Below are positions 1 to 64,000 of a DNA stretch of 64,000 nt, in pieces (the first letter of the stretch is position 1; each line of letters starts with the position of its first letter). Source of the DNA: Verrucomicrobiia bacterium (GTDB taxonomy: Bacteria; Verrucomicrobiota; Verrucomicrobiia; Limisphaerales; Fontisphaeraceae). The stretch spans positions 1-64,000 of the forward strand of contig JAOAIT010000037.1 of assembly GCA_026414565.1 (NCBI GenBank). Reading direction: 5' to 3'. The notes beneath the pieces are model-generated. The model had not been told where the DNA came from, made no database searches, and was given only the letters and a program-made list of their open reading frames with translations. Made by a program: the position numbers and the translations under genes.

Positions 1-3000
1 GTGATTGATTTTGATGATCAACCGGCCGGCGCCAGCTCGGTGAATGTGGGGGGGCTGCGCACGTCCTACAATCCCTCCACCGTTTTTGTTCCCAATCCGG
101 GCGCCAACAACAACGTTTATGCGCTGGCGTGGCATGAGGGCGGGGCGATCCTGGGCGGTGATTTCACTGCCGTGAACACCGTGCCGCGCAACGGCGTGGC
201 GCGGGTGGATGCCCTCGGCCGGTTGGACACTGCCTGGAATCCGGGAGAGGGGGCCAATGGGTCGGTGTTTGCCGTGGCGGCGTATCCGCCGCGTTCCACG
301 CAAGCCGGCAAGGTGCTGGTGGCCGGGGCGTTTACCTCGTTTAACGGGCAGCCGCGGCATGGGATTGTGCGGCTCAACCGCAACGGTTCGGTGGATCCGA
401 CCTTCTTCCCGGGCAACGGCGCCCAGATGCTGGGCGGGGTGACGCCGGGGGTGATACGGACGCTGTTAATTCTGGATGACAACAAGATCCTCATTGGCGG
501 CGATTTTGAAACTTACAATTCCGTCCCGCGCCGGAATCTGGCGCGATTGAATGATGACGGCTCGCTGGACTTGAACTTTGATCCGGCGCCGGGGGCCAAT
601 GATACCGTCTGGGCGCTGGCCATCCAGCCGCCGGCCCCATTCACCGTGAGTTTCAGCGGGTTTGGCTCGAATGAATTTCGCACCAACATTAATGCCACGG
701 CGGTGGTGGGTAGCTTTACGCTGGACTACAACGTGTTTGTGTTGCCGGTGACCAATGCGCCGACCAATGGGTATTCCGGCCTGGTGCAGGTGTATTACGA
801 GAACCGGCTGGTCTTTGACAGCGGCACCAACACCAGCGGGCAGGCGGCGCTGGAATTTGGGCCGGGAACGTCCACGTTTTTGGAGGTGGTGGTGAACGCG
901 CGCACCACCGCGCCGGTGGGCTTCTACAATCTCTCCCTCAATATTGCGCCGCGGGGCAGCACGGCGAAGGTCATCGTGGGCGGGGATTTCACGTCCATTG
1001 CCGGCGCGCCGCGGGCGCGGCTGGCGCGGTTGAATAATAATGGCACGCTCGATGCCACCTTTGCGGCGGACACCAATCCGGACAATACCGTGTATGCCTT
1101 GCTGGTGCAGCCGGACAACCGCATCCTGCTGGGCGGCAATTTTGATCGGGTGGGAGTGTTTGACCGGCGCGGCGTGGCACGGTTGATGGCGAATGGTTCG
1201 CTGGATGCGACGTTTAACGCCGGCCTGGGGCCGGATGGGCCGGTGTATGCGATGGCGTTCAATACGAATGGACAGGCGTTTATTGCGGGTGAATTTACCA
1301 TGGTCAACGGCACGGCCCGCACCAACATTGCGCGGCTGCATGCCGATGGCACGGTGGATACCAGCTTCCTCGAGAGTCATTACAATCAGACGCGGCCGGG
1401 GGTGTACCAATCCACGCCGTTCCCGGATGTCTATATTCCCGGAAACATTCGGGCGCTGGCTGTGGATGCGGCGGACGGCTCGGTGCTGGTGGGCGGGCGT
1501 TTTGATTTGGTGGGCGGCGGGTATTCAGCCCAGGATGTGCGAGAGCAGCATAATTACACGCTGTTGGTGGGGGGCGACACGCCGCCGGCGAACAATCGCC
1601 GCGGCAACATCCAGTTTGTACGGACCGAATACACGGTGGACGAAAATGCTTCCACGGCACGGGTTAATTTGGATGTGAGCCGCTTTTATGGGGTGCTGGG
1701 GCCGGTGACGGGCGTCGTGTACACGGTGGACGGCAGCGCGTTGGCGAATGTGGATTATGTGCCAGTCCGCCAGCCGGTGACGTGGTCCGCTTGCCTGGGG
1801 GGCAGCAATCTGGTGCAGGTGCAGATTATTGACAACCAGGTGCGGGATGGGAATCGGGACTTTTCGCTGGTGTTTGAGATTCCGCCCCGCTTTTCCACCA
1901 ATACAGTTTTACATGCCTTTGGTTTCCAGACGACGGCGCGGGTGACAATTGTGGACAACGATTTTGAGAACGGGGTGCTCGGGTTTGCCCAGCCGTACTA
2001 CTACGTGGCCGAGGACGGCACCAATGCCGTCATCACCGTGACCCGCACCAACGGGGCCAACGGCAGCGTGAGCGTGCAGTACATTACGTTGGACGGCACC
2101 GCCACGCGGAATGCGGATTACCTCCTGGCCAGCGGCACGCTGACCTTTGCGGCGGGCGTCACCAACCAGACTTTCCGGGTGCCCATTATAAATGACACGG
2201 CGGTGGAGCCGGAAGAAACCGTGCTGTTGTATCTGTTTAATCCGCAGGGTGGGGCCACGTTGGGCCGCGACACGGCCACGCTCATCATCACCGACAACGA
2301 CAATGGGCGGGGCAGTCTGAGCTTTAGCAGCCACGAGTATTTCATCAGCGAAAGCTCCAATGCCATCCCCATCACGGTGCGGCGCACGGGCGGGGCGCTC
2401 AGCACGCAGGTGGTGCAGATGGTGGTGCGGGAGATTCCGGGGCTGACCAACGGCGTGGCCCTGGCGGGCGCGGATTTTGTGGCCTCGACCAATTTGTTGT
2501 TCTTTGCCCACGGGGAGACCTCCAAGACGGTGCTGGTGCCCTTGCTGCCGGATGAATTGGTGGAGGGGATTGAGCAGTTCCAGGTGCTGCTGGTGACCAA
2601 TGCCGGGACGTATTCGCAGATGGGTGTCATCACCAGCGCCGTGGTCAACATTTTGGACGATGACGCCTACGGCACGTTGGAGTTTCTGCAGCCGCGCTTT
2701 GCGGTGAACGAGCAGGAGCCGCTGGCCATCTTGACGGTGGTGCGGCGGGGCGGGCGCAGCGGGCGGGTGACCGTGGAATTTTCCACCGAGGCCTTGAGCG
2801 GGCCGGATGCGGCGGTGGAGGGCGTGCATTACATGGGGGCTTCGGGGGTGCTGGTATGGGAGGATGGCGATACGCTGCCCAAGACGTTCACCGTGCCCAT
2901 CCTCTATCATCCGGCGCTGGAGGGCAACCGGATGCTGGGCCTGCGGTTGCGCAACCCGGCCAAGGCGGGGCTGGGGGTCAATGGCACGGCGGTGTTGATG

Positions 3001-6000
3001 ATTATTGATTTGGAGTCGCAAAACCTGCCGGCCGGATCGGTGGACACGATCTTTAATGCCAGTCCCGGGATTGACAACTTCGTGCGGGCGCTGGCGGTGC
3101 AGCGCGATGGCAAGCTCATCGTGGGCGGAGATTTCACCAGCGTGAACGGCCTGCCGCGCAACCGCATTGCGCGGCTGCACGTCAACGGCGCGGTGGACAC
3201 CACCTTTGATCCTTTGCAGGGGTTCAACGACACGGTGCACGCCGTGGCGGTGCAGGCGGATGGCAAGATTTTGGTGGGCGGGCGTTTCAGCCGGTTTGAT
3301 GTCACCAACCGGTTTGGGGTGGCGCGACTGAACAGCGATGGCCGGCTGGACACGTTCTTTGCGCGGGGGACGGGCGCCAACAATCCCGTGCATGCGCTGG
3401 CGGTGCATCCGGACGGGCGGGTGGCCATTGGCGGGTCGTTCAACACCTTCAACAGCATTGAGCGGCCCAGTGTGGCGGTGCTGGAAACCAACGGGACGGT
3501 GTTGCTGAGTTTCAATCCGGGCACCGGCCCCAACGGCCCGGTGTATGCGCTGGCCTATCAACCGGACGGCAAGCTGCTGGTGGGCGGCACGTTCACCAAG
3601 TACCGCGGCCTGCCGCGCAACCATTTGGTGCGGGTGAATCCCGATGGCACGCCGGACCCGGCGTTTGATGCCGGGTTTGGGCCGAATGATTCGGTGCGCG
3701 CCATTGTGGTGCAGGAGGACGGGCGCATTGTGATTGGCGGGTTGTTCACGGCGGTGGACAACCAGCCGCGCGGGCATGTGGCGCGGCTGCTGCCTTCGGG
3801 CGCGCTGGATACCAACTTCCTGGCCGGTCTGTCGGGCGCGGATGGCGCGGTGTTTGGCCTGTCACTGCAGAGCGACGGCAAGGTGGTGGTGGTGGGCGAT
3901 TTCCTGCGCTTCAATGATGTGTACCGCGGCCGCATTACCCGGTTGATGGAAAATGGCGCCAATGATTTGACGATTAATTTTGGGACAGGCGCCGATGCCC
4001 ACATTGCGGCAGTGGTCAACCAGTCGGATGATCAGATTGTGATAGGCGGCGGCTTCCTGACGTTCAACGGGGTGCCCCGTGCTTATCTGGCGCGTGTGAT
4101 TGGCCACAAGAATGTTGGTTCAGGGCGGCTGGAATTTATGGCGCCGTTCTTCTACCAGCAGGAGAACGTGACCAATGCGGTGATCACGGTGCGCCGCAAC
4201 TGGGGGTTGTCCAATGAGGTGCGCGTGGCCTATGCCACCGTGCCGGGCGGCACGGCCGGGCCGCAGGATTATCTGCCGGTGAGCGGCGAGCTGGTGTTCC
4301 CGCCGGGCGAGGTGTTGCAGACTTTTGAGGTGCCCCTCATCAATGACAGCGAGGTGGAAGAGCCGGAGACGGTGAATCTGGTGCTGAGCAATCCCACCAA
4401 TGTGACCTTGGGCACGGTGGCCGAGCTGGACGCGCAGGTGAGCGCGCAACTGGTGATCCTGAGCGATGACAACCTGGTGGGCTTTGCCAGCGCGGACTTT
4501 GTGGTCAATGAAAATGTGCCGAGCGGCTTTGCCGTGATTACGGTGCAGCGCACGGGCGCCACCAACAATTATGCGGCGGTGGATATTGAGGTCATCGGGG
4601 GCACGGCCACGCCGGGCAGCGATTATTCGGCCTCGGCCACCACGCTGACCTTCCTGCCCGGGGAGACGGTGAAATTCTACACGATCAACATTCAGGACGA
4701 CAACCGGGCGGAGGGGGATGAGACGGTGATCCTCAGCCTGAGCAATCCCTCGGCCAACACGGTGATCGGGCAGGGGGTGGCGACGCTGACCATTCGCGAC
4801 AATGACTTTGCGGCGGGGACGCTCAACTTTGAATTCCCGGCCTATGTCGTCAATGAGTATGAGACCAACCTGGTGGTGCGGGTGGTGCGCACGGGCGGCA
4901 GCAGCGGCGTGGTGGCGGTGGACTACACCACGGCTGATTTCACCGCCCAGGCCGGGGCGGATTATGCGCCGCGCTCCGGGACGTTGTCGTTTGCCGAGGG
5001 CGAAACGGTGAAGAGTTTCAATGTGCCGATTTTGCAGGATTACCTTGCGGAGACCAACGAGGTCTTCCTGTTGCGGCTGGCCAATGCGCGTGGGGCGGCG
5101 GGGGTGACACTCGGCAATGTGAATCAGGCGACGGTGACGATATTGGACACGCCGCTGCTTAACGGGAATCTGGCGTTTGCGGCCACCAACTTTGTGGGCA
5201 GTGAAACCAGCGGGGTGGTGGTCATCACCGTCAACCGCCGCTATGGCTCGGTGGGCAACGTCAGCGTGGCGTACGCCACCACGACGGGCACGGCGCAGGC
5301 GGGGGTGAATTATGTGCCCACCAACGGGGTGCTCACGTGGCTGAATGGTGACAGTTCGCCCAAGACCTTCGTGGTGAATGTGCTGAGCAACAATCTGGTG
5401 GAGGGCGATTTGACGGTGGGGCTGGTGCTCTCCAACGCCACCGGCGGCGCCACGCTGGGCGCCCCCGCGCAGGCCACGCTGACCATCCGTGACAGCAGCC
5501 AGGGCCCGGGCTTCCTGAGCTTTGCTGCGGCCCAGTACACGGCGGCGGAAAACAGCACTAACGCCGTCATCACCGTCATCCGCACCAACGGCCTGCTGGG
5601 CGAGGTGTCGGTGGACTATGCGACGGCCGACGGCACCGGGGTGGCGGGCGTGGATTATCAGGCGGTGTCCGGCACGTTGACGCTGACCAACGGCCAGGCG
5701 GTGGGGGTGTTTTTAGTGCCGTTGATTGAGCGGGCGGGCGCGGATTTGAACAAGACCGTGCGGTTGAGCTTGCGCGGGCCGGTCAATGCGGGCCTGGGGG
5801 CGATCACCAACGCGGTGTTGACCATCACGGAAAGCAGCGCGGTGGCCGGGTCAGTGAATGTGGGCTTCGCGCCGTTCATCAACGGCTCGGTGGATGCCTT
5901 GTATGTGCAGACCAATGGCGAGAACAAGATTTACATTGCCGGCACCTTCACGCTGGTGGACGGTTTCCCGCGCACGAATCTGGCGCGGTTGAATCCGAAT

Positions 6001-9000
6001 GGCACGCTGGACAGCGTGTATAATGCGGGGGTGGGGCCGTCGAATGGCGTGATTCGGGCCATTGTGGCGCTGGAGGACGGGCGGGCGTATGTGGGCGGCT
6101 CGTTCACGGGCTTTGGGGAGACGACCAACCGCTACCTGGTGCGGCTGTTGCCGGATGGCTCGGTGGATCGCACGTTCAATGCGCAGTTGGACAATGCCGT
6201 GAACACGCTTTATGTGCAGCCTGATGGTCGCATCCTGGTCGGCGGGCTGTTCACGCGGGTGGGCTTCACGCCGCGCAATTACCTGGCGCGCCTGAACACC
6301 AACGGCGTGGCGGACTTCACCTTCCTGGCGGGCGAAGGGCCGGATGCCCCGGTGCGGGCCATCGCCTTGCAGGCCGATGGGCGCATTGTGATTGGCGGCG
6401 ACTTCACGCACGTCAACGGCGTGCCGCGCGCCCGGGGGGCGCGGTTGCTGGCCAGCGGCATGTTGGACACGGCGTTCAACCCGGGCAGCGGGCCGGAAGG
6501 CTCGGTGCGGGCGGTGGTGGTGGATGGGGACAACCGGGTGTTGATTGGCGGCCTGTTCACCACGGTTTCGGGCGTGAGCCGGGGGCGCATTGCCCGGTTG
6601 CTGCCCAGCGGGGCGCTGGATTTGGAATTCAATCCGGGCGGCGGGGCGGACGAATTTGTGAATACGCTGGCGTTGCAGCCCGATGGCCGGGTGTTGGTGG
6701 GGGGCGCGTTCACCTCGTTCAACGGCTATCCGCGCAGCCGGCTGACCCGGCTGCTGGCCAATGGGGCGGTGGATACCAGCTTCAACATTGGCACGGGTGC
6801 AGATAATTACATCAGCGCCGTGGCCTTGCAGGCGGATCAACGCATCGTGGTGGCGGGCGGATTCCAGACGTTTAACGGCGTGCGCCAGCCTTATCTGACG
6901 CGGCTGAACAACGGCTTCAATCGCGGGCCGGGCGCCATTGGGTTTGCCGTGGCCAGCTTCACCGTGGCGGAGAACGCCTCGAATGCGGTCATCACGGTGG
7001 TGCGGAATATTGGGACGGCGGGCAGTGTGTCGGTGGATTACGCCACCAGCGACGGCACGGCGCGGGCGGGGGTGCATTACACGGCGGTGAGCGGCACGCT
7101 GATTTTTGGCGACGGGGAGACGGTGCGCACGTTCACGGTGCCTGTCTATGATGACAAGGTGTCGGGGAGCGGGCGGATCTTCCGGGTCACGTTGTCCAAC
7201 CCGCAGGGCGGGGCGGAGCTGGGGACGCCGGCCACGGCCACGGTGTTGATCGAAGAGGACGATGCGGTCATCGGTTTTGCGCAGGTGAATTACAGCGTCA
7301 ACGAAAACGGGGGCTTCGCGCAGGTGGTGGTGGAGCGCACGGGCAGCACCTTTGGGATTGCGCTGGTGGATTACACGGTGGGCGGCGGGACGGCCGATGC
7401 GGGGGTGGATTACGAGCCGGTCTCGGGGACGCTGTTTTTCCTGGATGGGGAGGATCGCGCCACCATCCTGATCCCCATTATAGATGACACCCTGATTGAG
7501 GGGAATGAAACTGTGGAGCTGCGGTTGTCCAATGCGCAGGGGGCGGTGCTGGGGCTGACCAATGCCGTGCTGACCATTGTGGACAATGACTTCGGGCCGG
7601 GCGTGCTGGGCTTCCCGGTGCTCACCTACCAGGCGGGGGAAAATGCCGGGACAGTGAACATCACCGTGCGGCGCACCAGCGGCAGTTTGGGCATTGTGTC
7701 GGTGGATTACCAGGTGGTGCCGGGCAGCGCGACGGCGGGAGCCGACTTTGTGGTGGCCAGCGGCACACTGCAGTTTGCCGATGGCGAGACGGCCAAGAGC
7801 TTCCCGGTGCGGATTTTGGACGACAGCCTGTCGGAGGGGAATGAGACGGTGCTGTTGGTGCTTTCCAACCCGCGGGGCGGGGCGACGTTGGATCCGCTGG
7901 CCAGCCAGGCGGAGCTGGTCATTGTGGATGACGATTTGACGCCGGGTGCATTCCGCTTCTCCGCCGCCACCTATGAAGTGGCCGAGGGCGGGTTCCTCTC
8001 GCTCATTACCGTGGTGCGGACCAATGGCAGCACGGGGGTGGTGCGGGTGGATCTGGTGAGCGGCGGCGGGACGGCCACGCCGGGGCTGGATTACGAGGGC
8101 ATCACCAACACGCTGGTGTTTGGCGATGGGCAGCTTTCCACCAACCTGCTGCTTTGGGTGTATGACGACTTCGAGGTGGAGGGGCCGGAGACGGTGATTT
8201 TGCGGCTGGTGAATCCGCGCGACGGGGCGGGGCTGGCCGAGCCGTCCACAGCGGTGGTGACGATTCAGGACAATGAATCGCTCATCCAGTTCACCGCCGC
8301 CCAGTACACGGTGAATGAGGACGCGGGCACGGCCACCATTGCGGTGGAGCGGTTGGGCGGGTTGTTCAGCGCCGCCACGGTGGGTTATGCCACCAGCGGC
8401 GGCACGGCGGTGCCGGGTGCGGATTACACACCGGTGAGTGGCACGCTGGTGTTTGGGACGAATGAGGCGGTGAAGAACATTGTGGTGCCCATTACGGACA
8501 ACACGGTGACCAACGCCAACAAGACGGTGAATCTGCAACTCTTTGGCGCGTCGTTTGGGGCGCAGGTGGGCTCGCGCAGCAACGCGGTGCTGACCATTGT
8601 GGACAATGACAGCTATCTGGCGTTGAGCGCCACGGCCTACACGGTGAGCGAAGGCGACGGCGCGGCGGTCATTCTGGTGCGCCGCAGCGGCAGCCTGGGC
8701 GCGCCCGCCTCGGTGAATTTCAGCGTGGGCGGCGGCACGGCCGTGCCGGGCGTGCATTATGCGCCGACGAATTTCACGCTGTTCTTCAGCGCCAACGAGA
8801 GCCAGAAGACAGTGAGCATCCCGATCTTCCAGAACCAGGTGAAGGACGGCGCGCGGACGGTGAACGTGGCGCTGACGTTCCCCTCGCGCGGGGCCACCAT
8901 CGTGCAGGGGGCGGCGGTGCTGACGATTTTGGATGATGACGACAGCATCCTGGTGCCGGTGGCGGCGGCGCTGGTGTCCGAGAGCGGGCCGGTCAATGGC

Positions 9001-10383
9001 TCGCTGGACGCGGGCGAGACGGTGACCGTGCGCCTGGCGTTGCGGAATATTGGCAATGTGGCTGCCTCCAATCTGGTGGCCACGCTGCTGCCCACCAATG
9101 GCGTGGTGAATCCGGGGGCGGCGCAAACCTACGGGTTGGTGCTGCCGGGCGGGGTGTCGGTGAGCCGTCCGTTCACCTTCACGGTGGGCGCCACCAATGG
9201 CGGGCTGGTGCGGGCCACGTTGCGCCTGCAAGATGGTGCGCAGGACGCGGGCACGGTGACGTTTGATTTGCAGGTGGGGGCGCGCACGACGCGGTTTGTG
9301 AACGCCAACCCCATCACCATCGTGGATGACAGTCCAGCCACGCCGTATCCTTCCCTCATCAATGTGAGCGGTCTGAACGGCAGTGTGGGCAAGGTGACGG
9401 TCACGGTGAGCAATCTCTCGCATGCCTTCCCGCGCGACATCAGCATGATGCTGGTTGGCCCGCAGGGGCAGCGGGTGGTGCTGATGGGCTACGCGGTGGG
9501 CGGCTGGGAAAATGCGTTGCAGGGTGTGACGTTGACGTTTGACGACGCGGCCACCAACGCGCTGCCCGCCAACGCGGCCGTGAGCTCCGGGCGGTATCGT
9601 CCCACCAACTACTTCAGCCTGCCCTTCCCGGCGCCGGCGCCGGCGCTGCCGGCGGCCACTAATAATTTGCTGGCCGTCTTCAACGGCACCAATCCCAACG
9701 GGGTGTGGGCGTTGTACGTGCAGGACATGGCCTCGCCGGACGTGGGCCAGATTGCCGGCGGTTGGAGCCTGGACATCAGCACGGTGGAGAACTTTGCGCC
9801 GGCGGCGGATGTGGCTGTGGCGGCCAGCGCCTCCTCGGCGAGTCTGGTGGCCAGCAGCAACGTCACCTATACCATCACCGTGCAGAATGGCGGACCGGCG
9901 GCGGCGCAGGGGGTGGTGGTCACCAACCGGCTGCCGGCGGGCACAACGTTGGTGAACGCGAGCGCGTCGGTGGGCACGCCGGCGGTCACCAACCAGCTTG
10001 TGACGTGGAATGTGGGCAATCTGGCGGTGGGCGCTTCGGCCACGTTGACGCTGGTGGTGAACTGCCCGAATCCGGGTGTGTTGACCAATTTGGTCACGGT
10101 GACGGGCACGGTGAACGACCCGGCAGCGGACAACAACCTGGCGCGGGTGGTGGTGGGCGTCACGCCGGCCACGCCGCCGTCCTTCGGTCGGGTGGTGGCG
10201 GCGGGGGGCACTTTGCAGTTGACGGTGACCGGCCAGCCGGGGAGTGTGTATTACCTGGAAGCCTCGACCAACCTGGTGCAATGGCTGCGCCTGTCCACCA
10301 ATGTGCTCACCGGCTCGTCGAGCACCTTCTCGGTGCCGATGAACCTGAGCGATCGCGGCTTTTTCCGCATCGTGCTGCCTTGA
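1..10383 (+). CDS. Giant secreted delta-60 / Calx-beta repeat protein (5' partial)
   Basis: The reading frame is open at the first base and continues for 3460 codons. No signal peptide is visible at the start, so the true N-terminus probably lies upstream of the window. Three blocks of delta-60 repeats (motifs such as DGKILVGG followed by RLNxDGSLD), at about residues 30-530, 1013-1370 and 1950-2310, alternate with three blocks of Calx-beta domains at about 535-1004 (four), 1374-1950 (five) and 2310-2980 (six). A separate beta-rich segment (about 205-320) interrupts the first delta-60 block. The C-terminus has a linker, a proprotein-convertase P-domain-like region (about 3095-3240), a DUF11-like domain (about 3265-3385) and a short Ig-like tail containing YYLEASTNLVQW. 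Delta-60 repeats probably form beta-propellers, and Calx-beta domains often bind calcium. A cell-surface or secreted adhesive or structural role is inferred; no catalytic motif was seen. Confidence 0.85.
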   Translation: MIDFDDQPAGASSVNVGGLRTSYNPSTVFVPNPGANNNVYALAWHEGGAILGGDFTAVNTVPRNGVARVDALGRLDTAWNPGEGANGSVFAVAAYPPRSTQAGKVLVAGAFTSFNGQPRHGIVRLNRNGSVDPTFFPGNGAQMLGGVTPGVIRTLLILDDNKILIGGDFETYNSVPRRNLARLNDDGSLDLNFDPAPGANDTVWALAIQPPAPFTVSFSGFGSNEFRTNINATAVVGSFTLDYNVFVLPVTNAPTNGYSGLVQVYYENRLVFDSGTNTSGQAALEFGPGTSTFLEVVVNARTTAPVGFYNLSLNIAPRGSTAKVIVGGDFTSIAGAPRARLARLNNNGTLDATFAADTNPDNTVYALLVQPDNRILLGGNFDRVGVFDRRGVARLMANGSLDATFNAGLGPDGPVYAMAFNTNGQAFIAGEFTMVNGTARTNIARLHADGTVDTSFLESHYNQTRPGVYQSTPFPDVYIPGNIRALAVDAADGSVLVGGRFDLVGGGYSAQDVREQHNYTLLVGGDTPPANNRRGNIQFVRTEYTVDENASTARVNLDVSRFYGVLGPVTGVVYTVDGSALANVDYVPVRQPVTWSACLGGSNLVQVQIIDNQVRDGNRDFSLVFEIPPRFSTNTVLHAFGFQTTARVTIVDNDFENGVLGFAQPYYYVAEDGTNAVITVTRTNGANGSVSVQYITLDGTATRNADYLLASGTLTFAAGVTNQTFRVPIINDTAVEPEETVLLYLFNPQGGATLGRDTATLIITDNDNGRGSLSFSSHEYFISESSNAIPITVRRTGGALSTQVVQMVVREIPGLTNGVALAGADFVASTNLLFFAHGETSKTVLVPLLPDELVEGIEQFQVLLVTNAGTYSQMGVITSAVVNILDDDAYGTLEFLQPRFAVNEQEPLAILTVVRRGGRSGRVTVEFSTEALSGPDAAVEGVHYMGASGVLVWEDGDTLPKTFTVPILYHPALEGNRMLGLRLRNPAKAGLGVNGTAVLMIIDLESQNLPAGSVDTIFNASPGIDNFVRALAVQRDGKLIVGGDFTSVNGLPRNRIARLHVNGAVDTTFDPLQGFNDTVHAVAVQADGKILVGGRFSRFDVTNRFGVARLNSDGRLDTFFARGTGANNPVHALAVHPDGRVAIGGSFNTFNSIERPSVAVLETNGTVLLSFNPGTGPNGPVYALAYQPDGKLLVGGTFTKYRGLPRNHLVRVNPDGTPDPAFDAGFGPNDSVRAIVVQEDGRIVIGGLFTAVDNQPRGHVARLLPSGALDTNFLAGLSGADGAVFGLSLQSDGKVVVVGDFLRFNDVYRGRITRLMENGANDLTINFGTGADAHIAAVVNQSDDQIVIGGGFLTFNGVPRAYLARVIGHKNVGSGRLEFMAPFFYQQENVTNAVITVRRNWGLSNEVRVAYATVPGGTAGPQDYLPVSGELVFPPGEVLQTFEVPLINDSEVEEPETVNLVLSNPTNVTLGTVAELDAQVSAQLVILSDDNLVGFASADFVVNENVPSGFAVITVQRTGATNNYAAVDIEVIGGTATPGSDYSASATTLTFLPGETVKFYTINIQDDNRAEGDETVILSLSNPSANTVIGQGVATLTIRDNDFAAGTLNFEFPAYVVNEYETNLVVRVVRTGGSSGVVAVDYTTADFTAQAGADYAPRSGTLSFAEGETVKSFNVPILQDYLAETNEVFLLRLANARGAAGVTLGNVNQATVTILDTPLLNGNLAFAATNFVGSETSGVVVITVNRRYGSVGNVSVAYATTTGTAQAGVNYVPTNGVLTWLNGDSSPKTFVVNVLSNNLVEGDLTVGLVLSNATGGATLGAPAQATLTIRDSSQGPGFLSFAAAQYTAAENSTNAVITVIRTNGLLGEVSVDYATADGTGVAGVDYQAVSGTLTLTNGQAVGVFLVPLIERAGADLNKTVRLSLRGPVNAGLGAITNAVLTITESSAVAGSVNVGFAPFINGSVDALYVQTNGENKIYIAGTFTLVDGFPRTNLARLNPNGTLDSVYNAGVGPSNGVIRAIVALEDGRAYVGGSFTGFGETTNRYLVRLLPDGSVDRTFNAQLDNAVNTLYVQPDGRILVGGLFTRVGFTPRNYLARLNTNGVADFTFLAGEGPDAPVRAIALQADGRIVIGGDFTHVNGVPRARGARLLASGMLDTAFNPGSGPEGSVRAVVVDGDNRVLIGGLFTTVSGVSRGRIARLLPSGALDLEFNPGGGADEFVNTLALQPDGRVLVGGAFTSFNGYPRSRLTRLLANGAVDTSFNIGTGADNYISAVALQADQRIVVAGGFQTFNGVRQPYLTRLNNGFNRGPGAIGFAVASFTVAENASNAVITVVRNIGTAGSVSVDYATSDGTARAGVHYTAVSGTLIFGDGETVRTFTVPVYDDKVSGSGRIFRVTLSNPQGGAELGTPATATVLIEEDDAVIGFAQVNYSVNENGGFAQVVVERTGSTFGIALVDYTVGGGTADAGVDYEPVSGTLFFLDGEDRATILIPIIDDTLIEGNETVELRLSNAQGAVLGLTNAVLTIVDNDFGPGVLGFPVLTYQAGENAGTVNITVRRTSGSLGIVSVDYQVVPGSATAGADFVVASGTLQFADGETAKSFPVRILDDSLSEGNETVLLVLSNPRGGATLDPLASQAELVIVDDDLTPGAFRFSAATYEVAEGGFLSLITVVRTNGSTGVVRVDLVSGGGTATPGLDYEGITNTLVFGDGQLSTNLLLWVYDDFEVEGPETVILRLVNPRDGAGLAEPSTAVVTIQDNESLIQFTAAQYTVNEDAGTATIAVERLGGLFSAATVGYATSGGTAVPGADYTPVSGTLVFGTNEAVKNIVVPITDNTVTNANKTVNLQLFGASFGAQVGSRSNAVLTIVDNDSYLALSATAYTVSEGDGAAVILVRRSGSLGAPASVNFSVGGGTAVPGVHYAPTNFTLFFSANESQKTVSIPIFQNQVKDGARTVNVALTFPSRGATIVQGAAVLTILDDDDSILVPVAAALVSESGPVNGSLDAGETVTVRLALRNIGNVAASNLVATLLPTNGVVNPGAAQTYGLVLPGGVSVSRPFTFTVGATNGGLVRATLRLQDGAQDAGTVTFDLQVGARTTRFVNANPITIVDDSPATPYPSLINVSGLNGSVGKVTVTVSNLSHAFPRDISMMLVGPQGQRVVLMGYAVGGWENALQGVTLTFDDAATNALPANAAVSSGRYRPTNYFSLPFPAPAPALPAATNNLLAVFNGTNPNGVWALYVQDMASPDVGQIAGGWSLDISTVENFAPAADVAVAASASSASLVASSNVTYTITVQNGGPAAAQGVVVTNRLPAGTTLVNASASVGTPAVTNQLVTWNVGNLAVGASATLTLVVNCPNPGVLTNLVTVTGTVNDPAADNNLARVVVGVTPATPPSFGRVVAAGGTLQLTVTGQPGSVYYLEASTNLVQWLRLSTNVLTGSSSTFSVPMNLSDRGFFRIVLP

Positions 10384-10414
10384 GCCGGTGGCCGGCCGCG
10401 GGCGCGACTCTGCC

Positions 10415-11035
10415 ATGATATTGCTGGGGCTTACCGGCGGTGTGGGCATGGGCAAATCCACCGCCGCCCGGTTCTTCCAGGAGCTGGGCCTGCCGGTGGT
10501 GGACACGGATCTGTTGGCGCGTGAACTCACGGCGCCGGGGCAGCCGGCGTTGCAGGAGATTGCGCGGGAGTTTGGCCCGGAATACCTCACGGCAGAAGGC
10601 GCGCTCAACCGCTCCGCCCTGGCCCAGAAAGTTTTTGCGGACGCGGCCGCCCGGCAGCGGCTCGAAGCCCTCCTGCATCCTCGCATCCGTGACGCCTGGC
10701 AGGCGGAAGCGGAGCGCTGGCGGGCGGGCGGGGTGTGGGGTGGGGTGGTGGTGATTCCTCTGCTGTACGAGACCGGCGCCGCCCACGAAGTGGACAAGGT
10801 GGCCTGCGTGGCCTGCTCCCCCGGGACTCAGGCTTTGCGGTTGAAGGCGCGCGGCTGGACGGAGGAGCATGCGCGGCAGCGCATCGCGGCGCAGTGGCCG
10901 GTCGAGGAGAAAATCCGGCGGGCGGATTTTGTGATCTGGACGGAGGGCAGCCTTGCCGCCCACCAAGCCCAGGTGGAGCGCGTGGTGCGGAGTCTGAAAA
11001 ATTTGGGCGTGTCTCCGGCGGCCACCCCGGCATAA
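10415..11035 (+). CDS. coaE: Dephospho-CoA kinase
   Basis: CoaE phosphorylates the 3'-hydroxyl of dephospho-CoA with ATP, the last step of coenzyme A synthesis in the cytoplasm. The 206-residue product has the P-loop GGVGMGKST at residues 8-16, then the family features VVDTDLLARE and LLHPRIR, and VIPLLYE further on. Its length is normal for the family. An in-frame GTG at 10388 would add nine residues, but the ATG at 10415 gives the standard N-terminus MILLGLTGG. The gene begins about 30 bases after the giant repeat protein and ends 12 bases before the methyltransferase gene, so the two genes downstream could be cotranscribed. Confidence 0.93.
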   Translation: MILLGLTGGVGMGKSTAARFFQELGLPVVDTDLLARELTAPGQPALQEIAREFGPEYLTAEGALNRSALAQKVFADAAARQRLEALLHPRIRDAWQAEAERWRAGGVWGGVVVIPLLYETGAAHEVDKVACVACSPGTQALRLKARGWTEEHARQRIAAQWPVEEKIRRADFVIWTEGSLAAHQAQVERVVRSLKNLGVSPAATPA

Positions 11036-11047
11036 TGCCCGCAACTC

Positions 11048-11917
11048 ATGGGTGCGGCAAAAAAATGCGTGCGGCGTTGGCTGGCCGATGGGGCGATGGC
11101 TGTTTTAAGCCTGGCGCCGGTGGGGCGCGTGTTTGACTGGCTGGCCTGGCAGCGGCGGCGCACCCTGCGCCGGCAGGTGGAGGCGCGCCTGCGTGCTGCG
11201 GGGCAGTACGGCGATGTGGTGAGCTTCGGCCCTTTCAAGGGGCTGCGCTATCCGCCGGGCTGGGCGGACAGCCGTTTCGAAAAAATCATTGGGGCTTACG
11301 AGGCCGAGCTGCATCCGGTGGTGGAATCCCTCTGCGCCACGCCTTACGCCGATATTGTCAACATCGGCGCTGCGGAAGGTTATTACGCGGTGGGCCTGGC
11401 ACGGCGCATCCCCGCGGCCACGGTGCATGCCTTTGAGATGGACGAGGCGCGCCGGCAGATGTGCCGGGCGATGGCGGAACTGAACGGGGTGGCGGCGCGG
11501 GTCCACGTGCTGGGGGTGGCCACGGTGGAGGCCCTGCGACAGCTTCCGCTCAGCGGCACGCAAACGCCGAGAGCGGGAGCCGTCATGCGGTCAGGGGAGA
11601 CGCGGGGGCAGCCCGGCCCGCTGGTGGTGTGCGATTGCGAGGGGGCGGAGCGGGAGCTGTTGAATCCGGAGGCGGTGCCGTGGCTGGCAGGAGCGGATGT
11701 TTTGGTGGAGGTGCACGAATTCATGGCGCCGGGGGTGGCGGAGGTATTGCGGCGGCGGTTTGCGGGCACGCATGAGCTGCAGGTGATTCCCACGGCGGGG
11801 CTGGCCTACGCCCATTATCCCCAGTTGCAACAACTCACCTTTGCCGAAATCCACGCCATGGTGGGCGAAGAACGCAGCCGGCTCATGGAGTGGTTTTGGT
11901 TGAAATCAGCAGGGTGA
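11048..11917 (+). CDS. FkbM-like SAM-dependent methyltransferase
   Basis: This 289-residue protein looks like a Rossmann-fold methyltransferase. A glycine-rich motif I is present as IVNIGAAEGYYAVGLA (about residues 99-114), followed by an acidic end of strand 2 (AFEMDEARRQ) that would hold the SAM ribose. The segment VVCDCEGAERELL (about 195-207) matches the D-x-E-G-x-E motif of the FkbM family. The substrate is unknown; FkbM-type enzymes often methylate sugars or polyketides, but nothing nearby identifies a target. The N-terminal 35 residues contain a moderately hydrophobic, arginine-rich stretch that may be an amphipathic membrane contact. The start ATG lies 12 bases after coaE. Confidence 0.7.
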   Translation: MGAAKKCVRRWLADGAMAVLSLAPVGRVFDWLAWQRRRTLRRQVEARLRAAGQYGDVVSFGPFKGLRYPPGWADSRFEKIIGAYEAELHPVVESLCATPYADIVNIGAAEGYYAVGLARRIPAATVHAFEMDEARRQMCRAMAELNGVAARVHVLGVATVEALRQLPLSGTQTPRAGAVMRSGETRGQPGPLVVCDCEGAERELLNPEAVPWLAGADVLVEVHEFMAPGVAEVLRRRFAGTHELQVIPTAGLAYAHYPQLQQLTFAEIHAMVGEERSRLMEWFWLKSAG

Positions 11918-11949
11918 GGCATTTTGTGGACGCCACCGCCGCAGGGGCC

Positions 11950-12600
11950 ATGACGAGTGCTCTCCAGGAAGTCTTCCATGCGGCTTCCCCCACGGCGGTG
12001 GCGATCAACACGGCCCTGATGATCTGGGCCTGGCGGCGGCAGTTGCCCTGGGTCAACGTCATCGTTTTATACGCCGGCAGTGCCCTGGGCATGGGTTTGT
12101 TATCGGGCTGGTGGTGTGCCGTGGCAACGGGCCTGCCTGGGTGGAGCGGGTGGATTTGGCTCGGCGTGTGCCTGAGTCCCAGCCTTATGATTTCCCGTTT
12201 GATTGCCCAGGATTTATGGGAATGGCGGGCGGAGCGGCCGCGCTACGGATACGAAGTAATGGCAGTGACCGGCCTGCTGGTGGCCTGGCCCTACGCCTTG
12301 TTGATGGAGCCATGGCGCTGGACCTTCGCAGGGGCGGCTTTTGCCCTGGCGGTGGTCTGGCAGGTTTGCATGACGCCATGGCTGATTCGCAAATCGCCCG
12401 CCCCGGCGCCCCGCGACTGGGTGGGGCCGGTGGCGTGGGTAGGTTGGGTGAGCATGATGGGCTGCGCTGTGCTTGGCAGCAGCCGGATGGACAGGGCGCA
12501 AGACGAGTGGCTATGGCTTTTGCTGGCCCTTCCGGGGCTGCTGGCGTTCCTGCCGTGGCGCCGGATCAACGCGGCCAAAGCAAAACCTGGTCCCGCTTAA
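11950..12600 (+). CDS. Multi-pass membrane protein of unknown function
   Basis: I do not recognise the family. The 216-residue product has about six hydrophobic segments, for example around VIVLYAGSALGMGLL, WIWLGVCLSPSLMI, VMAVTGLLVAWPYALL and LWLLLALPGLLAF, so it is almost certainly an integral inner-membrane protein. The chosen ATG at 11950 follows a GGGG stretch and avoids overlap; a GTG at 11890 would add 20 residues and overlap the methyltransferase gene by 28 bases. The 3' end overlaps the 3' end of batE on the other strand by 35 bases. No catalytic motif was seen. Confidence 0.6.
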   Translation: MTSALQEVFHAASPTAVAINTALMIWAWRRQLPWVNVIVLYAGSALGMGLLSGWWCAVATGLPGWSGWIWLGVCLSPSLMISRLIAQDLWEWRAERPRYGYEVMAVTGLLVAWPYALLMEPWRWTFAGAAFALAVVWQVCMTPWLIRKSPAPAPRDWVGPVAWVGWVSMMGCAVLGSSRMDRAQDEWLWLLLALPGLLAFLPWRRINAAKAKPGPA

Positions 12601-13315
12601 CCCAGCCGGCACGGCCGCGGTCGTCGCGGATTTCCAGCCAGTCTTGGTTTTCGCTCAGGACGCGCACTTCGGCGCCTTCCGGGAGGTTCCAGACGGGTTT
12701 GGAGACGTCGTAGGGTGCGAGGCGGGCCTGGACGTCCTTTTGGGCCACAATGGCCACGCGCTGCCCCCAGTGGAAATAAGCCGCGCCGGTCAGGCAGGCC
12801 AGGTTGAACAACCACACGGCGAGGAGGAGCCAACCCACGCTGCGCCAGCGGGTGCGCCAGGCCGCGCGCCATTGTCCCAAAGTTAAAACGCCCAGCCATG
12901 CCCACAGAATGATGGAGGCGGCCACGCACCACTCGTTGAGCGTCAGGCGTCCCAGCAGGGCTTCCAGTCCGCGGGGGCCAACTTCTTCGCGGCCACTGAC
13001 GGCCCGGCGAATGGAGGCGAGGTTGGCGCGGATGTCGGGGTCGCGCGGAGCCAGGCGCTCGGCGTGGCGCAGCGCGTAAATGGCCCGGCCCGGCTGGCCG
13101 GCCCGGAAGTGCGCCGTGCCGAGATTGTAGTAGAGGGCGGGGGAGACCTGTCCGGCCTTCAGCAATTGCTCATAACGGGCAATGGCTTCGGCATACCGGC
13201 CCTGCTCGCATAATTGATTGGCCTGGGCAAATTCCTCCTCCGGCGTGGCGGCGGCCAGGGCCGCCGTCAGCCAGGCCATCGCCAGAAAAGCGAGCCAATG
13301 CCTCCGTTGCTTCAT
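12566..13315 (-). CDS. batE: BatE-like TPR and SH3-domain membrane protein
   Basis: The 249-residue protein has a signal-like N-terminus, then TPR repeats (about residues 25-105, with ALYYNLGTAHFRAGQPGRAI). Two hydrophobic segments follow (about 130-150 and 160-182), and the C-terminal SH3-like domain includes AEVRVLSENQDWLEI and GWVKRDQVLL. This architecture matches BatE of the Bat operon. Its start overlaps the batD stop in an ATGA arrangement, which supports translational coupling. Bat proteins are linked to stress or oxygen tolerance through MoxR and VWA partners, but their exact role is unsettled. Neither batA/batB nor moxR is adjacent. The 3' end overlaps the convergent membrane-protein gene. 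Confidence 0.72.
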   Translation of the reverse strand: MKQRRHWLAFLAMAWLTAALAAATPEEEFAQANQLCEQGRYAEAIARYEQLLKAGQVSPALYYNLGTAHFRAGQPGRAIYALRHAERLAPRDPDIRANLASIRRAVSGREEVGPRGLEALLGRLTLNEWCVAASIILWAWLGVLTLGQWRAAWRTRWRSVGWLLLAVWLFNLACLTGAAYFHWGQRVAIVAQKDVQARLAPYDVSKPVWNLPEGAEVRVLSENQDWLEIRDDRGRAGWVKRDQVLLWPR

Positions 13316-15072
13316 GCCCGCGGCTCCTTGAGTTCCAGTTGTTCCAGTGCACGCAGCACGGCCATCGCTTTGGCCAGCATGGCGGGCAGATCCGCCGGTG
13401 CGGCGGCGGGGGCGTAGCGCGCCTGGTCACAGGCCTGAAACAGCGCGCTCAAATCGGCCAGCCAGGGCGCGTCCACGCCGGCAGGGCGCAGCCGCTCGTC
13501 AATCACGGCCTCGGTGATGGCGGAGGCGGGCAGGTCCAGGCGCTCGCCCAGCCGCTCCTGCAGGAGGCGGAAGAGGGTGGAATAGAAGGCCCCGGTTTGC
13601 TGGGTTTGGGCGAGTTGTTGCAGCTCCTGCAGGCCGCGTGTAATCAGGCGTTGCGTATCACGCCGGCGGCGCAGGCGCGGGTTGGTGGCGAGCTGCTCCT
13701 GGCGGCGGCGCCAGAGCCAGGAGCCGGTGAACAGCGCGAGGGGGGCCAGTTGCAGCGCCAGAAACCACGGCTGTTGCAGCAGCGGTGGCGCGGGAGCCAG
13801 CAATGCGCCCAAGTGCGGTTTGATGGCCACCAGCCCCACCGTATTGGTTTCCTCGGCAGGCAGGAAAGGCGTAAGGCCGGCACTGGGCCGCACCACGAGC
13901 GCAAACTCCGGCCCGCTCAAGGTTTGGTAGCGGGCGGTCACCGGATCAAAAACGCTGAGTTGAAAGGCGGGGAGCAGGCGGGTTTCGGTGCTTTGGGGGA
14001 CGACGACCTGCTCGAAGATTTTTCGTCCGCCCAGCCCGAGGGGGCCGGTGTTTTCGAGTTTGGAGGTGGGCGGATAGACCTTGAAAGCCGTCCACTGCGG
14101 CTGCTCCGGCAGGCGCACGGTGTCCAGCAGCAGGTGCTCGCTGGAAAGCTCGATTTTGACGGTGATGGGATCGCCCACGGCCACGTTGGTGGGGGAGGCG
14201 GAGACCTTCATTTGCACGGCGCCAATCAGGCCGGAGAAATGGGGTGGCGCATTGGGGGGCAGGGGCAGGACCTCGATGGCTACCGGGGCGTTGGTGATGA
14301 TGACCTGCCGCCAATCCAGGATTTCATTGAAGAAGAAGCTGCGGCGGGCGTTGGCGGCGGGCAGGCGGGCTTGAAAGCGCACCGGCCCCAGTTCCCAGCG
14401 GCCGGGCTGATGTGCCAGCACATAGGTTTGAAAGCGGTGCAGGACAAAGTTGCGGCCGCCGAAGCCCACCATTTGGGGGCGTTGCGCCTGCCAGGGACCG
14501 GTGGTGAAGCCGGTGGCGGTCCATTCGGGGGTGCCTTGTTGTTCGGCCACGGCGTAGAGGTCCACCGTGACCAGGGCCAGCTCGCCGGCGTAGAGGTTGC
14601 TGCGGGCCAGGTGCAGGCGGAGGAAGGCTTGTTGCTGGATGATGGCGGGGTCCATCTCGGTGACGCGCAGGGCGATGGGCTGGGTGGTGACCCATTGCTC
14701 CCCAATGGGCACGCGGACGGGGGGAATGACGTAGGTGCCCGCCTGGGGGGCAGTGAGCTGGTAATTCAGGGTAATTTGCTGAATGGCCTGGCCGTTGATG
14801 ATTTGCATGACCTGCGAGGGGCCCACGTATTGAATCTGGAGGCCGGGCACCTCGATGCGCGGGACGGCGCGCGGGGCCGCGTTCTCAATGACGATTTGCA
14901 ACTCGATGGTCTGGCCCGCGCTCAGGTTGGTGGTGGAGACGCGCAATTCCACCGGGGCGGCCGCGGCGTAGCCGCAGGCCAGGGCCAGGACCAGGCACAC
15001 GGCGGCCAGTACGGACCGGCCACACGCGGCCCGCCCGCGCGAAAGAGTCTGACTTGGGCCTGCAGGCATCAT
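13312..15072 (-). CDS. batD: BatD-like oxygen-tolerance protein
   Basis: The product, about 586 residues, starts with a signal peptide (hydrophobic core VLAAVCLVLALACGYA), followed by a long beta-rich region beginning VELRVSTTNLSAGQTIELQI, typical of BatD. A single membrane segment lies late in the protein (about LALQLAPLALFTGSW), followed by a basic cytoplasmic segment and a helical C-terminal domain. The ATG at 15072, or the next codon at 15069, is preferred over an in-frame TTG at 15111 because it places the signal peptide close to the N-terminus. The gene is followed directly by batE with overlapping stop and start codons. BatD is thought to be a periplasmic scaffold for Bat VWA proteins, which are not encoded next to it here. 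Confidence 0.78.
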   Translation of the reverse strand: MMPAGPSQTLSRGRAACGRSVLAAVCLVLALACGYAAAAPVELRVSTTNLSAGQTIELQIVIENAAPRAVPRIEVPGLQIQYVGPSQVMQIINGQAIQQITLNYQLTAPQAGTYVIPPVRVPIGEQWVTTQPIALRVTEMDPAIIQQQAFLRLHLARSNLYAGELALVTVDLYAVAEQQGTPEWTATGFTTGPWQAQRPQMVGFGGRNFVLHRFQTYVLAHQPGRWELGPVRFQARLPAANARRSFFFNEILDWRQVIITNAPVAIEVLPLPPNAPPHFSGLIGAVQMKVSASPTNVAVGDPITVKIELSSEHLLLDTVRLPEQPQWTAFKVYPPTSKLENTGPLGLGGRKIFEQVVVPQSTETRLLPAFQLSVFDPVTARYQTLSGPEFALVVRPSAGLTPFLPAEETNTVGLVAIKPHLGALLAPAPPLLQQPWFLALQLAPLALFTGSWLWRRRQEQLATNPRLRRRRDTQRLITRGLQELQQLAQTQQTGAFYSTLFRLLQERLGERLDLPASAITEAVIDERLRPAGVDAPWLADLSALFQACDQARYAPAAAPADLPAMLAKAMAVLRALEQLELKEPRA

Positions 15073-15170
15073 CCCGGGCGCATTTTTGCCTTTGTCCGTT
15101 GGACAGCGCAAGAGTCGTCTTGTTCAAGGGGCGCGGGCGGGACAGGTGGGCTGGCGGGCTCGTTATTCCC

Positions 15171-15200
15171 TTGGCCGGAGGGGTGTTGTGCCCATATACT
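15171..15200 (+). promoter_or_regulatory. Candidate sigma70 promoter of the sulfatase gene
   Basis: TTGGCC (15171-15176) and TATACT (15195-15200) are separated by 18 bases, ending 21 bases before the sulfatase ATG. The -10 element matches the consensus at five of six positions and the -35 element is weaker. This is a by-eye prediction. Confidence 0.4.
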
Positions 15201-15221
15201 GCCTTGCAATCAGTCACCCGT

Positions 15222-16817
15222 ATGAAGCCTTTTTTGTTTTGGGGCATGGGATTCCTGGCCGGCCTGGGGGTTTGGGCGATGCAGGCCGCCGCCCCGCCAG
15301 CGCGCCCAAATATCTTGTTCATCATGAGCGATGATCATGCGGCCCATGCGATCAGCGCCTATGGCAGCAAGGTCAATCAGACGCCTCATCTGGACCGGCT
15401 GGCGCGTGAAGGGATGCGGTTTGATCGCTGTTTTGCGGTCAATTCCATTTGCACGCCGAGCCGGGCAACCATCTTGACGGGCAAATACAGTCATCTCAAT
15501 GGCACGCCAGTGTTCAACCGGTTTGATGGAGGCCAGCCGACGGTGGCGAAGATGTTGCAGGCGGGAGGGTATTACACGGCCATGATTGGCAAGTGGCACC
15601 TGGGGAGTGATCCCACCGGCTTTGATTATTGGAACATCCTGCCGGGGCAGGGCCGCTACAATGATCCCGTTTTCTATGATGCCCGCGGGGCGCGGATTTA
15701 TCCCGGCTACGTGACGGATGTTATTACGGATTTGACCCTCGAGGTGCTCAAAAACCGGCCCAAAAACAAACCGTTTTTTGTGATGTCCCACCACAAGGCG
15801 CCGCATCGGGAGTGGACGCCGCCGCCCCAGCATCAGGCGCGGTTTGCCGGCCGGCGTATTCCGGAACCGGCCACCTTGCGCGATGATTATGCCGGGCGGG
15901 CGGACGCGCTGCGCGAGCAGCAGCAAAGTGTGTTTCGGGATTTGACGCGGCGCGATCTCAAGCTGATTCCGCCGCCGGGGTTGACCCCGGCTCAGTCCAA
16001 CCAGTGGTTGAACGTGAAGCCCACCGAGGTGGAAATCGAGGAAAACGGCGTGAAGCGGGTGTTGCGCGGGGAGGCCTTGGACGCGTGGAAATACCAGCGT
16101 TACATGCAGGATTATCTGGCCTGTGTGCAGAGTCTGGATGACAACGTGGGCCGGCTGCTGGACTGGCTCCGGGCCAATCAACTGGAGGAGAATACGGTGG
16201 TGATTTATACCAGTGACCAGGGCTTCTTCCTGGGGGATCATGGGCTGTACGACAAACGTTTCATGTACGAAGAATCCATTCGGATGCCATTCCTGGTGCG
16301 TTGGCCGGGGGTGGTGCCGGCCGGCCGGGTGGAGACCTCGCTGGTCATCAACTGCGATTTTGCCCCCACGTTCCTGGACCTTGCCTGCCAGGGCATTCCT
16401 GAAGACATGCAGGGACGCAGCCTCGTGCCGCTGCTGCTGGGGGCGAAGCCGGACGACTGGCGGAAGAGTTTTTATTACCGTTATTATCACGATCCCGGCC
16501 ATCACAACACCCGGGCGCATTACGGCGTGCGCACGGAGACGCACAAGCTGATCTATTACTGGACCAAAAACCAGTGGGAGCTGTACGACCTGGTGAAAGA
16601 CCCGGAGGAGCTGCGCAATATCTTCCATGACCCGGCACAGAAGGAGACCGTCAAAAAATTGCAGGAGGAGTTGAAGCGCCTGAAGGCGGAGCTGAAGGAT
16701 GAGGATCAGTTTGCCACCAACCAGCCGCCGGACGGGGTGGACGGCCCGGCGCCGGCGTGGGCGCCGGACTTCAAACCCCCGGCGGCGAGAAAGACGGCGG
16801 GGGCAACGGCGCAATAA
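15222..16817 (+). CDS. Secreted formylglycine-dependent sulfatase
   Basis: Type I sulfatases hydrolyse sulfate esters, in this phylum usually on polysaccharides or glycosaminoglycans, in the periplasm or outside the cell. The 531-residue product has a signal peptide, then the metal-binding start RPNILFIMSDDHAAHA. The activation motif is SICTPSRAT, with Cys77 to be converted to formylglycine by a sulfatase-maturing enzyme. TGKYSHLNG and GKWHLG follow, and YTSDQGFFLGDHG late in the protein supplies further metal ligands. The C-terminus is an extended charged and proline/alanine tail. The ATG at 15222 is chosen because it opens the signal peptide; an upstream extension would run into the batD promoter region. 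The natural substrate cannot be read from the sequence. Confidence 0.92.
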   Translation: MKPFLFWGMGFLAGLGVWAMQAAAPPARPNILFIMSDDHAAHAISAYGSKVNQTPHLDRLAREGMRFDRCFAVNSICTPSRATILTGKYSHLNGTPVFNRFDGGQPTVAKMLQAGGYYTAMIGKWHLGSDPTGFDYWNILPGQGRYNDPVFYDARGARIYPGYVTDVITDLTLEVLKNRPKNKPFFVMSHHKAPHREWTPPPQHQARFAGRRIPEPATLRDDYAGRADALREQQQSVFRDLTRRDLKLIPPPGLTPAQSNQWLNVKPTEVEIEENGVKRVLRGEALDAWKYQRYMQDYLACVQSLDDNVGRLLDWLRANQLEENTVVIYTSDQGFFLGDHGLYDKRFMYEESIRMPFLVRWPGVVPAGRVETSLVINCDFAPTFLDLACQGIPEDMQGRSLVPLLLGAKPDDWRKSFYYRYYHDPGHHNTRAHYGVRTETHKLIYYWTKNQWELYDLVKDPEELRNIFHDPAQKETVKKLQEELKRLKAELKDEDQFATNQPPDGVDGPAPAWAPDFKPPAARKTAGATAQ

Positions 16818-16955
16818 GTCCCTGGCCTGACTGCCAACCAAAGCCCCCCATGGCAGTGGGTGGGAACCGGCCAGCCATACTCAAAGCATGGGGTGGTGAG
16901 GTTGAATGGCGACAAAGTGGCTTCCTAAAACGGCCAAGGGTGTTAAGGTGTAGCC

Positions 16956-18278
16956 ATGCACGATGCCGCAGGCGCAAGCGGGTGGCCGGCCCTGGTGGGG
17001 GGCGTGTTGGCGCTGCTGTTTCTGGGGCTGGCGCTGCGCGCCAATCGTCGCCGCCGGCTGGTGGACAACCTGCCCACGAGCAAAACCACCGGGGTCTTTA
17101 TTGGCTTGGTGGAATTGCAGGGCACGGCGGAGACGCCCCGGCCGCTGCGCAGTTTTCTGGCGGAGATCCCCTGTGTTTATTACCAGTATGAAGTGGCCGA
17201 GCATTGGTCCCGGACGGTTACCGAGACCTACACGGACAGCCAGGGAAATCGCCGCACACGCACGCGGCACGAGAGCGGTTGGAAAACCGTGGACAGCGGC
17301 GGGCGGATGATCCCGTTTTATTTGCAGGATGATTACGGGGCGGTGCTGGTGCGGCCGGAGGGCGCCACGATTGAACCCAGGACGGTATTTTCGACGATTT
17401 GCGGGCGCACGGAGCCGCTGTATTACGCCAAGGGGCCGGCCTGGGCGGTGGCCAATTCGGATCACCGGCGGCGGTTCAAGGAGGAGGCCATCCCGTTGAA
17501 GGCGCCCGTGTACGTGATGGGCCAGGCGCGCGAGCGTCAGGACGTGGTGGCTCCCGAAATTGCCGCGGATAAAAGCGCGCCGATGTTTTTGATTTCGACG
17601 CGCACGGAAAGGGAAATCAGCCGCGGATACGGGTGGGCGTGGTATGGATGGAACCTGCTGGGGCTGCTCTGCGCGGCGGGCGGGGCGGTGATCAGTTTTC
17701 AGGGACAGTGGCCGCCGGTGGCGGTGGCCGCCCTGGCCGGGGGAGGGTACCTGTTGCTGTTGCTGCTGGGATGGATGTGGGTGGTGTTCAACAGCATGGT
17801 GGACTTGCGCAACCGCGTCCAACAGGCCTGGTCGCTGGTGGATGTGCAGCTCAAGCGGCGGCACGATTTGATTCCCAATGTGGTCGCGGTGGTGAGCGGG
17901 CTGCGGGATTATGAGCGCGAGGTGCAGGAAACCCTGGCCCTGCTGCGCGCGCAAATGCAGGCCACCGCGCCCGGTGAGCCCGGCCCGGATCCGGCGGCGG
18001 TCGGCCAGCGGCTGCTGGCGCTGGCGGAGCGTTACCCGGAGCTGAAGGCGCAGGAACCCTTTTTGCGTCTGCAACGCGAGCTGGCGGACACCGAGACGCG
18101 GATTGCACTGGCGCGGGGGTATTACAATGAAATCGCCACCCATCACAACCTGCGGCTGGAGTTGATCCCGGATCGTTTCCTGGCGCGCCTGGCCGGCATG
18201 CAGCCGCGGCCGTTGATGGAGGCCAATGATTTCCAGCGCCCGCCGGTGGTGGTGGATGCCCTGCCCAGCCCGACGTGA
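16956..18278 (+). CDS. GIDE-type domain fused to a LemA domain, membrane protein
   Basis: The 440-residue protein has an N-terminal membrane helix (about residues 10-28), then a region of about 60-215 resembling the GIDE (E3 ubiquitin ligase-like) domain of bacterial membrane proteins: SFLAEIPCVYYQYEVAEH, and basic residues around a TRTRHESGWKTV segment. Two more membrane helices follow (about 228-276). The C-terminal part is a LemA domain: WMWVVFNSMVDLRNRVQQAW and VDVQLKRRHDLIPNVV, continuing to IATHHNLRLELIPD. LemA proteins usually have one N-terminal helix and form long helical bundles. A role in envelope maintenance or stress is inferred. AAGGTG five bases before the ATG is a plausible ribosome binding site. 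The bacterial GIDE domain is not evidence of ubiquitination. Confidence 0.78.
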   Translation: MHDAAGASGWPALVGGVLALLFLGLALRANRRRRLVDNLPTSKTTGVFIGLVELQGTAETPRPLRSFLAEIPCVYYQYEVAEHWSRTVTETYTDSQGNRRTRTRHESGWKTVDSGGRMIPFYLQDDYGAVLVRPEGATIEPRTVFSTICGRTEPLYYAKGPAWAVANSDHRRRFKEEAIPLKAPVYVMGQARERQDVVAPEIAADKSAPMFLISTRTEREISRGYGWAWYGWNLLGLLCAAGGAVISFQGQWPPVAVAALAGGGYLLLLLLGWMWVVFNSMVDLRNRVQQAWSLVDVQLKRRHDLIPNVVAVVSGLRDYEREVQETLALLRAQMQATAPGEPGPDPAAVGQRLLALAERYPELKAQEPFLRLQRELADTETRIALARGYYNEIATHHNLRLELIPDRFLARLAGMQPRPLMEANDFQRPPVVVDALPSPT

Positions 18279-18376
18279 TGCCACAGGGCCGGGGAGGAGG
18301 GAGATGGTGGCCGCGACTGGCGCGGGAGCGTTGCCCCGGACAGCAGCGCGGCGGGGGAGGTTCGGAATTTCCTTTT

Positions 18377-18404
18377 TTGGGCGGGGCGGTTTGCACACTA
18401 TCAT
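18377..18404 (+). promoter_or_regulatory. Candidate promoter that would give a leaderless oxidoreductase mRNA
   Basis: TTGGGC (18377-18382) and TATCAT (18399-18404) are 16 bases apart. The ATG at 18411 starts only six bases after the -10 element, about where transcription would begin. No Shine-Dalgarno sequence precedes the ATG. This is a by-eye prediction. Confidence 0.35.
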
Positions 18405-18410
18405 TGGGCC

Positions 18411-19895
18411 ATGAGTTTCAAACTGGTACGCATCCCGTCGTTGAAGACGGTGGCGGAATTTCGCGAGCATGTGGCTTCCCTGGGATTGGAGCTGCCCTGC
18501 GACGAGGCGATTTTAACGGGCGCCGATTCGCCGCTCGCGGCCCCCGCGGGGGCCGTCCGCATCAACGGCAAAATCATCGGCAACCGGATTTGCATTTCCC
18601 CGATGGAAGGCTGGGATGGGACGCCGGAGGGCCTGCCCAGCGCGGATACATTGCGGCGGTGGGAGCGGTTTGGGCAGAGCGGCGCCAAGCTCATTTTTGG
18701 CGGCGAGGCCATGGCGGTGCGCCCCGATGGGCGGGCCAATCCCCATCAGATCATGATCCGGCCGGAGACCCTTCCCGGGTTGAAGCAGTTGCGCGAAACT
18801 TTGGTGCGCGCCCATGCGGCTCAATTTGGAGGCACGGAGGATCTGGTGATTGGATTCCAGCTCACGCACTCCGGGCGGTTTTGCCGGCCGCACGACATGA
18901 AGCGCTGGGAGCCGCGGGTGGCCTTCCGGCATCCGCTGCTGGACCGCCGGTTTGGGGTGACCTCGGAGGCGCAGGTGTTCACGGATGAGGAGGTGGAGGC
19001 TTTGATTCAATGCTACATCACCGCGGCACAGGTTGCCGCCGAGGCGGGGGCGGACTTTGTGGACATCAAGCATTGTCATGGCTACCTGTTGCATGAGTTT
19101 CTGGGGGCCCACACCCGGCCCGGCAAGTACGGCGGCAGTTTTGAAAATCGCACGCGCATCCTGCGCGAGATCATTCAGGGCATCCGCGCCAGCGGCAACG
19201 CGATTGATATTGCGGTGCGGGTGAGCGCGTTTGACTTGGTGCCGTTCCGGCCTGATCCGGCCCAAACCACTCCCGGCAAATTGGGGCCGGGCATTCCCGA
19301 GGATTACTCCCAGTGTCTGCCTTACCGGTATGCCTTTGGGGTGAATCCAGAGAACCCCGTGGAGTATGATCTGACCGAGCCGTTGCGGTTTGTGGATTTG
19401 TGCGCCGAGCTGGGGGTCAAAATCCTCAACATCAGCGCCGGGTCGCCTTATTACAATCCGCATATTCAACGGCCCGCCGCCTATCCGCCGAGCGACGGGT
19501 ATCAGCCGGCCTACGATCCGTTGATGGATGTGGCGCGGCAGATCACCGTCACCCGTCTGCTCAAGGCGCGCGCGCCCCGGCAGATGCTCATTGTTGGCTC
19601 GGCCTACAGCTACCTGCAGGAGTATCTGCCCCACGTGGCCCAGGCGGTGGTGCGGCAGGGGTGGGCGGATTTGGTGGGGGTTGGCCGGGCTGTGTTGAGT
19701 TATCCCGGCATGCTGGCCGATGCCCTGCGTGAGGGCCGGATGCAGAGCCGTTTCATTTGCCGCACTTTCAGCGATTGCACCACCGCCCCCCGCAACGGGT
19801 TGATCAGCGGCTGTTATCCGCTGGACAAGCATTACACGAGCAAACCGGAGTTTCAGCAGCTCAAGGCCATCAAACGGCAGTTTGCCGCCGCCTGA
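18411..19895 (+). CDS. Old Yellow Enzyme family NADH:flavin oxidoreductase
   Basis: The 494-residue protein is an FMN-dependent TIM-barrel oxidoreductase. The FMN-site start is GNRICISPMEGWDG, followed by GAKLIFGGEAMAV, a substrate-site segment LVIGFQLTHSGRF, the family signature DFVDIKHCHGYLLHEFLG, and later MLIVGSAYSYLQ, DLVGVGRAVLSYP and a cysteine segment FICRTFSDCTTAPRNG. Members reduce activated C=C bonds or related groups with NAD(P)H, and the substrate here cannot be told. It lacks the C-terminal iron-sulfur and FAD domains of the 2,4-dienoyl-CoA reductase type. Its length is somewhat longer than a minimal OYE because of an N-terminal extension of about 50 residues. The stop codon overlaps the rnpB promoter. 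Confidence 0.85.
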   Translation: MSFKLVRIPSLKTVAEFREHVASLGLELPCDEAILTGADSPLAAPAGAVRINGKIIGNRICISPMEGWDGTPEGLPSADTLRRWERFGQSGAKLIFGGEAMAVRPDGRANPHQIMIRPETLPGLKQLRETLVRAHAAQFGGTEDLVIGFQLTHSGRFCRPHDMKRWEPRVAFRHPLLDRRFGVTSEAQVFTDEEVEALIQCYITAAQVAAEAGADFVDIKHCHGYLLHEFLGAHTRPGKYGGSFENRTRILREIIQGIRASGNAIDIAVRVSAFDLVPFRPDPAQTTPGKLGPGIPEDYSQCLPYRYAFGVNPENPVEYDLTEPLRFVDLCAELGVKILNISAGSPYYNPHIQRPAAYPPSDGYQPAYDPLMDVARQITVTRLLKARAPRQMLIVGSAYSYLQEYLPHVAQAVVRQGWADLVGVGRAVLSYPGMLADALREGRMQSRFICRTFSDCTTAPRNGLISGCYPLDKHYTSKPEFQQLKAIKRQFAAA

Positions 19896-19896
19896 C

Positions 19897-19925
19897 TTGT
19901 TTTGCCGTCCGGCGGCGCGTATATT
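19897..19925 (+). promoter_or_regulatory. rnpB promoter
   Basis: TTGTTT (19897-19902) and TATATT (19920-19925) are 17 bases apart. The expected transcription start, six or seven bases downstream, coincides with the first paired base of RNase P RNA helix P1 at 19932. The -35 box begins two bases after the stop of the preceding gene. Confidence 0.65.
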
Positions 19926-19931
19926 GACGCG

Positions 19932-20338
19932 GGATTTCGGGAAGGCGGAGAATCGCTCCCGGCCTTTGGGCCGGGGGAGGAAAGTCCGAACTCCACAGAG
20001 CGCGATGCCGCGTAACCTGCCGGCTTGCGAGCCGGCGGGGTACACGCGGGCGGCGGCCGTCAAGGGCCGCCGACGGACAGTGCCACAGAAAACAGACCGC
20101 CTCCGGGGCAACCCGGCGGCAAGGGTGAAAAGGTGCGGTAAGAGCGCACCGCGCCAAGCGCAAGCGAGGCGGCACGGAAAACCCCATCGGGAGCAAGGCC
20201 AAATAGGGGACTGCGGAGTGGCTCGCTCCAGTCCCGCCCCCAAGGCGGGCCAGTCCCGGGTATGGGCCGCTTAGAGAAATGATTCTCTCCCTCCTGCGGG
20301 AGGCAGACAGAATTCGGCTTACAGCCTTCCCGAAATCC
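19932..20338 (+). ncRNA. rnpB: RNase P RNA, bacterial type A
   Basis: This is the catalytic RNA of ribonuclease P, which removes 5' leaders from tRNA precursors. The ends form a 15-bp P1 helix (19932-19946 pairing with 20324-20338). Conserved elements are present in order: GAGGAAAGTCCGAACTCC near the 5' end, the central GGTAAGAGCGCACCG around 20137, AGAAATGATTCTC near 20274, and ACAGAATTCGGCTTACAG near the 3' end, where the P4 pairing partner lies. The length of about 407 nucleotides is normal. The 3' P1 strand is followed by a short T run (20339-20342), and the convergent gene's stop codon begins at 20344, so the two transcription units meet almost end to end. Confidence 0.95.
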
Positions 20339-20341
20339 TTT

Positions 20342-20923
20342 TCATGGGGAAGCGGGTTGTTCCTGGCGCAGGGAGGCGAGCACGATTTCGAAGGCTCGCA
20401 GGCAGGAGACGAAACCCTGCTCGCGGGCGAGGAGGGAGATCACCAGCACGTGGTCTTCCCGCAGCATGAAACAAACGCGCCGATGCAGCTTGAAGCTGCC
20501 CATGGTTTCAGAAGTATCAAACACCTGGGCACGGTTGGGCGTGCCCACCCAGGCGTAATCTTCCCGCACCTCCTGGGGCTTGGCCGGTTCTGAAATCTGT
20601 TCCCGCAATGTTTTCCAATCCGCGCCGTTTTCCGGCAGGGGCATGCGGCGAATTTCAATCATGCCGGCATACTCGGAGGATTGGAGCAGGACTGCCCCAC
20701 TTTTGGTTTCCAGGCCCAGGCGCCATCCGGCCGGGACGATGAACGAGTTGCGCTCCTTGCCTTGGACCATGGTGGCCGCCGGCAGCTTGCCACGCTCGGG
20801 CACATCGCGGGTGACGGAAACCAGCTCCAAGGAAGGCTCGGCGGCGGACAGGAGGCTAACGGCGGCGATTCCACTCAGAATCGCCCCATGCCAAAACCAC
20901 CGGATGCCATGGCTGCTGGCCAT
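20342..20923 (-). CDS. Secreted protein of unknown function, paralogue 1
   Basis: I do not recognise a named family. The 193-residue product has a signal peptide (hydrophobic core AILSGIAAVSLLSA) and a mature domain that aligns along its length with the next gene's product: RDVPERGKLPA, SFIVPAGWRLG, VLLQSSEYAGMIEIR, EDYAWVG and VLASLRQE match RDIPERGQVGA, SLILPKNWRVG, VVLQAADYSATLIVK, KEYGWTT and VIASLRVE. The pair therefore arose by duplication. The ATG at 20923 opens the signal peptide; an in-frame TTG/GTG region upstream would add 20 residues rich in cysteine and is less likely. The 3' end abuts rnpB. Confidence 0.68.
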   Translation of the reverse strand: MASSHGIRWFWHGAILSGIAAVSLLSAAEPSLELVSVTRDVPERGKLPAATMVQGKERNSFIVPAGWRLGLETKSGAVLLQSSEYAGMIEIRRMPLPENGADWKTLREQISEPAKPQEVREDYAWVGTPNRAQVFDTSETMGSFKLHRRVCFMLREDHVLVISLLAREQGFVSCLRAFEIVLASLRQEQPASP

Positions 20924-21004
20924 AAATAATTCTTTGCCGCCGGAATGCTCCAAAGCACATTTGCGACAGAAGAGTTGGAGCAATTACGATGCCATTCACG
21001 AAAT

Positions 21005-21031
21005 GGAAAAGGCCGGATGGTGCATCCGGCC
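21005..21031 (-). terminator. Rho-independent terminator of the 21058-21585 gene
   Basis: A perfect 9-bp GC-rich stem (GGCCGGATG / CATCCGGCC, 21011-21031) with a 3-base loop is followed on the minus strand by TTTT. It lies 27 bases downstream of the stop codon. It separates the two paralogues transcriptionally, so paralogue 1 needs its own promoter. Confidence 0.75.
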
Positions 21032-21057
21032 TTGAAACCTGATCGCATCTCCACGGG

Positions 21058-21585
21058 TTATTCCACCCGCAGAGAGGCGATGACCGAGGAGATCAAAAGT
21101 TCAGCTTTGGCAAATTGAGTGGCGGCGGCGCTCAAGGTGAGCACGAGCGACTGCTCCTTGAGCTTGATGATGTAGGTGCGCGATTGCAGCGGCAGCTCGT
21201 TTGCGTCGCCCAGGCACGCTTCGATGACGGTGGCCTCGCCGGCGCCGGTGGTCCAGCCGTATTCCTTGCCAATCACCACTGCCGGGGAGGCTTCCGCGAG
21301 GCGGTTTTTCAGCTCCTGGTTCAAGGACTCGCTGGATTTGACCGATTTAACGATCAGGGTGGCTGAGTAGTCGGCGGCCTGCAAGACGACGCCTTCGGCG
21401 GCCTGGCCTACGCGCCAGTTTTTGGGGAGAATCAGCGAAACCTGCTGCTGCCCTACAGCAAGTTGCAGGGCACCAACCTGACCCCGCTCGGGGATGTCCC
21501 GTTGCGTGAGCCGAAACGCTGGCGTGTCACTGGCGGCGGCCTGGAAGATCAGGCATCCCCCGCACATCGCGAGCAGCGTTTTCAT
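21058..21585 (-). CDS. Secreted protein of unknown function, paralogue 2
   Basis: The product has about 175 residues with a signal peptide (MKTLLAMCGGCLIFQAAA). The mature domain is a diverged copy of the neighbouring paralogue, sharing the R-D-I/V-P-E-R-G start, a W-R-x-G motif and the hydrophobic C-terminal V-I/L-A-S-L-R. The compact alternation of beta-strand-like segments suggests a small alpha/beta domain, but no function can be given. An in-frame GTG at 21609 would add eight residues; neither start has a convincing Shine-Dalgarno sequence. A hairpin terminator follows the gene. Confidence 0.68.
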   Translation of the reverse strand: MKTLLAMCGGCLIFQAAASDTPAFRLTQRDIPERGQVGALQLAVGQQQVSLILPKNWRVGQAAEGVVLQAADYSATLIVKSVKSSESLNQELKNRLAEASPAVVIGKEYGWTTGAGEATVIEACLGDANELPLQSRTYIIKLKEQSLVLTLSAAATQFAKAELLISSVIASLRVE

Positions 21586-21609
21586 GTTTTTCAGCAGGTT
21601 CACAGGCAC

Positions 21610-21827
21610 TTTCTAATAATTGCCATTTACATGGCGGTCAGTTAATGGAGCACATGCTGTGCCAGATGCAAAAAATAATTTGGGCTGGACCTAATTGTTT
21701 TCTAAACCATTAAAAATCAGGAACTTAATAGTTAATTTCATTTTTCTCATCAGGTGAAAAACCAGAACTATTAATGAGAAAATCAGCCTTCATGGCCTGG
21801 TAGTGGAGAATCAACGTCGAAAAAAGC
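21610..21827. other. AT-rich intergenic region between divergent genes
   Basis: The stretch is visibly far richer in A and T than the rest of the window, with runs such as CATTAAAAATCAGG and CATTTTTCTCATC. I see no coding frame, RNA gene or named repeat in it. It leads into the palindromic promoter region of the SPFH gene. It may contain divergent promoters or be a trace of horizontal acquisition. Confidence 0.5.
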
Positions 21828-21867
21828 TTGAGTTATGTAATCAATATGATATCATATTGATAACATA
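21828..21867 (+). promoter_or_regulatory. SPFH operon promoter overlapping a 34-bp palindrome (operator candidate)
   Basis: A candidate promoter has TTGAGT (21828-21833) and TATCAT (21850-21855) 16 bases apart. It is overlapped by an inverted repeat at 21834-21867 in which 16 of 17 base pairs match. The inner 22 bases (21840-21861, half-site ATCAATATGAT) are a perfect palindrome centred on the -10 element. This is the classic position for a repressor operator. The SPFH start codon at 21875 follows seven bases after the palindrome, and a ribbon-helix-helix gene lies in the same operon. The palindrome is seen directly; its use as an operator is inferred. Confidence 0.6.
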
Positions 21868-21874
21868 TACAATT

Positions 21875-22864
21875 ATGAGTACCATGCAAACTGCCAGTCA
21901 TCGCGAAAAAGTGGTGGAAACCCACAACGGCTGGGTCATGCTGCCGGTGGTTATATGCTTATTTTTGGGCAGCATCGCCCTGCTCATCTATTCACTGGTC
22001 AAAGGGCAGGAGTTATATCGTCACCCCATTTGGGGGCTGTTCATCCTGGCACTGCTTGGCCTGGTCGGCTCCATCATCTGCATGATGGGTTTTTTCACCC
22101 TGCAGCCCAATGAGGCGCGGGTGCTGATTTTGTTTGGAGAATACAAGGGCACAGTGCGCCGGAGCGGGTTTCACTGGGGCAATCCCTTTTATTCCAACGG
22201 CCCGCTCAAGGGCGGGGCGGAGGGGGAGTCCAAGTCGCTTTTGGGCCGGAAACAGGGTTTGTCGAGTTTTACGCGGTACAAGATCTCGCTGCGGGCGCGA
22301 AACTTGAACGGGGAGAAATTGAAGGTCAACGACAAGCGGGGAAACCCGATTGAGATTGCGGCGGTGGTGGTGTGGCGGGTGGCGGACACAGCGCAGGCGC
22401 TGTTTGATGTGGACGACTACGAGAGCTTTGTGCGCATTCAGAGTGAATCGGCGGTGCGCCATCTGGCGAGCGCCTATGCGTATGATCATGGGGAGGACAA
22501 TGAGATCACCCTGCGCAGCGGCGTGGAGGAGGTTTCCGCGGCCTTGCAAAAGGAGCTGCAGGAACGGCTGCACAAAGCGGGGGTGGTGGTGGAGGAGGCG
22601 CGGTTGACGCATCTGGCCTACGCGCCGGAAATCGCGCAGGCGATGCTGCGGCGGCAGCAGGCGGAGGCGGTGATTGCGGCGCGGCAGAAGATCGTGCAGG
22701 GGGCGGTGAGCATGGTGGACATGGCGCTGAAGGAGCTGGCCAGCAAGGCGGTGCTGCAAATGGACGACGAGCGGAAGGCGGCCATGGTGAGCAATTTGAT
22801 GGTGGTGCTGTGCGGGGAGTCGGAGGTGCATCCGGTGGTCAACACCGGCACGCTGTACACCTGA
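21875..22864 (+). CDS. SPFH (stomatin/prohibitin-like) domain membrane protein
   Basis: The 329-residue product has two membrane helices near the N-terminus (about residues 23-44 and 52-75), followed by an SPFH domain: [48 protein letters not shown] and the later [18 protein letters not shown] helical alanine/glutamine-rich segment ([20 protein letters not shown]) comes next. SPFH proteins form large oligomeric cages or rings in membranes and often regulate proteases or lipid domains; the partner here is unknown. The ATG at 21875 is used because the upstream in-frame extension would cross the palindrome. No Shine-Dalgarno sequence is evident. The stop codon is 18 bases from the ribbon-helix-helix gene, so the two are probably cotranscribed. 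Confidence 0.88.
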
Positions 22865-22882
22865 GCCGGATGAGTGGCTTCC

Positions 22883-23098
22883 ATGCCCCCGCGCAAATCA
22901 TTTCTGCTGCGCATGGATCCTGCCCTGTGGGCCGAACTGGAGGCGTGGGCGCAGGCCGAGTTTCGCAGCGTCAACGGCCAGATCGAATATCTCCTGCAGC
23001 AGGCGGTACAACGGCGAAAGAAGGGCCTGCCGTCCGGGCCTCCGGCCGCCGCGCCGCCGCCGGCCTTGGGGACGGCGGAGGAGCCGGCGCAAGAATAA
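22883..23098 (+). CDS. Small Arc-like ribbon-helix-helix DNA-binding protein
   Basis: The 71-residue protein starts PPRKSFLLRMDPALWAELEAW, matching the ribbon-helix-helix pattern: a basic beta strand that would insert into the DNA major groove, then helix A. RSVNGQIEYLLQQAVQRRKK forms helix B. The C-terminal 25 residues are a disordered proline/alanine tail. Such proteins bind palindromic operators as dimers of dimers. The obvious candidate target is the palindrome in front of the preceding SPFH gene. The ATG at 22883 is preferred to a GTG at 22874. Small Arc-like genes beside SPFH genes are something I recall from other bacteria. Confidence 0.78.
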   Translation: MPPRKSFLLRMDPALWAELEAWAQAEFRSVNGQIEYLLQQAVQRRKKGLPSGPPAAAPPPALGTAEEPAQE

Positions 23099-23133
23099 TG
23101 GACAGTGCCGGGCCGGCGTGGCAAAGTGGATGC

Positions 23134-23916
23134 ATGAAAAATCACCATGTTTTTTGCGGCGGCCTTTTGAGCCTGTTTTGCAGTCTGGCGGTGCTTCAGG
23201 GGGCGGTGGACCCGCATTTGGGGGTGGGCGCCAAGCCACTGCCGGGGGCGGAGGTGTTGTTTGACGGCACGCGGAAGATGCTGGACGAGAAATGGACGTA
23301 TTGGGAGGGCCCGCGGCTGGCGGCCACGCTGCCCATCAAATGGCAGATTGTGCCGGATCCGGTGGATGCCGGGACGGTGGTTTCCACGGCGGATCCGGCG
23401 GCTGCCGGGGGCAAGTATGGGGCGGCGGACATTGTGACCAAGAAGGCCTTTCGCGACTTCCGGCTGCATGTGGAATTTCTGGTCATGCAGCCCGGCGGCA
23501 ACAGCGGGGTGTATCTGCAAAACCGGTATGAGATTCAGATTCTGGACGGCGACAAGACCAAGCACGGCATGGGTGCCGTGATCAATGAGAGCGAGTCGCC
23601 GTATCACGCCTATAACGGGGTGGGCAAATGGAATGCGTATGACATTCAATTTCGGGCGGCCCGGTTTCAGGAGGGCAAGAAGGTGGAGCACGCACTGGTG
23701 ACGATGTATTTCAACGGCATCAAGGTGCATACCAACGTGCCCATCACGCAGGTGTGGGGCGGCCCCAACAGCGGGTTGGATGGGGGGCGTGATGGGGGCA
23801 AAGGGATTACCGACACGCCGGGGGGCATCAAGCTGCAGGCCGAGGGGCATGATGTGCGGTATCGCAACATCTGGATCAAGGAGATGAATTTTGAAAAGCC
23901 GGATACCAACTTTTAA
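23134..23916 (+). CDS. Secreted DUF1080 / 3-keto-disaccharide hydrolase family protein
   Basis: The 260-residue product has a signal peptide (hydrophobic core GGLLSLFCSLAVL) and a concanavalin-like jelly-roll domain of the PF06439 type. Visible family features are EVLFDGT near the start, FRLHVEFLVMQPGGNSGVYL, the segment YEIQILD, GKWNAYDIQF, VTMYFNGIKVH and the closing GGIKLQAEGHDVRYRNIWIK. Some members hydrolyse 3-keto-glycosides; others are uncharacterised. The gene ends four bases before the next gene, a sugar isomerase-like protein, so the two probably act in one carbohydrate pathway. The ATG at 23134 opens the signal peptide. Cotranscription with the SPFH and ribbon-helix-helix genes is possible, since only 35 bases separate them. 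Confidence 0.83.
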   Translation: MKNHHVFCGGLLSLFCSLAVLQGAVDPHLGVGAKPLPGAEVLFDGTRKMLDEKWTYWEGPRLAATLPIKWQIVPDPVDAGTVVSTADPAAAGGKYGAADIVTKKAFRDFRLHVEFLVMQPGGNSGVYLQNRYEIQILDGDKTKHGMGAVINESESPYHAYNGVGKWNAYDIQFRAARFQEGKKVEHALVTMYFNGIKVHTNVPITQVWGGPNSGLDGGRDGGKGITDTPGGIKLQAEGHDVRYRNIWIKEMNFEKPDTNF

Positions 23917-23920
23917 TTCC

Positions 23921-24877
23921 ATGAAAACTGAACAACCGCGGCGTCAATTCATCCGGACCAGCCTGGCCATGGCGGGGCTGGCGGCCAGTGGAGGTTTAAC
24001 GGCGCTGGCGGCGGCGCCGGCGCCCGGCGTTCGCCTGGGAGGGCCAACGTTTATTCGGACGGACGATCCGGAGGAGCTGGCCCGGGAATGCCGCCGCCTA
24101 GGGTACGGAGCGGCGTATTGCCCGAACATCAAAATTACCGATACGGAGCGCATTCGCGCCACAGCCGCGGCTTTTGCCAAACACGACGTGGTGATCGCGG
24201 AGGTGGGCCGGTGGGTGAACCTGCTGGACGCCAACCCGGAGCAGCGCAAAAAAAACCTGGAGCTGGTCACCGAGGGCCTGGCGCTGGCCGAGGCGGTGGG
24301 GGCGCGCTGTTGTGTGGACATTGCCGGCTCGTTCAACCCCAAAGTGTGGTACGGGCCGCATCCGGACAATTTGTCCGAGCGTTTTTTTGAGGCGGCGGTG
24401 GAGAATGCGCGCAAGATCATTGATGCGGTGAAGCCGAAGCGCGCGAAGTTTTGTTATGAGATGATGGGTTGGTCCCTGCCGGACAGCGTGGAGAGCAATC
24501 TGCGGCTGCTCAAGGCGGTGGACCGGCCGGCGTTTGGCGTGCATCTGGACCCGTGCAATCTGATCAATTCCCCGGAGCGGTTTTATCGCAACACGGACTT
24601 GTTGCATGAGTGCTTTGACAAACTGGGGCCGCACATTGCCAGTTGCCATGCCAAGGATTTGTTCTGGGAGGTGGAGATGAACGTGCATTTCCGCGAGGTG
24701 ATCCCGGGCAAAGGCTCGCTGGATTACACCACCTTTCTGAAACGCCTGGCCGCGCTGCCCCAGCAACCGCCCCTGATGATGGAGCATTTGAGCAAGGCCG
24801 AGGAATACGCCGAGGCCGCGCGCTACATCAAGGAAGTGGGGGCGAAGGCCGGGGTGGCTTTTTTGCCGGCTGAATGA
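23921..24877 (+). CDS. Tat-exported sugar phosphate isomerase/epimerase-like TIM barrel
   Basis: The 318-residue product carries a twin-arginine signal (RRQFIRTSLAMAGLAASGG) and then a TIM-barrel domain of the xylose-isomerase-like/AP-endonuclease 2 family. Likely metal-binding segments are KFCYEMMGWSLP, FGVHLDPCNLINSP, IASCHAKDLFWE and a C-terminal PLMMEHLS. A twin-arginine signal implies folding, and probably metal loading, before export. The family includes epimerases and isomerases that act on 3-keto or inositol-type sugars. Its placement four bases after the DUF1080 gene supports a shared role in keto-sugar processing. The exact substrate is unknown. Confidence 0.82.
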   Translation: MKTEQPRRQFIRTSLAMAGLAASGGLTALAAAPAPGVRLGGPTFIRTDDPEELARECRRLGYGAAYCPNIKITDTERIRATAAAFAKHDVVIAEVGRWVNLLDANPEQRKKNLELVTEGLALAEAVGARCCVDIAGSFNPKVWYGPHPDNLSERFFEAAVENARKIIDAVKPKRAKFCYEMMGWSLPDSVESNLRLLKAVDRPAFGVHLDPCNLINSPERFYRNTDLLHECFDKLGPHIASCHAKDLFWEVEMNVHFREVIPGKGSLDYTTFLKRLAALPQQPPLMMEHLSKAEEYAEAARYIKEVGAKAGVAFLPAE

Positions 24878-25175
24878 GCGGTGCCCCGGGCCGGGAGGCC
24901 CCCCCAGAGATCATTTCCGAAGCCAGGTTGCCAAGCCCGCAAGCTGCTGCGGGCCTGGGCCGGTGCAAAACCGCAAGGGCGTGGAGAGGGAGGGCGTGGG
25001 TTGACCAAGGAGCTTTTTCCGCAGTGGCCGCGGTTTTTCTGTTATCCACCCCCGGCCAAAAAAGTGTGACATTTTAACAAATTAGACATTTGACCAAGAT
25101 GGCTGGTTGGCGTTTAGTGTGCGACTGTTTGAGGCGCGGCCGTTTTCCCGGGGCCGGCGCCCGAGTGTTTGAGTT
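24878..25175. other. Intergenic region upstream of the NfnA-like gene
   Basis: The 298 bases between the isomerase gene and the NfnA-like gene have no convincing coding frame. The first half is GC-rich. An AT-rich tract around 25065-25095 contains two TTGACC hexamers (25001 and 25093) that could be -35 boxes, but neither has a good -10 partner. I see no recognisable riboswitch, tRNA or terminator. Confidence 0.4.
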
Positions 25176-26012
25176 ATGCATCGAATTGTGCGGCGGACGC
25201 CCCTCAGCCCCAATGTCACGCGGCTGGAGGTGGAGGCGCGGCGCATCGCGGAGACGCGGGCGCCGGGGCAATTTGTCATTGTGCAGCGCACGCTGGAGTC
25301 GGAGCGGATACCGTTGACCATCGCGGACGCGGATCCGGCGGCGGGCGTGATAACACTGGTGGTGCAGGCGGTGGGCAAAAGCACGCGCGAGCTGGTGGCG
25401 ATGGCGGAGGGGGAGGCGATTGCCACGGTGTGCGGCCCGCTGGGACGGCCCACGGAGCTGATTGAGCGCGGTCATGCCTTGTGCATTGGCGGGGGGGTGG
25501 GCACGGCGGTGGTGCATCCCATTGCCCAGGGTTTGCATCGCCGCGGGGTGCGTGTCACCAGCATCATAGGGGGCCGGGCGAAAGAATGGGTGATTTACGA
25601 GGCCGAGCTGCGGCGGCTGGGGGAAGTGGTGGTCTGCACGGATGACGGCTCCTATGGCCGTAAGGGTTTTGTGACCGATGCCGCCCGCGAGCTGCTGGCC
25701 CAAGGGGGGGTGGACATCGTGTATGCCGTGGGGCCGGTGCCCATGATGCGCGCGGTGGCGGAGCTGACGCGGCCCCTGAAGGTGCACACCATCGTTTCGC
25801 TCAATCCGATCATGGTGGATGGGACAGGGATGTGCGGGGGCTGCCGGGTGGATGTGGGGGGCAAGACGCTGTTTGCCTGTGTGGACGGCCCGGAGTTTGA
25901 CGGACATCAGGTGGATTTTGATTTGCTGGCTGATCGTTTGCAAACGTATCGCGCGCACGAGCAAAAGCTGATGCAGGATCACGCCTGTTTCATCGGCCTG
26001 CCCACGGCCTAA
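25176..26012 (+). CDS. NfnA-like FAD/[2Fe-2S] subunit (ferredoxin-NADP+ reductase / sulfide dehydrogenase family)
   Basis: The 278-residue protein has the fold of ferredoxin-NADP+ reductases: an N-terminal FAD barrel with APGQFVIVQ and RIPLTIAD, then a nucleotide-binding domain with LCIGGGVGTAVVHPIAQ, ITLVVQAVGKST and VYAVGPVPMM. A C-terminal loop, GTGMCGGCRVDVGGKTLFAC, carries three cysteines suited to a [2Fe-2S] cluster, as in NfnA and PyrK relatives. The next gene, 15 bases downstream, encodes the matching large subunit, so the two probably form an NfnAB-type NADH-dependent ferredoxin:NADP+ oxidoreductase (also called SudAB). A role in dihydroorotate oxidation is less likely because pyrD is not nearby. 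Confidence 0.8.
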   Translation: MHRIVRRTPLSPNVTRLEVEARRIAETRAPGQFVIVQRTLESERIPLTIADADPAAGVITLVVQAVGKSTRELVAMAEGEAIATVCGPLGRPTELIERGHALCIGGGVGTAVVHPIAQGLHRRGVRVTSIIGGRAKEWVIYEAELRRLGEVVVCTDDGSYGRKGFVTDAARELLAQGGVDIVYAVGPVPMMRAVAELTRPLKVHTIVSLNPIMVDGTGMCGGCRVDVGGKTLFACVDGPEFDGHQVDFDLLADRLQTYRAHEQKLMQDHACFIGLPTA

Positions 26013-26027
26013 TTTTTTAGATTTCCC

Positions 26028-27452
26028 ATGAAACCGCCGGCTCATTTGAAGGAGCGCCTGCAATTGCCCCGGCAGAAAATGCCGGAGCAAGCGCCGGAGG
26101 CGCGCACGGCCAATTTTGCCGAAGTCAACCTGGGTTTTTCCGAGCAACTGGCCTTGTTGGAGGCCCACCGTTGCATTCAGTGCAAGGAAGCCCGGTGCAT
26201 CCGGGGCTGTCCGGTGCGGGTGAACATTCCGCAGTTCATCAAACTGGTGGCCGAGGGGGATCTGGCCGGGGCGGCGCGCAGCCTGTTGCGCGACAACGCC
26301 CTGCCGGCCATCACGGGGCGGGTGTGCCCGCAGGAGACGCAATGCGAGGTGGAATGCGTGCGGGGCATCAAGGGGGCGCCGGTGGCGATTGGGCATTTGG
26401 AGCGGTTTGTGGCGGATTGGGCCTATCGCCATGCGCATCACCTGGAGCTGCCCAAGGCCGCGCCGAGCGGCCGCCGTGTGGCGGTGGTCGGCTCCGGTCC
26501 GGCCGGGCTGACGGCGGCGGGCGAGCTGGCGGCGATGGGCCACGAGGTAACGGTGTATGAGGCGTTGCACAAGCCCGGCGGGGTGCTGGTGTATGGCATT
26601 CCGGAGTTCCGGCTGCCCAAACAGATTGTGAAGCAGGAGGTGGAGCGCCTGCAAAAGGCGGGCGTCAAGATCGAGTGCAACGTGGTCATTGGGCGCACTT
26701 ATACGCTGCCGGAGCTGCGCCAGCGGTTCGATGCGGTGTTTCTGGCCAACGGGGCGGGGCTGCCGGTTTTCATGCAGGTGCCGGGCGAGAATTCCAAAGG
26801 GGTGTATTCCGCCAACGAGTACCTGACGCGTGTCAACCTGATGGCCGCTTTTGCCAAATCGGACACGCCGGTGCTGCAGGGGCGGCGGGTGGCCGTGGTG
26901 GGGGGCGGCAACGTGGCCATGGACGCGGCGCGCACCGCCAAGCGGCTGGGGGCGGAGGCATCCATGATTGTCTATCGGCGCACCAAGGCCGAGATGCCGG
27001 CGCGGGTGGAGGAGGTGCATCACGCCGAGGAAGAGGGCATTCAATTTGAATTTCTGGCGGCGCCGCTGGAGGTCTTGCACGATGAAAAGCGGTGGGTCAC
27101 CGGGTTGCGCTGCCAGCGCATGGCGCTGGGCGAGCCGGACGCCAAGGGGCGGCGGCGTCCCGTGCCGGTGCCCGGCTCGGAATTTACGCTGCCTTGCGAT
27201 GTGGTGGTGGTGGCCATTGGCTCACGGGCCAATCCGCTGCTGACTTCCACCTGCCCGGAGCTGGCGCTGGACGAGCGGGGGCACATCAAGACGGACGAGC
27301 GGGGGATGACCAATCTGCCGGGGGTGTTTGCCGGCGGGGACATTGTGCGCGGCGCGGCCACGGTCATTTTGGCCATGGGCGATGGCAAGAATGCAGCGCA
27401 GGCGATTGATGCGTATTTGAAAACCCTGCCGGCGAAGACGCCCGCCGCGTAA
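26028..27452 (+). CDS. NfnB-like / GltA-type NADPH oxidoreductase subunit with two [4Fe-4S] clusters
   Basis: The 474-residue protein begins with a cysteine-rich domain: CIQCKEARCIRGCPVRVNIP, then CPQETQCEVECVRG, the ligand pattern for two [4Fe-4S] clusters in glutamate synthase small subunits and NfnB. Two Rossmann domains follow: VAVVGSGPAGLTAAGELA with YEALHKPGGVLVYGIPEF (FAD), and VAVVGGGNVAMDAARTAKRL with IVYRRTKAEMPA (NADPH). GVFAGGDIVRGAATVILAMG near the C-terminus completes the FAD site. No glutamate synthase large subunit lies beside it. The NfnA-like partner upstream makes a ferredoxin:NADP+ transhydrogenase the best reading; a stand-alone GltA role is the alternative. Confidence 0.82.
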   Translation: MKPPAHLKERLQLPRQKMPEQAPEARTANFAEVNLGFSEQLALLEAHRCIQCKEARCIRGCPVRVNIPQFIKLVAEGDLAGAARSLLRDNALPAITGRVCPQETQCEVECVRGIKGAPVAIGHLERFVADWAYRHAHHLELPKAAPSGRRVAVVGSGPAGLTAAGELAAMGHEVTVYEALHKPGGVLVYGIPEFRLPKQIVKQEVERLQKAGVKIECNVVIGRTYTLPELRQRFDAVFLANGAGLPVFMQVPGENSKGVYSANEYLTRVNLMAAFAKSDTPVLQGRRVAVVGGGNVAMDAARTAKRLGAEASMIVYRRTKAEMPARVEEVHHAEEEGIQFEFLAAPLEVLHDEKRWVTGLRCQRMALGEPDAKGRRRPVPVPGSEFTLPCDVVVVAIGSRANPLLTSTCPELALDERGHIKTDERGMTNLPGVFAGGDIVRGAATVILAMGDGKNAAQAIDAYLKTLPAKTPAA

Positions 27453-27553
27453 GGGCGGCGGGCATTTGGCTGGGCTTCTGACGCGCCCCGCGTCGTCTGA
27501 TGCGGGTGAGAACAGGGGATGAGGGAGGAGGATTTGTCAGCCCCAAGCCCTGA

Positions 27554-28288
27554 TCATTGAGGCCCGGCGTCACTTTCCGTCAACGCCAGAAAGGCCTGCT
27601 CCAGGGGGCCGGCGGCGCCGCTCTGGCGGCGCAGCTCCTCGGCCGTGCCCACGGCGATGAGGCGGCCCTGGTGAATGATGCCAATGCGGTCGGCCATTTC
27701 CTCCGCCACGCTGAGCTGGTGGGTGGAGACGAAAACGGTCATGCCCTGGAGGGAGCGTTCCTTCAGGGTGTCTTTAACGATGCGGGCGTGGTGGGGATCC
27801 AGGCCCACCATGGGTTCATCAATGACAAAGACTTCCGGGTCATGCAGCAGGGCGGCGGCAATGGCGGTGCGCTGACGGGTGCCGTGGGAGAGGCCCTCGA
27901 TGGGTTTGTGCAGGTATTCCTCCAACTGAAAACGGTTGACCAGGGCGCGCGCCTTGTGTTCCAGGTCCGCGGTGGGCATCCGAAAGAGTTGGCCGATGAA
28001 GCGGAGGAATTCCCACGGAGTCAGTTTTTCGTAGAGGAAGGGAAAATCCGGCACATAGGCCAGGCGGCGGCGGGCCTCGAGGGGTTGTTGCTGCACGTCG
28101 AAGCCGCTGATGCGCGCGCAGCCGCTGGTGGGCTTGATGAGGCCGGTGAGCATCTTGATGGTGGTGGTTTTGCCGGCGGCATTGGGGCCGAGCACGGCGA
28201 AGAATTCGCCGCGCGCCACGGTGAGGGAAATATCGTTGACGGCGACGAGGTCGCCGAACTTTTTGACCAGATGCACCAGCTCGATCAT
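27554..28288 (-). CDS. ABC transporter ATP-binding protein
   Basis: The 244-residue ATPase has Walker A GPNAAGKTT (residues 34-42), a Q-loop region around AYVPDFPFLYEKLTPWEFL, a signature LSHGTRQR where most relatives have LSGGQ, Walker B VFVIDEPMVGLDP, and the H-loop VSTHQ. It resembles the ATPases of ABC-2 type exporters. It is the last gene of a three-gene minus-strand operon, starting 14 bases after the preceding stop. No permease gene lies within or next to the operon in this window, so the membrane partner is unknown. Confidence 0.88.
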   Translation of the reverse strand: MIELVHLVKKFGDLVAVNDISLTVARGEFFAVLGPNAAGKTTTIKMLTGLIKPTSGCARISGFDVQQQPLEARRRLAYVPDFPFLYEKLTPWEFLRFIGQLFRMPTADLEHKARALVNRFQLEEYLHKPIEGLSHGTRQRTAIAAALLHDPEVFVIDEPMVGLDPHHARIVKDTLKERSLQGMTVFVSTHQLSVAEEMADRIGIIHQGRLIAVGTAEELRRQSGAAGPLEQAFLALTESDAGPQ

Positions 28289-28302
28289 GACCTGCCTGCT
28301 GC

Positions 28303-29121
28303 CTATTGGAGACCGCTCAGAACATAGTTGATCAGGGAAACATTGCCCGGAAAATCCACGCGGAGGATTTCGCCGGCGCGGCTGACGTACACCACCAGAT
28401 AATAGCGGTCGAGCACGCGCGCCTGCAGGCGATACACCTTCATGGCGGAGCGCCCCAGGGACATGACATCATGGCGGGCCTGCCATTCGAGGCCCAGGCG
28501 GAAGGAGGCGGCAGCGGGGTCGGAGGGCTGGATGGTGTTGAGCAGCCACACGACGGGCAGCGGCACCTCGAAATCCTCCAGCAACCGCCGGGGATCGCGC
28601 AGCTCATCGAAAGTGTAGGCATAGGTGGTTTCGTTGACGCCGTCGCTCAGGCGCACGGTGAGGCGCTGCGCCACGGCATCGGCATGGATTTCGTACACAT
28701 CGGGCTTGAGCTGGGTGCGCAGTTGGAGATCGCGCCAGGTGTAGTTGGTGGAGAGATGGAGGCGGAGGAAGAAGCGCACATTCTGGCCCAGTTCGCGCAG
28801 CATGAGGTTGCCATCAAAATCCAGCGTGTAACCGGTGATGCGGCGCACCATGCCCTCGGGGGCGGCCTCGCGGTTGGGGAGGTCCTGCGGGGGCCGCTCT
28901 TCGCCCACGGTGGCCATCCAGCGGCAGACGCCATATTTCTGGCCTTGATAGACGATTTCCAGGGAGGAGCTGTCGGCGGCGGTGATGATGCGGTGCCAGA
29001 CGGCCTGGGGGGCCACCGCCACGCCCACCTGGCGGGCGCCGCCGTATTCGGCGCGAAACAACAAGAAATTCATGACCAGCCAGAACGCCAGAACCAGGAG
29101 GAAAAAGGGGCGTGGCCTCAT
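28303..29121 (-). CDS. Membrane-anchored protein of unknown function
   Basis: I do not recognise the family. The 272-residue product has one N-terminal membrane helix (PFFLLVLAFWLVMNFLLF) and a large extracytoplasmic domain rich in beta-strand-like segments, for example LEIVYQGQKYGVCRW, YTLDFDGNLMLRE and YYLVVYVSRAGEILRVDF. The ATG at 29121 opens the helix and lies 14 bases after the stop of the TPR-LysM gene; a longer frame extends upstream but only shadows that gene. It sits between a LysM protein and an ABC ATPase, which suggests an envelope role and possibly assistance to the transporter. Confidence 0.65.
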   Translation of the reverse strand: MRPRPFFLLVLAFWLVMNFLLFRAEYGGARQVGVAVAPQAVWHRIITAADSSSLEIVYQGQKYGVCRWMATVGEERPPQDLPNREAAPEGMVRRITGYTLDFDGNLMLRELGQNVRFFLRLHLSTNYTWRDLQLRTQLKPDVYEIHADAVAQRLTVRLSDGVNETTYAYTFDELRDPRRLLEDFEVPLPVVWLLNTIQPSDPAAASFRLGLEWQARHDVMSLGRSAMKVYRLQARVLDRYYLVVYVSRAGEILRVDFPGNVSLINYVLSGLQ

Positions 29122-29135
29122 GGGGGCAGGGATGA

Positions 29136-29939
29136 TCAGGAGGGCGGGATGTTCAGCACCTGCCCGATCTTCAGGCGGCGGGCGTCCAGCCCCGGGTTGG
29201 CGTCCATGAGCGCACGAAGGGAAATGCCATATTTGCGGGCGATGGCGGCGGGGGTTTCGTTGGCCTGCACTTTGTGGGTGCGGAGGGCCGCGGAGGGCGG
29301 GTTGGCGGGAGTGTGCGGGCGGGCCGGATCGCCAGCCACAGTGCCGGGCGTGGCGGCCGGGGCCGGGGTGGGGGGAGGGGGATTGGTTGCCGCAAGCGGG
29401 GCGGGGCTGGGGGTTGAGGGCGGCGGGGCCAGGGCGGCGCGATTGGTGGCATAGGCCACCCATGCCTCCAACTGGCTGCGCAACTGGGCGTTTTCCACCT
29501 TCAAGCGCTCAATATCCCGGAGCACGGACTGGGTGCCGGGCGCCAGGGCAATGGGCTTGGCGAGCTCCTGTTTGCAGGCAATGATGCGCTGTTTGACGAT
29601 CTCCGCATGGGGCGAGCGGGGCCGGAGCTGAAGGAACTTGTTGTAATGGTAAATGGCGATGGCGTAGGAGTTTTCCTCGGCAATTTTTTGCTCGTACAGC
29701 ACCCCCAGTTGGAAGTGGGCCGAAGAGGAGCGGGGGTTGACCTCCAGGGCTTTTTCAAAGGCCTCCACTGCGCCCTTGTAGTCGAAGCTGCCCAGTTTGC
29801 GCTGGCCGAGCACGTAATAAGGCTCTTTCGATTCGTCGAGGGCGGAATCTGTGGGGGGGAAACAACCCCAGCCGCCTGCCGCCGCCAGCAACAGCAGCGG
29901 CCAGGCGCGTTTCCACCAGTTCCGCAGCAACGCACACAT
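29136..29939 (-). CDS. TPR and LysM domain envelope protein (possible lipoprotein)
   Basis: The 267-residue product has an N-terminal hydrophobic segment (WPLLLLAAAGGWGC) that ends at a cysteine, so it could be a lipoprotein, although GWGC is not an ideal lipobox. TPR repeats follow (about residues 40-120, with SFDYKGAVEAFEKALEVNP). A coiled-coil-like stretch (LRDIERLKVENAQLRSQLEA) and a long proline/alanine/threonine linker (about 165-215) lead into a C-terminal LysM domain: HKVQANETPAAIARKYGIS and LDARRLKIGQVLNIP. LysM binds peptidoglycan, so the protein probably tethers TPR-mediated contacts to the cell wall. It is the first gene of the operon that ends with the ABC ATPase. Confidence 0.82.
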   Translation of the reverse strand: MCALLRNWWKRAWPLLLLAAAGGWGCFPPTDSALDESKEPYYVLGQRKLGSFDYKGAVEAFEKALEVNPRSSSAHFQLGVLYEQKIAEENSYAIAIYHYNKFLQLRPRSPHAEIVKQRIIACKQELAKPIALAPGTQSVLRDIERLKVENAQLRSQLEAWVAYATNRAALAPPPSTPSPAPLAATNPPPPTPAPAATPGTVAGDPARPHTPANPPSAALRTHKVQANETPAAIARKYGISLRALMDANPGLDARRLKIGQVLNIPPS

Positions 29940-30065
29940 CGGACTTGAAGCTAATCAATCCGTCTGGGCCGTGCAATGGTCAAGTGAGGCGAAGGGAGGA
30001 TCGCCCGTCCCCGGCGTGATGAAAAATGGGGAGCATCCGCGGGCCAAAGCTGTCCAATAAGGTGT

Positions 30066-32441
30066 ATGAAACGTGCGCTTTTTAGCCTGCTGTTTTTGCT
30101 GATGGCGCTGGCCGCCCTTTTCCAAACCCGGGCTGCCGGCCTGATTATTGTCCACGAGCCTGATTTCTGGACCCGGCCCATCATCTGGCCGCCGCCGTAT
30201 CCGCCCATTCCCCCCCCGCGTCCCCCGCCATGGCCGCCGCGCCCGATACCGCCTCCGGTGTGGGCGCCGCTGGAAATCGCCTCGACGCGGGCGGACATCA
30301 GCCTCAAGGACCAGGTGGCGGTGGTGACGGTGGAGCAGGAGTTTTACAACCCCAATCCGCGCCAACTGGAAGGCACTTTTCTTTTTCCCGTCCCGCGTGG
30401 GGCGCAGTTGCGGAAGTTTGCGATGGACATCAACGGCAAGCCGATGGAGGCCGAGCTGCTGGCGGCGGACAAGGCGCGGGGCATTTATGAGGACATTGTC
30501 CGGCGGTTGCGGGACCCGGCGTTGCTGGAGTATGCGGGGCGGGACTTGTACAAGGTGCGCATCTTTCCCATTGAACCGCACGGCAAGAAGCGCATCACGC
30601 TGACGTATCAACAATTGTTGAAGGCCGATGGGGGGCTGGTGGCCTTTACGCTGCCGTTGTCCACGGAAAAACATTCCGCGGCGCCGGTGAAAAACCTGAG
30701 TTTCAAGCTGACCCTGGAGACGTCGCGCCCGCTCAAGACGCTGTACTCGCCCAGCCACAAAGTGGAGATCAAACGCGACGGGGCGCGGCGGGCGGTCATT
30801 GGCTACGAGGCCACGCAGGTGAAGCCGGAGGCGGATTTCCAGCTTTATTATTCGGTGGAGGAGGGCGAGTTTGGGGTGAGCCTGCTGACGCACAAACGGG
30901 CGGGAGAGGATGGCTATTTTCTGGCGCTGCTGTCGCCGCCGCCGGAGACCGGCAAGGAAAAACCCGCGCCCAAGGATATTTTGTTTGTGGTGGACACCTC
31001 CGGCTCCATGTCAGGCGCAAAGATGGAGCAGGCGAAGAAAGCGCTGCGGTATTGCGTGGAGAACTTGAATGAGGAGGACCGGTTTGAGGTGATTCGGTTT
31101 TCCACGGAGACCGAGCCGTTGTTCAAAGAACTCATGACTGCCAACCGGGAGAATCGCAAGCGCGCTCTGGAGTTTATCAACGGCCTGCGGGCTGCGGGCG
31201 GGACGGCCATTCATGATGCCCTGCTGGAGGCGCTGCGCAAGAAACCGGCCGGAGAGCAGCGCCCGTTTCTGGTGATTTTCCTGACGGACGGCCAACCCAC
31301 GGTGGGCGAGACGGATGCGGACGCGATTTTGAAGAGCGCGCTCAAGGCGCGGGAAGGGGTGACGCGGGTGTTTTGTTTTGGGATTGGGACGGATGTGAAC
31401 ACGCATCTGCTGGATTTGCTGGCGGAAAACACACGCGCCGCCAGCCAATACGTGCTGCCCGAGGAAGACCTCGAGGTGAAGCTGTCGCAGTTCTACACCA
31501 AGATCAGCGAGCCGGTGCTGACCAATCCCACCCTCAAGTTTGAGGGGCCGGTGACGGTGCGCCAGGTGCATCCCACGCCGTTGCCGGATGTGTTTCGCGG
31601 GGATCAGGTGGTGGTGGCGGGGCGTTTCGAAGGCGAGGGGGCGGTGACCCTGTTGCTCGAGGGCCAGATGAAAGGGCAGCCGCGGCGGTTCACCTTCCCG
31701 GTCAAATTTGGCCCCGGGGAGGAGCATGATTTCATCCCGCGCCTGTGGGCCACGCGGAGGGTGGGCTTTTTGCTGGATGAAATCCGCCTGCGGGGCGAGA
31801 ACAAGGAATTGAAGGATGAAGTCACCGAGCTGGCGCGCCGCCATGGAATTGTCACGCCGTACACGGCTTATTTGATTGTGGAGGACGAGCAGCGCCGCAA
31901 CGTGGCTGCCACCCAGCAGACCATGCGCTGGCTGGCAGAGGATCGCTCCGCCCAGCGGGAGCTTTCGCGGGCGTACGAGGAGGGCCGGCGGCAGCGGGCG
32001 GGAGATTTGGCGGTGGCGGGCGCGCAGGCCTCTGCCGCTTTGAAGCAGGCCGAGCAGGCGCAGGACGCGATGTTGTACAGCGGGCGGGCGGTCATGCGCG
32101 CAGCCCCTGTGGCCCCGGGCGGGGCGGGGGGTGGGATGGTGCGCGGGCAGCCGGCCTCGCCGGAGCAGGCGGCCCAGGCGGCGCAACAATTTGCCGCCAC
32201 CACGCGCCATGTGGGCGGGCGCACCTTTTATCAGAACGGCACGCAATGGGTGGACGCGGAGGCGCAGAAGTTCAAGGATCAGAAACCCATCGCCATTGTG
32301 TTTGGTTCGCCGGAGTATTTCGAGCTGCTGCGGAAGCATCCGCAGGCGGCGGCGTGGTTCTCGCTGGGGACGAGTCTGCAGGTGGTGCTGGAAGGCCGGC
32401 TTTACGAGATTATGGAGGTCGCGAGCGGCTCCCCACCTTGA
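30066..32441 (+). CDS. VIT and von Willebrand factor A domain secreted protein
   Basis: The 791-residue product has a signal peptide (hydrophobic core LFSLLFLLMALAALF), then a strongly proline-rich segment (about residues 36-63, PPPYPPIPPPRPPPWPP). A VIT (inter-alpha-trypsin) domain follows (about 65-190: VTVEQEFYNPNPRQLEGTF). The VWA domain (about 300-480) has an intact MIDAS start, DTSGSMS, at Asp310, FLTDGQPTVGE and CFGIGTDVN. The C-terminal part includes a glutamine/alanine-rich helical region and ends with a conserved-looking segment, FSLGTSLQVVLEGRLYEIM. VIT-VWA proteins probably mediate metal-dependent protein contacts at the cell surface. The ligand is unknown. Confidence 0.88.
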   Translation: MKRALFSLLFLLMALAALFQTRAAGLIIVHEPDFWTRPIIWPPPYPPIPPPRPPPWPPRPIPPPVWAPLEIASTRADISLKDQVAVVTVEQEFYNPNPRQLEGTFLFPVPRGAQLRKFAMDINGKPMEAELLAADKARGIYEDIVRRLRDPALLEYAGRDLYKVRIFPIEPHGKKRITLTYQQLLKADGGLVAFTLPLSTEKHSAAPVKNLSFKLTLETSRPLKTLYSPSHKVEIKRDGARRAVIGYEATQVKPEADFQLYYSVEEGEFGVSLLTHKRAGEDGYFLALLSPPPETGKEKPAPKDILFVVDTSGSMSGAKMEQAKKALRYCVENLNEEDRFEVIRFSTETEPLFKELMTANRENRKRALEFINGLRAAGGTAIHDALLEALRKKPAGEQRPFLVIFLTDGQPTVGETDADAILKSALKAREGVTRVFCFGIGTDVNTHLLDLLAENTRAASQYVLPEEDLEVKLSQFYTKISEPVLTNPTLKFEGPVTVRQVHPTPLPDVFRGDQVVVAGRFEGEGAVTLLLEGQMKGQPRRFTFPVKFGPGEEHDFIPRLWATRRVGFLLDEIRLRGENKELKDEVTELARRHGIVTPYTAYLIVEDEQRRNVAATQQTMRWLAEDRSAQRELSRAYEEGRRQRAGDLAVAGAQASAALKQAEQAQDAMLYSGRAVMRAAPVAPGGAGGGMVRGQPASPEQAAQAAQQFAATTRHVGGRTFYQNGTQWVDAEAQKFKDQKPIAIVFGSPEYFELLRKHPQAAAWFSLGTSLQVVLEGRLYEIMEVASGSPP

Positions 32442-32503
32442 GGCAGGCGGCCCCACCTGTGCCTTGCCAGGGGCGTGGCCGGCGGGTTACGCTGCGGAGC
32501 GGG

Positions 32504-33529
32504 ATGAGCAAACTCAAAGTGGCTGTACTGGGCACCGGCGCCCTGGGCAAGGAGCACGCCCGCATTTATGCCGAGCTGGCCGCTGCCGGGCTGGTGGAGC
32601 TGGTGGGCGTGTACGACACCAATCGCGAAGTGGCGGCGCAAGTGGCCGCCCGTTGCGGGGTGCCCGTGCTGGCCTCGGTGGAGGAGATTATCGCCAGGGC
32701 GGAGGCCTTGAGCATTGTCACGCCCACGGTAACCCATTACGCGCTGGCGCGGCAGGCGCTGGAGGCCGGGCGCCATTGTCTGGTGGAGAAACCGATGACG
32801 GATCAGGCGGCGCAAGCCGCCGAGCTGGTGGAGCTGGCGGCGCGGCGTCAGTGCGTGCTGCAGGTGGGCCATGTGGAGCGGTTTAATCCAGTGTTTGCCT
32901 ATCTGCAAAAGACCGCCACAGAGCCGCGTTTTATTGAGGCGCACCGCCTTTCGCCCTTCCCCAAGCGGAGCACGGACATTGGGGTGGTGCTGGATTTGAT
33001 GATCCATGATCTGGATGTGGTGCTGGCCTTTGTGGCCTCGCCGGTCGTGGCCGTGGATGCGGTGGGTGTGGCGGTGCTGAGTCCGACGGAGGACATCGCC
33101 AATGCGCGGCTGCGCTTTGCCAATGGCTGTGTGGCCAACCTGACGGTCAGCCGCGTCAGTCCGGAGCGGATGCGGAAGATTCGTGTGTTCAGCGGGGGGC
33201 CGCAGCCGTCGTATATTTCTTTGGATTACCGCGCCCAGGAGGGATTCATATACCGTCTGGCCCGCGCGGATGAACCGGAAAGCTCGCTGCTCAAGAAGTG
33301 GCTGGGCGGCAAGGAGGCCACGCTGGTGAGCGAATTTGCCGGCCGCCGCATTGTGCGGGAGCCGGTGCCGATTGAGAAAGGGGAGCCGTTGCGGCTGGAG
33401 CTGGAGCATTTTGTGCGGTGCGCGCAGGCGGGGCGCGAGCCGGCGGTGAGCGGGGCGAAGGCCAAGCTGGCGCTGGATTTGGCGCTGGAGATTACGCGCC
33501 AGATTCAACAGCAGGGCGCCAAGGCCTGA
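32504..33529 (+). CDS. Gfo/Idh/MocA family NAD(P)-dependent oxidoreductase
   Basis: The 341-residue protein has the N-terminal Rossmann motif VAVLGTGALGKEHARIYAEL and VGVYDTNREVA, the family segment SIVTPTVTHYALARQALEAG, and the active-site lysine motif VEKPMTDQAAQA. VGHVERFNPVF and DLMIHDLDVVLAFV follow, and the C-terminal sheet domain ends the protein. Members oxidise or reduce sugar carbons. Relatives of this type next to lipid A genes make UDP-3-keto-GlcNAc, but no lpx gene is adjacent here, so that role is only a possibility. The start ATG has a GGAG-type ribosome binding site four bases upstream. Confidence 0.85.
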   Translation: MSKLKVAVLGTGALGKEHARIYAELAAAGLVELVGVYDTNREVAAQVAARCGVPVLASVEEIIARAEALSIVTPTVTHYALARQALEAGRHCLVEKPMTDQAAQAAELVELAARRQCVLQVGHVERFNPVFAYLQKTATEPRFIEAHRLSPFPKRSTDIGVVLDLMIHDLDVVLAFVASPVVAVDAVGVAVLSPTEDIANARLRFANGCVANLTVSRVSPERMRKIRVFSGGPQPSYISLDYRAQEGFIYRLARADEPESSLLKKWLGGKEATLVSEFAGRRIVREPVPIEKGEPLRLELEHFVRCAQAGREPAVSGAKAKLALDLALEITRQIQQQGAKA

Positions 33530-33541
33530 GGCGGCCGCGGC

Positions 33542-34918
33542 TCATGGGGCGGCCTGGGCGGGTTTCAGCCGGGGGTCATCCAGGTCCAGGCGGTACAGCA
33601 CCTGGTTGTAATTGTGGCGTGGGGTGATTTGCGGTTTGTCGGCAAACTCGGCTGTGTAGGTGCCTTCGAAGATCAAGATGGGAGAATTGGGAGGGGAAAA
33701 TTCGATGTGCAGGCGGGGGTTGTAGAAGGTGTAATTCTCATGCGTCAACACCTTCACCGCCGGCCCCCAGGGGCCCAGGGGCGATCCGGCCTCGGCATAC
33801 CACAACTCGCCGAAGGTGGAGGGTTTGCCGAAAGCCTCCATGAAGACAGTCACCCAGCGTTTGCGCCAGGGATGCCAGGCAATGGAGCCGGTGTGCGGTT
33901 TCACCGCCTTGCCGTCGCCGGCCGCGGTGAGCTGGGCGGGAGGGGTGAGTTCCTGCCAGGTGTTGGTGTTTTGCCACGCCTCGAAGGTGGCCGGACACCG
34001 CAGGCGGGGGAAGGGATCGCCAAACAACACCCAATCCCGGCCCTGTTCATCCTGCCACAAGACGGGATGCCCCTGCGGGAGCGGCGGCGGCCGGCGGGAG
34101 GCTTCGGTTTTGGTCCAGAGCACGGCCAGCCGCTCAAATTGTGTCTTTTCCTCATTCCAGACACACAGCCCCCATTCGTAAGCCTCCAGATGATTGCGGA
34201 TTTTGGAGTAGCTGGCCACCAGCCGCGGGGTGCCATCGGCGGCCGGCAAACTGGCCACGCCCGTCAGCCAGGTTGGCCCGCTGCCGGGCAGGGGCGCCAG
34301 CCCTTTGACCCGCCCTTGGGCGTCACGGAAGTGTGCAAACTGGAGGCGGACGGGCGGGGTGAAATTGGTGAGGGCCTGAACGGGGGTGATGGCGCCGGTC
34401 ATGTGGAAAATACCCAGCGGATAATGGGCCAGGGTGGTATCGCCCCAGAGCCAGTAGAGGCGTCCCTGATGAACGGCGTTTTGCACACTGTCACAGCCCA
34501 GCACGCCTGATTCGGGCCAGTCCTGCTCGCGGCCGGTTTTCTGGCTCTCGGCGAAGAGGCCCGCGCCGGTGATGCGTCCGAGCCGGCGGGCGATGATGGT
34601 GCGTTGGACCTCGACGCGCAGGGTTTTGCCCGGGGCCGGAGTCAGGCGCAGGCCGCGGTAGCCGAAGCCATCTTTGGGCCGTTCGTAGCCGTGGCCGATG
34701 ACGTCAAACCAGGTTTCGCGTCCCATCAGCTCCGGCAAATCGAAGGCGATGACTCCGGCGTTGTCGCTGACGAAGCGGACGCCGTGGGTGGTGCGTAATT
34801 CGACCAGCGGCACCGGCCAGCCGGTGTCCTGTTCCACAATTTCCAGCCGGCAAGGCTCCATGGCCCAGGCGCAGAGGAGGCCGGCCAGCCAGGCCAGAAG
34901 GACGTTACGTATCACCAT
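33542..34918 (-). CDS. Secreted beta-propeller-like protein, glycosidase-related
   Basis: The 458-residue product has a signal peptide (VLLAWLAGLLCAWA), then a small beta-sandwich resembling a carboxypeptidase-regulatory-like domain (about residues 20-110, with VPLVELRTTHGVRF). The remainder has repeated W- and D-rich blades: GRLYWLWGDTTLAHYP, TWLTGVASLP, WVLFGDPFPRLRC, HTGSIAWHPWRKRWVT and FYNPRLHIEF. The pattern resembles five-bladed propellers of the DUF4185/glycosyl hydrolase 43-like type. No catalytic triad could be assigned, so a lectin or hydrolase role is only inferred. The ATG at 34918 opens the signal peptide; the frame continues upstream without one. Confidence 0.62.
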   Translation of the reverse strand: MVIRNVLLAWLAGLLCAWAMEPCRLEIVEQDTGWPVPLVELRTTHGVRFVSDNAGVIAFDLPELMGRETWFDVIGHGYERPKDGFGYRGLRLTPAPGKTLRVEVQRTIIARRLGRITGAGLFAESQKTGREQDWPESGVLGCDSVQNAVHQGRLYWLWGDTTLAHYPLGIFHMTGAITPVQALTNFTPPVRLQFAHFRDAQGRVKGLAPLPGSGPTWLTGVASLPAADGTPRLVASYSKIRNHLEAYEWGLCVWNEEKTQFERLAVLWTKTEASRRPPPLPQGHPVLWQDEQGRDWVLFGDPFPRLRCPATFEAWQNTNTWQELTPPAQLTAAGDGKAVKPHTGSIAWHPWRKRWVTVFMEAFGKPSTFGELWYAEAGSPLGPWGPAVKVLTHENYTFYNPRLHIEFSPPNSPILIFEGTYTAEFADKPQITPRHNYNQVLYRLDLDDPRLKPAQAAP

Positions 34919-34997
34919 GGGGACCGGGCCGCAGGGCAGCGCACCCCGCCCCGCGGCGGGGGGAGGCAGCGCGCGCGGGCGCACTGATTCATGCGGC

Positions 34998-35660
34998 TCA
35001 ATGCTTTTGCAAAATGGCGCTGATTTCGTGAAGCGTTTGTTCGGCGCTGATCTCGCCGTTCACGGGATGCAAGAGGCCGGCTTTTTGGTAGTACTCAATG
35101 AGCGGGGCGGTCTGGGAGTGGAAGGTGGCCAGGCGGGCGCGGACGGTTTCCGGGTTGTCATCGGCTCGTTGGTACAATTCGCCGCCACAACGGTCGCAGA
35201 TTCCCTCTTTTTTCGGGGGACGGTTGGTTTTGTGATAGGGGGTCTGGCAGCTTTTGCAAATGAGGCGTCCGCCGAGGCGGCGGACAATCAGGTCATCGCT
35301 GGTTTGGATGAAGATGACGGCGGCCAGCTTGATGCCCAGCTCGCGCAGAATGTCCTCCAGCATTTTGGCCTGGGGCAGGGTGCGCGGGAAACCGTCCAGC
35401 AGATACGCCGGCGCCTCGTCCCCGCGTTGCAGACGCTCCTTGAGCATTTGGGCGGTGACATCATCGGGCACGAGCGCGCCTTTTTCCATGTAGCCCTTGG
35501 CCAGTTGTCCCAGCGGGGTGTTGAGCTTGAGGTTTTCGCGGAATAAATCGCCGGTGGCCACATGGACGAAACCGTAGTGTTTGACCAGTTGCTCGGCTTG
35601 CGTGCCCTTGCCCGAACCTGGGGCGCCAAACAACACGTAGGCTTTGTCAGCTTTTGCCAT
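34998..35660 (-). CDS. adk: Adenylate kinase, long zinc-lid type
   Basis: Adk interconverts ATP + AMP and two ADP, keeping the cytoplasmic adenylate pool in balance. The 220-residue product has the P-loop LFGAPGSGKGTQ (about residues 10-21), the AMP-binding segment ATGDLFRE, the motif LLDGFPRTLPQA and a long lid with four cysteines arranged CKSC and CDRC, which predicts a bound zinc ion. The ATG at 35660 gives the standard N-terminus; the frame runs 28 codons further upstream with no family similarity. A promoter candidate lies about 75 bases upstream. Confidence 0.95.
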   Translation of the reverse strand: MAKADKAYVLFGAPGSGKGTQAEQLVKHYGFVHVATGDLFRENLKLNTPLGQLAKGYMEKGALVPDDVTAQMLKERLQRGDEAPAYLLDGFPRTLPQAKMLEDILRELGIKLAAVIFIQTSDDLIVRRLGGRLICKSCQTPYHKTNRPPKKEGICDRCGGELYQRADDNPETVRARLATFHSQTAPLIEYYQKAGLLHPVNGEISAEQTLHEISAILQKH

Positions 35661-35733
35661 AAAGTTGCTCTGATGCCAGGGGTGCCGCGCCCGGGGATTG
35701 CAACCGGTCCGGGCCGCCGCACCGTGGCTTTCA

Positions 35734-35763
35734 CTTATAGCCAAGCGGCACTTGTATTAGCAA
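35734..35763 (-). promoter_or_regulatory. Candidate adk promoter
   Basis: On the minus strand TTGCTA (35763-35758) and TATAAG (35739-35734) are 18 bases apart, in an AT-rich patch within GC-rich sequence. Transcription would start near 35727 and give a leader of about 67 bases before the adk ATG at 35660. Confidence 0.4.
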
Positions 35764-35828
35764 TGCTTTATTACAGCCTCCCCCCGGGCAGGGGGGGTGA
35801 GCCGGGGGCGGAGGTTTCGTCTCGTGAA

Positions 35829-36410
35829 TCAAGGGGCGGCCGGTTCGCGGACTTGCATGCGGCCGACGGCGGCCTCCAGCTCGGCGAGCAGGGCGGGATT
35901 GGGAGCGGTGAGGAAGACATGCATTTTGCAGAGGGCCAGGCGGTCTCCCTCTTTTCGGGAGAGCGATTTGAAGACTTCCGGGATGACCGTTTCCGCGCAA
36001 AACAGCCCTTTGTTTTGGTAACGCCGCCATTCGACCTCGCGGCTGCCCAGTTTGCCTTTTTCGGCGCTCACGGAGAGGTAGGGGTCGCGTTGGTGGTGGA
36101 ATTGCGGGGCGGGCCCGAGGTAGATGCCCACGCCGGCCTTGAGGCGGCGGTCGCGCAGGTAGAAGACGGTGAAATCCCGGCCGTCTTCCCGCTCTGCCAC
36201 ATAGGTGGCAGGCAATTCCATTTGCAGCGCCGGCAATTCGGGGAAAGGCCCGCGCAGGAGATGGCGCATGAGGGGGCCGGCGGTATTGGTGGACTCCGCC
36301 AGCGGTTGCGGGGGCGGGAGTTTGGCGGCTTTGCTCTGGCTGGCGCAGCCGGTCAGCAGGGCGGCAGCCAGCAGGAGCAGAGCGCCGCCGATGGACAGGA
36401 GGTTTTTCAT
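35829..36410 (-). CDS. Lipoprotein of unknown function
   Basis: The 193-residue product has a lipoprotein signal ending LLTGC, with Cys22 as the likely lipidated residue. The mature part begins with a proline/alanine-rich linker, followed by a compact domain containing LPATYVAEREDGRDFTVFYL, LKAGVGIYLGPAPQF and a basic central segment, REVEWRRYQNKG. No family was recognised. The start codon overlaps the stop of the upstream DUF885 gene (ATGA), which indicates translational coupling. The pair probably acts together in the envelope. Confidence 0.72.
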   Translation of the reverse strand: MKNLLSIGGALLLLAAALLTGCASQSKAAKLPPPQPLAESTNTAGPLMRHLLRGPFPELPALQMELPATYVAEREDGRDFTVFYLRDRRLKAGVGIYLGPAPQFHHQRDPYLSVSAEKGKLGSREVEWRRYQNKGLFCAETVIPEVFKSLSRKEGDRLALCKMHVFLTAPNPALLAELEAAVGRMQVREPAAP

Positions 36411-38173
36411 GGTTTCTCTTGCAACTGGCGGCGCACCAGCTCCGGCAGGTATTTGACCGGCACCGGCCCGCAGAGCAACACGGCTTCGTGGAATCGTCCC
36501 AGGGCGAAACGCGGGCCCATGGCCTGCTGGAGGTTCTGGCGCAACTGGTACATGGCCATGCGTCCGGCAAAGTAGGTGGAGAGTTGCACGGAGCTTTGCT
36601 GGGCGCGAATGATTTTCAGCCGGGCCTCGCCCTCGCTCTGGAAGGCGCGCCGGGTGAGGAAGGCCAGGGCCTCCTCGTCGGTGATGGCGGTGCAGTGCAT
36701 TTTGTGGTCGAGGATGGCGTTGGCGATGGCGCGGAGGTAGAACTTGAGCTGGTTGAGCCGGAGGCGCAGGTCGCCTGCGCCAAAGCCCTGGTCGAGCATC
36801 ATTTGCTCGGTGTAAACCGCCCAGCCCTCCACGTACACGCCGCTGGCGAGCACTTTGCGGATGAGCGAGGGGACGCGGTTGGCGTACTCATGCTGCACGT
36901 AGTGGCCGGGGTAGGCTTCGTGGATGGTCAGGATTTGCAGCATGTGCTGGTTGTATTCCTCCAAAAAACTTTTCACGCGCTCGGGCGGCCAGTCGCGGGG
37001 GGGCGGGCTGATGGCGTAATAGCCGGTGGCTTCAGGGTCCAGGGGGGGCGGCGAATTCATGTAGGCGATGGCGTTGCCGCGTTGGAATTCCGGCATTTCG
37101 ATGATCTGGCAGCGATCGGGGGCGGGCAGTTGCAGGATGTCGGCCGCGGTGATGAATTGTTTGATGCGGGCCACGGTGGCGCGGGCATCCTTGATCAAAT
37201 CCGCCGGGCGGCCATGCTCCTGGCCCACCCGTTGGATGACGAGCGCCACGGTCTGGCGGCGTCCCTCCGGGGTGTCCGGGGGGATGACCTGCCCGGGGAA
37301 ATACACGCCCCAGAGCTGGCGGGCCACCACGTACAATTCCTGCTCCACGCGGGCAAACTCGGCTTCGGCCATCTGCAACAGGGTGTCGGCGTCCCAGCCG
37401 GTTTGCAGGGTCAGCTCGAGTTTGCGGCTGAACTTGTCGCGGCCGAGGCGCCAGTTGCCGGTGGCGCGGGGGAGCAGCTCCTGCTCCAGGAATTGCTGGT
37501 GCGCCCGCAACACGGGCAGCACGGCGTTGGCGGCGGCCTTGAGGCGCGGCAATTGCGGGGTGCGCCCCACCAGGTCGAAAAGCGTTTTCTCGTAAAAGTT
37601 GATGGCCCCGCGGTTTTGGCGGATGGCGGTTTCCACCATCACCCGCGGGGGATGCTTGAGACTGCGGCGGGCTTCGGCCACGACCTGGGGCAGGAAGGCC
37701 ATGCGGGCGATGGCGTTGCTGACGTTGGTTTCCCGGGGCAGGGTGGATTGCGCCAGCACCAGATAGATGCTGTCATTGAGGTATTGGTTGTACACCCGCG
37801 GGTCCTCGGCCCAGGGGTCTTGGTTTTCCATGAGCCAGAGCGTGCGTTCGAGGCTGCTGCGGAAGATTTCATAATCCACCTGGCCGTCGCGGCTGAGGGC
37901 CTGGTAATTCACGGCCTGCGGCAGGGCGGCCAGCGTGGCGCGGCAGTCCTCTTTCCACCTGGCGCGCGCGGAGGGGGAAATATCGTCCAGCCGATGATCA
38001 TAGCGGTGGTCCCCCAATTCGGTGGCCAGCAGGGGGCGCTGGCGCAGTTGTTCCTCCAGATGTTGGCGGAAGAAGTCCGCCAGTTTTTGATCTTCAGCCG
38101 AAGCGGCGGCGGCCCAGGAAATACCGAGACAACCCAGCGCGAGCAGCCCACTTAACCAGAAACATTTTTTCAT
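36407..38173 (-). CDS. Secreted DUF885 family peptidase-like protein
   Basis: The 588-residue product has a signal peptide (LSGLLALGCLGISWA) and the long helical domain of DUF885. The key motif is HEAYPGHYVQHEYAN (about residue 410), a H-E-x-x-P-G-H metal-binding sequence seen in this family, which relates it to zinc-dependent carboxypeptidases. LGDHRYDHRLDD near the N-terminus and YVEGWAVYTEQMMLDQGF after the metal motif are also typical. The substrate is unknown. It is coupled to the downstream lipoprotein gene by a 4-base overlap and is divergent from the gene at 38320. Confidence 0.85.
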   Translation of the reverse strand: MKKCFWLSGLLALGCLGISWAAAASAEDQKLADFFRQHLEEQLRQRPLLATELGDHRYDHRLDDISPSARARWKEDCRATLAALPQAVNYQALSRDGQVDYEIFRSSLERTLWLMENQDPWAEDPRVYNQYLNDSIYLVLAQSTLPRETNVSNAIARMAFLPQVVAEARRSLKHPPRVMVETAIRQNRGAINFYEKTLFDLVGRTPQLPRLKAAANAVLPVLRAHQQFLEQELLPRATGNWRLGRDKFSRKLELTLQTGWDADTLLQMAEAEFARVEQELYVVARQLWGVYFPGQVIPPDTPEGRRQTVALVIQRVGQEHGRPADLIKDARATVARIKQFITAADILQLPAPDRCQIIEMPEFQRGNAIAYMNSPPPLDPEATGYYAISPPPRDWPPERVKSFLEEYNQHMLQILTIHEAYPGHYVQHEYANRVPSLIRKVLASGVYVEGWAVYTEQMMLDQGFGAGDLRLRLNQLKFYLRAIANAILDHKMHCTAITDEEALAFLTRRAFQSEGEARLKIIRAQQSSVQLSTYFAGRMAMYQLRQNLQQAMGPRFALGRFHEAVLLCGPVPVKYLPELVRRQLQEKP

Positions 38174-38319
38174 GCGTTCTGCGCCTTAATATGCGCGCCC
38201 CCCGGCAGCCCTGCCAGACAAAAGCGGCGGGGAGTGCGCTGGCCTCCGCATTGCCCAGGCAGCAGGGGATGCTTTTGTTGAGACTTGCGTGGGCGGGCGG
38301 GGCCATTAAAGTCTCGCTC

Positions 38320-40209
38320 ATGCCTGCCTCACTGCGCTCTTGCTGCAAACGGTTTTTCTTGACGGCCCTGGTTTTGTCTGCGAGCTGGCCGCTGGGCGCC
38401 CAGAGCCAGCTATCGGGCCGCGTGCATCATCCGCGGTACGAGGGAGGCGAGCCGCTTTATTGCGCGGCGGTGATGGTGTTTGCCAGCCAGAAAGGGGGGC
38501 AAGCCGAGGCCCGCGGTTTTCGCACGTGGGAAACTCATCCGGCGGGGTGGTATTTGATTGCAGGCCCGCCCGGGGAGTACACCGTTTGGTTCACGCAACC
38601 GGGCGGTTTTTTCCGCCCTCAGATTTTAAGCCCGGTGATCTTGCGGGATGGCGAGAAACTGGACGGGCGCGATGTGACGCCCAGTTTTGATTACGCCTGC
38701 TTTTATGAGGGGGCTTGGGACAGCCGGCCGGCCACGGAATATTATCAGGTCTTCACCGCGCGCGGGCACAGCCTGACGGCGGTGGGAATCCGGCTGGCGC
38801 ATGACGGGGTGGATGGCCAGGGGCCGGGGAGCCAGACTTTGGTGGCGACGGTGCATCGGGCGGGGGCCGGCACGCCGGATCAGTGGCCGCAGGTCGGGCC
38901 GCCGGGGGTCATTCCCAAGGTGGATTGCGGGGGCGCCAAGAATTACGCCTATGCCACGGCGTGGGATTCCGGCGAGGTGCCATTAATCCCCGGGGAGAAG
39001 TACGCCATCCGGCTGCGCGCGGAAAAAGAGGGCGGCGTGATGCAGACGTTCTGGCGGACGAATACGGCGGCCGAGCCGTCGCTGTACCGCGTGGGGAAGG
39101 ACGGCAGCCGCGGCTGGGGGCCGCAGCAGCTCTGGCTGGCCGTGGCCACGGATGCGGAGGGGTGGGTGATTCCCTACAACAAAAAAGTGCATCTGGCGTA
39201 TCAGGAATTTGCCGGTTTCGCGCAGCGCTGGAGCCAGACGTATGTGGCCCGGGGCCGGAGCCTGGCCGGGGTGCTGCTGCATGCGGCGGTGGGCGGCGCG
39301 CAACCGCCCTTGAGCCGCCAGCGGGTGGTGGTGCGCGTGCGGCAGGGCGGGCCGGAGGGGCCGGTGGTGGGGGTGGAGAAAATTGCCATCGGCAATGGCA
39401 ACTACACGGGCGATGCGTCGTGGGGCATGTTTGGCGCGGCGTACGCGCGCGGCGAAGTGCCGCTGACGCCGGGCGCCACGTATGCGCTGGAGTTTGAGAG
39501 CATCGAAAACTACGAAACCTTGCATGGCTTTGTGAACATCAAGGGGGACGTGAGCGATGACCGCCCGGGGTTTAATCCCTACAAGAAGGTGGCGCCGGAT
39601 GATTACGCGCACGGGACGGCGTATAAATTGGGACGCGAGGCCATGCCGTTTGATCTGGATATGCAGGTGGTGGAATACCTCAGTGCCAGCGCGCCGCCGC
39701 CCGGCCCCAATCTCTTGCGGCAGGGCGACATGCAGGCGGCCGAGGGCGAGCTGCCCGCCGGCTGGACCCCCTTCAAAGTCGAGCCGGCCACGCGGCTGGT
39801 GCGGTTTGCGGATGGTCCCGCCAACACCAATTTCACGGCGCGGGTGGTGGGCGGCAGCGCGACGGGGGCGCGGGCGGATGGCGGGTTTGTGCAACAGGTA
39901 GGCGGGTTGAACCGCTTTGCGGCCTACCGGCTCACCGGCAAGATTCGTTCTTCTTGGCCGCTGGACTGGCAGCATCAAACGATGGTGGGCATTGATCCCA
40001 CCGGCCAGACGGAAAACCCGGATGCCCCCACGGTGCAATGGAGCAAAGGCCCGCTGCTGCATGGGGTATATGTGGATTACCGCAGCGAGCCGGTGCGCCC
40101 GCAAAAGGATCGGCTGAGCATCTGGTTGCGCGGGCGCACGACGATGACCAATGATTATCGGTTCACCGCCGATTTCGATGATTTCGCCTTGCGGGAGATC
40201 CTCGAATAA
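38320..40209 (+). CDS. Secreted protein with a duplicated uncharacterised domain
   Basis: The 629-residue product has a signal peptide (FFLTALVLSASWPLGA), then a carboxypeptidase-regulatory-like beta domain (about residues 30-125, ending PGEYTVWFTQPGGFF). Two copies of a roughly 95-residue domain follow, at about 138-235 and 300-395. They share YYQVFTARGHSLTAVGIRL against QTYVARGRSLAGVLLHA, and SGEVPLIPGEKYAIRL against RGEVPLTPGATYALEF. The C-terminal part (about 465-629) looks like a carbohydrate-binding jelly roll: NLLRQGDMQAAEGELPAGW near its start and FTADFDDFALREI at its end. No catalytic motif was seen. I do not recognise the duplicated domain; binding of a surface polymer is a guess. 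Confidence 0.65.
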   Translation: MPASLRSCCKRFFLTALVLSASWPLGAQSQLSGRVHHPRYEGGEPLYCAAVMVFASQKGGQAEARGFRTWETHPAGWYLIAGPPGEYTVWFTQPGGFFRPQILSPVILRDGEKLDGRDVTPSFDYACFYEGAWDSRPATEYYQVFTARGHSLTAVGIRLAHDGVDGQGPGSQTLVATVHRAGAGTPDQWPQVGPPGVIPKVDCGGAKNYAYATAWDSGEVPLIPGEKYAIRLRAEKEGGVMQTFWRTNTAAEPSLYRVGKDGSRGWGPQQLWLAVATDAEGWVIPYNKKVHLAYQEFAGFAQRWSQTYVARGRSLAGVLLHAAVGGAQPPLSRQRVVVRVRQGGPEGPVVGVEKIAIGNGNYTGDASWGMFGAAYARGEVPLTPGATYALEFESIENYETLHGFVNIKGDVSDDRPGFNPYKKVAPDDYAHGTAYKLGREAMPFDLDMQVVEYLSASAPPPGPNLLRQGDMQAAEGELPAGWTPFKVEPATRLVRFADGPANTNFTARVVGGSATGARADGGFVQQVGGLNRFAAYRLTGKIRSSWPLDWQHQTMVGIDPTGQTENPDAPTVQWSKGPLLHGVYVDYRSEPVRPQKDRLSIWLRGRTTMTNDYRFTADFDDFALREILE

Positions 40210-40237
40210 ACCGGCCGGGCCACGCGGGGGCTGAGGG

Positions 40238-40999
40238 TTAGTAGCCCCCGCCGCCGAGGGAGGCAGGGCCGGCGGCGGCGGCTTCGCCGGCGGCGCGCTT
40301 TTTGTATTCCTCCAACATGGCGGCCGAGGCGGTGGCGCCGCAACGGGTGCAACCCAGATCCCGCACGAGGATCAGTGCGTCCAAATCGCGCACGCCGCCG
40401 GCGGCTTTGACCTGCACCTTGGGGGAGACGTGCGCGCGCATCAGGCGCAAATCATGCTCGGTGGCGCCGCGGTAGCTGTACTTGCCGTCCGGCCCCTTGA
40501 CGAAGCCATAGCCGGTGCTGGTTTTGATCCAGTCCGCTCCGGCCCGTTCGCTGATCTGGCAGAGGCGGATTTTGATTTCGTCATTGGGCAGGTAATCATT
40601 TTCAAAGATGACCTTGACCTTGGCGCCGTGGGCGTGGGCTTCTTCACACACGGCGCGGATGTCAGCCTCCACATAGTCCCAGTCGCCGCTGAGGGCCTTG
40701 CCGATGTTGATGACCATGTCAATTTCCACCGCGCCATCCTGGCAGGCCACGCGGGTTTCGTAACGTTTGACCTCGGTGGCGCTGTTGCCGTGGGGGAAGG
40801 CCACCACGGCACCGACTTTGACGCCGGTGCCGCGGAGCAGCTCGGCGGCGCGTTTGACGAAATAAGGTTTGACGCAGACGGAGGCCACGCGATAACGGGC
40901 CGCCAGCCGGCAGCCTTCCTCCATTTCCTGATCCGTGAAGGTGGGATGCAGCAGGGAGTGATCCAGCATCCCGGCCAGCTCTTCATAAGAGTATTGCAT
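40238..40999 (-). CDS. deoC: Deoxyribose-phosphate aldolase
   Basis: DeoC cleaves 2-deoxyribose 5-phosphate to glyceraldehyde 3-phosphate and acetaldehyde. The 253-residue TIM-barrel protein has the Schiff-base lysine in WIKTSTGYG (Lys159), the acidic proton-relay residue in EIDMVINIG (Asp94), KVIFEN and the second lysine motif VKAAGGVRD. The last residue is tyrosine after a glycine-rich tail, like the catalytic C-terminal tyrosine of the E. coli enzyme. The ATG at 40999 is preferred; the frame extends ten codons further upstream without family similarity. No nucleoside phosphorylase is nearby. Confidence 0.92.
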
Positions 41000-41159
41000 G
41001 GCGGCAGTCTGCCAGAAGATCCCGCGCAAGGCGAGTGAGGATTGCCCGGGCGAAAATTCCGGCGCCCGGCTATCGGAAGCCCAAGGGATTCAGGGATGGC
41101 GGGCGCGGTGTCCGGTTTCCAAAAAGTGCTTGCAATTATTGGGCAGGCGGACAGATTAG

Positions 41160-41198
41160 GCACCCTGATAAGGGTGCGGCGTCCGCAAGGGCGGACGT
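41160..41198 (+). promoter_or_regulatory. Two consecutive hairpins in the infA leader
   Basis: Two perfect stems follow each other just upstream of infA: GCACCC/GGGTGC with a 6-base loop (41160-41177) and CGTCCGC/GCGGACG with a 4-base loop (41180-41197). The infA start codon lies 29 bases after the second stem. Neither hairpin has a T run, so terminator function is unlikely. A leader structure that affects translation or stability is possible. Confidence 0.45.
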
Positions 41199-41226
41199 TG
41201 CCAGAAAGTGGATTACTGCCAACAAC

Positions 41227-41448
41227 GTGTCGAAAGAAGAACCGATTGAATTTGACGGCCGGGTGACGCAAGTGCTCCCGGGGACAATGTTTCGCGTGGC
41301 CCTGCCCACCGGGCACGAGGTGCTGGCGCATATTTCGGGCAAAATGCGCAAGAACTTCATCCGCATCAGCGTGGGCGACAAGGTGCGGGTGCAGATGTCG
41401 CCCTATGATTTGGGCAAGGCCCGGATCACCTACCGCATCAATCAGTAG
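41227..41448 (+). CDS. infA: Translation initiation factor IF-1
   Basis: IF-1 binds the ribosomal A site during initiation. The 73-residue S1/OB-fold protein matches the family throughout: [38 protein letters not shown] and the end [13 protein letters not shown]. The start is a GTG at 41227, giving [10 protein letters not shown], which aligns with the usual N-terminus. The frame continues upstream for 64 codons with no similarity. No clear Shine-Dalgarno sequence precedes the GTG, and two hairpins stand in the leader. Confidence 0.93.
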
Positions 41449-41486
41449 GTGGCGGGGCTGTTAAGGGCCGCATGGCCCGCGAAGGT

Positions 41487-42917
41487 TCAGGCGGGGCGGC
41501 CGGTTTCCGTTTTTCCCAGCTCTTCGAGCAAGTCCTCCATGGTCCACGCGCCGCCGCGTTGCTGCAGGCGGTCGGCGGCGGCGCCATGCTCCCAGACTGC
41601 ATAGCGAATGGCCGTCATGGCCCGCGCGGCGAGGGTCGGCTGGGCCAGCCAGCCGGCAAGGTATCCTGCCAGCACATCGCCGGCGCCGCCTTGCGCCAGA
41701 TGCGGGTTGCCGGTGGGGTTAAGGAAAGTGCCGGTTTTGTGTTCGTGCACCACCGTCAGGCGGCCTTTGAGGACGATGTGGCAGCCGGGGAATTTTTCGT
41801 TCAGGGCCTGCACGGCCGCGCAGCGATCCCGGAGAATGTCGGCCACGGAGCATTGCAAGAGACGCGCCGCCTCGCCCGGATGAGGGGTCATCACCCGCAG
41901 GCCGGCAGCGGGGCCGGGCTCCAGCATGTCCAGGGCGCTGGCGTCGGCCACGACGGGGCCGGGGAATTCGCGCCACAAGGCGATGAGCGCCGGCTTGAGT
42001 TCCTGATGGTGCAAGGCGCCGGCCAAACCGGGGCCGAGCAGCCAGGCATCGCATGCTTTTTGCTCGAAGGTGTGCGGCGTCCAGACGCAAACCATGGGCG
42101 CGCGCAACTGCGAGGCAATCGGGATGTAGGTGCCTTCCATGGTGGCCACGGTGATCAGGCCGGGCTGGGCTTTTTGCGCTCCCAGGGCGGCCAGCACGGC
42201 CGCGCCGTGATAGCCGGCGCTGCCGGCCACCAGGCCCAGGTGGCCAAAGGTGCCTTTGTGTCCCGCCACCGGCCGGCGCGGGGGGAAATGGCGGAAATCT
42301 TCGGGCAGGGTCCATTGCACGCGGTGGCTGAAGGGACAGGGGATCAAACCAATGTCGGGCGCGACCCAGAGGCGGCCGGTGAATTCCGCCGCCTCTGGTG
42401 CGAGCAGTCCCCATTTGGGAGCGCCAAAGGTGACGGTGAGGGTGGCGCGCACGGCGGCGCCGAGGGGCTGTGCGGTATCGGCGTCCAGGCCGCTTGGCAC
42501 ATCCACGGCGGCCACGGGCCAGCCGGAGGCATTGATCTCCTCCACCAGCGCCCGCCAGGCATCACCGAGGGGGCGATTAAGGCCAATGCCAAACAAACCG
42601 TCCACGATCCAACCCGGGGTGGCGGCATGCCGTGCAAGGTGGGCTTTGAGTTCCGGCAGGGCGGCGGCGGGATCGTGCACATTAAGCAGGATCACTTGCT
42701 CGCGCGGAAAACATTCCGCCGCAGCTCGGGCGTCGTCGCCGTTGTGGCCACGTCCGGCAAGGATGAGGAGGGGTTGCGGGGGTTGCCACCAGTGCTTCAA
42801 CTCGGCGGCGAAGGCAGTGCCGGCCTGGCGAATGACGTCCGTTTCCGAGCGGCCGGCGGCCCAGGTTTGGTTTTCCCACTCCCGCATCTGCGCAATGGAA
42901 ATGACAGGCACTGGCAT
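41487..42917 (-). CDS. nnr: Bifunctional NAD(P)H-hydrate epimerase / ADP-dependent dehydratase
   Basis: This enzyme repairs damaged NAD(P)H: the N-terminal YjeF_N domain (about residues 1-210) epimerises NAD(P)HX, and the C-terminal carbohydrate-kinase-like domain (about 220-470) dehydrates it with ADP. Visible features are AGRGHNGDDARAAAE and VDVPSGLDADTA in the first domain, and HKGTFGHLGLVAGSAGYHGA, MTPHPGEAARLL, IVLKGRLTVV and the catalytic GGAGDVLAGYLAGWLA in the second. The 476-residue length is right for the fused form. The substitution GRGHNGDDA, where many have GxGNNGGDG, is a mild deviation. The gene stands alone on the minus strand. Confidence 0.92.
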   Translation of the reverse strand: MPVPVISIAQMREWENQTWAAGRSETDVIRQAGTAFAAELKHWWQPPQPLLILAGRGHNGDDARAAAECFPREQVILLNVHDPAAALPELKAHLARHAATPGWIVDGLFGIGLNRPLGDAWRALVEEINASGWPVAAVDVPSGLDADTAQPLGAAVRATLTVTFGAPKWGLLAPEAAEFTGRLWVAPDIGLIPCPFSHRVQWTLPEDFRHFPPRRPVAGHKGTFGHLGLVAGSAGYHGAAVLAALGAQKAQPGLITVATMEGTYIPIASQLRAPMVCVWTPHTFEQKACDAWLLGPGLAGALHHQELKPALIALWREFPGPVVADASALDMLEPGPAAGLRVMTPHPGEAARLLQCSVADILRDRCAAVQALNEKFPGCHIVLKGRLTVVHEHKTGTFLNPTGNPHLAQGGAGDVLAGYLAGWLAQPTLAARAMTAIRYAVWEHGAAADRLQQRGGAWTMEDLLEELGKTETGRPA

Positions 42918-43091
42918 GAAGGGGATTGTAACTGCCGGGGGACGGGTGACAACCTCCGAGTCGCAGGGAAGTAGGGGGCTGCCGGGCTGGTGGCGGGTGT
43001 TTGGCGGGCAAGAGGCTGGGGCCGGCGCGGGACGAAACTCCTGTGCATGGGCCGGGGTGCAGGCGGCGCGGGGAGACTTTGGGGTGGGCGG

Positions 43092-45299
43092 TTAAAACCG
43101 CAAGGTGACCACCACTTTGCAGGAGATTTCGCTCCACTGGCGGGAGAGGCGCCATTCCTCGACGGCCATGCCCTGGTTGAAGACGAGGTAGGCGTCGCAA
43201 CCGGGGCGGAAGGTCCAGCGGAGGCGGCTGTTCCAGCCGGCGGAGCGGGTTTGGTTTTCGTATTGCACGAGGTTGTTCCAGGAGAGGTTGGGGGTGAAGG
43301 TCAGGTTGAGGCGCAGGCCGGCCAGGCGCGCATCAAAGTCGCCACTGGGCAGGCGGACCCGGCGGAGCTGATAATTCAGGCCCCACAGCCAGTGACTGGA
43401 GGGGCGCCAGTTCAACTCGGTGAGATAGTCCTGGCGCGTGCCGTGGTAATAGTCGCCGTGGCGATAATTGAAGAACCAGCTCAGGGGGCGGGCCTCGCTG
43501 GTGCGGAGGAAGGTGCGGAAGCCGCCCCAACCGTAATCGTCGGCCGGGATCCAGACGCCGGGCCACATCTCGAAAGGCGCGTCCACCACGTCGCGGTTGA
43601 GTGAGTATTCCATGTACCACGTGTCGCCGGCGGGGGTGGTGAGCATCAGGTAGGGCAGGTCATAATCTTCCTCAATCAACCGGCCGCTGGTATCGGTGGC
43701 CCAAGTGGGCCGCACGCCCAGGGATATCGAGCGCAGCGCGCGGGTGTTGAGCCGCCAGACATAACGGGAGCCCAGGATGTACTGGCGAATGTCCCGCCGG
43801 GAAACGAAGCCGAGGGCGGGGTCGAAGCGGGCGTCCACCTGGCGGAAGATGGCCTCCGCCTCCAGCGGCTCATTGGGGAAATCCAATTTGAACCCCCAGG
43901 CCAGGCCGCGGCCGCCTTTGGCGTCGGAGTCGCTCATGAGCAGGAAGGCGTGGCCCAGCAACTGGCGGTTGCCGGGCAGGCGGCTGTTGAGATAATTGAA
44001 GTCCGCGCCCACCACGGTGTTATCGCCGCGCTGGCGGGGATCGCCGTGGGTCAACAGCAATCCCACGTTGGACTCTTCAAAGACCAGTTGGGAGAGGCGG
44101 GCGACGGTGAGATTTTTGGAGGGCACATCCCGATAGGCCTCCTGCTGGACATTGAGCAGTCCAAGGGTGGTGCCATTGAGCCGCCCGGTGAGTCGCGCCC
44201 CGCCCAGCAAATCCACCGGCATGCCATCCTCCGCCAGACCGATGCGGCGTGAGTAAAACGGCAGGGGCGAGTAGGTGAGGCCGCCGAAGCGCCATACCGA
44301 GGCGTCCTGCAAAAAGAAATCGCGCTTTTCCGGGAAGAACAACGGAAAGCGGGTGAGATTGACCACCCGCTCATCCACCTCCGCCTCGGCAAAATCGGTG
44401 TTCAAGGTGCCCTGGAGCTTGAGCATGGGGGTGATTTGGTAAGTGACGTCCAGGCCGGGGCGGAATTCCCATTGTTGCCGGGCATTGAGGCGGTCATCGC
44501 GGAATTTGCCGCTGGCGAAGGGCCGCAGCTCCAGGCCTTTGCCCTGGCGGAGTTTTTCGAGGCCCTGGATTTGTCCAAAATCGGCCAGCGTGGTCATGGC
44601 CTTGGCCGGGCTGAGGGCGGTCCAGCGGACGATTTCCTGTTTGCGGCGGATGACGCGCTCGAAGTTGCAGCCCCAGGCGTTGGTTTGGGGATCAAAGCCC
44701 AGGCTGCGGAAGGGGATGGCCAGCTCGGCCGTCCAGCCGTGTTCGTCCACCCGGGCGTGGGCATGCCAGAGGGTGTCCCAGGATTTGTTGGCCACGCTGA
44801 AATTTTCGATCAGGCCTTCGGCGCGGACGCCCGCCGGATTGACCATGAAGTAGCAGCCCTCGCGCTGGCGGTTGAACGAGTCCAGCGCCACCATGAAATA
44901 ATCGTCGCTGCGGAGGTTGGCGTCGTGCTGCATTTGTTTGGCCAGAATGGACTGGGGCTGGGAATCATAACAGCGGACGCCGATGTAAAGGTAATCGCGG
45001 GTGAACAGCAGCCGCACCTCGGTGGTCTCGGAAGGAGGCGCCCCTTCGACGGGCAGGACTTGCGTAAAATTGGTGAAGGCCGGGGCTTTGGCCCAACAGG
45101 CATCATTCAGCCGGCCGTCCATCTCGGGCGGGTGCTCCGTGAAGGTGACTGGCCAGAGGGCGGTGGAAGGAGGCAGCGGGGGGGGCGCAAGCGCCGTCTC
45201 CTGCGCGGGAAGAAACGGGCAGAAAAGTCCCAGGACGGCGGCCGCAAAAAACCGCCGTGTGGCTTGCCGGACGTAGGACCATGCCTGGGTTGCTTCCAC
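43092..45299 (-). CDS. DUF5916 outer-membrane protein with N-terminal carbohydrate-binding-like domain
   Basis: The 735-residue product has a signal peptide (FFAAAVLGLFCPFLPA), then a CBM9-like beta sandwich (about residues 45-235: PPEMDGRLNDACWAKAPAF, YLYIGVRCYDSQP). The remaining C-terminal part has the DUF5916 features LNTDFAEAEVDERVVNLTR and FFPEKRDFFLQDASVW. It continues as alternating amphipathic strands and ends in a phenylalanine (CKVVVTLRF), the usual signal for outer-membrane barrel insertion. The function is probably binding or uptake of a sugar or peptide ligand. The start is a GTG at 45299. It lies 117 bases downstream of the FIST gene on the same strand. Confidence 0.8.
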   Translation of the reverse strand: MEATQAWSYVRQATRRFFAAAVLGLFCPFLPAQETALAPPPLPPSTALWPVTFTEHPPEMDGRLNDACWAKAPAFTNFTQVLPVEGAPPSETTEVRLLFTRDYLYIGVRCYDSQPQSILAKQMQHDANLRSDDYFMVALDSFNRQREGCYFMVNPAGVRAEGLIENFSVANKSWDTLWHAHARVDEHGWTAELAIPFRSLGFDPQTNAWGCNFERVIRRKQEIVRWTALSPAKAMTTLADFGQIQGLEKLRQGKGLELRPFASGKFRDDRLNARQQWEFRPGLDVTYQITPMLKLQGTLNTDFAEAEVDERVVNLTRFPLFFPEKRDFFLQDASVWRFGGLTYSPLPFYSRRIGLAEDGMPVDLLGGARLTGRLNGTTLGLLNVQQEAYRDVPSKNLTVARLSQLVFEESNVGLLLTHGDPRQRGDNTVVGADFNYLNSRLPGNRQLLGHAFLLMSDSDAKGGRGLAWGFKLDFPNEPLEAEAIFRQVDARFDPALGFVSRRDIRQYILGSRYVWRLNTRALRSISLGVRPTWATDTSGRLIEEDYDLPYLMLTTPAGDTWYMEYSLNRDVVDAPFEMWPGVWIPADDYGWGGFRTFLRTSEARPLSWFFNYRHGDYYHGTRQDYLTELNWRPSSHWLWGLNYQLRRVRLPSGDFDARLAGLRLNLTFTPNLSWNNLVQYENQTRSAGWNSRLRWTFRPGCDAYLVFNQGMAVEEWRLSRQWSEISCKVVVTLRF

Positions 45300-45416
45300 A
45301 CTGTTTCATGGCGAGCTTCCCGGCGGGAATGGTACGCCGGGATGGGCGGCCATGATGCAGTCTTATTAGACGCAGCAGCTTAGAAGCCTATTTAATCGAA
45401 AACCGGCCGGGGGGAT

Positions 45417-46586
45417 TCAGATTACATTCATGAACACCCCAACGGAGGCGGTGTAACCATGAAGGTAGTTGCGGGAGCCAACGGGGCCAATTTCGCCGTT
45501 GCAGAAGAAGCCGGAAACGCCGAGCGGCCCGAGGTATTTCTGGACCAGGTTGGCATCGTGGTCCGGGGCGCCGAACAGCCCCATGCCGCGGCCGTTGCAG
45601 GCAAACAAACAGCCGCCATAGAAAGTGTGGCCGCGCCACTTTTCCTGGGCCTGGGTGAGCAGGGTTACCATGTCTTCGGTGGCGGCCTCGGCGTCGCGGC
45701 GCTGAAATTGAATGGTCTGGCCGGTGCGCGGCCAGGCGCCCACCGCCAGCGCGCCGGAATTGGGATCGCCACCGAGCAGGTTGCGGATGAGGAAATCCCC
45801 CCGCTGGAATTGCTCCACATATTCGCTCATGGCCAGGCCGATGAATAAATTGCCGCGGGCCTTGCGCTGCTCTTCAAGGTCCAGGGAGTGGAAGGTGTCC
45901 AGCAGGACTTTGTAGGCGGGGCGGTTGCCGATTTGCCGGATGAAATTGCGCTCGCTTTGGGTGATGGTCCACGGCTCGCCGATGGGGGTGCAGCCCTGGG
46001 AGACCACCGCCCCCAGGCGCACGGCGCTGCCCACGGAGATCACCACGGCGCCATCATCAAACGCCTGGTGGTTCAAGTAAACCTGCGTGCTGCGCAGGGA
46101 GGGCGTGCCGCTGGCCAGGCCGCCAACCATGGGCAGGGCGGGGTAGGCCTCATTCCATTGTTTGAGCCAGGTTTCGGCGTCGAACGTGTAAGGATCAGCA
46201 AAGACCAGCCAGCCATTGGTCTGCTCGCAGCCGATGCCGGTTTCCGCATACCAGTAGGAGCGGTTGGCGGCTTCAAGGACCTGCGCCTGGGTCAGGTGAA
46301 ATGCCCGCAGTTGGGCCTCCGGGAGGTGGTACAATCCCAGCACGGCGCCGGGGGTGTCTTCGAATTCACGGGCGCCGGCGATCAGTCCCATGCCGCTGCA
46401 ACCGGCCAGCAGCGGCACGCGGGCATGGACCTGGATGATTTCCAGGGCTTCGGCCGCGTGCTCGGCCCAGTCCGGGCTGAAAAACACCAGGCCCAGCGAG
46501 GGCGGGCGGCGCAGTTGCTGGCGCAGCTCTTCCGCCCACGCGGCCAGGCGGAGCTCTTCGTAGCGCCCCGGAAAGAAGGCCGCCAT
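45417..46586 (-). CDS. FIST domain sensory protein
   Basis: The 389-residue protein carries FIST-N and FIST-C domains and no other module. Typical elements are LGLVFFSPDWAEHAAEALEI, VPLLAGCSGMGLI, LPMVGGLASG, DGAVVISVG and the closing YGGCLFACNGRGMGLFG and GFFCNGEIGPVGSRNYLHG. FIST domains are thought to bind small ligands such as amino acids and are commonly fused to or placed near histidine kinases or cyclic-di-GMP enzymes. No such partner is adjacent. The ATG at 46586 is chosen; a GTG at 46604 preceded by GGAG is too close to its putative ribosome binding site. The frame runs upstream for hundreds of codons only as a shadow of the GH51 gene. Confidence 0.85.
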   Translation of the reverse strand: MAAFFPGRYEELRLAAWAEELRQQLRRPPSLGLVFFSPDWAEHAAEALEIIQVHARVPLLAGCSGMGLIAGAREFEDTPGAVLGLYHLPEAQLRAFHLTQAQVLEAANRSYWYAETGIGCEQTNGWLVFADPYTFDAETWLKQWNEAYPALPMVGGLASGTPSLRSTQVYLNHQAFDDGAVVISVGSAVRLGAVVSQGCTPIGEPWTITQSERNFIRQIGNRPAYKVLLDTFHSLDLEEQRKARGNLFIGLAMSEYVEQFQRGDFLIRNLLGGDPNSGALAVGAWPRTGQTIQFQRRDAEAATEDMVTLLTQAQEKWRGHTFYGGCLFACNGRGMGLFGAPDHDANLVQKYLGPLGVSGFFCNGEIGPVGSRNYLHGYTASVGVFMNVI

Positions 46587-46713
46587 GGAAAACTCATTAC
46601 GCACGCTCCAAGATAATCCGTGGCGGGCGGAGGGGCAAATGGGGAGGTGCATCTTCCCTGGCGCCGGGGGATGGGCGGGGGCCGAGGGGGGGGTGTCCTC
46701 CAAACATGTGACA

Positions 46714-46741
46714 TTGCCACGCGTGGTGGCCGTGATAAATT
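46714..46741 (+). promoter_or_regulatory. Candidate promoter of the GH51 gene with embedded palindrome
   Basis: TTGCCA (46714-46719) and TAAATT (46736-46741) are 16 bases apart, and the ATG at 46749 follows seven bases after the -10 element, so the mRNA could be nearly leaderless. A 10-bp palindrome, CCACGCGTGG (46717-46726), overlaps the end of the -35 box, a place a sugar-responsive repressor could bind. Confidence 0.35.
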
Positions 46742-46748
46742 GGCCGGC

Positions 46749-49154
46749 ATGAAACGCAATTGCTTTCGCTATGTCCTGGGTGGAGTGGCGCTGTTGGGCG
46801 CCCTGTTGCTGAGCTGGCCGACGCTGGCGGCCGCGGCGTCGGGCACGATTACCGTGGCGGTGGACCGGCCCGGCCCGGCTTCCAGCCCAATGCTGTGGGG
46901 CATCTTTTTTGAGGACATCAATCACTCGACGGACGGCGGCATCTACGCCGAGCTGGTGCGCAATCGCAACTTTGAGGACGGCGACAAGCCGGACTATTGG
47001 AGCGTGGTGCGGAGCGGGACGGCGCAGGTGGAGATCAGCGTGGATCGGAGCCAGCCGCTGAGCGCCAAGAATCCGCGGGCGTTGAAAGTGGAGATCCGCG
47101 ACGGGGGCAGCGGCCGGGTGGGGGTGGCCAACGGCGGTTACTGGGGCATGAACATCCGCAAGGGCGAAACTTATGAGCTGACGCTCTTTGCCCGCGCGGC
47201 GGCGGGTTTTGCGGGGCCGCTGATGGTGACGCTGGAGAGCGAGGACCGCGAGGTGTATGCCGAGGGGCGGATTGCGCGGATTGAGGGCGCCTGGAAGAAA
47301 TACGCGGTGAGTCTGACGGCGCGGGGGACGGATCCCCATGCGCGGCTGGTAATCAGCACCACGCGGGCGGGCACGTTCTGGCTCGACATGGTTTCGCTCT
47401 TTCCAAAAAAGACCTTCAAGAACCGCCCGAACGGGCTGCGGCCGGATCTGGCGCAAATGCTGGTGGATTTGAAACCGTCGTTCAACCGGTTTCCGGGCGG
47501 CTGCTGGGTGGAGGGGGACACCATGGCCCAGGCCTACCGGTGGAAGGAGACCATTGGTGATGTGGCCGAGCGGCGGACCCAGTGGAATTTGTGGGGGTAT
47601 CACGCCACGCACGGGATCGGCTACCACGAATACCTGCAAATGTGCGAGGACATCGGGGCGGAGCCATTGTTTGTCATCAACTGCGGCATGAGCCATCGTG
47701 AGAACGTGCCGATGGACAAGATGGACGAGTACGTGCAGGACGCGCTGGACGCCATCGAGTATGCCAACGGGCCGGTGACCAGCAAGTGGGGGGCGTTGCG
47801 GGCGAAGCACGGGCATCCGGCGCCGTTTAATTTGAAATACATGCAAATTGGCAATGAAAACGGCGGCCCGGCGTATGCGGAGCGTTACCGCCTGATGTAC
47901 AACGCCATCAAGGCCAAGTACCCTTATATGACCCTCATCGCCAATGACTGGGGCGGTCCGCCCAAGAACGTGCCGCTGGAAATTGTGGACGAGCACTATT
48001 ACAACAACCCGGAATTTTTCATGGTGCAATCCACCCGGTATGACAAATACCCGCGCACGGGCTTCAAGGTGTTTGTGGGCGAGTATGCGGTCACCCAGGG
48101 CGGCGGACAGGGGAATCTGCGGGCGGCGGTGGGCGAGGCGGCCTTCATGACCGGGCTGGAGCGCAACTCGGACATTGTGGTCATGGCGTCTTACGCGCCG
48201 CTGTTTGTGCATGTGAATCACCGGCGCTGGAATCCGGACCTCATCAACTTTGACAGCTCGCGGGCCTACGGCATTCCGTCGTACTACGTGCAGAAGATGT
48301 TCAGTGAAAACCGCGGCGAGACCATTTTGCCGATCACGGTGGAATCGCCCAACGCCACCACGCGCACGCAGGGCGGGGCCATCGGGGTGGGCACGTGGCT
48401 GACGCAGGCGGAGTTCAAGGACATCAAGGTCACCCGCGGCAACGAGGTGCTGTATGAGTTTGATCCGGCCAAAGGCACGCAGCCATGGCGGCTGCTGGGC
48501 AACGGCAACTGGAGCATCCAGGACGGCGCCCTGCGCCAGATGAGCCGCGCCGAGAATGTGCGGGCGATCATCGGCGACAAGCAGTGGACGGAGTACACCC
48601 TGACGCTCAAGGCGCGAAAAATCAGCGGCGATGAGGGATTCCTAATCCTCTTTAATGTGCAGGACGAAAACGCCAAGTCGTGGTGGAATCTGGGCGGGTG
48701 GGGCAACCGCCGCCATGCCATCGAAATGGGGGGGGTCATTGGGCGCGAAGTGGAGGGGCGCATCGAGACCGGCCGGTGGTATGACATCCGCATTGAATCC
48801 GGGGCCAAGGGGGTGAAATGTTATCTGGACGGGCAACTGGTGCATGACTCGGAATATCCGACACTGAAGGCGCTTTATGCCTCGGCCACACGGGCGCGGG
48901 ATGAGGTGATCCTGAAGGTGGTCAATGCCAGTTATGATCCGGTGACCACCACCTTTGCGTTGCAGGGCGTCAATCGCGTGGCTGGGCCGGCCCGGATGAT
49001 TGTGCTCACCAGCGAAAAGGCCACGGACGAAAACAGCCTGGATCATCCGCTGAAAGTGGCGCCCAAGAGCAGCACGGTGAATCTGCCGGGGCCGCGCTTT
49101 GAGCAGACGCTGGCTCCCAACTCGGTGAACGTGCTGCGGGTGCGGGTGCAATAA
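46749..49154 (+). CDS. Secreted GH51 alpha-L-arabinofuranosidase
   Basis: GH51 enzymes release arabinofuranose from arabinan, arabinoxylan or arabinogalactan. The 801-residue product has a signal peptide (VALLGALLLSWPTLAAAA), an N-terminal beta domain starting MLWGIFFEDINHSTDGGIYA (family signature), a carbohydrate-binding-like sandwich (about residues 85-215), and the catalytic barrel, with the acid/base Glu370 in IGNENGG and the nucleophile Glu445 in VGEYAV. FNRFPGGCWVEGDTM is also typical. A laminin-G-like or DUF1080-like segment (about 555-705, with WTEYTLTLKARKISGDEGF) is inserted before the C-terminal beta domain. The ATG at 46749 opens the signal peptide. Confidence 0.92.
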   Translation: MKRNCFRYVLGGVALLGALLLSWPTLAAAASGTITVAVDRPGPASSPMLWGIFFEDINHSTDGGIYAELVRNRNFEDGDKPDYWSVVRSGTAQVEISVDRSQPLSAKNPRALKVEIRDGGSGRVGVANGGYWGMNIRKGETYELTLFARAAAGFAGPLMVTLESEDREVYAEGRIARIEGAWKKYAVSLTARGTDPHARLVISTTRAGTFWLDMVSLFPKKTFKNRPNGLRPDLAQMLVDLKPSFNRFPGGCWVEGDTMAQAYRWKETIGDVAERRTQWNLWGYHATHGIGYHEYLQMCEDIGAEPLFVINCGMSHRENVPMDKMDEYVQDALDAIEYANGPVTSKWGALRAKHGHPAPFNLKYMQIGNENGGPAYAERYRLMYNAIKAKYPYMTLIANDWGGPPKNVPLEIVDEHYYNNPEFFMVQSTRYDKYPRTGFKVFVGEYAVTQGGGQGNLRAAVGEAAFMTGLERNSDIVVMASYAPLFVHVNHRRWNPDLINFDSSRAYGIPSYYVQKMFSENRGETILPITVESPNATTRTQGGAIGVGTWLTQAEFKDIKVTRGNEVLYEFDPAKGTQPWRLLGNGNWSIQDGALRQMSRAENVRAIIGDKQWTEYTLTLKARKISGDEGFLILFNVQDENAKSWWNLGGWGNRRHAIEMGGVIGREVEGRIETGRWYDIRIESGAKGVKCYLDGQLVHDSEYPTLKALYASATRARDEVILKVVNASYDPVTTTFALQGVNRVAGPARMIVLTSEKATDENSLDHPLKVAPKSSTVNLPGPRFEQTLAPNSVNVLRVRVQ

Positions 49155-49222
49155 GCCGGTGGGGCGGGTGAACGGCCTCAACCGCGCCGGTGGCGAGGTG
49201 AGGCCGGAGGCCGCGCTGTTGA

Positions 49223-49681
49223 TCAGCGGCCTTGATCCCTGCCGCCCAGCGTGATCTGCCCCTGCAGCAGCAGGCGCCCGCCGGCCGATACTTCTGTTTC
49301 CGCCTGGATGAGGCCGCCCAGGCGGCCGGTGATGCGGGCGGTGAGCTGGAGCGTTTCGCCGGGCCGGGCGGTGTCCCATATTTTGATGTGCCGGAGGGCG
49401 GTGAGTTTCAAATCTTCGAGGGGCGCCTGCCCGGGGGCCGTTTGCGCCACCACGCCGGCGAGTTGCGCCGCGGCTTCCACCAGCAAGACGCCGGGAAACA
49501 GGGGCAGGCCGGGGAAATGACCGCGCAGAAACGGCTCGTCGCCGCGCACGTGGTACTCGCCCGCGCCGCGCACGCCTGGCTCCAGTGCGGTGAGCCGGTC
49601 CACAAACCGGAATTCAGGCCCGTGGGGGAGGCGGGCCAGCGCCTCGGCCAGGCATGGTTTGGATTCAAGCGGAGTGGGCAT
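49223..49681 (-). CDS. FabZ-like 3-hydroxyacyl-ACP dehydratase
   Basis: The 152-residue hot-dog-fold protein has the FabA/FabZ active site: histidine 55 in FLRGHFPGLPLFPG and glutamate 69 in LLVEAAAQLAG. FRFVDRLTAL near the start and the later TLQLTARITGRLGG are also family-like. FabZ removes water from 3-hydroxyacyl-ACP in fatty-acid elongation. The gene is not in an lpx/fab cluster, so it could be a second, specialised dehydratase rather than the housekeeping one. It starts 26 bases after the stop of the U32 peptidase gene, and the two may be cotranscribed. Confidence 0.82.
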   Translation of the reverse strand: MPTPLESKPCLAEALARLPHGPEFRFVDRLTALEPGVRGAGEYHVRGDEPFLRGHFPGLPLFPGVLLVEAAAQLAGVVAQTAPGQAPLEDLKLTALRHIKIWDTARPGETLQLTARITGRLGGLIQAETEVSAGGRLLLQGQITLGGRDQGR

Positions 49682-49707
49682 GCGGAGCGTGTCTCGCGGT
49701 GGATGCG

Positions 49708-52269
49708 TTACAAAGGGCCTCGTGTGACGCCCAGTTCATTGAGCAGGCGCAGCTCCTGCCAGAGGCGGGCTGCGGTGATTTCGCCCCGTTCGAGCTGCTG
49801 GTAGCGTTCGAGGGTGCGGCCCACCAGCTCCGGCGATTCATGGACAAACTCGAGCCGGAAACGGCGCGTCCCCGCCTGCACCAGTTGGGGCAGGGCTTCG
49901 GCGCCGGTTTGGGCGCGGGCGTTATAGACGGTGTTGCGGCAGCCGGCATCGGCCCGCAACGGATGCTCGGCGCCCACGCGATCGCGCAGCTTCACGTCGT
50001 GCTTTTCGCAGGGGCGGCCGCAATTGGTGAAGTCGGTGCCCGAGGAAAGGAAGGCGCAAAACACGCAATGCTCCATGTGGAACATGGGCATGTGATGGTG
50101 CAGGGTGATTTCAAACCAGGCGGGCGGCGCGGCGCGCAGCAAATCGAGCAGTTGCGCCACATTCAGATCGTAGGAGGCCGTCACCCGCTCCAGCGGGTAG
50201 TGCGTCAGGAAATATTCCGCGCTCAGGGGGTTGGCGATGTTCAGGGAGTAGTCGCCGATGCACCGGCAGCCGGCGAAAAATTCCAGATGATCGTAATTGC
50301 GCACCAGGTAGCCGTCCGCCCCGCTGTCCCGGACCTGCCGCAAGATCCAAGTTTCGCCGGGCTTGGTGATGCGCGGGGGCGCCACGAAAATCTGGCGTGA
50401 GTGTCCCGCCGGCGTGGGGCCGGCCGCGCGGACGCGGCGTACCGCCTCGGCGTACTGCCGGGGATCATCCAGCTCGCAATAAAGGGTGGCCACGTCGCGT
50501 TGCAGCACGCTCTCCAGTTGGGCCAGCGAGCGGACCAGCACAATCCACTCCACTTGGTCCGGGGTGGCGATGGTCTGCCGGGGTGTGGCGAGTCCCTGCA
50601 GCCAGCGGCCGTCCTTGATGTGTGGCCCGGGGTGCAGGGTCCAGCGCCGCGGCTGCCGGCGCTGGTTTTCCAGCGCGGTTACGAGCTCGCGGCGCAAACG
50701 ATTCAATTCGCTGGCGGGCAGGATCACCTCGCCCTCCAGGGCATACTCAAGGGTGCCCAGGCGGAAGGGGGTGCCCCCCAGGCGGCCCAGTTGCTCGCGC
50801 AGTTTTTGGGGCGTCAGCGGTTGATGGTGGGCGGCGACCAGCGGCATTTGCGAAAGCGCGGTGGCGGTATGCCCCTGGGGATCGCGCATTTCCACCCGCA
50901 GCGGCTCGCCCGCGCGCCCGCTGGCATGCACCTGCACCGGTTGTTGAAAGCGCGGGGTTTCGCCTGCAAAACTCTGCCGCCAGCGGCGCTCCAGCTCGGG
51001 GTCGCTGGTTTTCCAGACCCAATGGCCCGGTTGCACGCGGGCGGTCTGCACATCGCCGCGGCCAAAGGTCAACCAGGCCTCGCGCGCTGCCGCCCCGCGG
51101 CCGGCCGGCAGGACTTCATACACCCGGCCGCCTTCCTCCCGCAAATCCGGCCGGCCGGCGTCGAAGACGACGCCGTCGCCCGGCTTGACGCTGCCGGCCA
51201 GCCGCACGCGGACACGGCCGGGGCGGGATTCGAGCACTTCGCCAATGAAGGCGCCGCGTTTGGTGCCGAAGCGCGCATGGACCAGGGCCTGATTGTTGAC
51301 GCCGCCAAACCAGCCGGTGTAGAGGCCGCGTGAGAAGGCCATCTCCATTTCATAGCGGTGGGCCTCGGCATCGTAGGGCCGGGGCGCCGGCCCGCAGGCG
51401 GCGTCGAGCGCCTCGCGGTAGAGGCGGGTGATGTTGGCCACGTATTCCGGCGTCTTGAGGCGGCCCTCGATTTTGAAAGAGGCCACGCCGGCGCGCGCCA
51501 GGTCCGGCACCAGCTCGAGGGCGGCCAGATCGCGCGGGCTGAGGAGGTAGCGGCGATCGCCCAGCGGCACCACGGCGCCATCGGCGATCAATTGATAGGG
51601 CAGCCGGCAGGCTTGGGCACACACGCCGCGATTGGCGCTGCGGCCGCCCAGCGACTCGCTGGTCAGGCATTGGCCGGAGTAGGCCACGCACAGCGCGCCA
51701 TGGACAAAGACCTCCAGGGGGAGGGCGGCCTGTCGGGCCGGCAGTTCCTGCTGGATGCGTTCAATTTCCTTGAGCGAACATTCCCGCGCCAGCACCACCA
51801 GTTGGCAGCCCAGTTCCCGCGCAAACTGCACGCCGGCGGCGCTGGTGATGGTCATTTGGGTGGAGGCATGCAGGGGAAAATCCGGCGACAGCCGCCGCGC
51901 CAGCCGGGCAATGCCAACGTCCTGCACAATGGCGGCGTCCACGCCGGCCTGAATGAGAGCGCGCAGGCAGCTTTCGGCCTCCTCGAGTTCGTGGGTGAAG
52001 AGCAGGGTGTTGAAACAGGCGTACCCCCGCACTCCACGGTAGTGCAACCATTCCATGAGGGCGGGCAACCCCTCCAGGGTGAAGTTGTCCGCGCGCAACC
52101 GGGCATTGTGGCGCTCCAGGCCGAAATAAATGGCGTCGGCACCGTTTTCCACGGCCGCGCGCGCGCAATCCCAGTTGCCCGCCGGCGCGATCAGTTCCGG
52201 GCGCACCACGGCCGCGCCCTCGGTGGAGGGCGAGGCGTTGGGTTGGGCGTTGGCCGCGGTCAGTGCCAT
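49708..52269 (-). CDS. U32 family peptidase, RlhA/collagenase-like
   Basis: The 853-residue protein has the U32 core: ELIAPAGNWDCARAAVENGA, ADAIYFGLERHNARL, GYACFNTLLFTHE, LHASTQMTITSAAG, LVVLARECSLKEIERIQ and the signature SFKIEGRLKTPEYVANITR. Cysteines in GRSANRGVCAQACRLPYQ and in the late segments EHCVFCAFLSS and NCGRPCEKHD suit an iron-sulfur cluster. Some U32 proteins act in RNA hydroxylation (RlhA) and others are called collagenase-like; which applies here cannot be decided. The length, with its C-terminal DUF3656-like extension, resembles the longer RlhA-type proteins. The start ATG at 52269 follows a TTG codon. Confidence 0.85.
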   Translation of the reverse strand: MALTAANAQPNASPSTEGAAVVRPELIAPAGNWDCARAAVENGADAIYFGLERHNARLRADNFTLEGLPALMEWLHYRGVRGYACFNTLLFTHELEEAESCLRALIQAGVDAAIVQDVGIARLARRLSPDFPLHASTQMTITSAAGVQFARELGCQLVVLARECSLKEIERIQQELPARQAALPLEVFVHGALCVAYSGQCLTSESLGGRSANRGVCAQACRLPYQLIADGAVVPLGDRRYLLSPRDLAALELVPDLARAGVASFKIEGRLKTPEYVANITRLYREALDAACGPAPRPYDAEAHRYEMEMAFSRGLYTGWFGGVNNQALVHARFGTKRGAFIGEVLESRPGRVRVRLAGSVKPGDGVVFDAGRPDLREEGGRVYEVLPAGRGAAAREAWLTFGRGDVQTARVQPGHWVWKTSDPELERRWRQSFAGETPRFQQPVQVHASGRAGEPLRVEMRDPQGHTATALSQMPLVAAHHQPLTPQKLREQLGRLGGTPFRLGTLEYALEGEVILPASELNRLRRELVTALENQRRQPRRWTLHPGPHIKDGRWLQGLATPRQTIATPDQVEWIVLVRSLAQLESVLQRDVATLYCELDDPRQYAEAVRRVRAAGPTPAGHSRQIFVAPPRITKPGETWILRQVRDSGADGYLVRNYDHLEFFAGCRCIGDYSLNIANPLSAEYFLTHYPLERVTASYDLNVAQLLDLLRAAPPAWFEITLHHHMPMFHMEHCVFCAFLSSGTDFTNCGRPCEKHDVKLRDRVGAEHPLRADAGCRNTVYNARAQTGAEALPQLVQAGTRRFRLEFVHESPELVGRTLERYQQLERGEITAARLWQELRLLNELGVTRGPL

Positions 52270-52407
52270 CAAGGGTTAATCATTCCCCAGATTGCCTGCG
52301 GACGCAAGCCAGGCCATGCGGGAGCCGGCGCGTTGCCCCACCCCCCATGAGCATTCCGGGAGGGGGCGGGCCGACGGGGGCCGTTTGGGCGGGGGCGAGA
52401 TTTTTCT

Positions 52408-52438
52408 TTTCCCCAGAGGGGAAATGGTCAAGGATAAT
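52408..52438 (+). promoter_or_regulatory. Inverted repeat and -10-like box upstream of the VTC gene
   Basis: A 7-bp inverted repeat, TTTCCCC/GGGGAAA with an AGA loop (52408-52424), stands just upstream of GATAAT (52433-52438), a good -10 match. No -35 box is evident, since the repeat occupies that position. This could be an activator or repressor site; it is a prediction by eye. Confidence 0.3.
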
Positions 52439-52461
52439 GCGGCTTATTTATTTGATGGCTT

Positions 52462-53250
52462 ATGGCGGTGGACCGAATGCAACAACAGCGCTTCGAGTTG
52501 AAGTACCTCATCACCGAGGACAAAGCGCTGATGGTACGCGACTTTGTGCGGAGCGCCGGGATGGAGCTGGATGAATACAGTGCGATTCGCCCCAATTTTT
52601 CCTATCCGGTGCACAGTCTGTACCTGGACAATGACGCCCTGACCACCTACTGGGAAACGATCAACGGGAACAAAAACCGGTTCAAATTGCGGCTGCGTTA
52701 CTACAGCACGGATCCCGACACGCCGGTGTTTTTTGAGATCAAACGCCGGATGAACAACTGCATTTTGAAACAGCGCGGCGGGGTGCGGCAGCAGGCGGTG
52801 GAGGCGCTGTTGAGCGGCCATCTGCCGGAGCCGCAGCATCTGGTCAATTACTCCGCCAAGGCGCTGGTGGCGTTGCAACGGTTTTGCGAGCTGGCCCAGC
52901 GGCTGCAGGCCAAGCCCAAGGTGCACATTGCCTATCTGCGGGAAGCCTACGTGAATGACAACGACACGGTGCGGGTGACGATGGACCGGCAGGTCTGCGG
53001 CGAACCGAACTTGCGCTATGCCATCACCACGGAAATGGAGCGGCCGCGGTACTCGTACCGGCCCTATGTGATTCTGGAGCTGAAGTTCACCAATCGTTTT
53101 CCCAACTGGTTCAAGGAGCTGGTGCGGGTGTTCAATGTCATGCAGCGCGGCGCGGCCAAATACGTCAGCTCCATCCAGGCCATCGGGGATCCGCGCCTGC
53201 TGGAGGCGCACACCACCATCGTGCAGGAGGAAGAGGTCAATTACGATTGA
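52462..53250 (+). CDS. VTC domain protein (polyphosphate polymerase-like)
   Basis: The 262-residue protein matches the VTC catalytic domain of the tunnel-fold family: QRFELKYLITEDKALMV, SLYLDNDALTTYWE, RFKLRLRYY, VFFEIKRRMNNCILKQR with basic residues for phosphate binding, VHIAYLREAY, VRVTMDRQV and VILELKFTNRFPNWFKELV. In yeast Vtc4 such a domain makes polyphosphate from ATP; bacterial members are mostly uncharacterised, and the related CYTH domains bind triphosphates. It has no membrane segment of its own, and no CotH or transporter partner is adjacent. It is divergent from the U32 peptidase gene. Confidence 0.85.
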   Translation: MAVDRMQQQRFELKYLITEDKALMVRDFVRSAGMELDEYSAIRPNFSYPVHSLYLDNDALTTYWETINGNKNRFKLRLRYYSTDPDTPVFFEIKRRMNNCILKQRGGVRQQAVEALLSGHLPEPQHLVNYSAKALVALQRFCELAQRLQAKPKVHIAYLREAYVNDNDTVRVTMDRQVCGEPNLRYAITTEMERPRYSYRPYVILELKFTNRFPNWFKELVRVFNVMQRGAAKYVSSIQAIGDPRLLEAHTTIVQEEEVNYD

Positions 53251-53384
53251 GCCAGGCCGCCCGACTCAATAACTGCTCCTGAACGCCGAATGTGGGCTGA
53301 TTTCTCCCCGACCCCGGGCGGGAAGCGCCACCGGCCGGAGCGGTGCTGCCGGAAGTTGCCCGGGCTGGCGTGATGATCGGCCTC

Positions 53385-54698
53385 TTACAAACCGACTTTT
53401 TTGAACCGGGCCTTGACCTGCCGGAAATGGAAATCCAGCGAGCAGATTTTTTCCAGTTCGCCGGGTGCGAAGTGACGGGCCACTTCGGGATCGGCCTGGA
53501 GCTGCTTGAGGAAATCGGCCTGGGGATCCCCGGCGTTTTTGGCCTGCCAGGTCAGCATGGCGTTGCGCTGGACCAGCTCGTAGGCGGCCTCGCGGGTGAG
53601 GCCCTTGCGGATGAGGGCCAGGAGCACGGTTTGGGAGTGCCACATGCCCAGCGAGAGCGCCAGGTTGCGTTTCATGTTTTCCGGATAGACGATCAGGCCG
53701 TCGGTTAATTTGGTCAGCGTGGCGAGCATGTAGTCCAACAGCGTGCAACTGTCGGGGAAGATGATGCGCTCGACGCTGCTGTGGCTGATGTCGCGCTCGT
53801 GCCACAAGGCCACATTTTCCAGGGCGGCCAGGGCGTTGGCGCGCAGGACGCGGGCCAGGCCGGTGAGGCGTTCGCCGGTGATGGGATTGCGCTTGTGGGG
53901 CATGGCACTGGAGCCTTTCTGGCCCTTGGCGAAATACTCCTCGACTTCGAGCACTTCAGTGCGTTGGAGATGGCGGAACTCCGTGGCCCAACGCTCGATG
54001 CTGGCTCCCACCAGCGCCAGGGCCATGAGAAACTCGGCGTGCAAATCGCGCTGCACCACTTGCGTGGCCAGCGGCGCGGGGCGCAGTCCCAGTTTTTTGC
54101 AGACGTAGGCTTCGACGCGCGGATGCAAATGCGCGCTGGTGCCCACCGCCCCGCTGAGCTTGCCCACGGCCACCGTGTGGCGCGCCGCGGCCAGGCGTTG
54201 CTCGGCGCGCCCAAACTCGTCATACATGAGGGCCATTTTGAGGCCGAAGGTGATCGGCTCGGCATGAATGCCATGGCTGCGGCCGATGCAGGGGGTGAAT
54301 TGATGCTCGCGGGCGCGGCGGGCGATGACCTGGCGCAACTGGCGCACATCTTCCAGCAGCAAATCCGCCGACTGGGTCATCTGCACAGCGAAGGCTGTGT
54401 CCAGAATGTCGCTGGAGGTCAGGCCAAAGTGAAACCAGCGGCTGGCGGGGTGGTTGATGCGCTCAGCCACACAGGTGGTAAAGGCAATGACATCGTGATT
54501 GAGCGTTTTTTCCAGCTCCTTGCAGCGCTCCACATCGAAGCCGGCGCGCTCGCGGATGAGGCGGAAATCCTGCTCCGGCACGATGCCTTCCTTGACGAGG
54601 GCTTCGAGGGCGAGCAGCTCCACCTGAAGCCAGATTTCCAGTTTGCGTTGCTCCGTCCAGATTTCCCGCATGGCGGGCCGTGTGTAACGTTGTATCAT
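53385..54698 (-). CDS. purB: Adenylosuccinate lyase
   Basis: PurB catalyses two purine-biosynthesis steps, forming AICAR from SAICAR and AMP from adenylosuccinate. The 437-residue product has YTRPAMREIWTEQRKLEIW at the start, FHFGLTSSDILDTA, GRSHGIHAEPITFG and the fumarase-superfamily signature GSSAMPHKRNPITGERL. The ATG at 54698 gives the standard N-terminus. A 20-codon upstream extension would be translated from the tandem-repeat spacer and is rejected. No Shine-Dalgarno sequence is visible. PurH, which uses the AICAR it produces, is encoded about 7.4 kb away. Confidence 0.95.
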   Translation of the reverse strand: MIQRYTRPAMREIWTEQRKLEIWLQVELLALEALVKEGIVPEQDFRLIRERAGFDVERCKELEKTLNHDVIAFTTCVAERINHPASRWFHFGLTSSDILDTAFAVQMTQSADLLLEDVRQLRQVIARRAREHQFTPCIGRSHGIHAEPITFGLKMALMYDEFGRAEQRLAAARHTVAVGKLSGAVGTSAHLHPRVEAYVCKKLGLRPAPLATQVVQRDLHAEFLMALALVGASIERWATEFRHLQRTEVLEVEEYFAKGQKGSSAMPHKRNPITGERLTGLARVLRANALAALENVALWHERDISHSSVERIIFPDSCTLLDYMLATLTKLTDGLIVYPENMKRNLALSLGMWHSQTVLLALIRKGLTREAAYELVQRNAMLTWQAKNAGDPQADFLKQLQADPEVARHFAPGELEKICSLDFHFRQVKARFKKVGL

Positions 54699-54734
54699 GG
54701 CGGGGGGGAATGTAGCCGAAGCGGCGAAGTCAGA

Positions 54735-54756
54735 CAATGACCAATGACCAATGACC
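54735..54756. repeat. Three tandem copies of a 7-bp repeat
   Basis: AATGACC occurs three times in a row (54736-54756), preceded by a partial match. It lies just upstream of purB and close to the 10-bp repeat array. Read on the other strand it is GGTCATT repeated. Confidence 0.85.
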
Positions 54757-54792
54757 AAAGGACCCGCTCCGAAAGCCGGGGGGGGGTGTTAA

Positions 54793-54840
54793 CCACGAAT
54801 AGACACGAATAGACACAAATAGACATGAATAGACACAAAC
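54793..54840. repeat. Degenerate 10-bp tandem repeat array
   Basis: About five units of the 10-mer CACGAATAGA and variants (CACAAATAGA, CATGAATAGA) run from 54793 to 54840, followed by a looser CATGAAT at 54844. The units are one helical turn long. The sequence sits in the AT-rich, non-coding spacer between purB and dnaB; the remaining spacer (54841-54916) holds nothing else I recognise. It resembles a short tandem-repeat family I remember from intergenic regions of other GC-rich environmental bacteria. Confidence 0.8.
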
Positions 54841-54916
54841 TTGCATGAATTTCAGGGGAGGGCATGTGGACTTAAAAATGAGGACCGACCCCTGTTTCAG
54901 GGCTAATGCTTATAAC

Positions 54917-54945
54917 TTGTGAAAAGTAGCTCAATAACTTTTAAT
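54917..54945 (+). promoter_or_regulatory. Candidate dnaB promoter
   Basis: TTGTGA (54917-54922) and TTTAAT (54940-54945) are 17 bases apart in an AT-rich stretch. Transcription would start near 54952, giving a leader of about 40 bases before the dnaB ATG. Confidence 0.5.
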
Positions 54946-54990
54946 AAGAAGGTCGCCTCTTTTTAATGAAAATAGGCTTTGCTATCCCCC

Positions 54991-56586
54991 ATGCTTAACG
55001 AGCCGCAACAACAACCGATGGATGTGAATGACCCCGCCGGGGAGAAGCCACGCGCGCGCCGGCGAGAGGGCGTCCGGCAGGCGGCGGGCCGGGAAACGCC
55101 GGTGGACCGGCTGCCGCCCCATTCGTTGGAGGCGGAGCGCGCGGTGCTGGGGTGTCTTTTGTTGGATCCGCAGGAGGGGCTGGGGGCGTCCATTCAACGT
55201 TTCAAAGTCCAGCAGTTCCAAGAGGCGGTGGCGGGAGAGGGGGCGGGGGCCGAGGGCGGCGGGGGTTTCCGGTTCAAGGACCGGCGGCTGCGGGACAAGC
55301 ATGAGATTTTTTACGATCTCAAGCATCAGGTGATTTACGACAATCTGGTGCAGATGTTTGACCGGCGGGAGCCGATTGACATGGTCACCCTGCTGCAACG
55401 GCTGCAATCGCGGGGCGAGCTGGAGAAGGCCGGGGGGGCGGCGTATATCGCATCGTTGTTGGAGGCGGAGCATTCGCCGGCGAATCTGCAGTATTACATG
55501 GACATTGTCTGGGGGAAATACATCCTCCGGAAATTGCTCCATGCTTGCACGCACATCATTCAGAATGTGTATGATTACAAGGGGGATGTGGATGCGCTGC
55601 TGGACCAGGTGGAGACGGACATCCTGCGCCTGAGTGAGGAGCGGGTGGAGGAGAAGTCCATGAAGATGCATGATCTGGTGATGCGCTCCATACAGATCAT
55701 TGAGGAGCGGCACCAGCGCAAGGGGCAAATTACGGGGTTGTCCACCGGTTTTCCGGATTTGGACGACATGACGACGGGGCTGCATGGGGGGGAAATGTTC
55801 ATCATTGCGGCGCGGCCGAGCATCGGCAAGACATCGCTGGCGATGAACATAGCCGAGCACGTGGCGCTGGAGTTGAAGCAGCCGGTGGGGATTTTCAGTC
55901 TGGAAATGACGGCGGAATCGCTGGTGCTGCGCATGCTGTCCTCGCGGGCGCGGGTGAACGCGCAGAACCTGCGCTCGGGCTTCCTGAACTATGAGGATTT
56001 CCAGCGGCTGACCCAGCATGCGGGGGAGCTGAGCCAGGCGCCGCTGTACATTGATGACACGGCCAATCTGAGCATTTTGCAGCTTCGGGCGCGGGCGCGG
56101 CGGCTGCATCAGCAGTATGGCATTCAACTTTTCGTCATTGACTACCTGCAACTCCTCCATTCTACTTCCTCCCGCGCAATGGAAAGCCGGCAACAGGAGA
56201 TCGCCGACATTTCCAAAGGCATCAAGGCGCTGGCCAAGGAATTGAACGTGCCGATTATTGTCCTGAGCCAGCTCAACCGCGAGATGGAAAAACGCGAGAG
56301 CAAGCCGCGCCTGTCCGATTTGCGGGAATCGGGGTCCATCGAACAGGACGCTGACGTGGTGGGCCTGCTGTACCGGGCCGATCCGAAAAGCCCTTACAAG
56401 GCGGCCAACATGGACGGCGACGACGCGGGGGAGATGATGCAGGCGGAAGCCATCCCGGTGAATTTGCTGATTGCCAAGCAGCGCAACGGCCCCACCGGCG
56501 ACATCCGCCTCATGTTTGTGAAGGGGTACACGCGGTTTGAATCGGTGGCGAAGGTGGAGCCGGAAGATGTGCCCGCAACCGGCTAG
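54991..56586 (+). CDS. dnaB: Replicative DNA helicase DnaB
   Basis: DnaB is the hexameric ATP-driven helicase of the replication fork. The 531-residue product has a basic, disordered N-terminal 35 residues, then the family start VDRLPPHSLEAERAVLGCLLLDP. The N-terminal domain is interrupted by a glycine/alanine-rich and charged insertion (about residues 77-106, nucleotides 55219-55308) before the conserved FYDLKHQVIYDNL. The RecA-like domain carries Walker A RPSIGKTS (Lys280), GIFSLEMTAESL, FVIDYLQLLH, VLSQLNREMEKR and DLRESGSIEQDADVV. The ATG at 54991 is preferred to a TTG at 54979. No intein is present. The bamA gene starts 24 bases downstream. Confidence 0.95.
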   Translation: MLNEPQQQPMDVNDPAGEKPRARRREGVRQAAGRETPVDRLPPHSLEAERAVLGCLLLDPQEGLGASIQRFKVQQFQEAVAGEGAGAEGGGGFRFKDRRLRDKHEIFYDLKHQVIYDNLVQMFDRREPIDMVTLLQRLQSRGELEKAGGAAYIASLLEAEHSPANLQYYMDIVWGKYILRKLLHACTHIIQNVYDYKGDVDALLDQVETDILRLSEERVEEKSMKMHDLVMRSIQIIEERHQRKGQITGLSTGFPDLDDMTTGLHGGEMFIIAARPSIGKTSLAMNIAEHVALELKQPVGIFSLEMTAESLVLRMLSSRARVNAQNLRSGFLNYEDFQRLTQHAGELSQAPLYIDDTANLSILQLRARARRLHQQYGIQLFVIDYLQLLHSTSSRAMESRQQEIADISKGIKALAKELNVPIIVLSQLNREMEKRESKPRLSDLRESGSIEQDADVVGLLYRADPKSPYKAANMDGDDAGEMMQAEAIPVNLLIAKQRNGPTGDIRLMFVKGYTRFESVAKVEPEDVPATG

Positions 56587-56609
56587 TGTGCGACGGCAGG
56601 GTTTGATCT

Positions 56610-58979
56610 ATGATGACATGGCTCAGGCAACAACCGCGCGGGGGCGCCCTTGGGTGGCTCGTGGCCGTGGTGTGCAGCGGATGGCTCTGGACGGCGCCGC
56701 TGGGCGCGCAAACCGCGCCGGTGGTGCGGAAGGTGACCATTGACTACGTGGGGCCGGCCACGGTGAGCGAGCCGATGATCCGCTCGCACATCCGGGTCAA
56801 ACCGGGGGACAGCTACCTGCAGGCCAACACCAGCGAGGACATCCGCTCCCTGTACGGCACCGGCCAGTTCCGGCAGGTGGTGGTGGAGCCGATCGCCCTG
56901 CCCGACGGCATTGAGCTGGTGTATCACATCATCGGCAAACCGCGGCTGACCTCCATCAAGTTTGAGGGCAACAAGAAATACTCGGAGAGCAAGCTCAGCA
57001 AGAAGGTCAGCTCCAAGGTGGGGGAGCCGTTGGACGAAGCCAAGATCTTCAATGACACGCTGGAGCTGCAGAAGTTTTATCAAAAGAGCGGGTACCATCA
57101 GACGACGGTCACCAACCTGGTGTCCATTGACGAGCGCGCCGGGCGGGGGACGGTGACGTTCCAGATTAACGAAAGCCCGAAGATCAAAATCGAGCGGGTG
57201 GAGTTTGTGGGGGCACAGCAACTCAAGGAATCCAAGCTGCGGAGGGTGGTGAAGACGCGCAAGCGGTGGTTTTTCTCGTGGCTGACCGGCTCGGGGCGGT
57301 TGAAGGATGACGTGCTGGAGGATGACCGGGAGCGGCTGGCGGATCATTACCGCAACGAGGGGTACATTGATTTTGATTTGCAGGATGTGAAAGTGGATTC
57401 CACCGGTCCCAAGAGCGTGGTGGTGCGGTTTGTGCTGACCGAGGGGCGGCAATACAAGGTGGGCGACGTCGCGTTCAAGGGCAATACGCTGTTTTCCAAT
57501 GAAGAGCTGGCGCGCACCCTCAAGATGGGCGCCGGGGAAATCTTCAAGCCCAAGGGACTGGAGCGGGATTTGGAGGCGCTGCGGGATCGTTACGGCGCCC
57601 GGGGGTATATTGATGCCACGGTGGTGCCGCTCAAAAATCCCAACGTCGAGCGGGGGACGATGGATTTGACCTACCAGATTGAGGAAGGCCAGCAGGTGTT
57701 CATTGAGAAGATTGAGATCAAGGGCAATACCAAGACCAAGGACAAGGTGATCCGCCGGGAGCTGGCGGTGGCGCCGGGCGAGGTGTTTGACATGACCCGG
57801 GTGAAGCTCAGCCAGCGGCGGCTGGAGGGGTTGCAATATTTTGAGAAGGTGGACGCCCGCGCCGAGCAGCCCGGCCCCACGGATCCGCCCAACCGGCGCA
57901 ACCTGGTGGTGTCGGTGGACGAGAAGAACACCGGCCATTTCACCCTGGGCGCCGGCTTCAGCTCGATTGACAGCCTCATTGGTTATGTGGAGGTGCGGCA
58001 GAGCAATTTTGATTTGTTCAAACCGCCCCGGTTTGAAGGTGGCGGGCAGAAGATGCGCCTGCGGGCCACGCTGGGGACGGTGCGGCAGGACTACCTGATC
58101 TCGTTCATTGAGCCGTGGTTTTTGGAGCGCAAACTGACGTTGGGGGTGGACTTGTATCACCGCGTGCTGAACTACGTCAGCCTCAATGATCTGTATGACG
58201 AGCGGCGCACGGGGGCGCGGCTGAGCCTGAGCCGGGCGCTGGGGACCGATTTGTTGATTGGTTCGGTGGCCTACACCATCGAGCGGGTGGGGGTGGTGAA
58301 TGTGAATCCCAACGCCTCGCAGGTGATTCAGGACGAGGCGGGTTACCGGCTGGTTTCCAAGGTGGGCGCGAGCCTGACGTACGACACGCGGGATCACGCG
58401 TTGATGCCCACCCGCGGCCATCGCGTGGAGCTGTTCTCCGAGGTGGCCGGCGGGCCCTTCATGGGGGACACCGATTATTACAAGGTGGAGCTGCGCGGCG
58501 TGCAGTATTTCCGGGGCTTCCACCCCAGCCACATCGTGGAGGTGGCGGCGCGGGCGGGGTCCATGGCGCCATTTGGGGACTCGAAGCGCGTGCCGTTGTT
58601 TGACCGGTTTTTCCTGGGCGGCCTGTACTCGTTGCGGGGTTTTGACTACCGCGAGGTGGGGCCCAAGGATGTGAATGGCGAGCCGATTGGGGGCAACACC
58701 TACTGGTTTGGCTCGGTGGAATATTCCATTCCCATTATTCAGCAGGTGCGCTTTGCGGTGTTTTATGACATCGGCAATGTGTATGCCCAGTCCTGGAGTT
58801 TCAACCACAACAGCCTGCTGGGGGAGAAATTTTACAATGACAACTGGGGCGTGGGCATCCGGCTGAATCTGCCCATTGGGCCGATGCGGTTTGACTTTGG
58901 CGTGCCGATCACCACCGACAGCCGCAATGACAGCAGCGGCAAATTCCAGTTTGGGGTGGGGTACACCCGTGAATTTTGA
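56610..58979 (+). CDS. bamA: Outer-membrane protein assembly factor BamA
   Basis: BamA is the core of the machine that inserts beta-barrel proteins into the outer membrane. The 789-residue product has a signal peptide (LGWLVAVVCSGWLWTAPLGA) and five POTRA domains (about residues 38-420), including LTSIKFEGNKKYSESKL, IERVEFVGAQQLKES and FIEKIEIKGNTKTKDKVI. The C-terminal barrel has the conserved LRGFDYREVGP motif in the loop that reaches into the barrel, and it ends in phenylalanine (FQFGVGYTREF). The start has two adjacent ATG codons. A Skp-like chaperone follows 31 bases downstream. This establishes a Gram-negative envelope. Confidence 0.94.
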   Translation: MMTWLRQQPRGGALGWLVAVVCSGWLWTAPLGAQTAPVVRKVTIDYVGPATVSEPMIRSHIRVKPGDSYLQANTSEDIRSLYGTGQFRQVVVEPIALPDGIELVYHIIGKPRLTSIKFEGNKKYSESKLSKKVSSKVGEPLDEAKIFNDTLELQKFYQKSGYHQTTVTNLVSIDERAGRGTVTFQINESPKIKIERVEFVGAQQLKESKLRRVVKTRKRWFFSWLTGSGRLKDDVLEDDRERLADHYRNEGYIDFDLQDVKVDSTGPKSVVVRFVLTEGRQYKVGDVAFKGNTLFSNEELARTLKMGAGEIFKPKGLERDLEALRDRYGARGYIDATVVPLKNPNVERGTMDLTYQIEEGQQVFIEKIEIKGNTKTKDKVIRRELAVAPGEVFDMTRVKLSQRRLEGLQYFEKVDARAEQPGPTDPPNRRNLVVSVDEKNTGHFTLGAGFSSIDSLIGYVEVRQSNFDLFKPPRFEGGGQKMRLRATLGTVRQDYLISFIEPWFLERKLTLGVDLYHRVLNYVSLNDLYDERRTGARLSLSRALGTDLLIGSVAYTIERVGVVNVNPNASQVIQDEAGYRLVSKVGASLTYDTRDHALMPTRGHRVELFSEVAGGPFMGDTDYYKVELRGVQYFRGFHPSHIVEVAARAGSMAPFGDSKRVPLFDRFFLGGLYSLRGFDYREVGPKDVNGEPIGGNTYWFGSVEYSIPIIQQVRFAVFYDIGNVYAQSWSFNHNSLLGEKFYNDNWGVGIRLNLPIGPMRFDFGVPITTDSRNDSSGKFQFGVGYTREF

Positions 58980-59010
58980 ACTTTCCTGGTTTGAACCCGT
59001 CTAATCTCCC

Positions 59011-59655
59011 ATGAATGTGCGCATGATATTGCTGGCGGCCCTGGTGGCCGGCACCCTCACCCTTGCTGCAGCGCCGGCCCCCGCGCCGGCGGGCGCGCTG
59101 CGTGTGGCGGGGGTGGATTTGAAGAAGCTGTTTGAAAATTATTGGCGCACCAAACAGGCCAACAACAACCTCCAGAATCAGCGCGAGGAGATGCTCAAGG
59201 AGCGCAACGCCTACACCGATCGCCTGAAAAAGGCGGACGAGGAGTACCGCAAATTGCTGGAGGCGGCCAATGACCAGGTCATCTCCGCCGAGGAACGGAA
59301 CAAACGCAAAAAGGCCGCCGAGGAGAAACTGGTGGAGTTGAAGCAAATCGAGGGGGCGACCGAGCAATTCTTGCGCAACGCGGCCAGCACGTTGCAGGAG
59401 ACCGAGGCGCGGATGCGCAACAACATCGTCAAGGAGCTCAAGGAAGCCATTGCCGCCAAGGCCAAAGTGGCGGGTTACACCCTGGTGATTGATTTGTCGG
59501 CGGATACGCCGGTGGGCACGCAGGTTTTTCTGTATTCGGCGATTGAGGACATCACCGAGACGCTGACCGCCGAGTTGAACGCCAAAGCTCCGCCCGGCGC
59601 CCTGGAGGACCGCCCCCGCACCAATGCTCCGCCGGCCTCCGGGAAGTCCAAATAA
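59011..59655 (+). CDS. skp: OmpH/Skp family periplasmic chaperone
   Basis: Skp-type proteins hold unfolded outer-membrane proteins in the periplasm on their way to BamA. The 214-residue product has a signal peptide (ILLAALVAGTLTLAAA), a short beta start (LRVAGVDLKKLFENYWRTK), a long charged helical hairpin (about residues 45-150, e.g. EERNKRKKAAEEKLVELKQ) and a closing beta segment (GYTLVIDLSA) that would complete the trimer body. A proline/alanine tail follows. Position directly after bamA supports the call. Confidence 0.87.
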   Translation: MNVRMILLAALVAGTLTLAAAPAPAPAGALRVAGVDLKKLFENYWRTKQANNNLQNQREEMLKERNAYTDRLKKADEEYRKLLEAANDQVISAEERNKRKKAAEEKLVELKQIEGATEQFLRNAASTLQETEARMRNNIVKELKEAIAAKAKVAGYTLVIDLSADTPVGTQVFLYSAIEDITETLTAELNAKAPPGALEDRPRTNAPPASGKSK

Positions 59656-59772
59656 AGGCGGGCGGGGGAGAGCAGCCGGAGCCGCCCGGCCATCCGCATT
59701 GAATCCGCAGCTTGCCGGCGCCGTAAGGGCCATGGCCGGTGCGGCGGGCCGGGCGCAGAAGGATGTCAGTCT

Positions 59773-61095
59773 ATGAAGCCATTCTGGAAGTGCATTCCTG
59801 GTTCGGTCACGGCCCCGCAAGGATTTCTGGCGGCGGGGGGGTTTTGCGACATCAAGCGTCTGGGCACCGGCAAAGGATCGGACAAGGGCCGGAAACGGGA
59901 TTTGGCGCTCATTGTTTCCACCGAGCCGGCGCGGGCGGCGGGCATGTTCACCACCAACCAGGTCTGCGCGGCGCCGGTGAAAGTGTGCCGTGAGCATTTG
60001 CGGGGCGGGACGGTGCAGGCCATCGTGGCCAACAGCGGCAATGCCAACGCCTGCACCGGCGCACAGGGCCTGCGGGATGCGCGGCAGATGGCGGCCCTTG
60101 CGGCGCGCTCGCTGCAGGTGGAGCCGCGCCAGGTGCTGGTGGCGTCCACGGGCCGGATTGGGGTGCTCATGCCGATGGATCGCGTGCAGGCGGGCATTGA
60201 GGCCGCCGCCCAGCTTTTGGGCGATGCCCCGGAGCACGCGGCCGAGGCCGCCGAGGCCATCATGACCAGCGATACGCGCCCCAAGCAGATGGCCGTCGAG
60301 TTCAAGGTGGGCGGCGCCACGGTGCGATTGGGGGGGATTTGCAAGGGTGCGGGCATGATCCAGCCGGGCATGAGCCCGACCGGCGCACGCCCGGCTTCGC
60401 GGCCGTTGCATGCCACCATGTTGTGCTTCATCACCACGGACGCCGCCATTGCGCGGCCGGCGTTGCAGACCGCCCTGCGCGAGGCCGTGGCGGCCAGTTT
60501 CAATCGCATCACGGTGGACGGCGACATGAGCACCAATGACACCGTCTTGATTCTGGCCAACGGCCGGGCGGGCAATCGCGAAATTCGGGGTGGCCGGGAA
60601 TTGGCGACGTTTCAGGCGGCGTTGAATCATGTGTGTCTGGAGCTGGCCAAGATGATTGTGCGCGACGGTGAAGGGGTGACACGCTTTGTCACCGTGCATG
60701 TGCACGGGGCGCGCCATGCCGCCGATGCCGACGCCGCGGCCCGGGCGGTGGCCAACAGCGCCCTGGTGAAGACCAGTTGGTGCGGGGGGGATCCCAACTG
60801 GGGCCGGATCATGGACGCCCTGGGTTATTCGCCGGCGCGGGTGGCGGAGGAGAAGGTGGACATTGCCTACCGCCGTCCCGGCAGCCGCAAGCTGTGGTAT
60901 AGCGTGAAAAAAGGGCAGCCGACCAAGGTCAGTTTTGCCACGCTCTGCCAGGTGGTGGCGGAGAAGGAGTTTGAACTGCACATCTTCCTGAACCTGGGCC
61001 GCGGGGAGGCGATGATGTACACCTGCGATTTGACGGAGGCCTACGTGGATTTCAACAAGGGCGATGTGTCCAACCCAGCCGCGCTGGGCGGCTGA
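59773..61095 (+). CDS. argJ: Bifunctional glutamate N-acetyltransferase / ornithine acetyltransferase with an insertion at the cleavage site
   Basis: ArgJ transfers acetyl groups from N-acetylornithine to glutamate in arginine synthesis and splits itself into alpha and beta chains before a threonine. The 440-residue product has AIVANSGNANACTGAQG, VASTGRIGVLMPMD, IMTSDTRPKQ, GGICKGAGMIQPGM, the self-cleavage motif HATMLCFITTDAA (Thr215) and SFNRITVDGDMSTNDTVL. Most ArgJ proteins read GMIxPNMATML without a gap; here 13 extra residues (201-213, SPTGARPASRPLH) stand between GMIQPGM and ATML. They are in frame and no stop or frameshift is involved. The gene is followed 17 bases later by argB. Confidence 0.92.
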   Translation: MKPFWKCIPGSVTAPQGFLAAGGFCDIKRLGTGKGSDKGRKRDLALIVSTEPARAAGMFTTNQVCAAPVKVCREHLRGGTVQAIVANSGNANACTGAQGLRDARQMAALAARSLQVEPRQVLVASTGRIGVLMPMDRVQAGIEAAAQLLGDAPEHAAEAAEAIMTSDTRPKQMAVEFKVGGATVRLGGICKGAGMIQPGMSPTGARPASRPLHATMLCFITTDAAIARPALQTALREAVAASFNRITVDGDMSTNDTVLILANGRAGNREIRGGRELATFQAALNHVCLELAKMIVRDGEGVTRFVTVHVHGARHAADADAAARAVANSALVKTSWCGGDPNWGRIMDALGYSPARVAEEKVDIAYRRPGSRKLWYSVKKGQPTKVSFATLCQVVAEKEFELHIFLNLGRGEAMMYTCDLTEAYVDFNKGDVSNPAALGG

Positions 61096-61112
61096 GATTG
61101 CGGGAGGTGATT

Positions 61113-61988
61113 ATGGAAACACTGATTGCCAAAGCGCACACCCTGCTGGAGGCCCTGCCGTACATCCAGCGGTACAGCGGCGCCACCTTTGTGGTGAAAT
61201 ATGGCGGCAGCTTCATGGACTCCCCCGATCCGGAGGTGCGGCAGAGTGTGGCGCGGGACATTGTGTTTCTGGAGGCGGTGGAGATCAATCCGGTGGTGGT
61301 GCATGGCGGGGGCAAGGCCATCACCCGCGCCATGGATGCCGCCGGGTTGAAGGCGCACTTTGTGCAGGGCATGCGGGTGACCGATGCCGCCACGGTGGAG
61401 GTGGTGGATCGCGTGCTGTCGCGCGAGATCAATCCGGAGATAGTGCGCACCATTCAGACCTTGGGCGGGCTGGCGCGGGGCTTTGCGGGCACGGACATTT
61501 TCACCTGCCGCAAGCTGGAGATGGAAGGGCCGGACGGGCGGCCGGTGGATTTGGGCTATGTGGGGGAGGTGGTGGCGGTCAACACCGAGCCGTTGCTGGA
61601 GTGCATTGCCAGGGGCATCACGCCGGTGATCAGCCCCACGGCGCGGGGCGAGGACGGCCACGTGTACAACTGCAATGCCGACGTGGCGGCGGCGATGACG
61701 GCCATTGCGCTGAAGGCCCGGCGGCTGGTGTTCATGAGCGATGTGCCGGGGTTGTTGCGCGATCCGAAAGACCCCGCCACGGTCATTCCGCATCTGCGCA
61801 TCAGCGAGGTGCCGGCCCTCAAGCAGGCCGGCATTATTGACAAGGGCATGATTCCCAAGGTGGACAGCGCCGTGGCGGCCATCAAGGCTGGCGTGGAAAA
61901 GGTCTCCTTTGTGGACGGCCGCGTGCCGCATGCCGTTTTGTTGGAAATTTTTACTGACGAGGGTGTGGGCACCGAGGTGGTGCGGTAG
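61113..61988 (+). CDS. argB: Acetylglutamate kinase
   Basis: ArgB phosphorylates N-acetylglutamate, the second step of arginine synthesis. The 291-residue product has FVVKYGGSFMD (phosphate-binding lysine and glycines), PVVVHGGGKAITRAMD, FVQGMRVTDAATV, DLGYVGEVVAVN, PVISPTARGEDGHVYNCNAD and KGMIPKVDSAVAA. These include the arginine-pathway kinase signatures, and the GMRVTD segment is typical. A strong GGGAGGTG ribosome binding site five bases before the ATG at 61113 decides the start over an in-frame TTG at 61098. It is probably cotranscribed with argJ. Confidence 0.95.
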   Translation: METLIAKAHTLLEALPYIQRYSGATFVVKYGGSFMDSPDPEVRQSVARDIVFLEAVEINPVVVHGGGKAITRAMDAAGLKAHFVQGMRVTDAATVEVVDRVLSREINPEIVRTIQTLGGLARGFAGTDIFTCRKLEMEGPDGRPVDLGYVGEVVAVNTEPLLECIARGITPVISPTARGEDGHVYNCNADVAAAMTAIALKARRLVFMSDVPGLLRDPKDPATVIPHLRISEVPALKQAGIIDKGMIPKVDSAVAAIKAGVEKVSFVDGRVPHAVLLEIFTDEGVGTEVVR

Positions 61989-62085
61989 GTGCAGGGGTTG
62001 CGGTGGGCGCCGGCGGCGGGGGCCTGCCAGACCATTTCGGCATTGACTGAAGCAGGGGTTTTGAAATGTTTGGGACACGTTTTTT

Positions 62086-63633
62086 ATGGCGAAAATTCAA
62101 CGCGCTTTACTCTCGGTGTCAGACAAGACGGGGCTGATCCCGCTGGCGCAAACCCTCGTGGCAGCCGGGGTCGAGCTGATTTCCACCGGCGGCACGGCCC
62201 GGGCCCTGCGGGAAGCCGGGCTGCCGGTCAAGGACATCAGCGCCCACACTGGGTTTCCGGAGATGATGGACGGGCGGGTCAAGACGCTGCATCCCAAGAT
62301 ACACGGGGGGTTGTTGTGCATCCGGGGCAATCCGGAGCACGAGGCGGCGGCGCGGCAGCATGACATTGCGATGATTGATCTGGTGGTGGTCAACTTGTAC
62401 CCCTTTGAGCAGACGGTGGCGCGGCCGAATGTGACCCTGCACGAAGCCATAGAAAACATTGACATTGGCGGGCCGTCCATGCTGCGCAGCGCGGCCAAGA
62501 ATCATGAGAGCGTGACGGTGGTGGTGGATCCCGCCGATTATGGCGTGGTGGCCGAGCAAATCCAGGCCCGGGGCGAGACCACGCTGGAATTGCGCCGCCG
62601 GCTGGCGGCCAAGGTGTTTGCCCGCACCGCCGCGTATGATGCGGCGATCGCCGCGCATCTGACGGCGCAGTTTGAGGGGGCGGCGGCCCTGCCGCCGGCG
62701 CTGGTCCTTTCTGCGCCGCTGGTGCAGCCGCTGCGCTACGGGGAGAATCCACATCAGGCGGCCGCGTTGTATGGGGGGTTCAAATCTTTCTATCAGCAGC
62801 TCCATGGCAAGGAGCTTTCGTACAATAACATCCTGGATTTGACGGCGGCGGCGCATTTGATGGCGGAATTTGAGGGGCAGCCGCCCACGCTGGCCATTTT
62901 GAAGCATACCAACCCCTGCGGGGTGGGGCAGGGGGCCACCTTGCGCGAGGCGTGGGAGAAGGCCTACGCCACCGACCGGCAGGCGCCCTTCGGCGGCATT
63001 ATTGCGGTGAACCATCCGCTGGATGCCGCCTGTGCGGAGGCCATCGCGGAGATTTTCAGCGAGGTCATCATCGCCCCCGCCTTTGCGGAGGAGGCGCTGG
63101 CGATATTGCAGAAGAAAAAGAATTTGCGCTTGATTCAGGTGTTGAAATCGCCGTTGACCGGCAGCGCCTGGGAAGTGCGCAGCGTGGGGGCCAATGCCTA
63201 TTTGTGGCAGCAGCGGGACCTTACCATCGCGGCGCGCTCCCAGATGAAGGTGGTGACCCGGCGCGCGCCCACCGAGGCGGAATGGCAGGCCATGCTTTTT
63301 GGGTGGCGGGTGGTCAAGCACGTGAAGTCCAACGCCATCGTGTATGCCGCGGCCGACCGCACACTGGGCATTGGCGCGGGGCAGATGAGCCGGGTGGACG
63401 CCAGCCGCATTGCGGTGTGGAAGGCGGGAGAAGCCCAGTTGTCCCTGCAGGGCAGCGTGGTGTGCAGCGATGCCTTCTTCCCCTTCCCGGATGGTTTGGT
63501 GGCCGCCGCCGAGGCCGGAGCCACTGCGGCCATACAACCGGGTGGTTCCCTGCGGGATGCGGAGGTCATCGCGGCGGCTGATGCCCGGGGCATGGCCATG
63601 GTGTTCACCGGGATGCGGCATTTCCGCCACTGA
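62086..63633 (+). CDS. purH: Bifunctional AICAR transformylase / IMP cyclohydrolase
   Basis: PurH carries out the last two steps of IMP synthesis. The 515-residue product has the IMP cyclohydrolase (MGS-fold) domain at about residues 1-200: [54 protein letters not shown] and [18 protein letters not shown]. The transformylase domain has [14 protein letters not shown], the catalytic [28 protein letters not shown] and the end [21 protein letters not shown]. The length is normal. The preceding 97-base gap contains no clear promoter. Confidence 0.96.
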
Positions 63634-63740
63634 GCCGTGACCGGCGGCAGGTAAGGCGAATATCCGCTTGCCGCATGGGGGCTTTGGGCTTAGGTTTCCC
63701 CTGCGACGCCTGACGACGGCGCAGATTGAAAGAAGTAATT

Positions 63741-63998
63741 ATGCAAAATTCAATGACGTTGCTGGCCATGCTTGGCTCGGCAGAGATTATCGGCATTTTA
63801 ATCATCTGCCTGCTGCTGTTCGGCGCGAAGAAAATTCCCGAATTGATGAAGGGCTTGGGGACGGGCATCAAAGAATTCAAGAAGGCTTCACGCGAAGTGC
63901 AGGAGGAGATTAATCACGCGGTGGAAAGCGAGCCGCCTCCGCCGCCGCCAAAAAAGCCGGCCCCGCAATCCAGTTCCAACCCTCCGGCCTCGGCCTGA
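63741..63998 (+). CDS. tatA: Sec-independent translocase TatA-like protein
   Basis: TatA forms the pore-like component of the twin-arginine exporter. The 85-residue product has a short N-terminal membrane helix ([15 protein letters not shown]), the hinge [20 protein letters not shown] that marks the family, an amphipathic helix and a proline-rich C-terminal tail. The ATG at 63741 is chosen over a TTG at 63726; GAAAGAAG upstream is a plausible ribosome binding site. Its presence fits the Tat signal on the sugar isomerase at 23921. tatB/tatC were not seen and may lie downstream of the window. Confidence 0.92.
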
Positions 63999-64000
63999 CC

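Follow-up and report, generated by a model that had tools for sequence, protein, structure and literature searches.

Gene organization of the argJ locus

The window, i.e. the whole 64,000-nucleotide stretch of a Verrucomicrobiia (Limisphaerales) contig that was analysed, contains a gene for ArgJ (glutamate N-acetyltransferase/ornithine acetyltransferase). It lies in a series of genes encoded on one strand between positions 56610 and 63633 in the order bamA, a 214-aa ORF, argJ, argB, and purH. No match to an NCBIfam model was found for the 214-aa ORF between bamA and argJ. The gene was assigned to argJ by its family scores, all of which exceed the cut-offs (456.3 bits with NCBIfam NF003802, cut-off 351; 428.1 bits with TIGR00120, cut-off 298; and 462.9 bits with PF01960, cut-off 32), as well as by the processing motif and the fold. 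In a profile search of the whole genome to which the window belongs, it was the one match to PF01960. A role of this ArgJ in the arginine pathway is consistent with the presence of argB as the next gene. The features of the locus are as follows.

59773 to 61095, + strand: argJ, an intact single ORF encoding 440 aa
60355 to 60372, + strand: MIQPGM (residues 195-200), containing the conserved M-I-x-P and the hydrophobic anchor Met200, after which the loop starts
60373 to 60411, + strand: the loop SPTGARPASRPLH, 13 residues (ArgJ residues 201-213, from the ORF translation)
60409 to 60411, + strand: His213, at P2 of the predicted self-cleavage site (His in 45 of the 46 ArgJ proteins of the order)
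60412 to 60417, + strand: Ala214-Thr215, the predicted scissile pair, matching the N-terminus of solved beta chains
60415 to 61092, + strand: the predicted ArgJ beta chain, residues 215-440 (alignments with 1vra_B, 3it4_B, and 2vzk_B)
61098 to 61988, + strand: argB (acetylglutamate kinase), directly downstream of argJ (TIGR00761, 221.8 bits, cut-off 151.3)

A loop at the predicted self-cleavage site

ArgJ of M. tuberculosis cleaves itself between Ala199 and Thr200, as given in an excerpt of PMC5887547. The ATML processing motif with its Thr occupies residues 214-217 of the window ArgJ, and Thr215 is predicted to be the nucleophile and the first residue of the beta chain. When solved ArgJ chains were compared with this protein, the match of the alpha chains ended at residue 200 and that of the beta chains began at residue 215, which leaves 13 residues without a counterpart in any of the solved ArgJ structures matched. 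These residues are inserted between GMIQPGM and ATML, with codon 201 starting at position 60373 and codon 213 ending at position 60411. The original prediction, 13 in-frame residues (201-213, 60373-60411) immediately before the self-cleavage motif, was therefore exact in coordinates and numbering. It had also stated that the C-terminus of the alpha chain would be altered at the processing site, and this holds in that the insertion would lengthen that terminus if cleavage occurs where predicted.

Conservation of the loop within the order

ArgJ genes were sampled from the 39 nearest genomes, of which 35 have ArgJ, and from a class sample of 113 genomes, of which 109 have ArgJ. Within the window's order, 47 genomes gave an ArgJ match; in G015 the gene is split between contigs at this position, which leaves 46 readable proteins. 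All 46 carry a loop of 12-23 residues, the motif of which is MSxTGxRPA...LH directly followed by ATML, with a variable middle. Ser201, Gly204, Arg206, Pro207, and His213 each reach 96-98% conservation over the 46 sequences, whereas the median column of the protein is at 87%.

A genome of the same genus encodes an identical loop peptide with different codons at 7 of its 13 positions (7 synonymous and 0 nonsynonymous differences). The other 427 ArgJ codons show 122 synonymous and 38 nonsynonymous differences between the same two genomes. This codon comparison indicates that the loop codons are under purifying selection, and the synonymous-only changes, together with the order-wide conservation, mark the loop as a conserved part of the protein and not an artefact.

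A second extra stretch, LGTGKGSDKGRKR, is located at window positions 59860-59898 (ArgJ residues about 30-42), where the protein is ~10 residues longer than 1vra. This N-terminal stretch is common to the relatives in the same order and to the ArgJ of locus L043.

Distribution of looped ArgJ and the residue preceding the scissile pair

Elsewhere in the class and phylum, ArgJ is mostly unlooped, with loops present in families f45, f53, and f52. When one genome per species was scanned with a sequence pattern, at least 118 loci with a loop and a His before ATML were identified, and the matches listed span Lentisphaerota, Acidobacteriota, Omnitrophota, Elusimicrobiota, Spirochaetota, Myxococcota, Planctomycetota, Verrucomicrobiota, and methanogenic archaea. 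Across bacteria and archaea, the loop at this site is 2-23 residues long. In the class sample around the Methanothermococcus locus L137, 23 of the 28 ArgJ proteins are looped, mostly with NMLH directly before ATML. A loop specific to this genome or to Verrucomicrobiota is ruled out by the looped ArgJ found in other genomes, other phyla, and archaea. The insertion, initially regarded as an oddity of one ArgJ, is the usual state within the order and is found again in many phyla as well as in archaea.

The pattern scan required His, and its at least 118 loci, together with 10 re-found loci, were excluded from every count of P2, i.e. the residue directly before the Ala-Thr pair. These counts were made on 276 unselected parsed ArgJ proteins, comprising those of the window's order, those of the class and phylum samples, and those obtained from seven of the pattern-scan groups by a PF01960 search of evenly drawn genomes, with at most the 30 best-scoring genes taken per search. 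From the other matches of the class sample, 40 stretches were hand-picked together with the nearest-genome matches. The sequence GMIxPNMATML, described in the original prediction as usually uninterrupted, is unlooped in 176 of the 276 proteins and interrupted in 100, a looped share that is not a population estimate because the phyla had been picked for loops already seen. Given these 100 interrupted proteins, an uninterrupted GMIxPNM cannot decide ArgJ membership. The consensus is not universal, and any annotation or model built on it will misplace the site in many phyla.

Among the 100 looped proteins, 95 have His at P2, two have Gln (L029 and L341), two have Ser (L361 and L393), and one has Gly (L399), whereas the 176 unlooped proteins have Met (155), Leu (20), or Thr (1) at P2 and no His. 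Since five of the 100 looped proteins lack it, His is not absolutely needed. When the His-selected loci are included, a hydrophobic anchor precedes the loop in all 203 looped proteins (119 Met, 78 Leu, 4 Val, and 2 Ile). This anchor occupies the position that is P2 in unlooped ArgJ, and the loop is thus best seen as a segment added after the anchor and terminated by His. The distribution of residues at P2 hints that the terminal His of the loops may help the self-cut.

The 22-residue loop of L100 (G048, family f53), NPRGLPLPARPRPSAGGRRGGH, is rich in Arg, Pro, and Gly, ends in His before ATML, and bears scant likeness to the motif of the order. Two Spirochaetota loci, L303 (G346) and L305 (G358), encode divergent ArgJ-like proteins (31-32% identity) in which the KGAGM and DPNWGR regions are changed; they are outside the 276 proteins because the automatic parse failed, and BLAST shows that neither has a loop and that each has Met at P2. 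G358 also has a normal ArgJ (L290), and L303 and L305 may be paralogues of ArgJ that serve another function. L217 is recorded as Pseudomonadota but is placed by the ArgJ tree inside Acidobacteriota, beside L179, which points to either a mislabelled record or gene transfer.

Repeated gain and loss of the loop

FastTree trees were built without the loop and motif columns. The tree of 231 genes requires 16 changes of loop state, as compared with 60-74 when the labels were shuffled, and the tree of 313 genes requires 21. Among 13 phylogenetically independent pairs (starred branches) whose members differ in the loop, the looped member was the one with His in 10.4 pairs on average and the unlooped one in 0.0, and the two members were equal in 2.6; the sign test of loop versus His gave a median p of 0.002 on this FastTree tree, which has many open forks. 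No other column was found to track the loop as well as His at P2 when 1924 combinations of column and residue class were tested on the tree of 313 genes. The best other column, residue 58, reached 6.1 versus 0.7 pairs, which is weak after 1924 tests. On these trees, bacteria and archaea have acquired and lost the loop many times, and the association of His with it does not stem from one inherited event. What is noteworthy is the loop-plus-His rule across phyla and not an oddity of a single gene.

Because FastTree support is weaker than that of a careful search, IQ-TREE was run on 57 rows, nearly all from Verrucomicrobiota and with a few Lentisphaerota as the outgroup. This tree requires four changes of loop state. 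Family f52 falls within the looped clade of the window's order (100/100), and the looped f45 and f53 are placed separately (97/94). One common looped clade within the window's class was not rejected by the AU test (p = 0.161), and the near-identical motifs GMSQTGARPALH (L218, in the order's clade) and AMSQTGARPALH (L049, in f45) favour shared descent or transfer.

In f52 and its relatives, the loop is 12 residues long in L083, 6 in L054, 4 in L121 and L211, and 0 in L043. The L211 genome is labelled Candidatus Udaeobacter. His persists in this series until the loop is gone, at which point the anchor Met becomes P2 (L043). L043 keeps the N-terminal extra stretch of the order (LGTGKGSDKG), which fits a secondary loss of the loop.

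Structure model and putative mechanism

An AlphaFold2 model of the ArgJ precursor, built from 60 aligned sequences, is confident overall (pLDDT 92.5, pTM 0.92). The best fold match was 1vz6, S. clavuligerus OAT2 (Z 49.6, rmsd 1.9, 374 residues aligned), and the modelled fold is that of an ornithine acetyltransferase. The blocks of low confidence are residues 31-40 in the N-terminal extra stretch (mean 56), residues 431-440 at the C-terminal tail (mean 52), and two blocks of residues 201-220 at the loop (means 69 and 71). Residues 211-214 have pLDDT values below 50, as would be expected if a flexible loop surrounds a strained bond.

The explanation that we favour, at about even odds, is that a tolerated loop of variable length follows the Met/Leu anchor and that the chain re-enters the site through His-Ala-Thr, with the P2 His replacing the anchor. 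The chain would leave the core after the hydrophobic anchor, bulge out flexibly, and return to the active site via (Leu/Pro)-His-Ala-Thr, to be cleaved before the Thr. Because the loop would detach the scissile bond from the Met anchor, the P2 His would take over, and this His may hold the Ala carbonyl for attack by the Thr Ogamma or may pass a proton. The alpha chain left by cleavage would end in Leu-His-Ala and the enzyme would be an ordinary ornithine/glutamate acetyltransferase. The S-x-T-G-x-R-P-A motif of the order counts against this explanation, which leaves it unexplained, because its conservation exceeds what a spacer would require. A broader reading, which we put forward tentatively and at less than even odds, is that ArgJ has two interchangeable set-ups for self-cleavage, a Met/Leu anchor at P2 or a loop that must end in a His with an active part in cleavage (positioning or proton transfer), between which it has switched many times.

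Alternative explanations

It had been anticipated that a broad alignment might show the insertion to be common and structurally neutral. Common it is; neutrality is at odds with the conservation of the loop and with a terminal residue that is nearly always His. A structurally neutral surface bulge, the sequence of which is kept by descent and the P2 His of which is a historical accident, is the likeliest of the alternatives, although we consider it rather unlikely. It would account for the free length of 2-23 residues, for the flexibility of the model at this position, and for the occurrence of both looped and unlooped ArgJ in related lineages. It would not lead one to expect that the codons of the loop are under purifying selection, that five of its residues are found in 96-98% of the order's sequences, or the association with His in about 10 independent pairs from separate phyla. 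If the His rule were only historical, the loop would be a lineage marker of ordinary interest. An artefact of sequencing or assembly, foreseen by the original prediction as a refuting case, is ruled out by independent genomes: the peptide recurs unchanged in the genome of the same genus, and the loop is present in 46 of the 46 readable ArgJ of the order. Including a frameshifted or decayed gene, against which the intact single ORF of argJ argues, explanations of this kind have practically no probability.

Other functional roles were also considered. The original prediction suggested a regulated element; the extended tail of the alpha chain might bind a ligand or partner and in this way govern self-cleavage or activity. 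The S-x-T-G-x-R-P-A motif, conserved beyond the level of a spacer, would suit such an element, but the motif is not retained in the looped ArgJ of other phyla and no partner or regulatory domain was found, and we regard this role as very improbable. The loop could instead, by its position beside the active site, narrow ArgJ to ornithine acetyltransferase activity only, with no acetyl-CoA-dependent acetylation of glutamate. Monofunctional ArgJ enzymes without a loop exist, which speaks against this proposal, and we consider it improbable. In its favour are the 23 looped proteins among the 28 ArgJ from the methanogen class of L137 and the OAT of M. jannaschii, described as monofunctional (PMC1382215).

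Comparison with known self-cleaving enzymes

The solved ArgJ structures (1vz6 from S. clavuligerus OAT2, 3it4 from M. tuberculosis, and 1vra from B. halodurans) share the fold and the ATML/ATLL motif with the window ArgJ. The PDB ArgJ entries found by sequence (nine distinct chains) have no loop before the cleavage site and have Met at P2, whereas the window protein has His. No description of a loop or of His at the ArgJ cleavage site was found in a literature search that ran without most subscription journals. ThnT, DmpA, BapA, and NylC self-cleave into two chains and share the fold class of the window ArgJ (Z 16-19), but they are not ArgJ, act on other substrates, and show 11-17% identity over the aligned part.

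A closer parallel to the His rule is provided by the yeast proteasome beta5 subunit, the propeptide of which has His(-2) before Gly(-1)-Thr1 (excerpt of PMC4792962). According to the same excerpt, mutants of His(-2) have growth and activity defects, which are worst for Asn and Phe, and its authors suggest that the native His suits position -2 best, conclude that what matters is the correct placement of residue -1 and Thr1, and state that the general base of proteasome autolysis is unknown (PMC4792962). The viability of the His(-2) mutants argues against His as an obligatory general base (PMC4792962, excerpt). By analogy, His213 of the window ArgJ probably serves to position the scissile bond, proton transfer being a possible but less likely role.

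The beta5 subunit resembles looped ArgJ in having a Thr nucleophile that is freed by self-cleavage (predicted for the ArgJ studied here) and a His at -2; it differs in belonging to another family, in that its propeptide is removed and not kept as a chain, and in having Gly instead of Ala at residue -1. The parallel is a functional analogy and not homology. If the reading of two interchangeable set-ups is true, looped ArgJ would be a convergent counterpart of His(-2) of beta5. If the His rule is mechanistic, natural pairs of looped and unlooped ArgJ, among them the f52 series with loops of 12, 6, 4, and 0 residues, would probe the role of residue -2 in Thr-type self-cleavage, the question raised for the proteasome.
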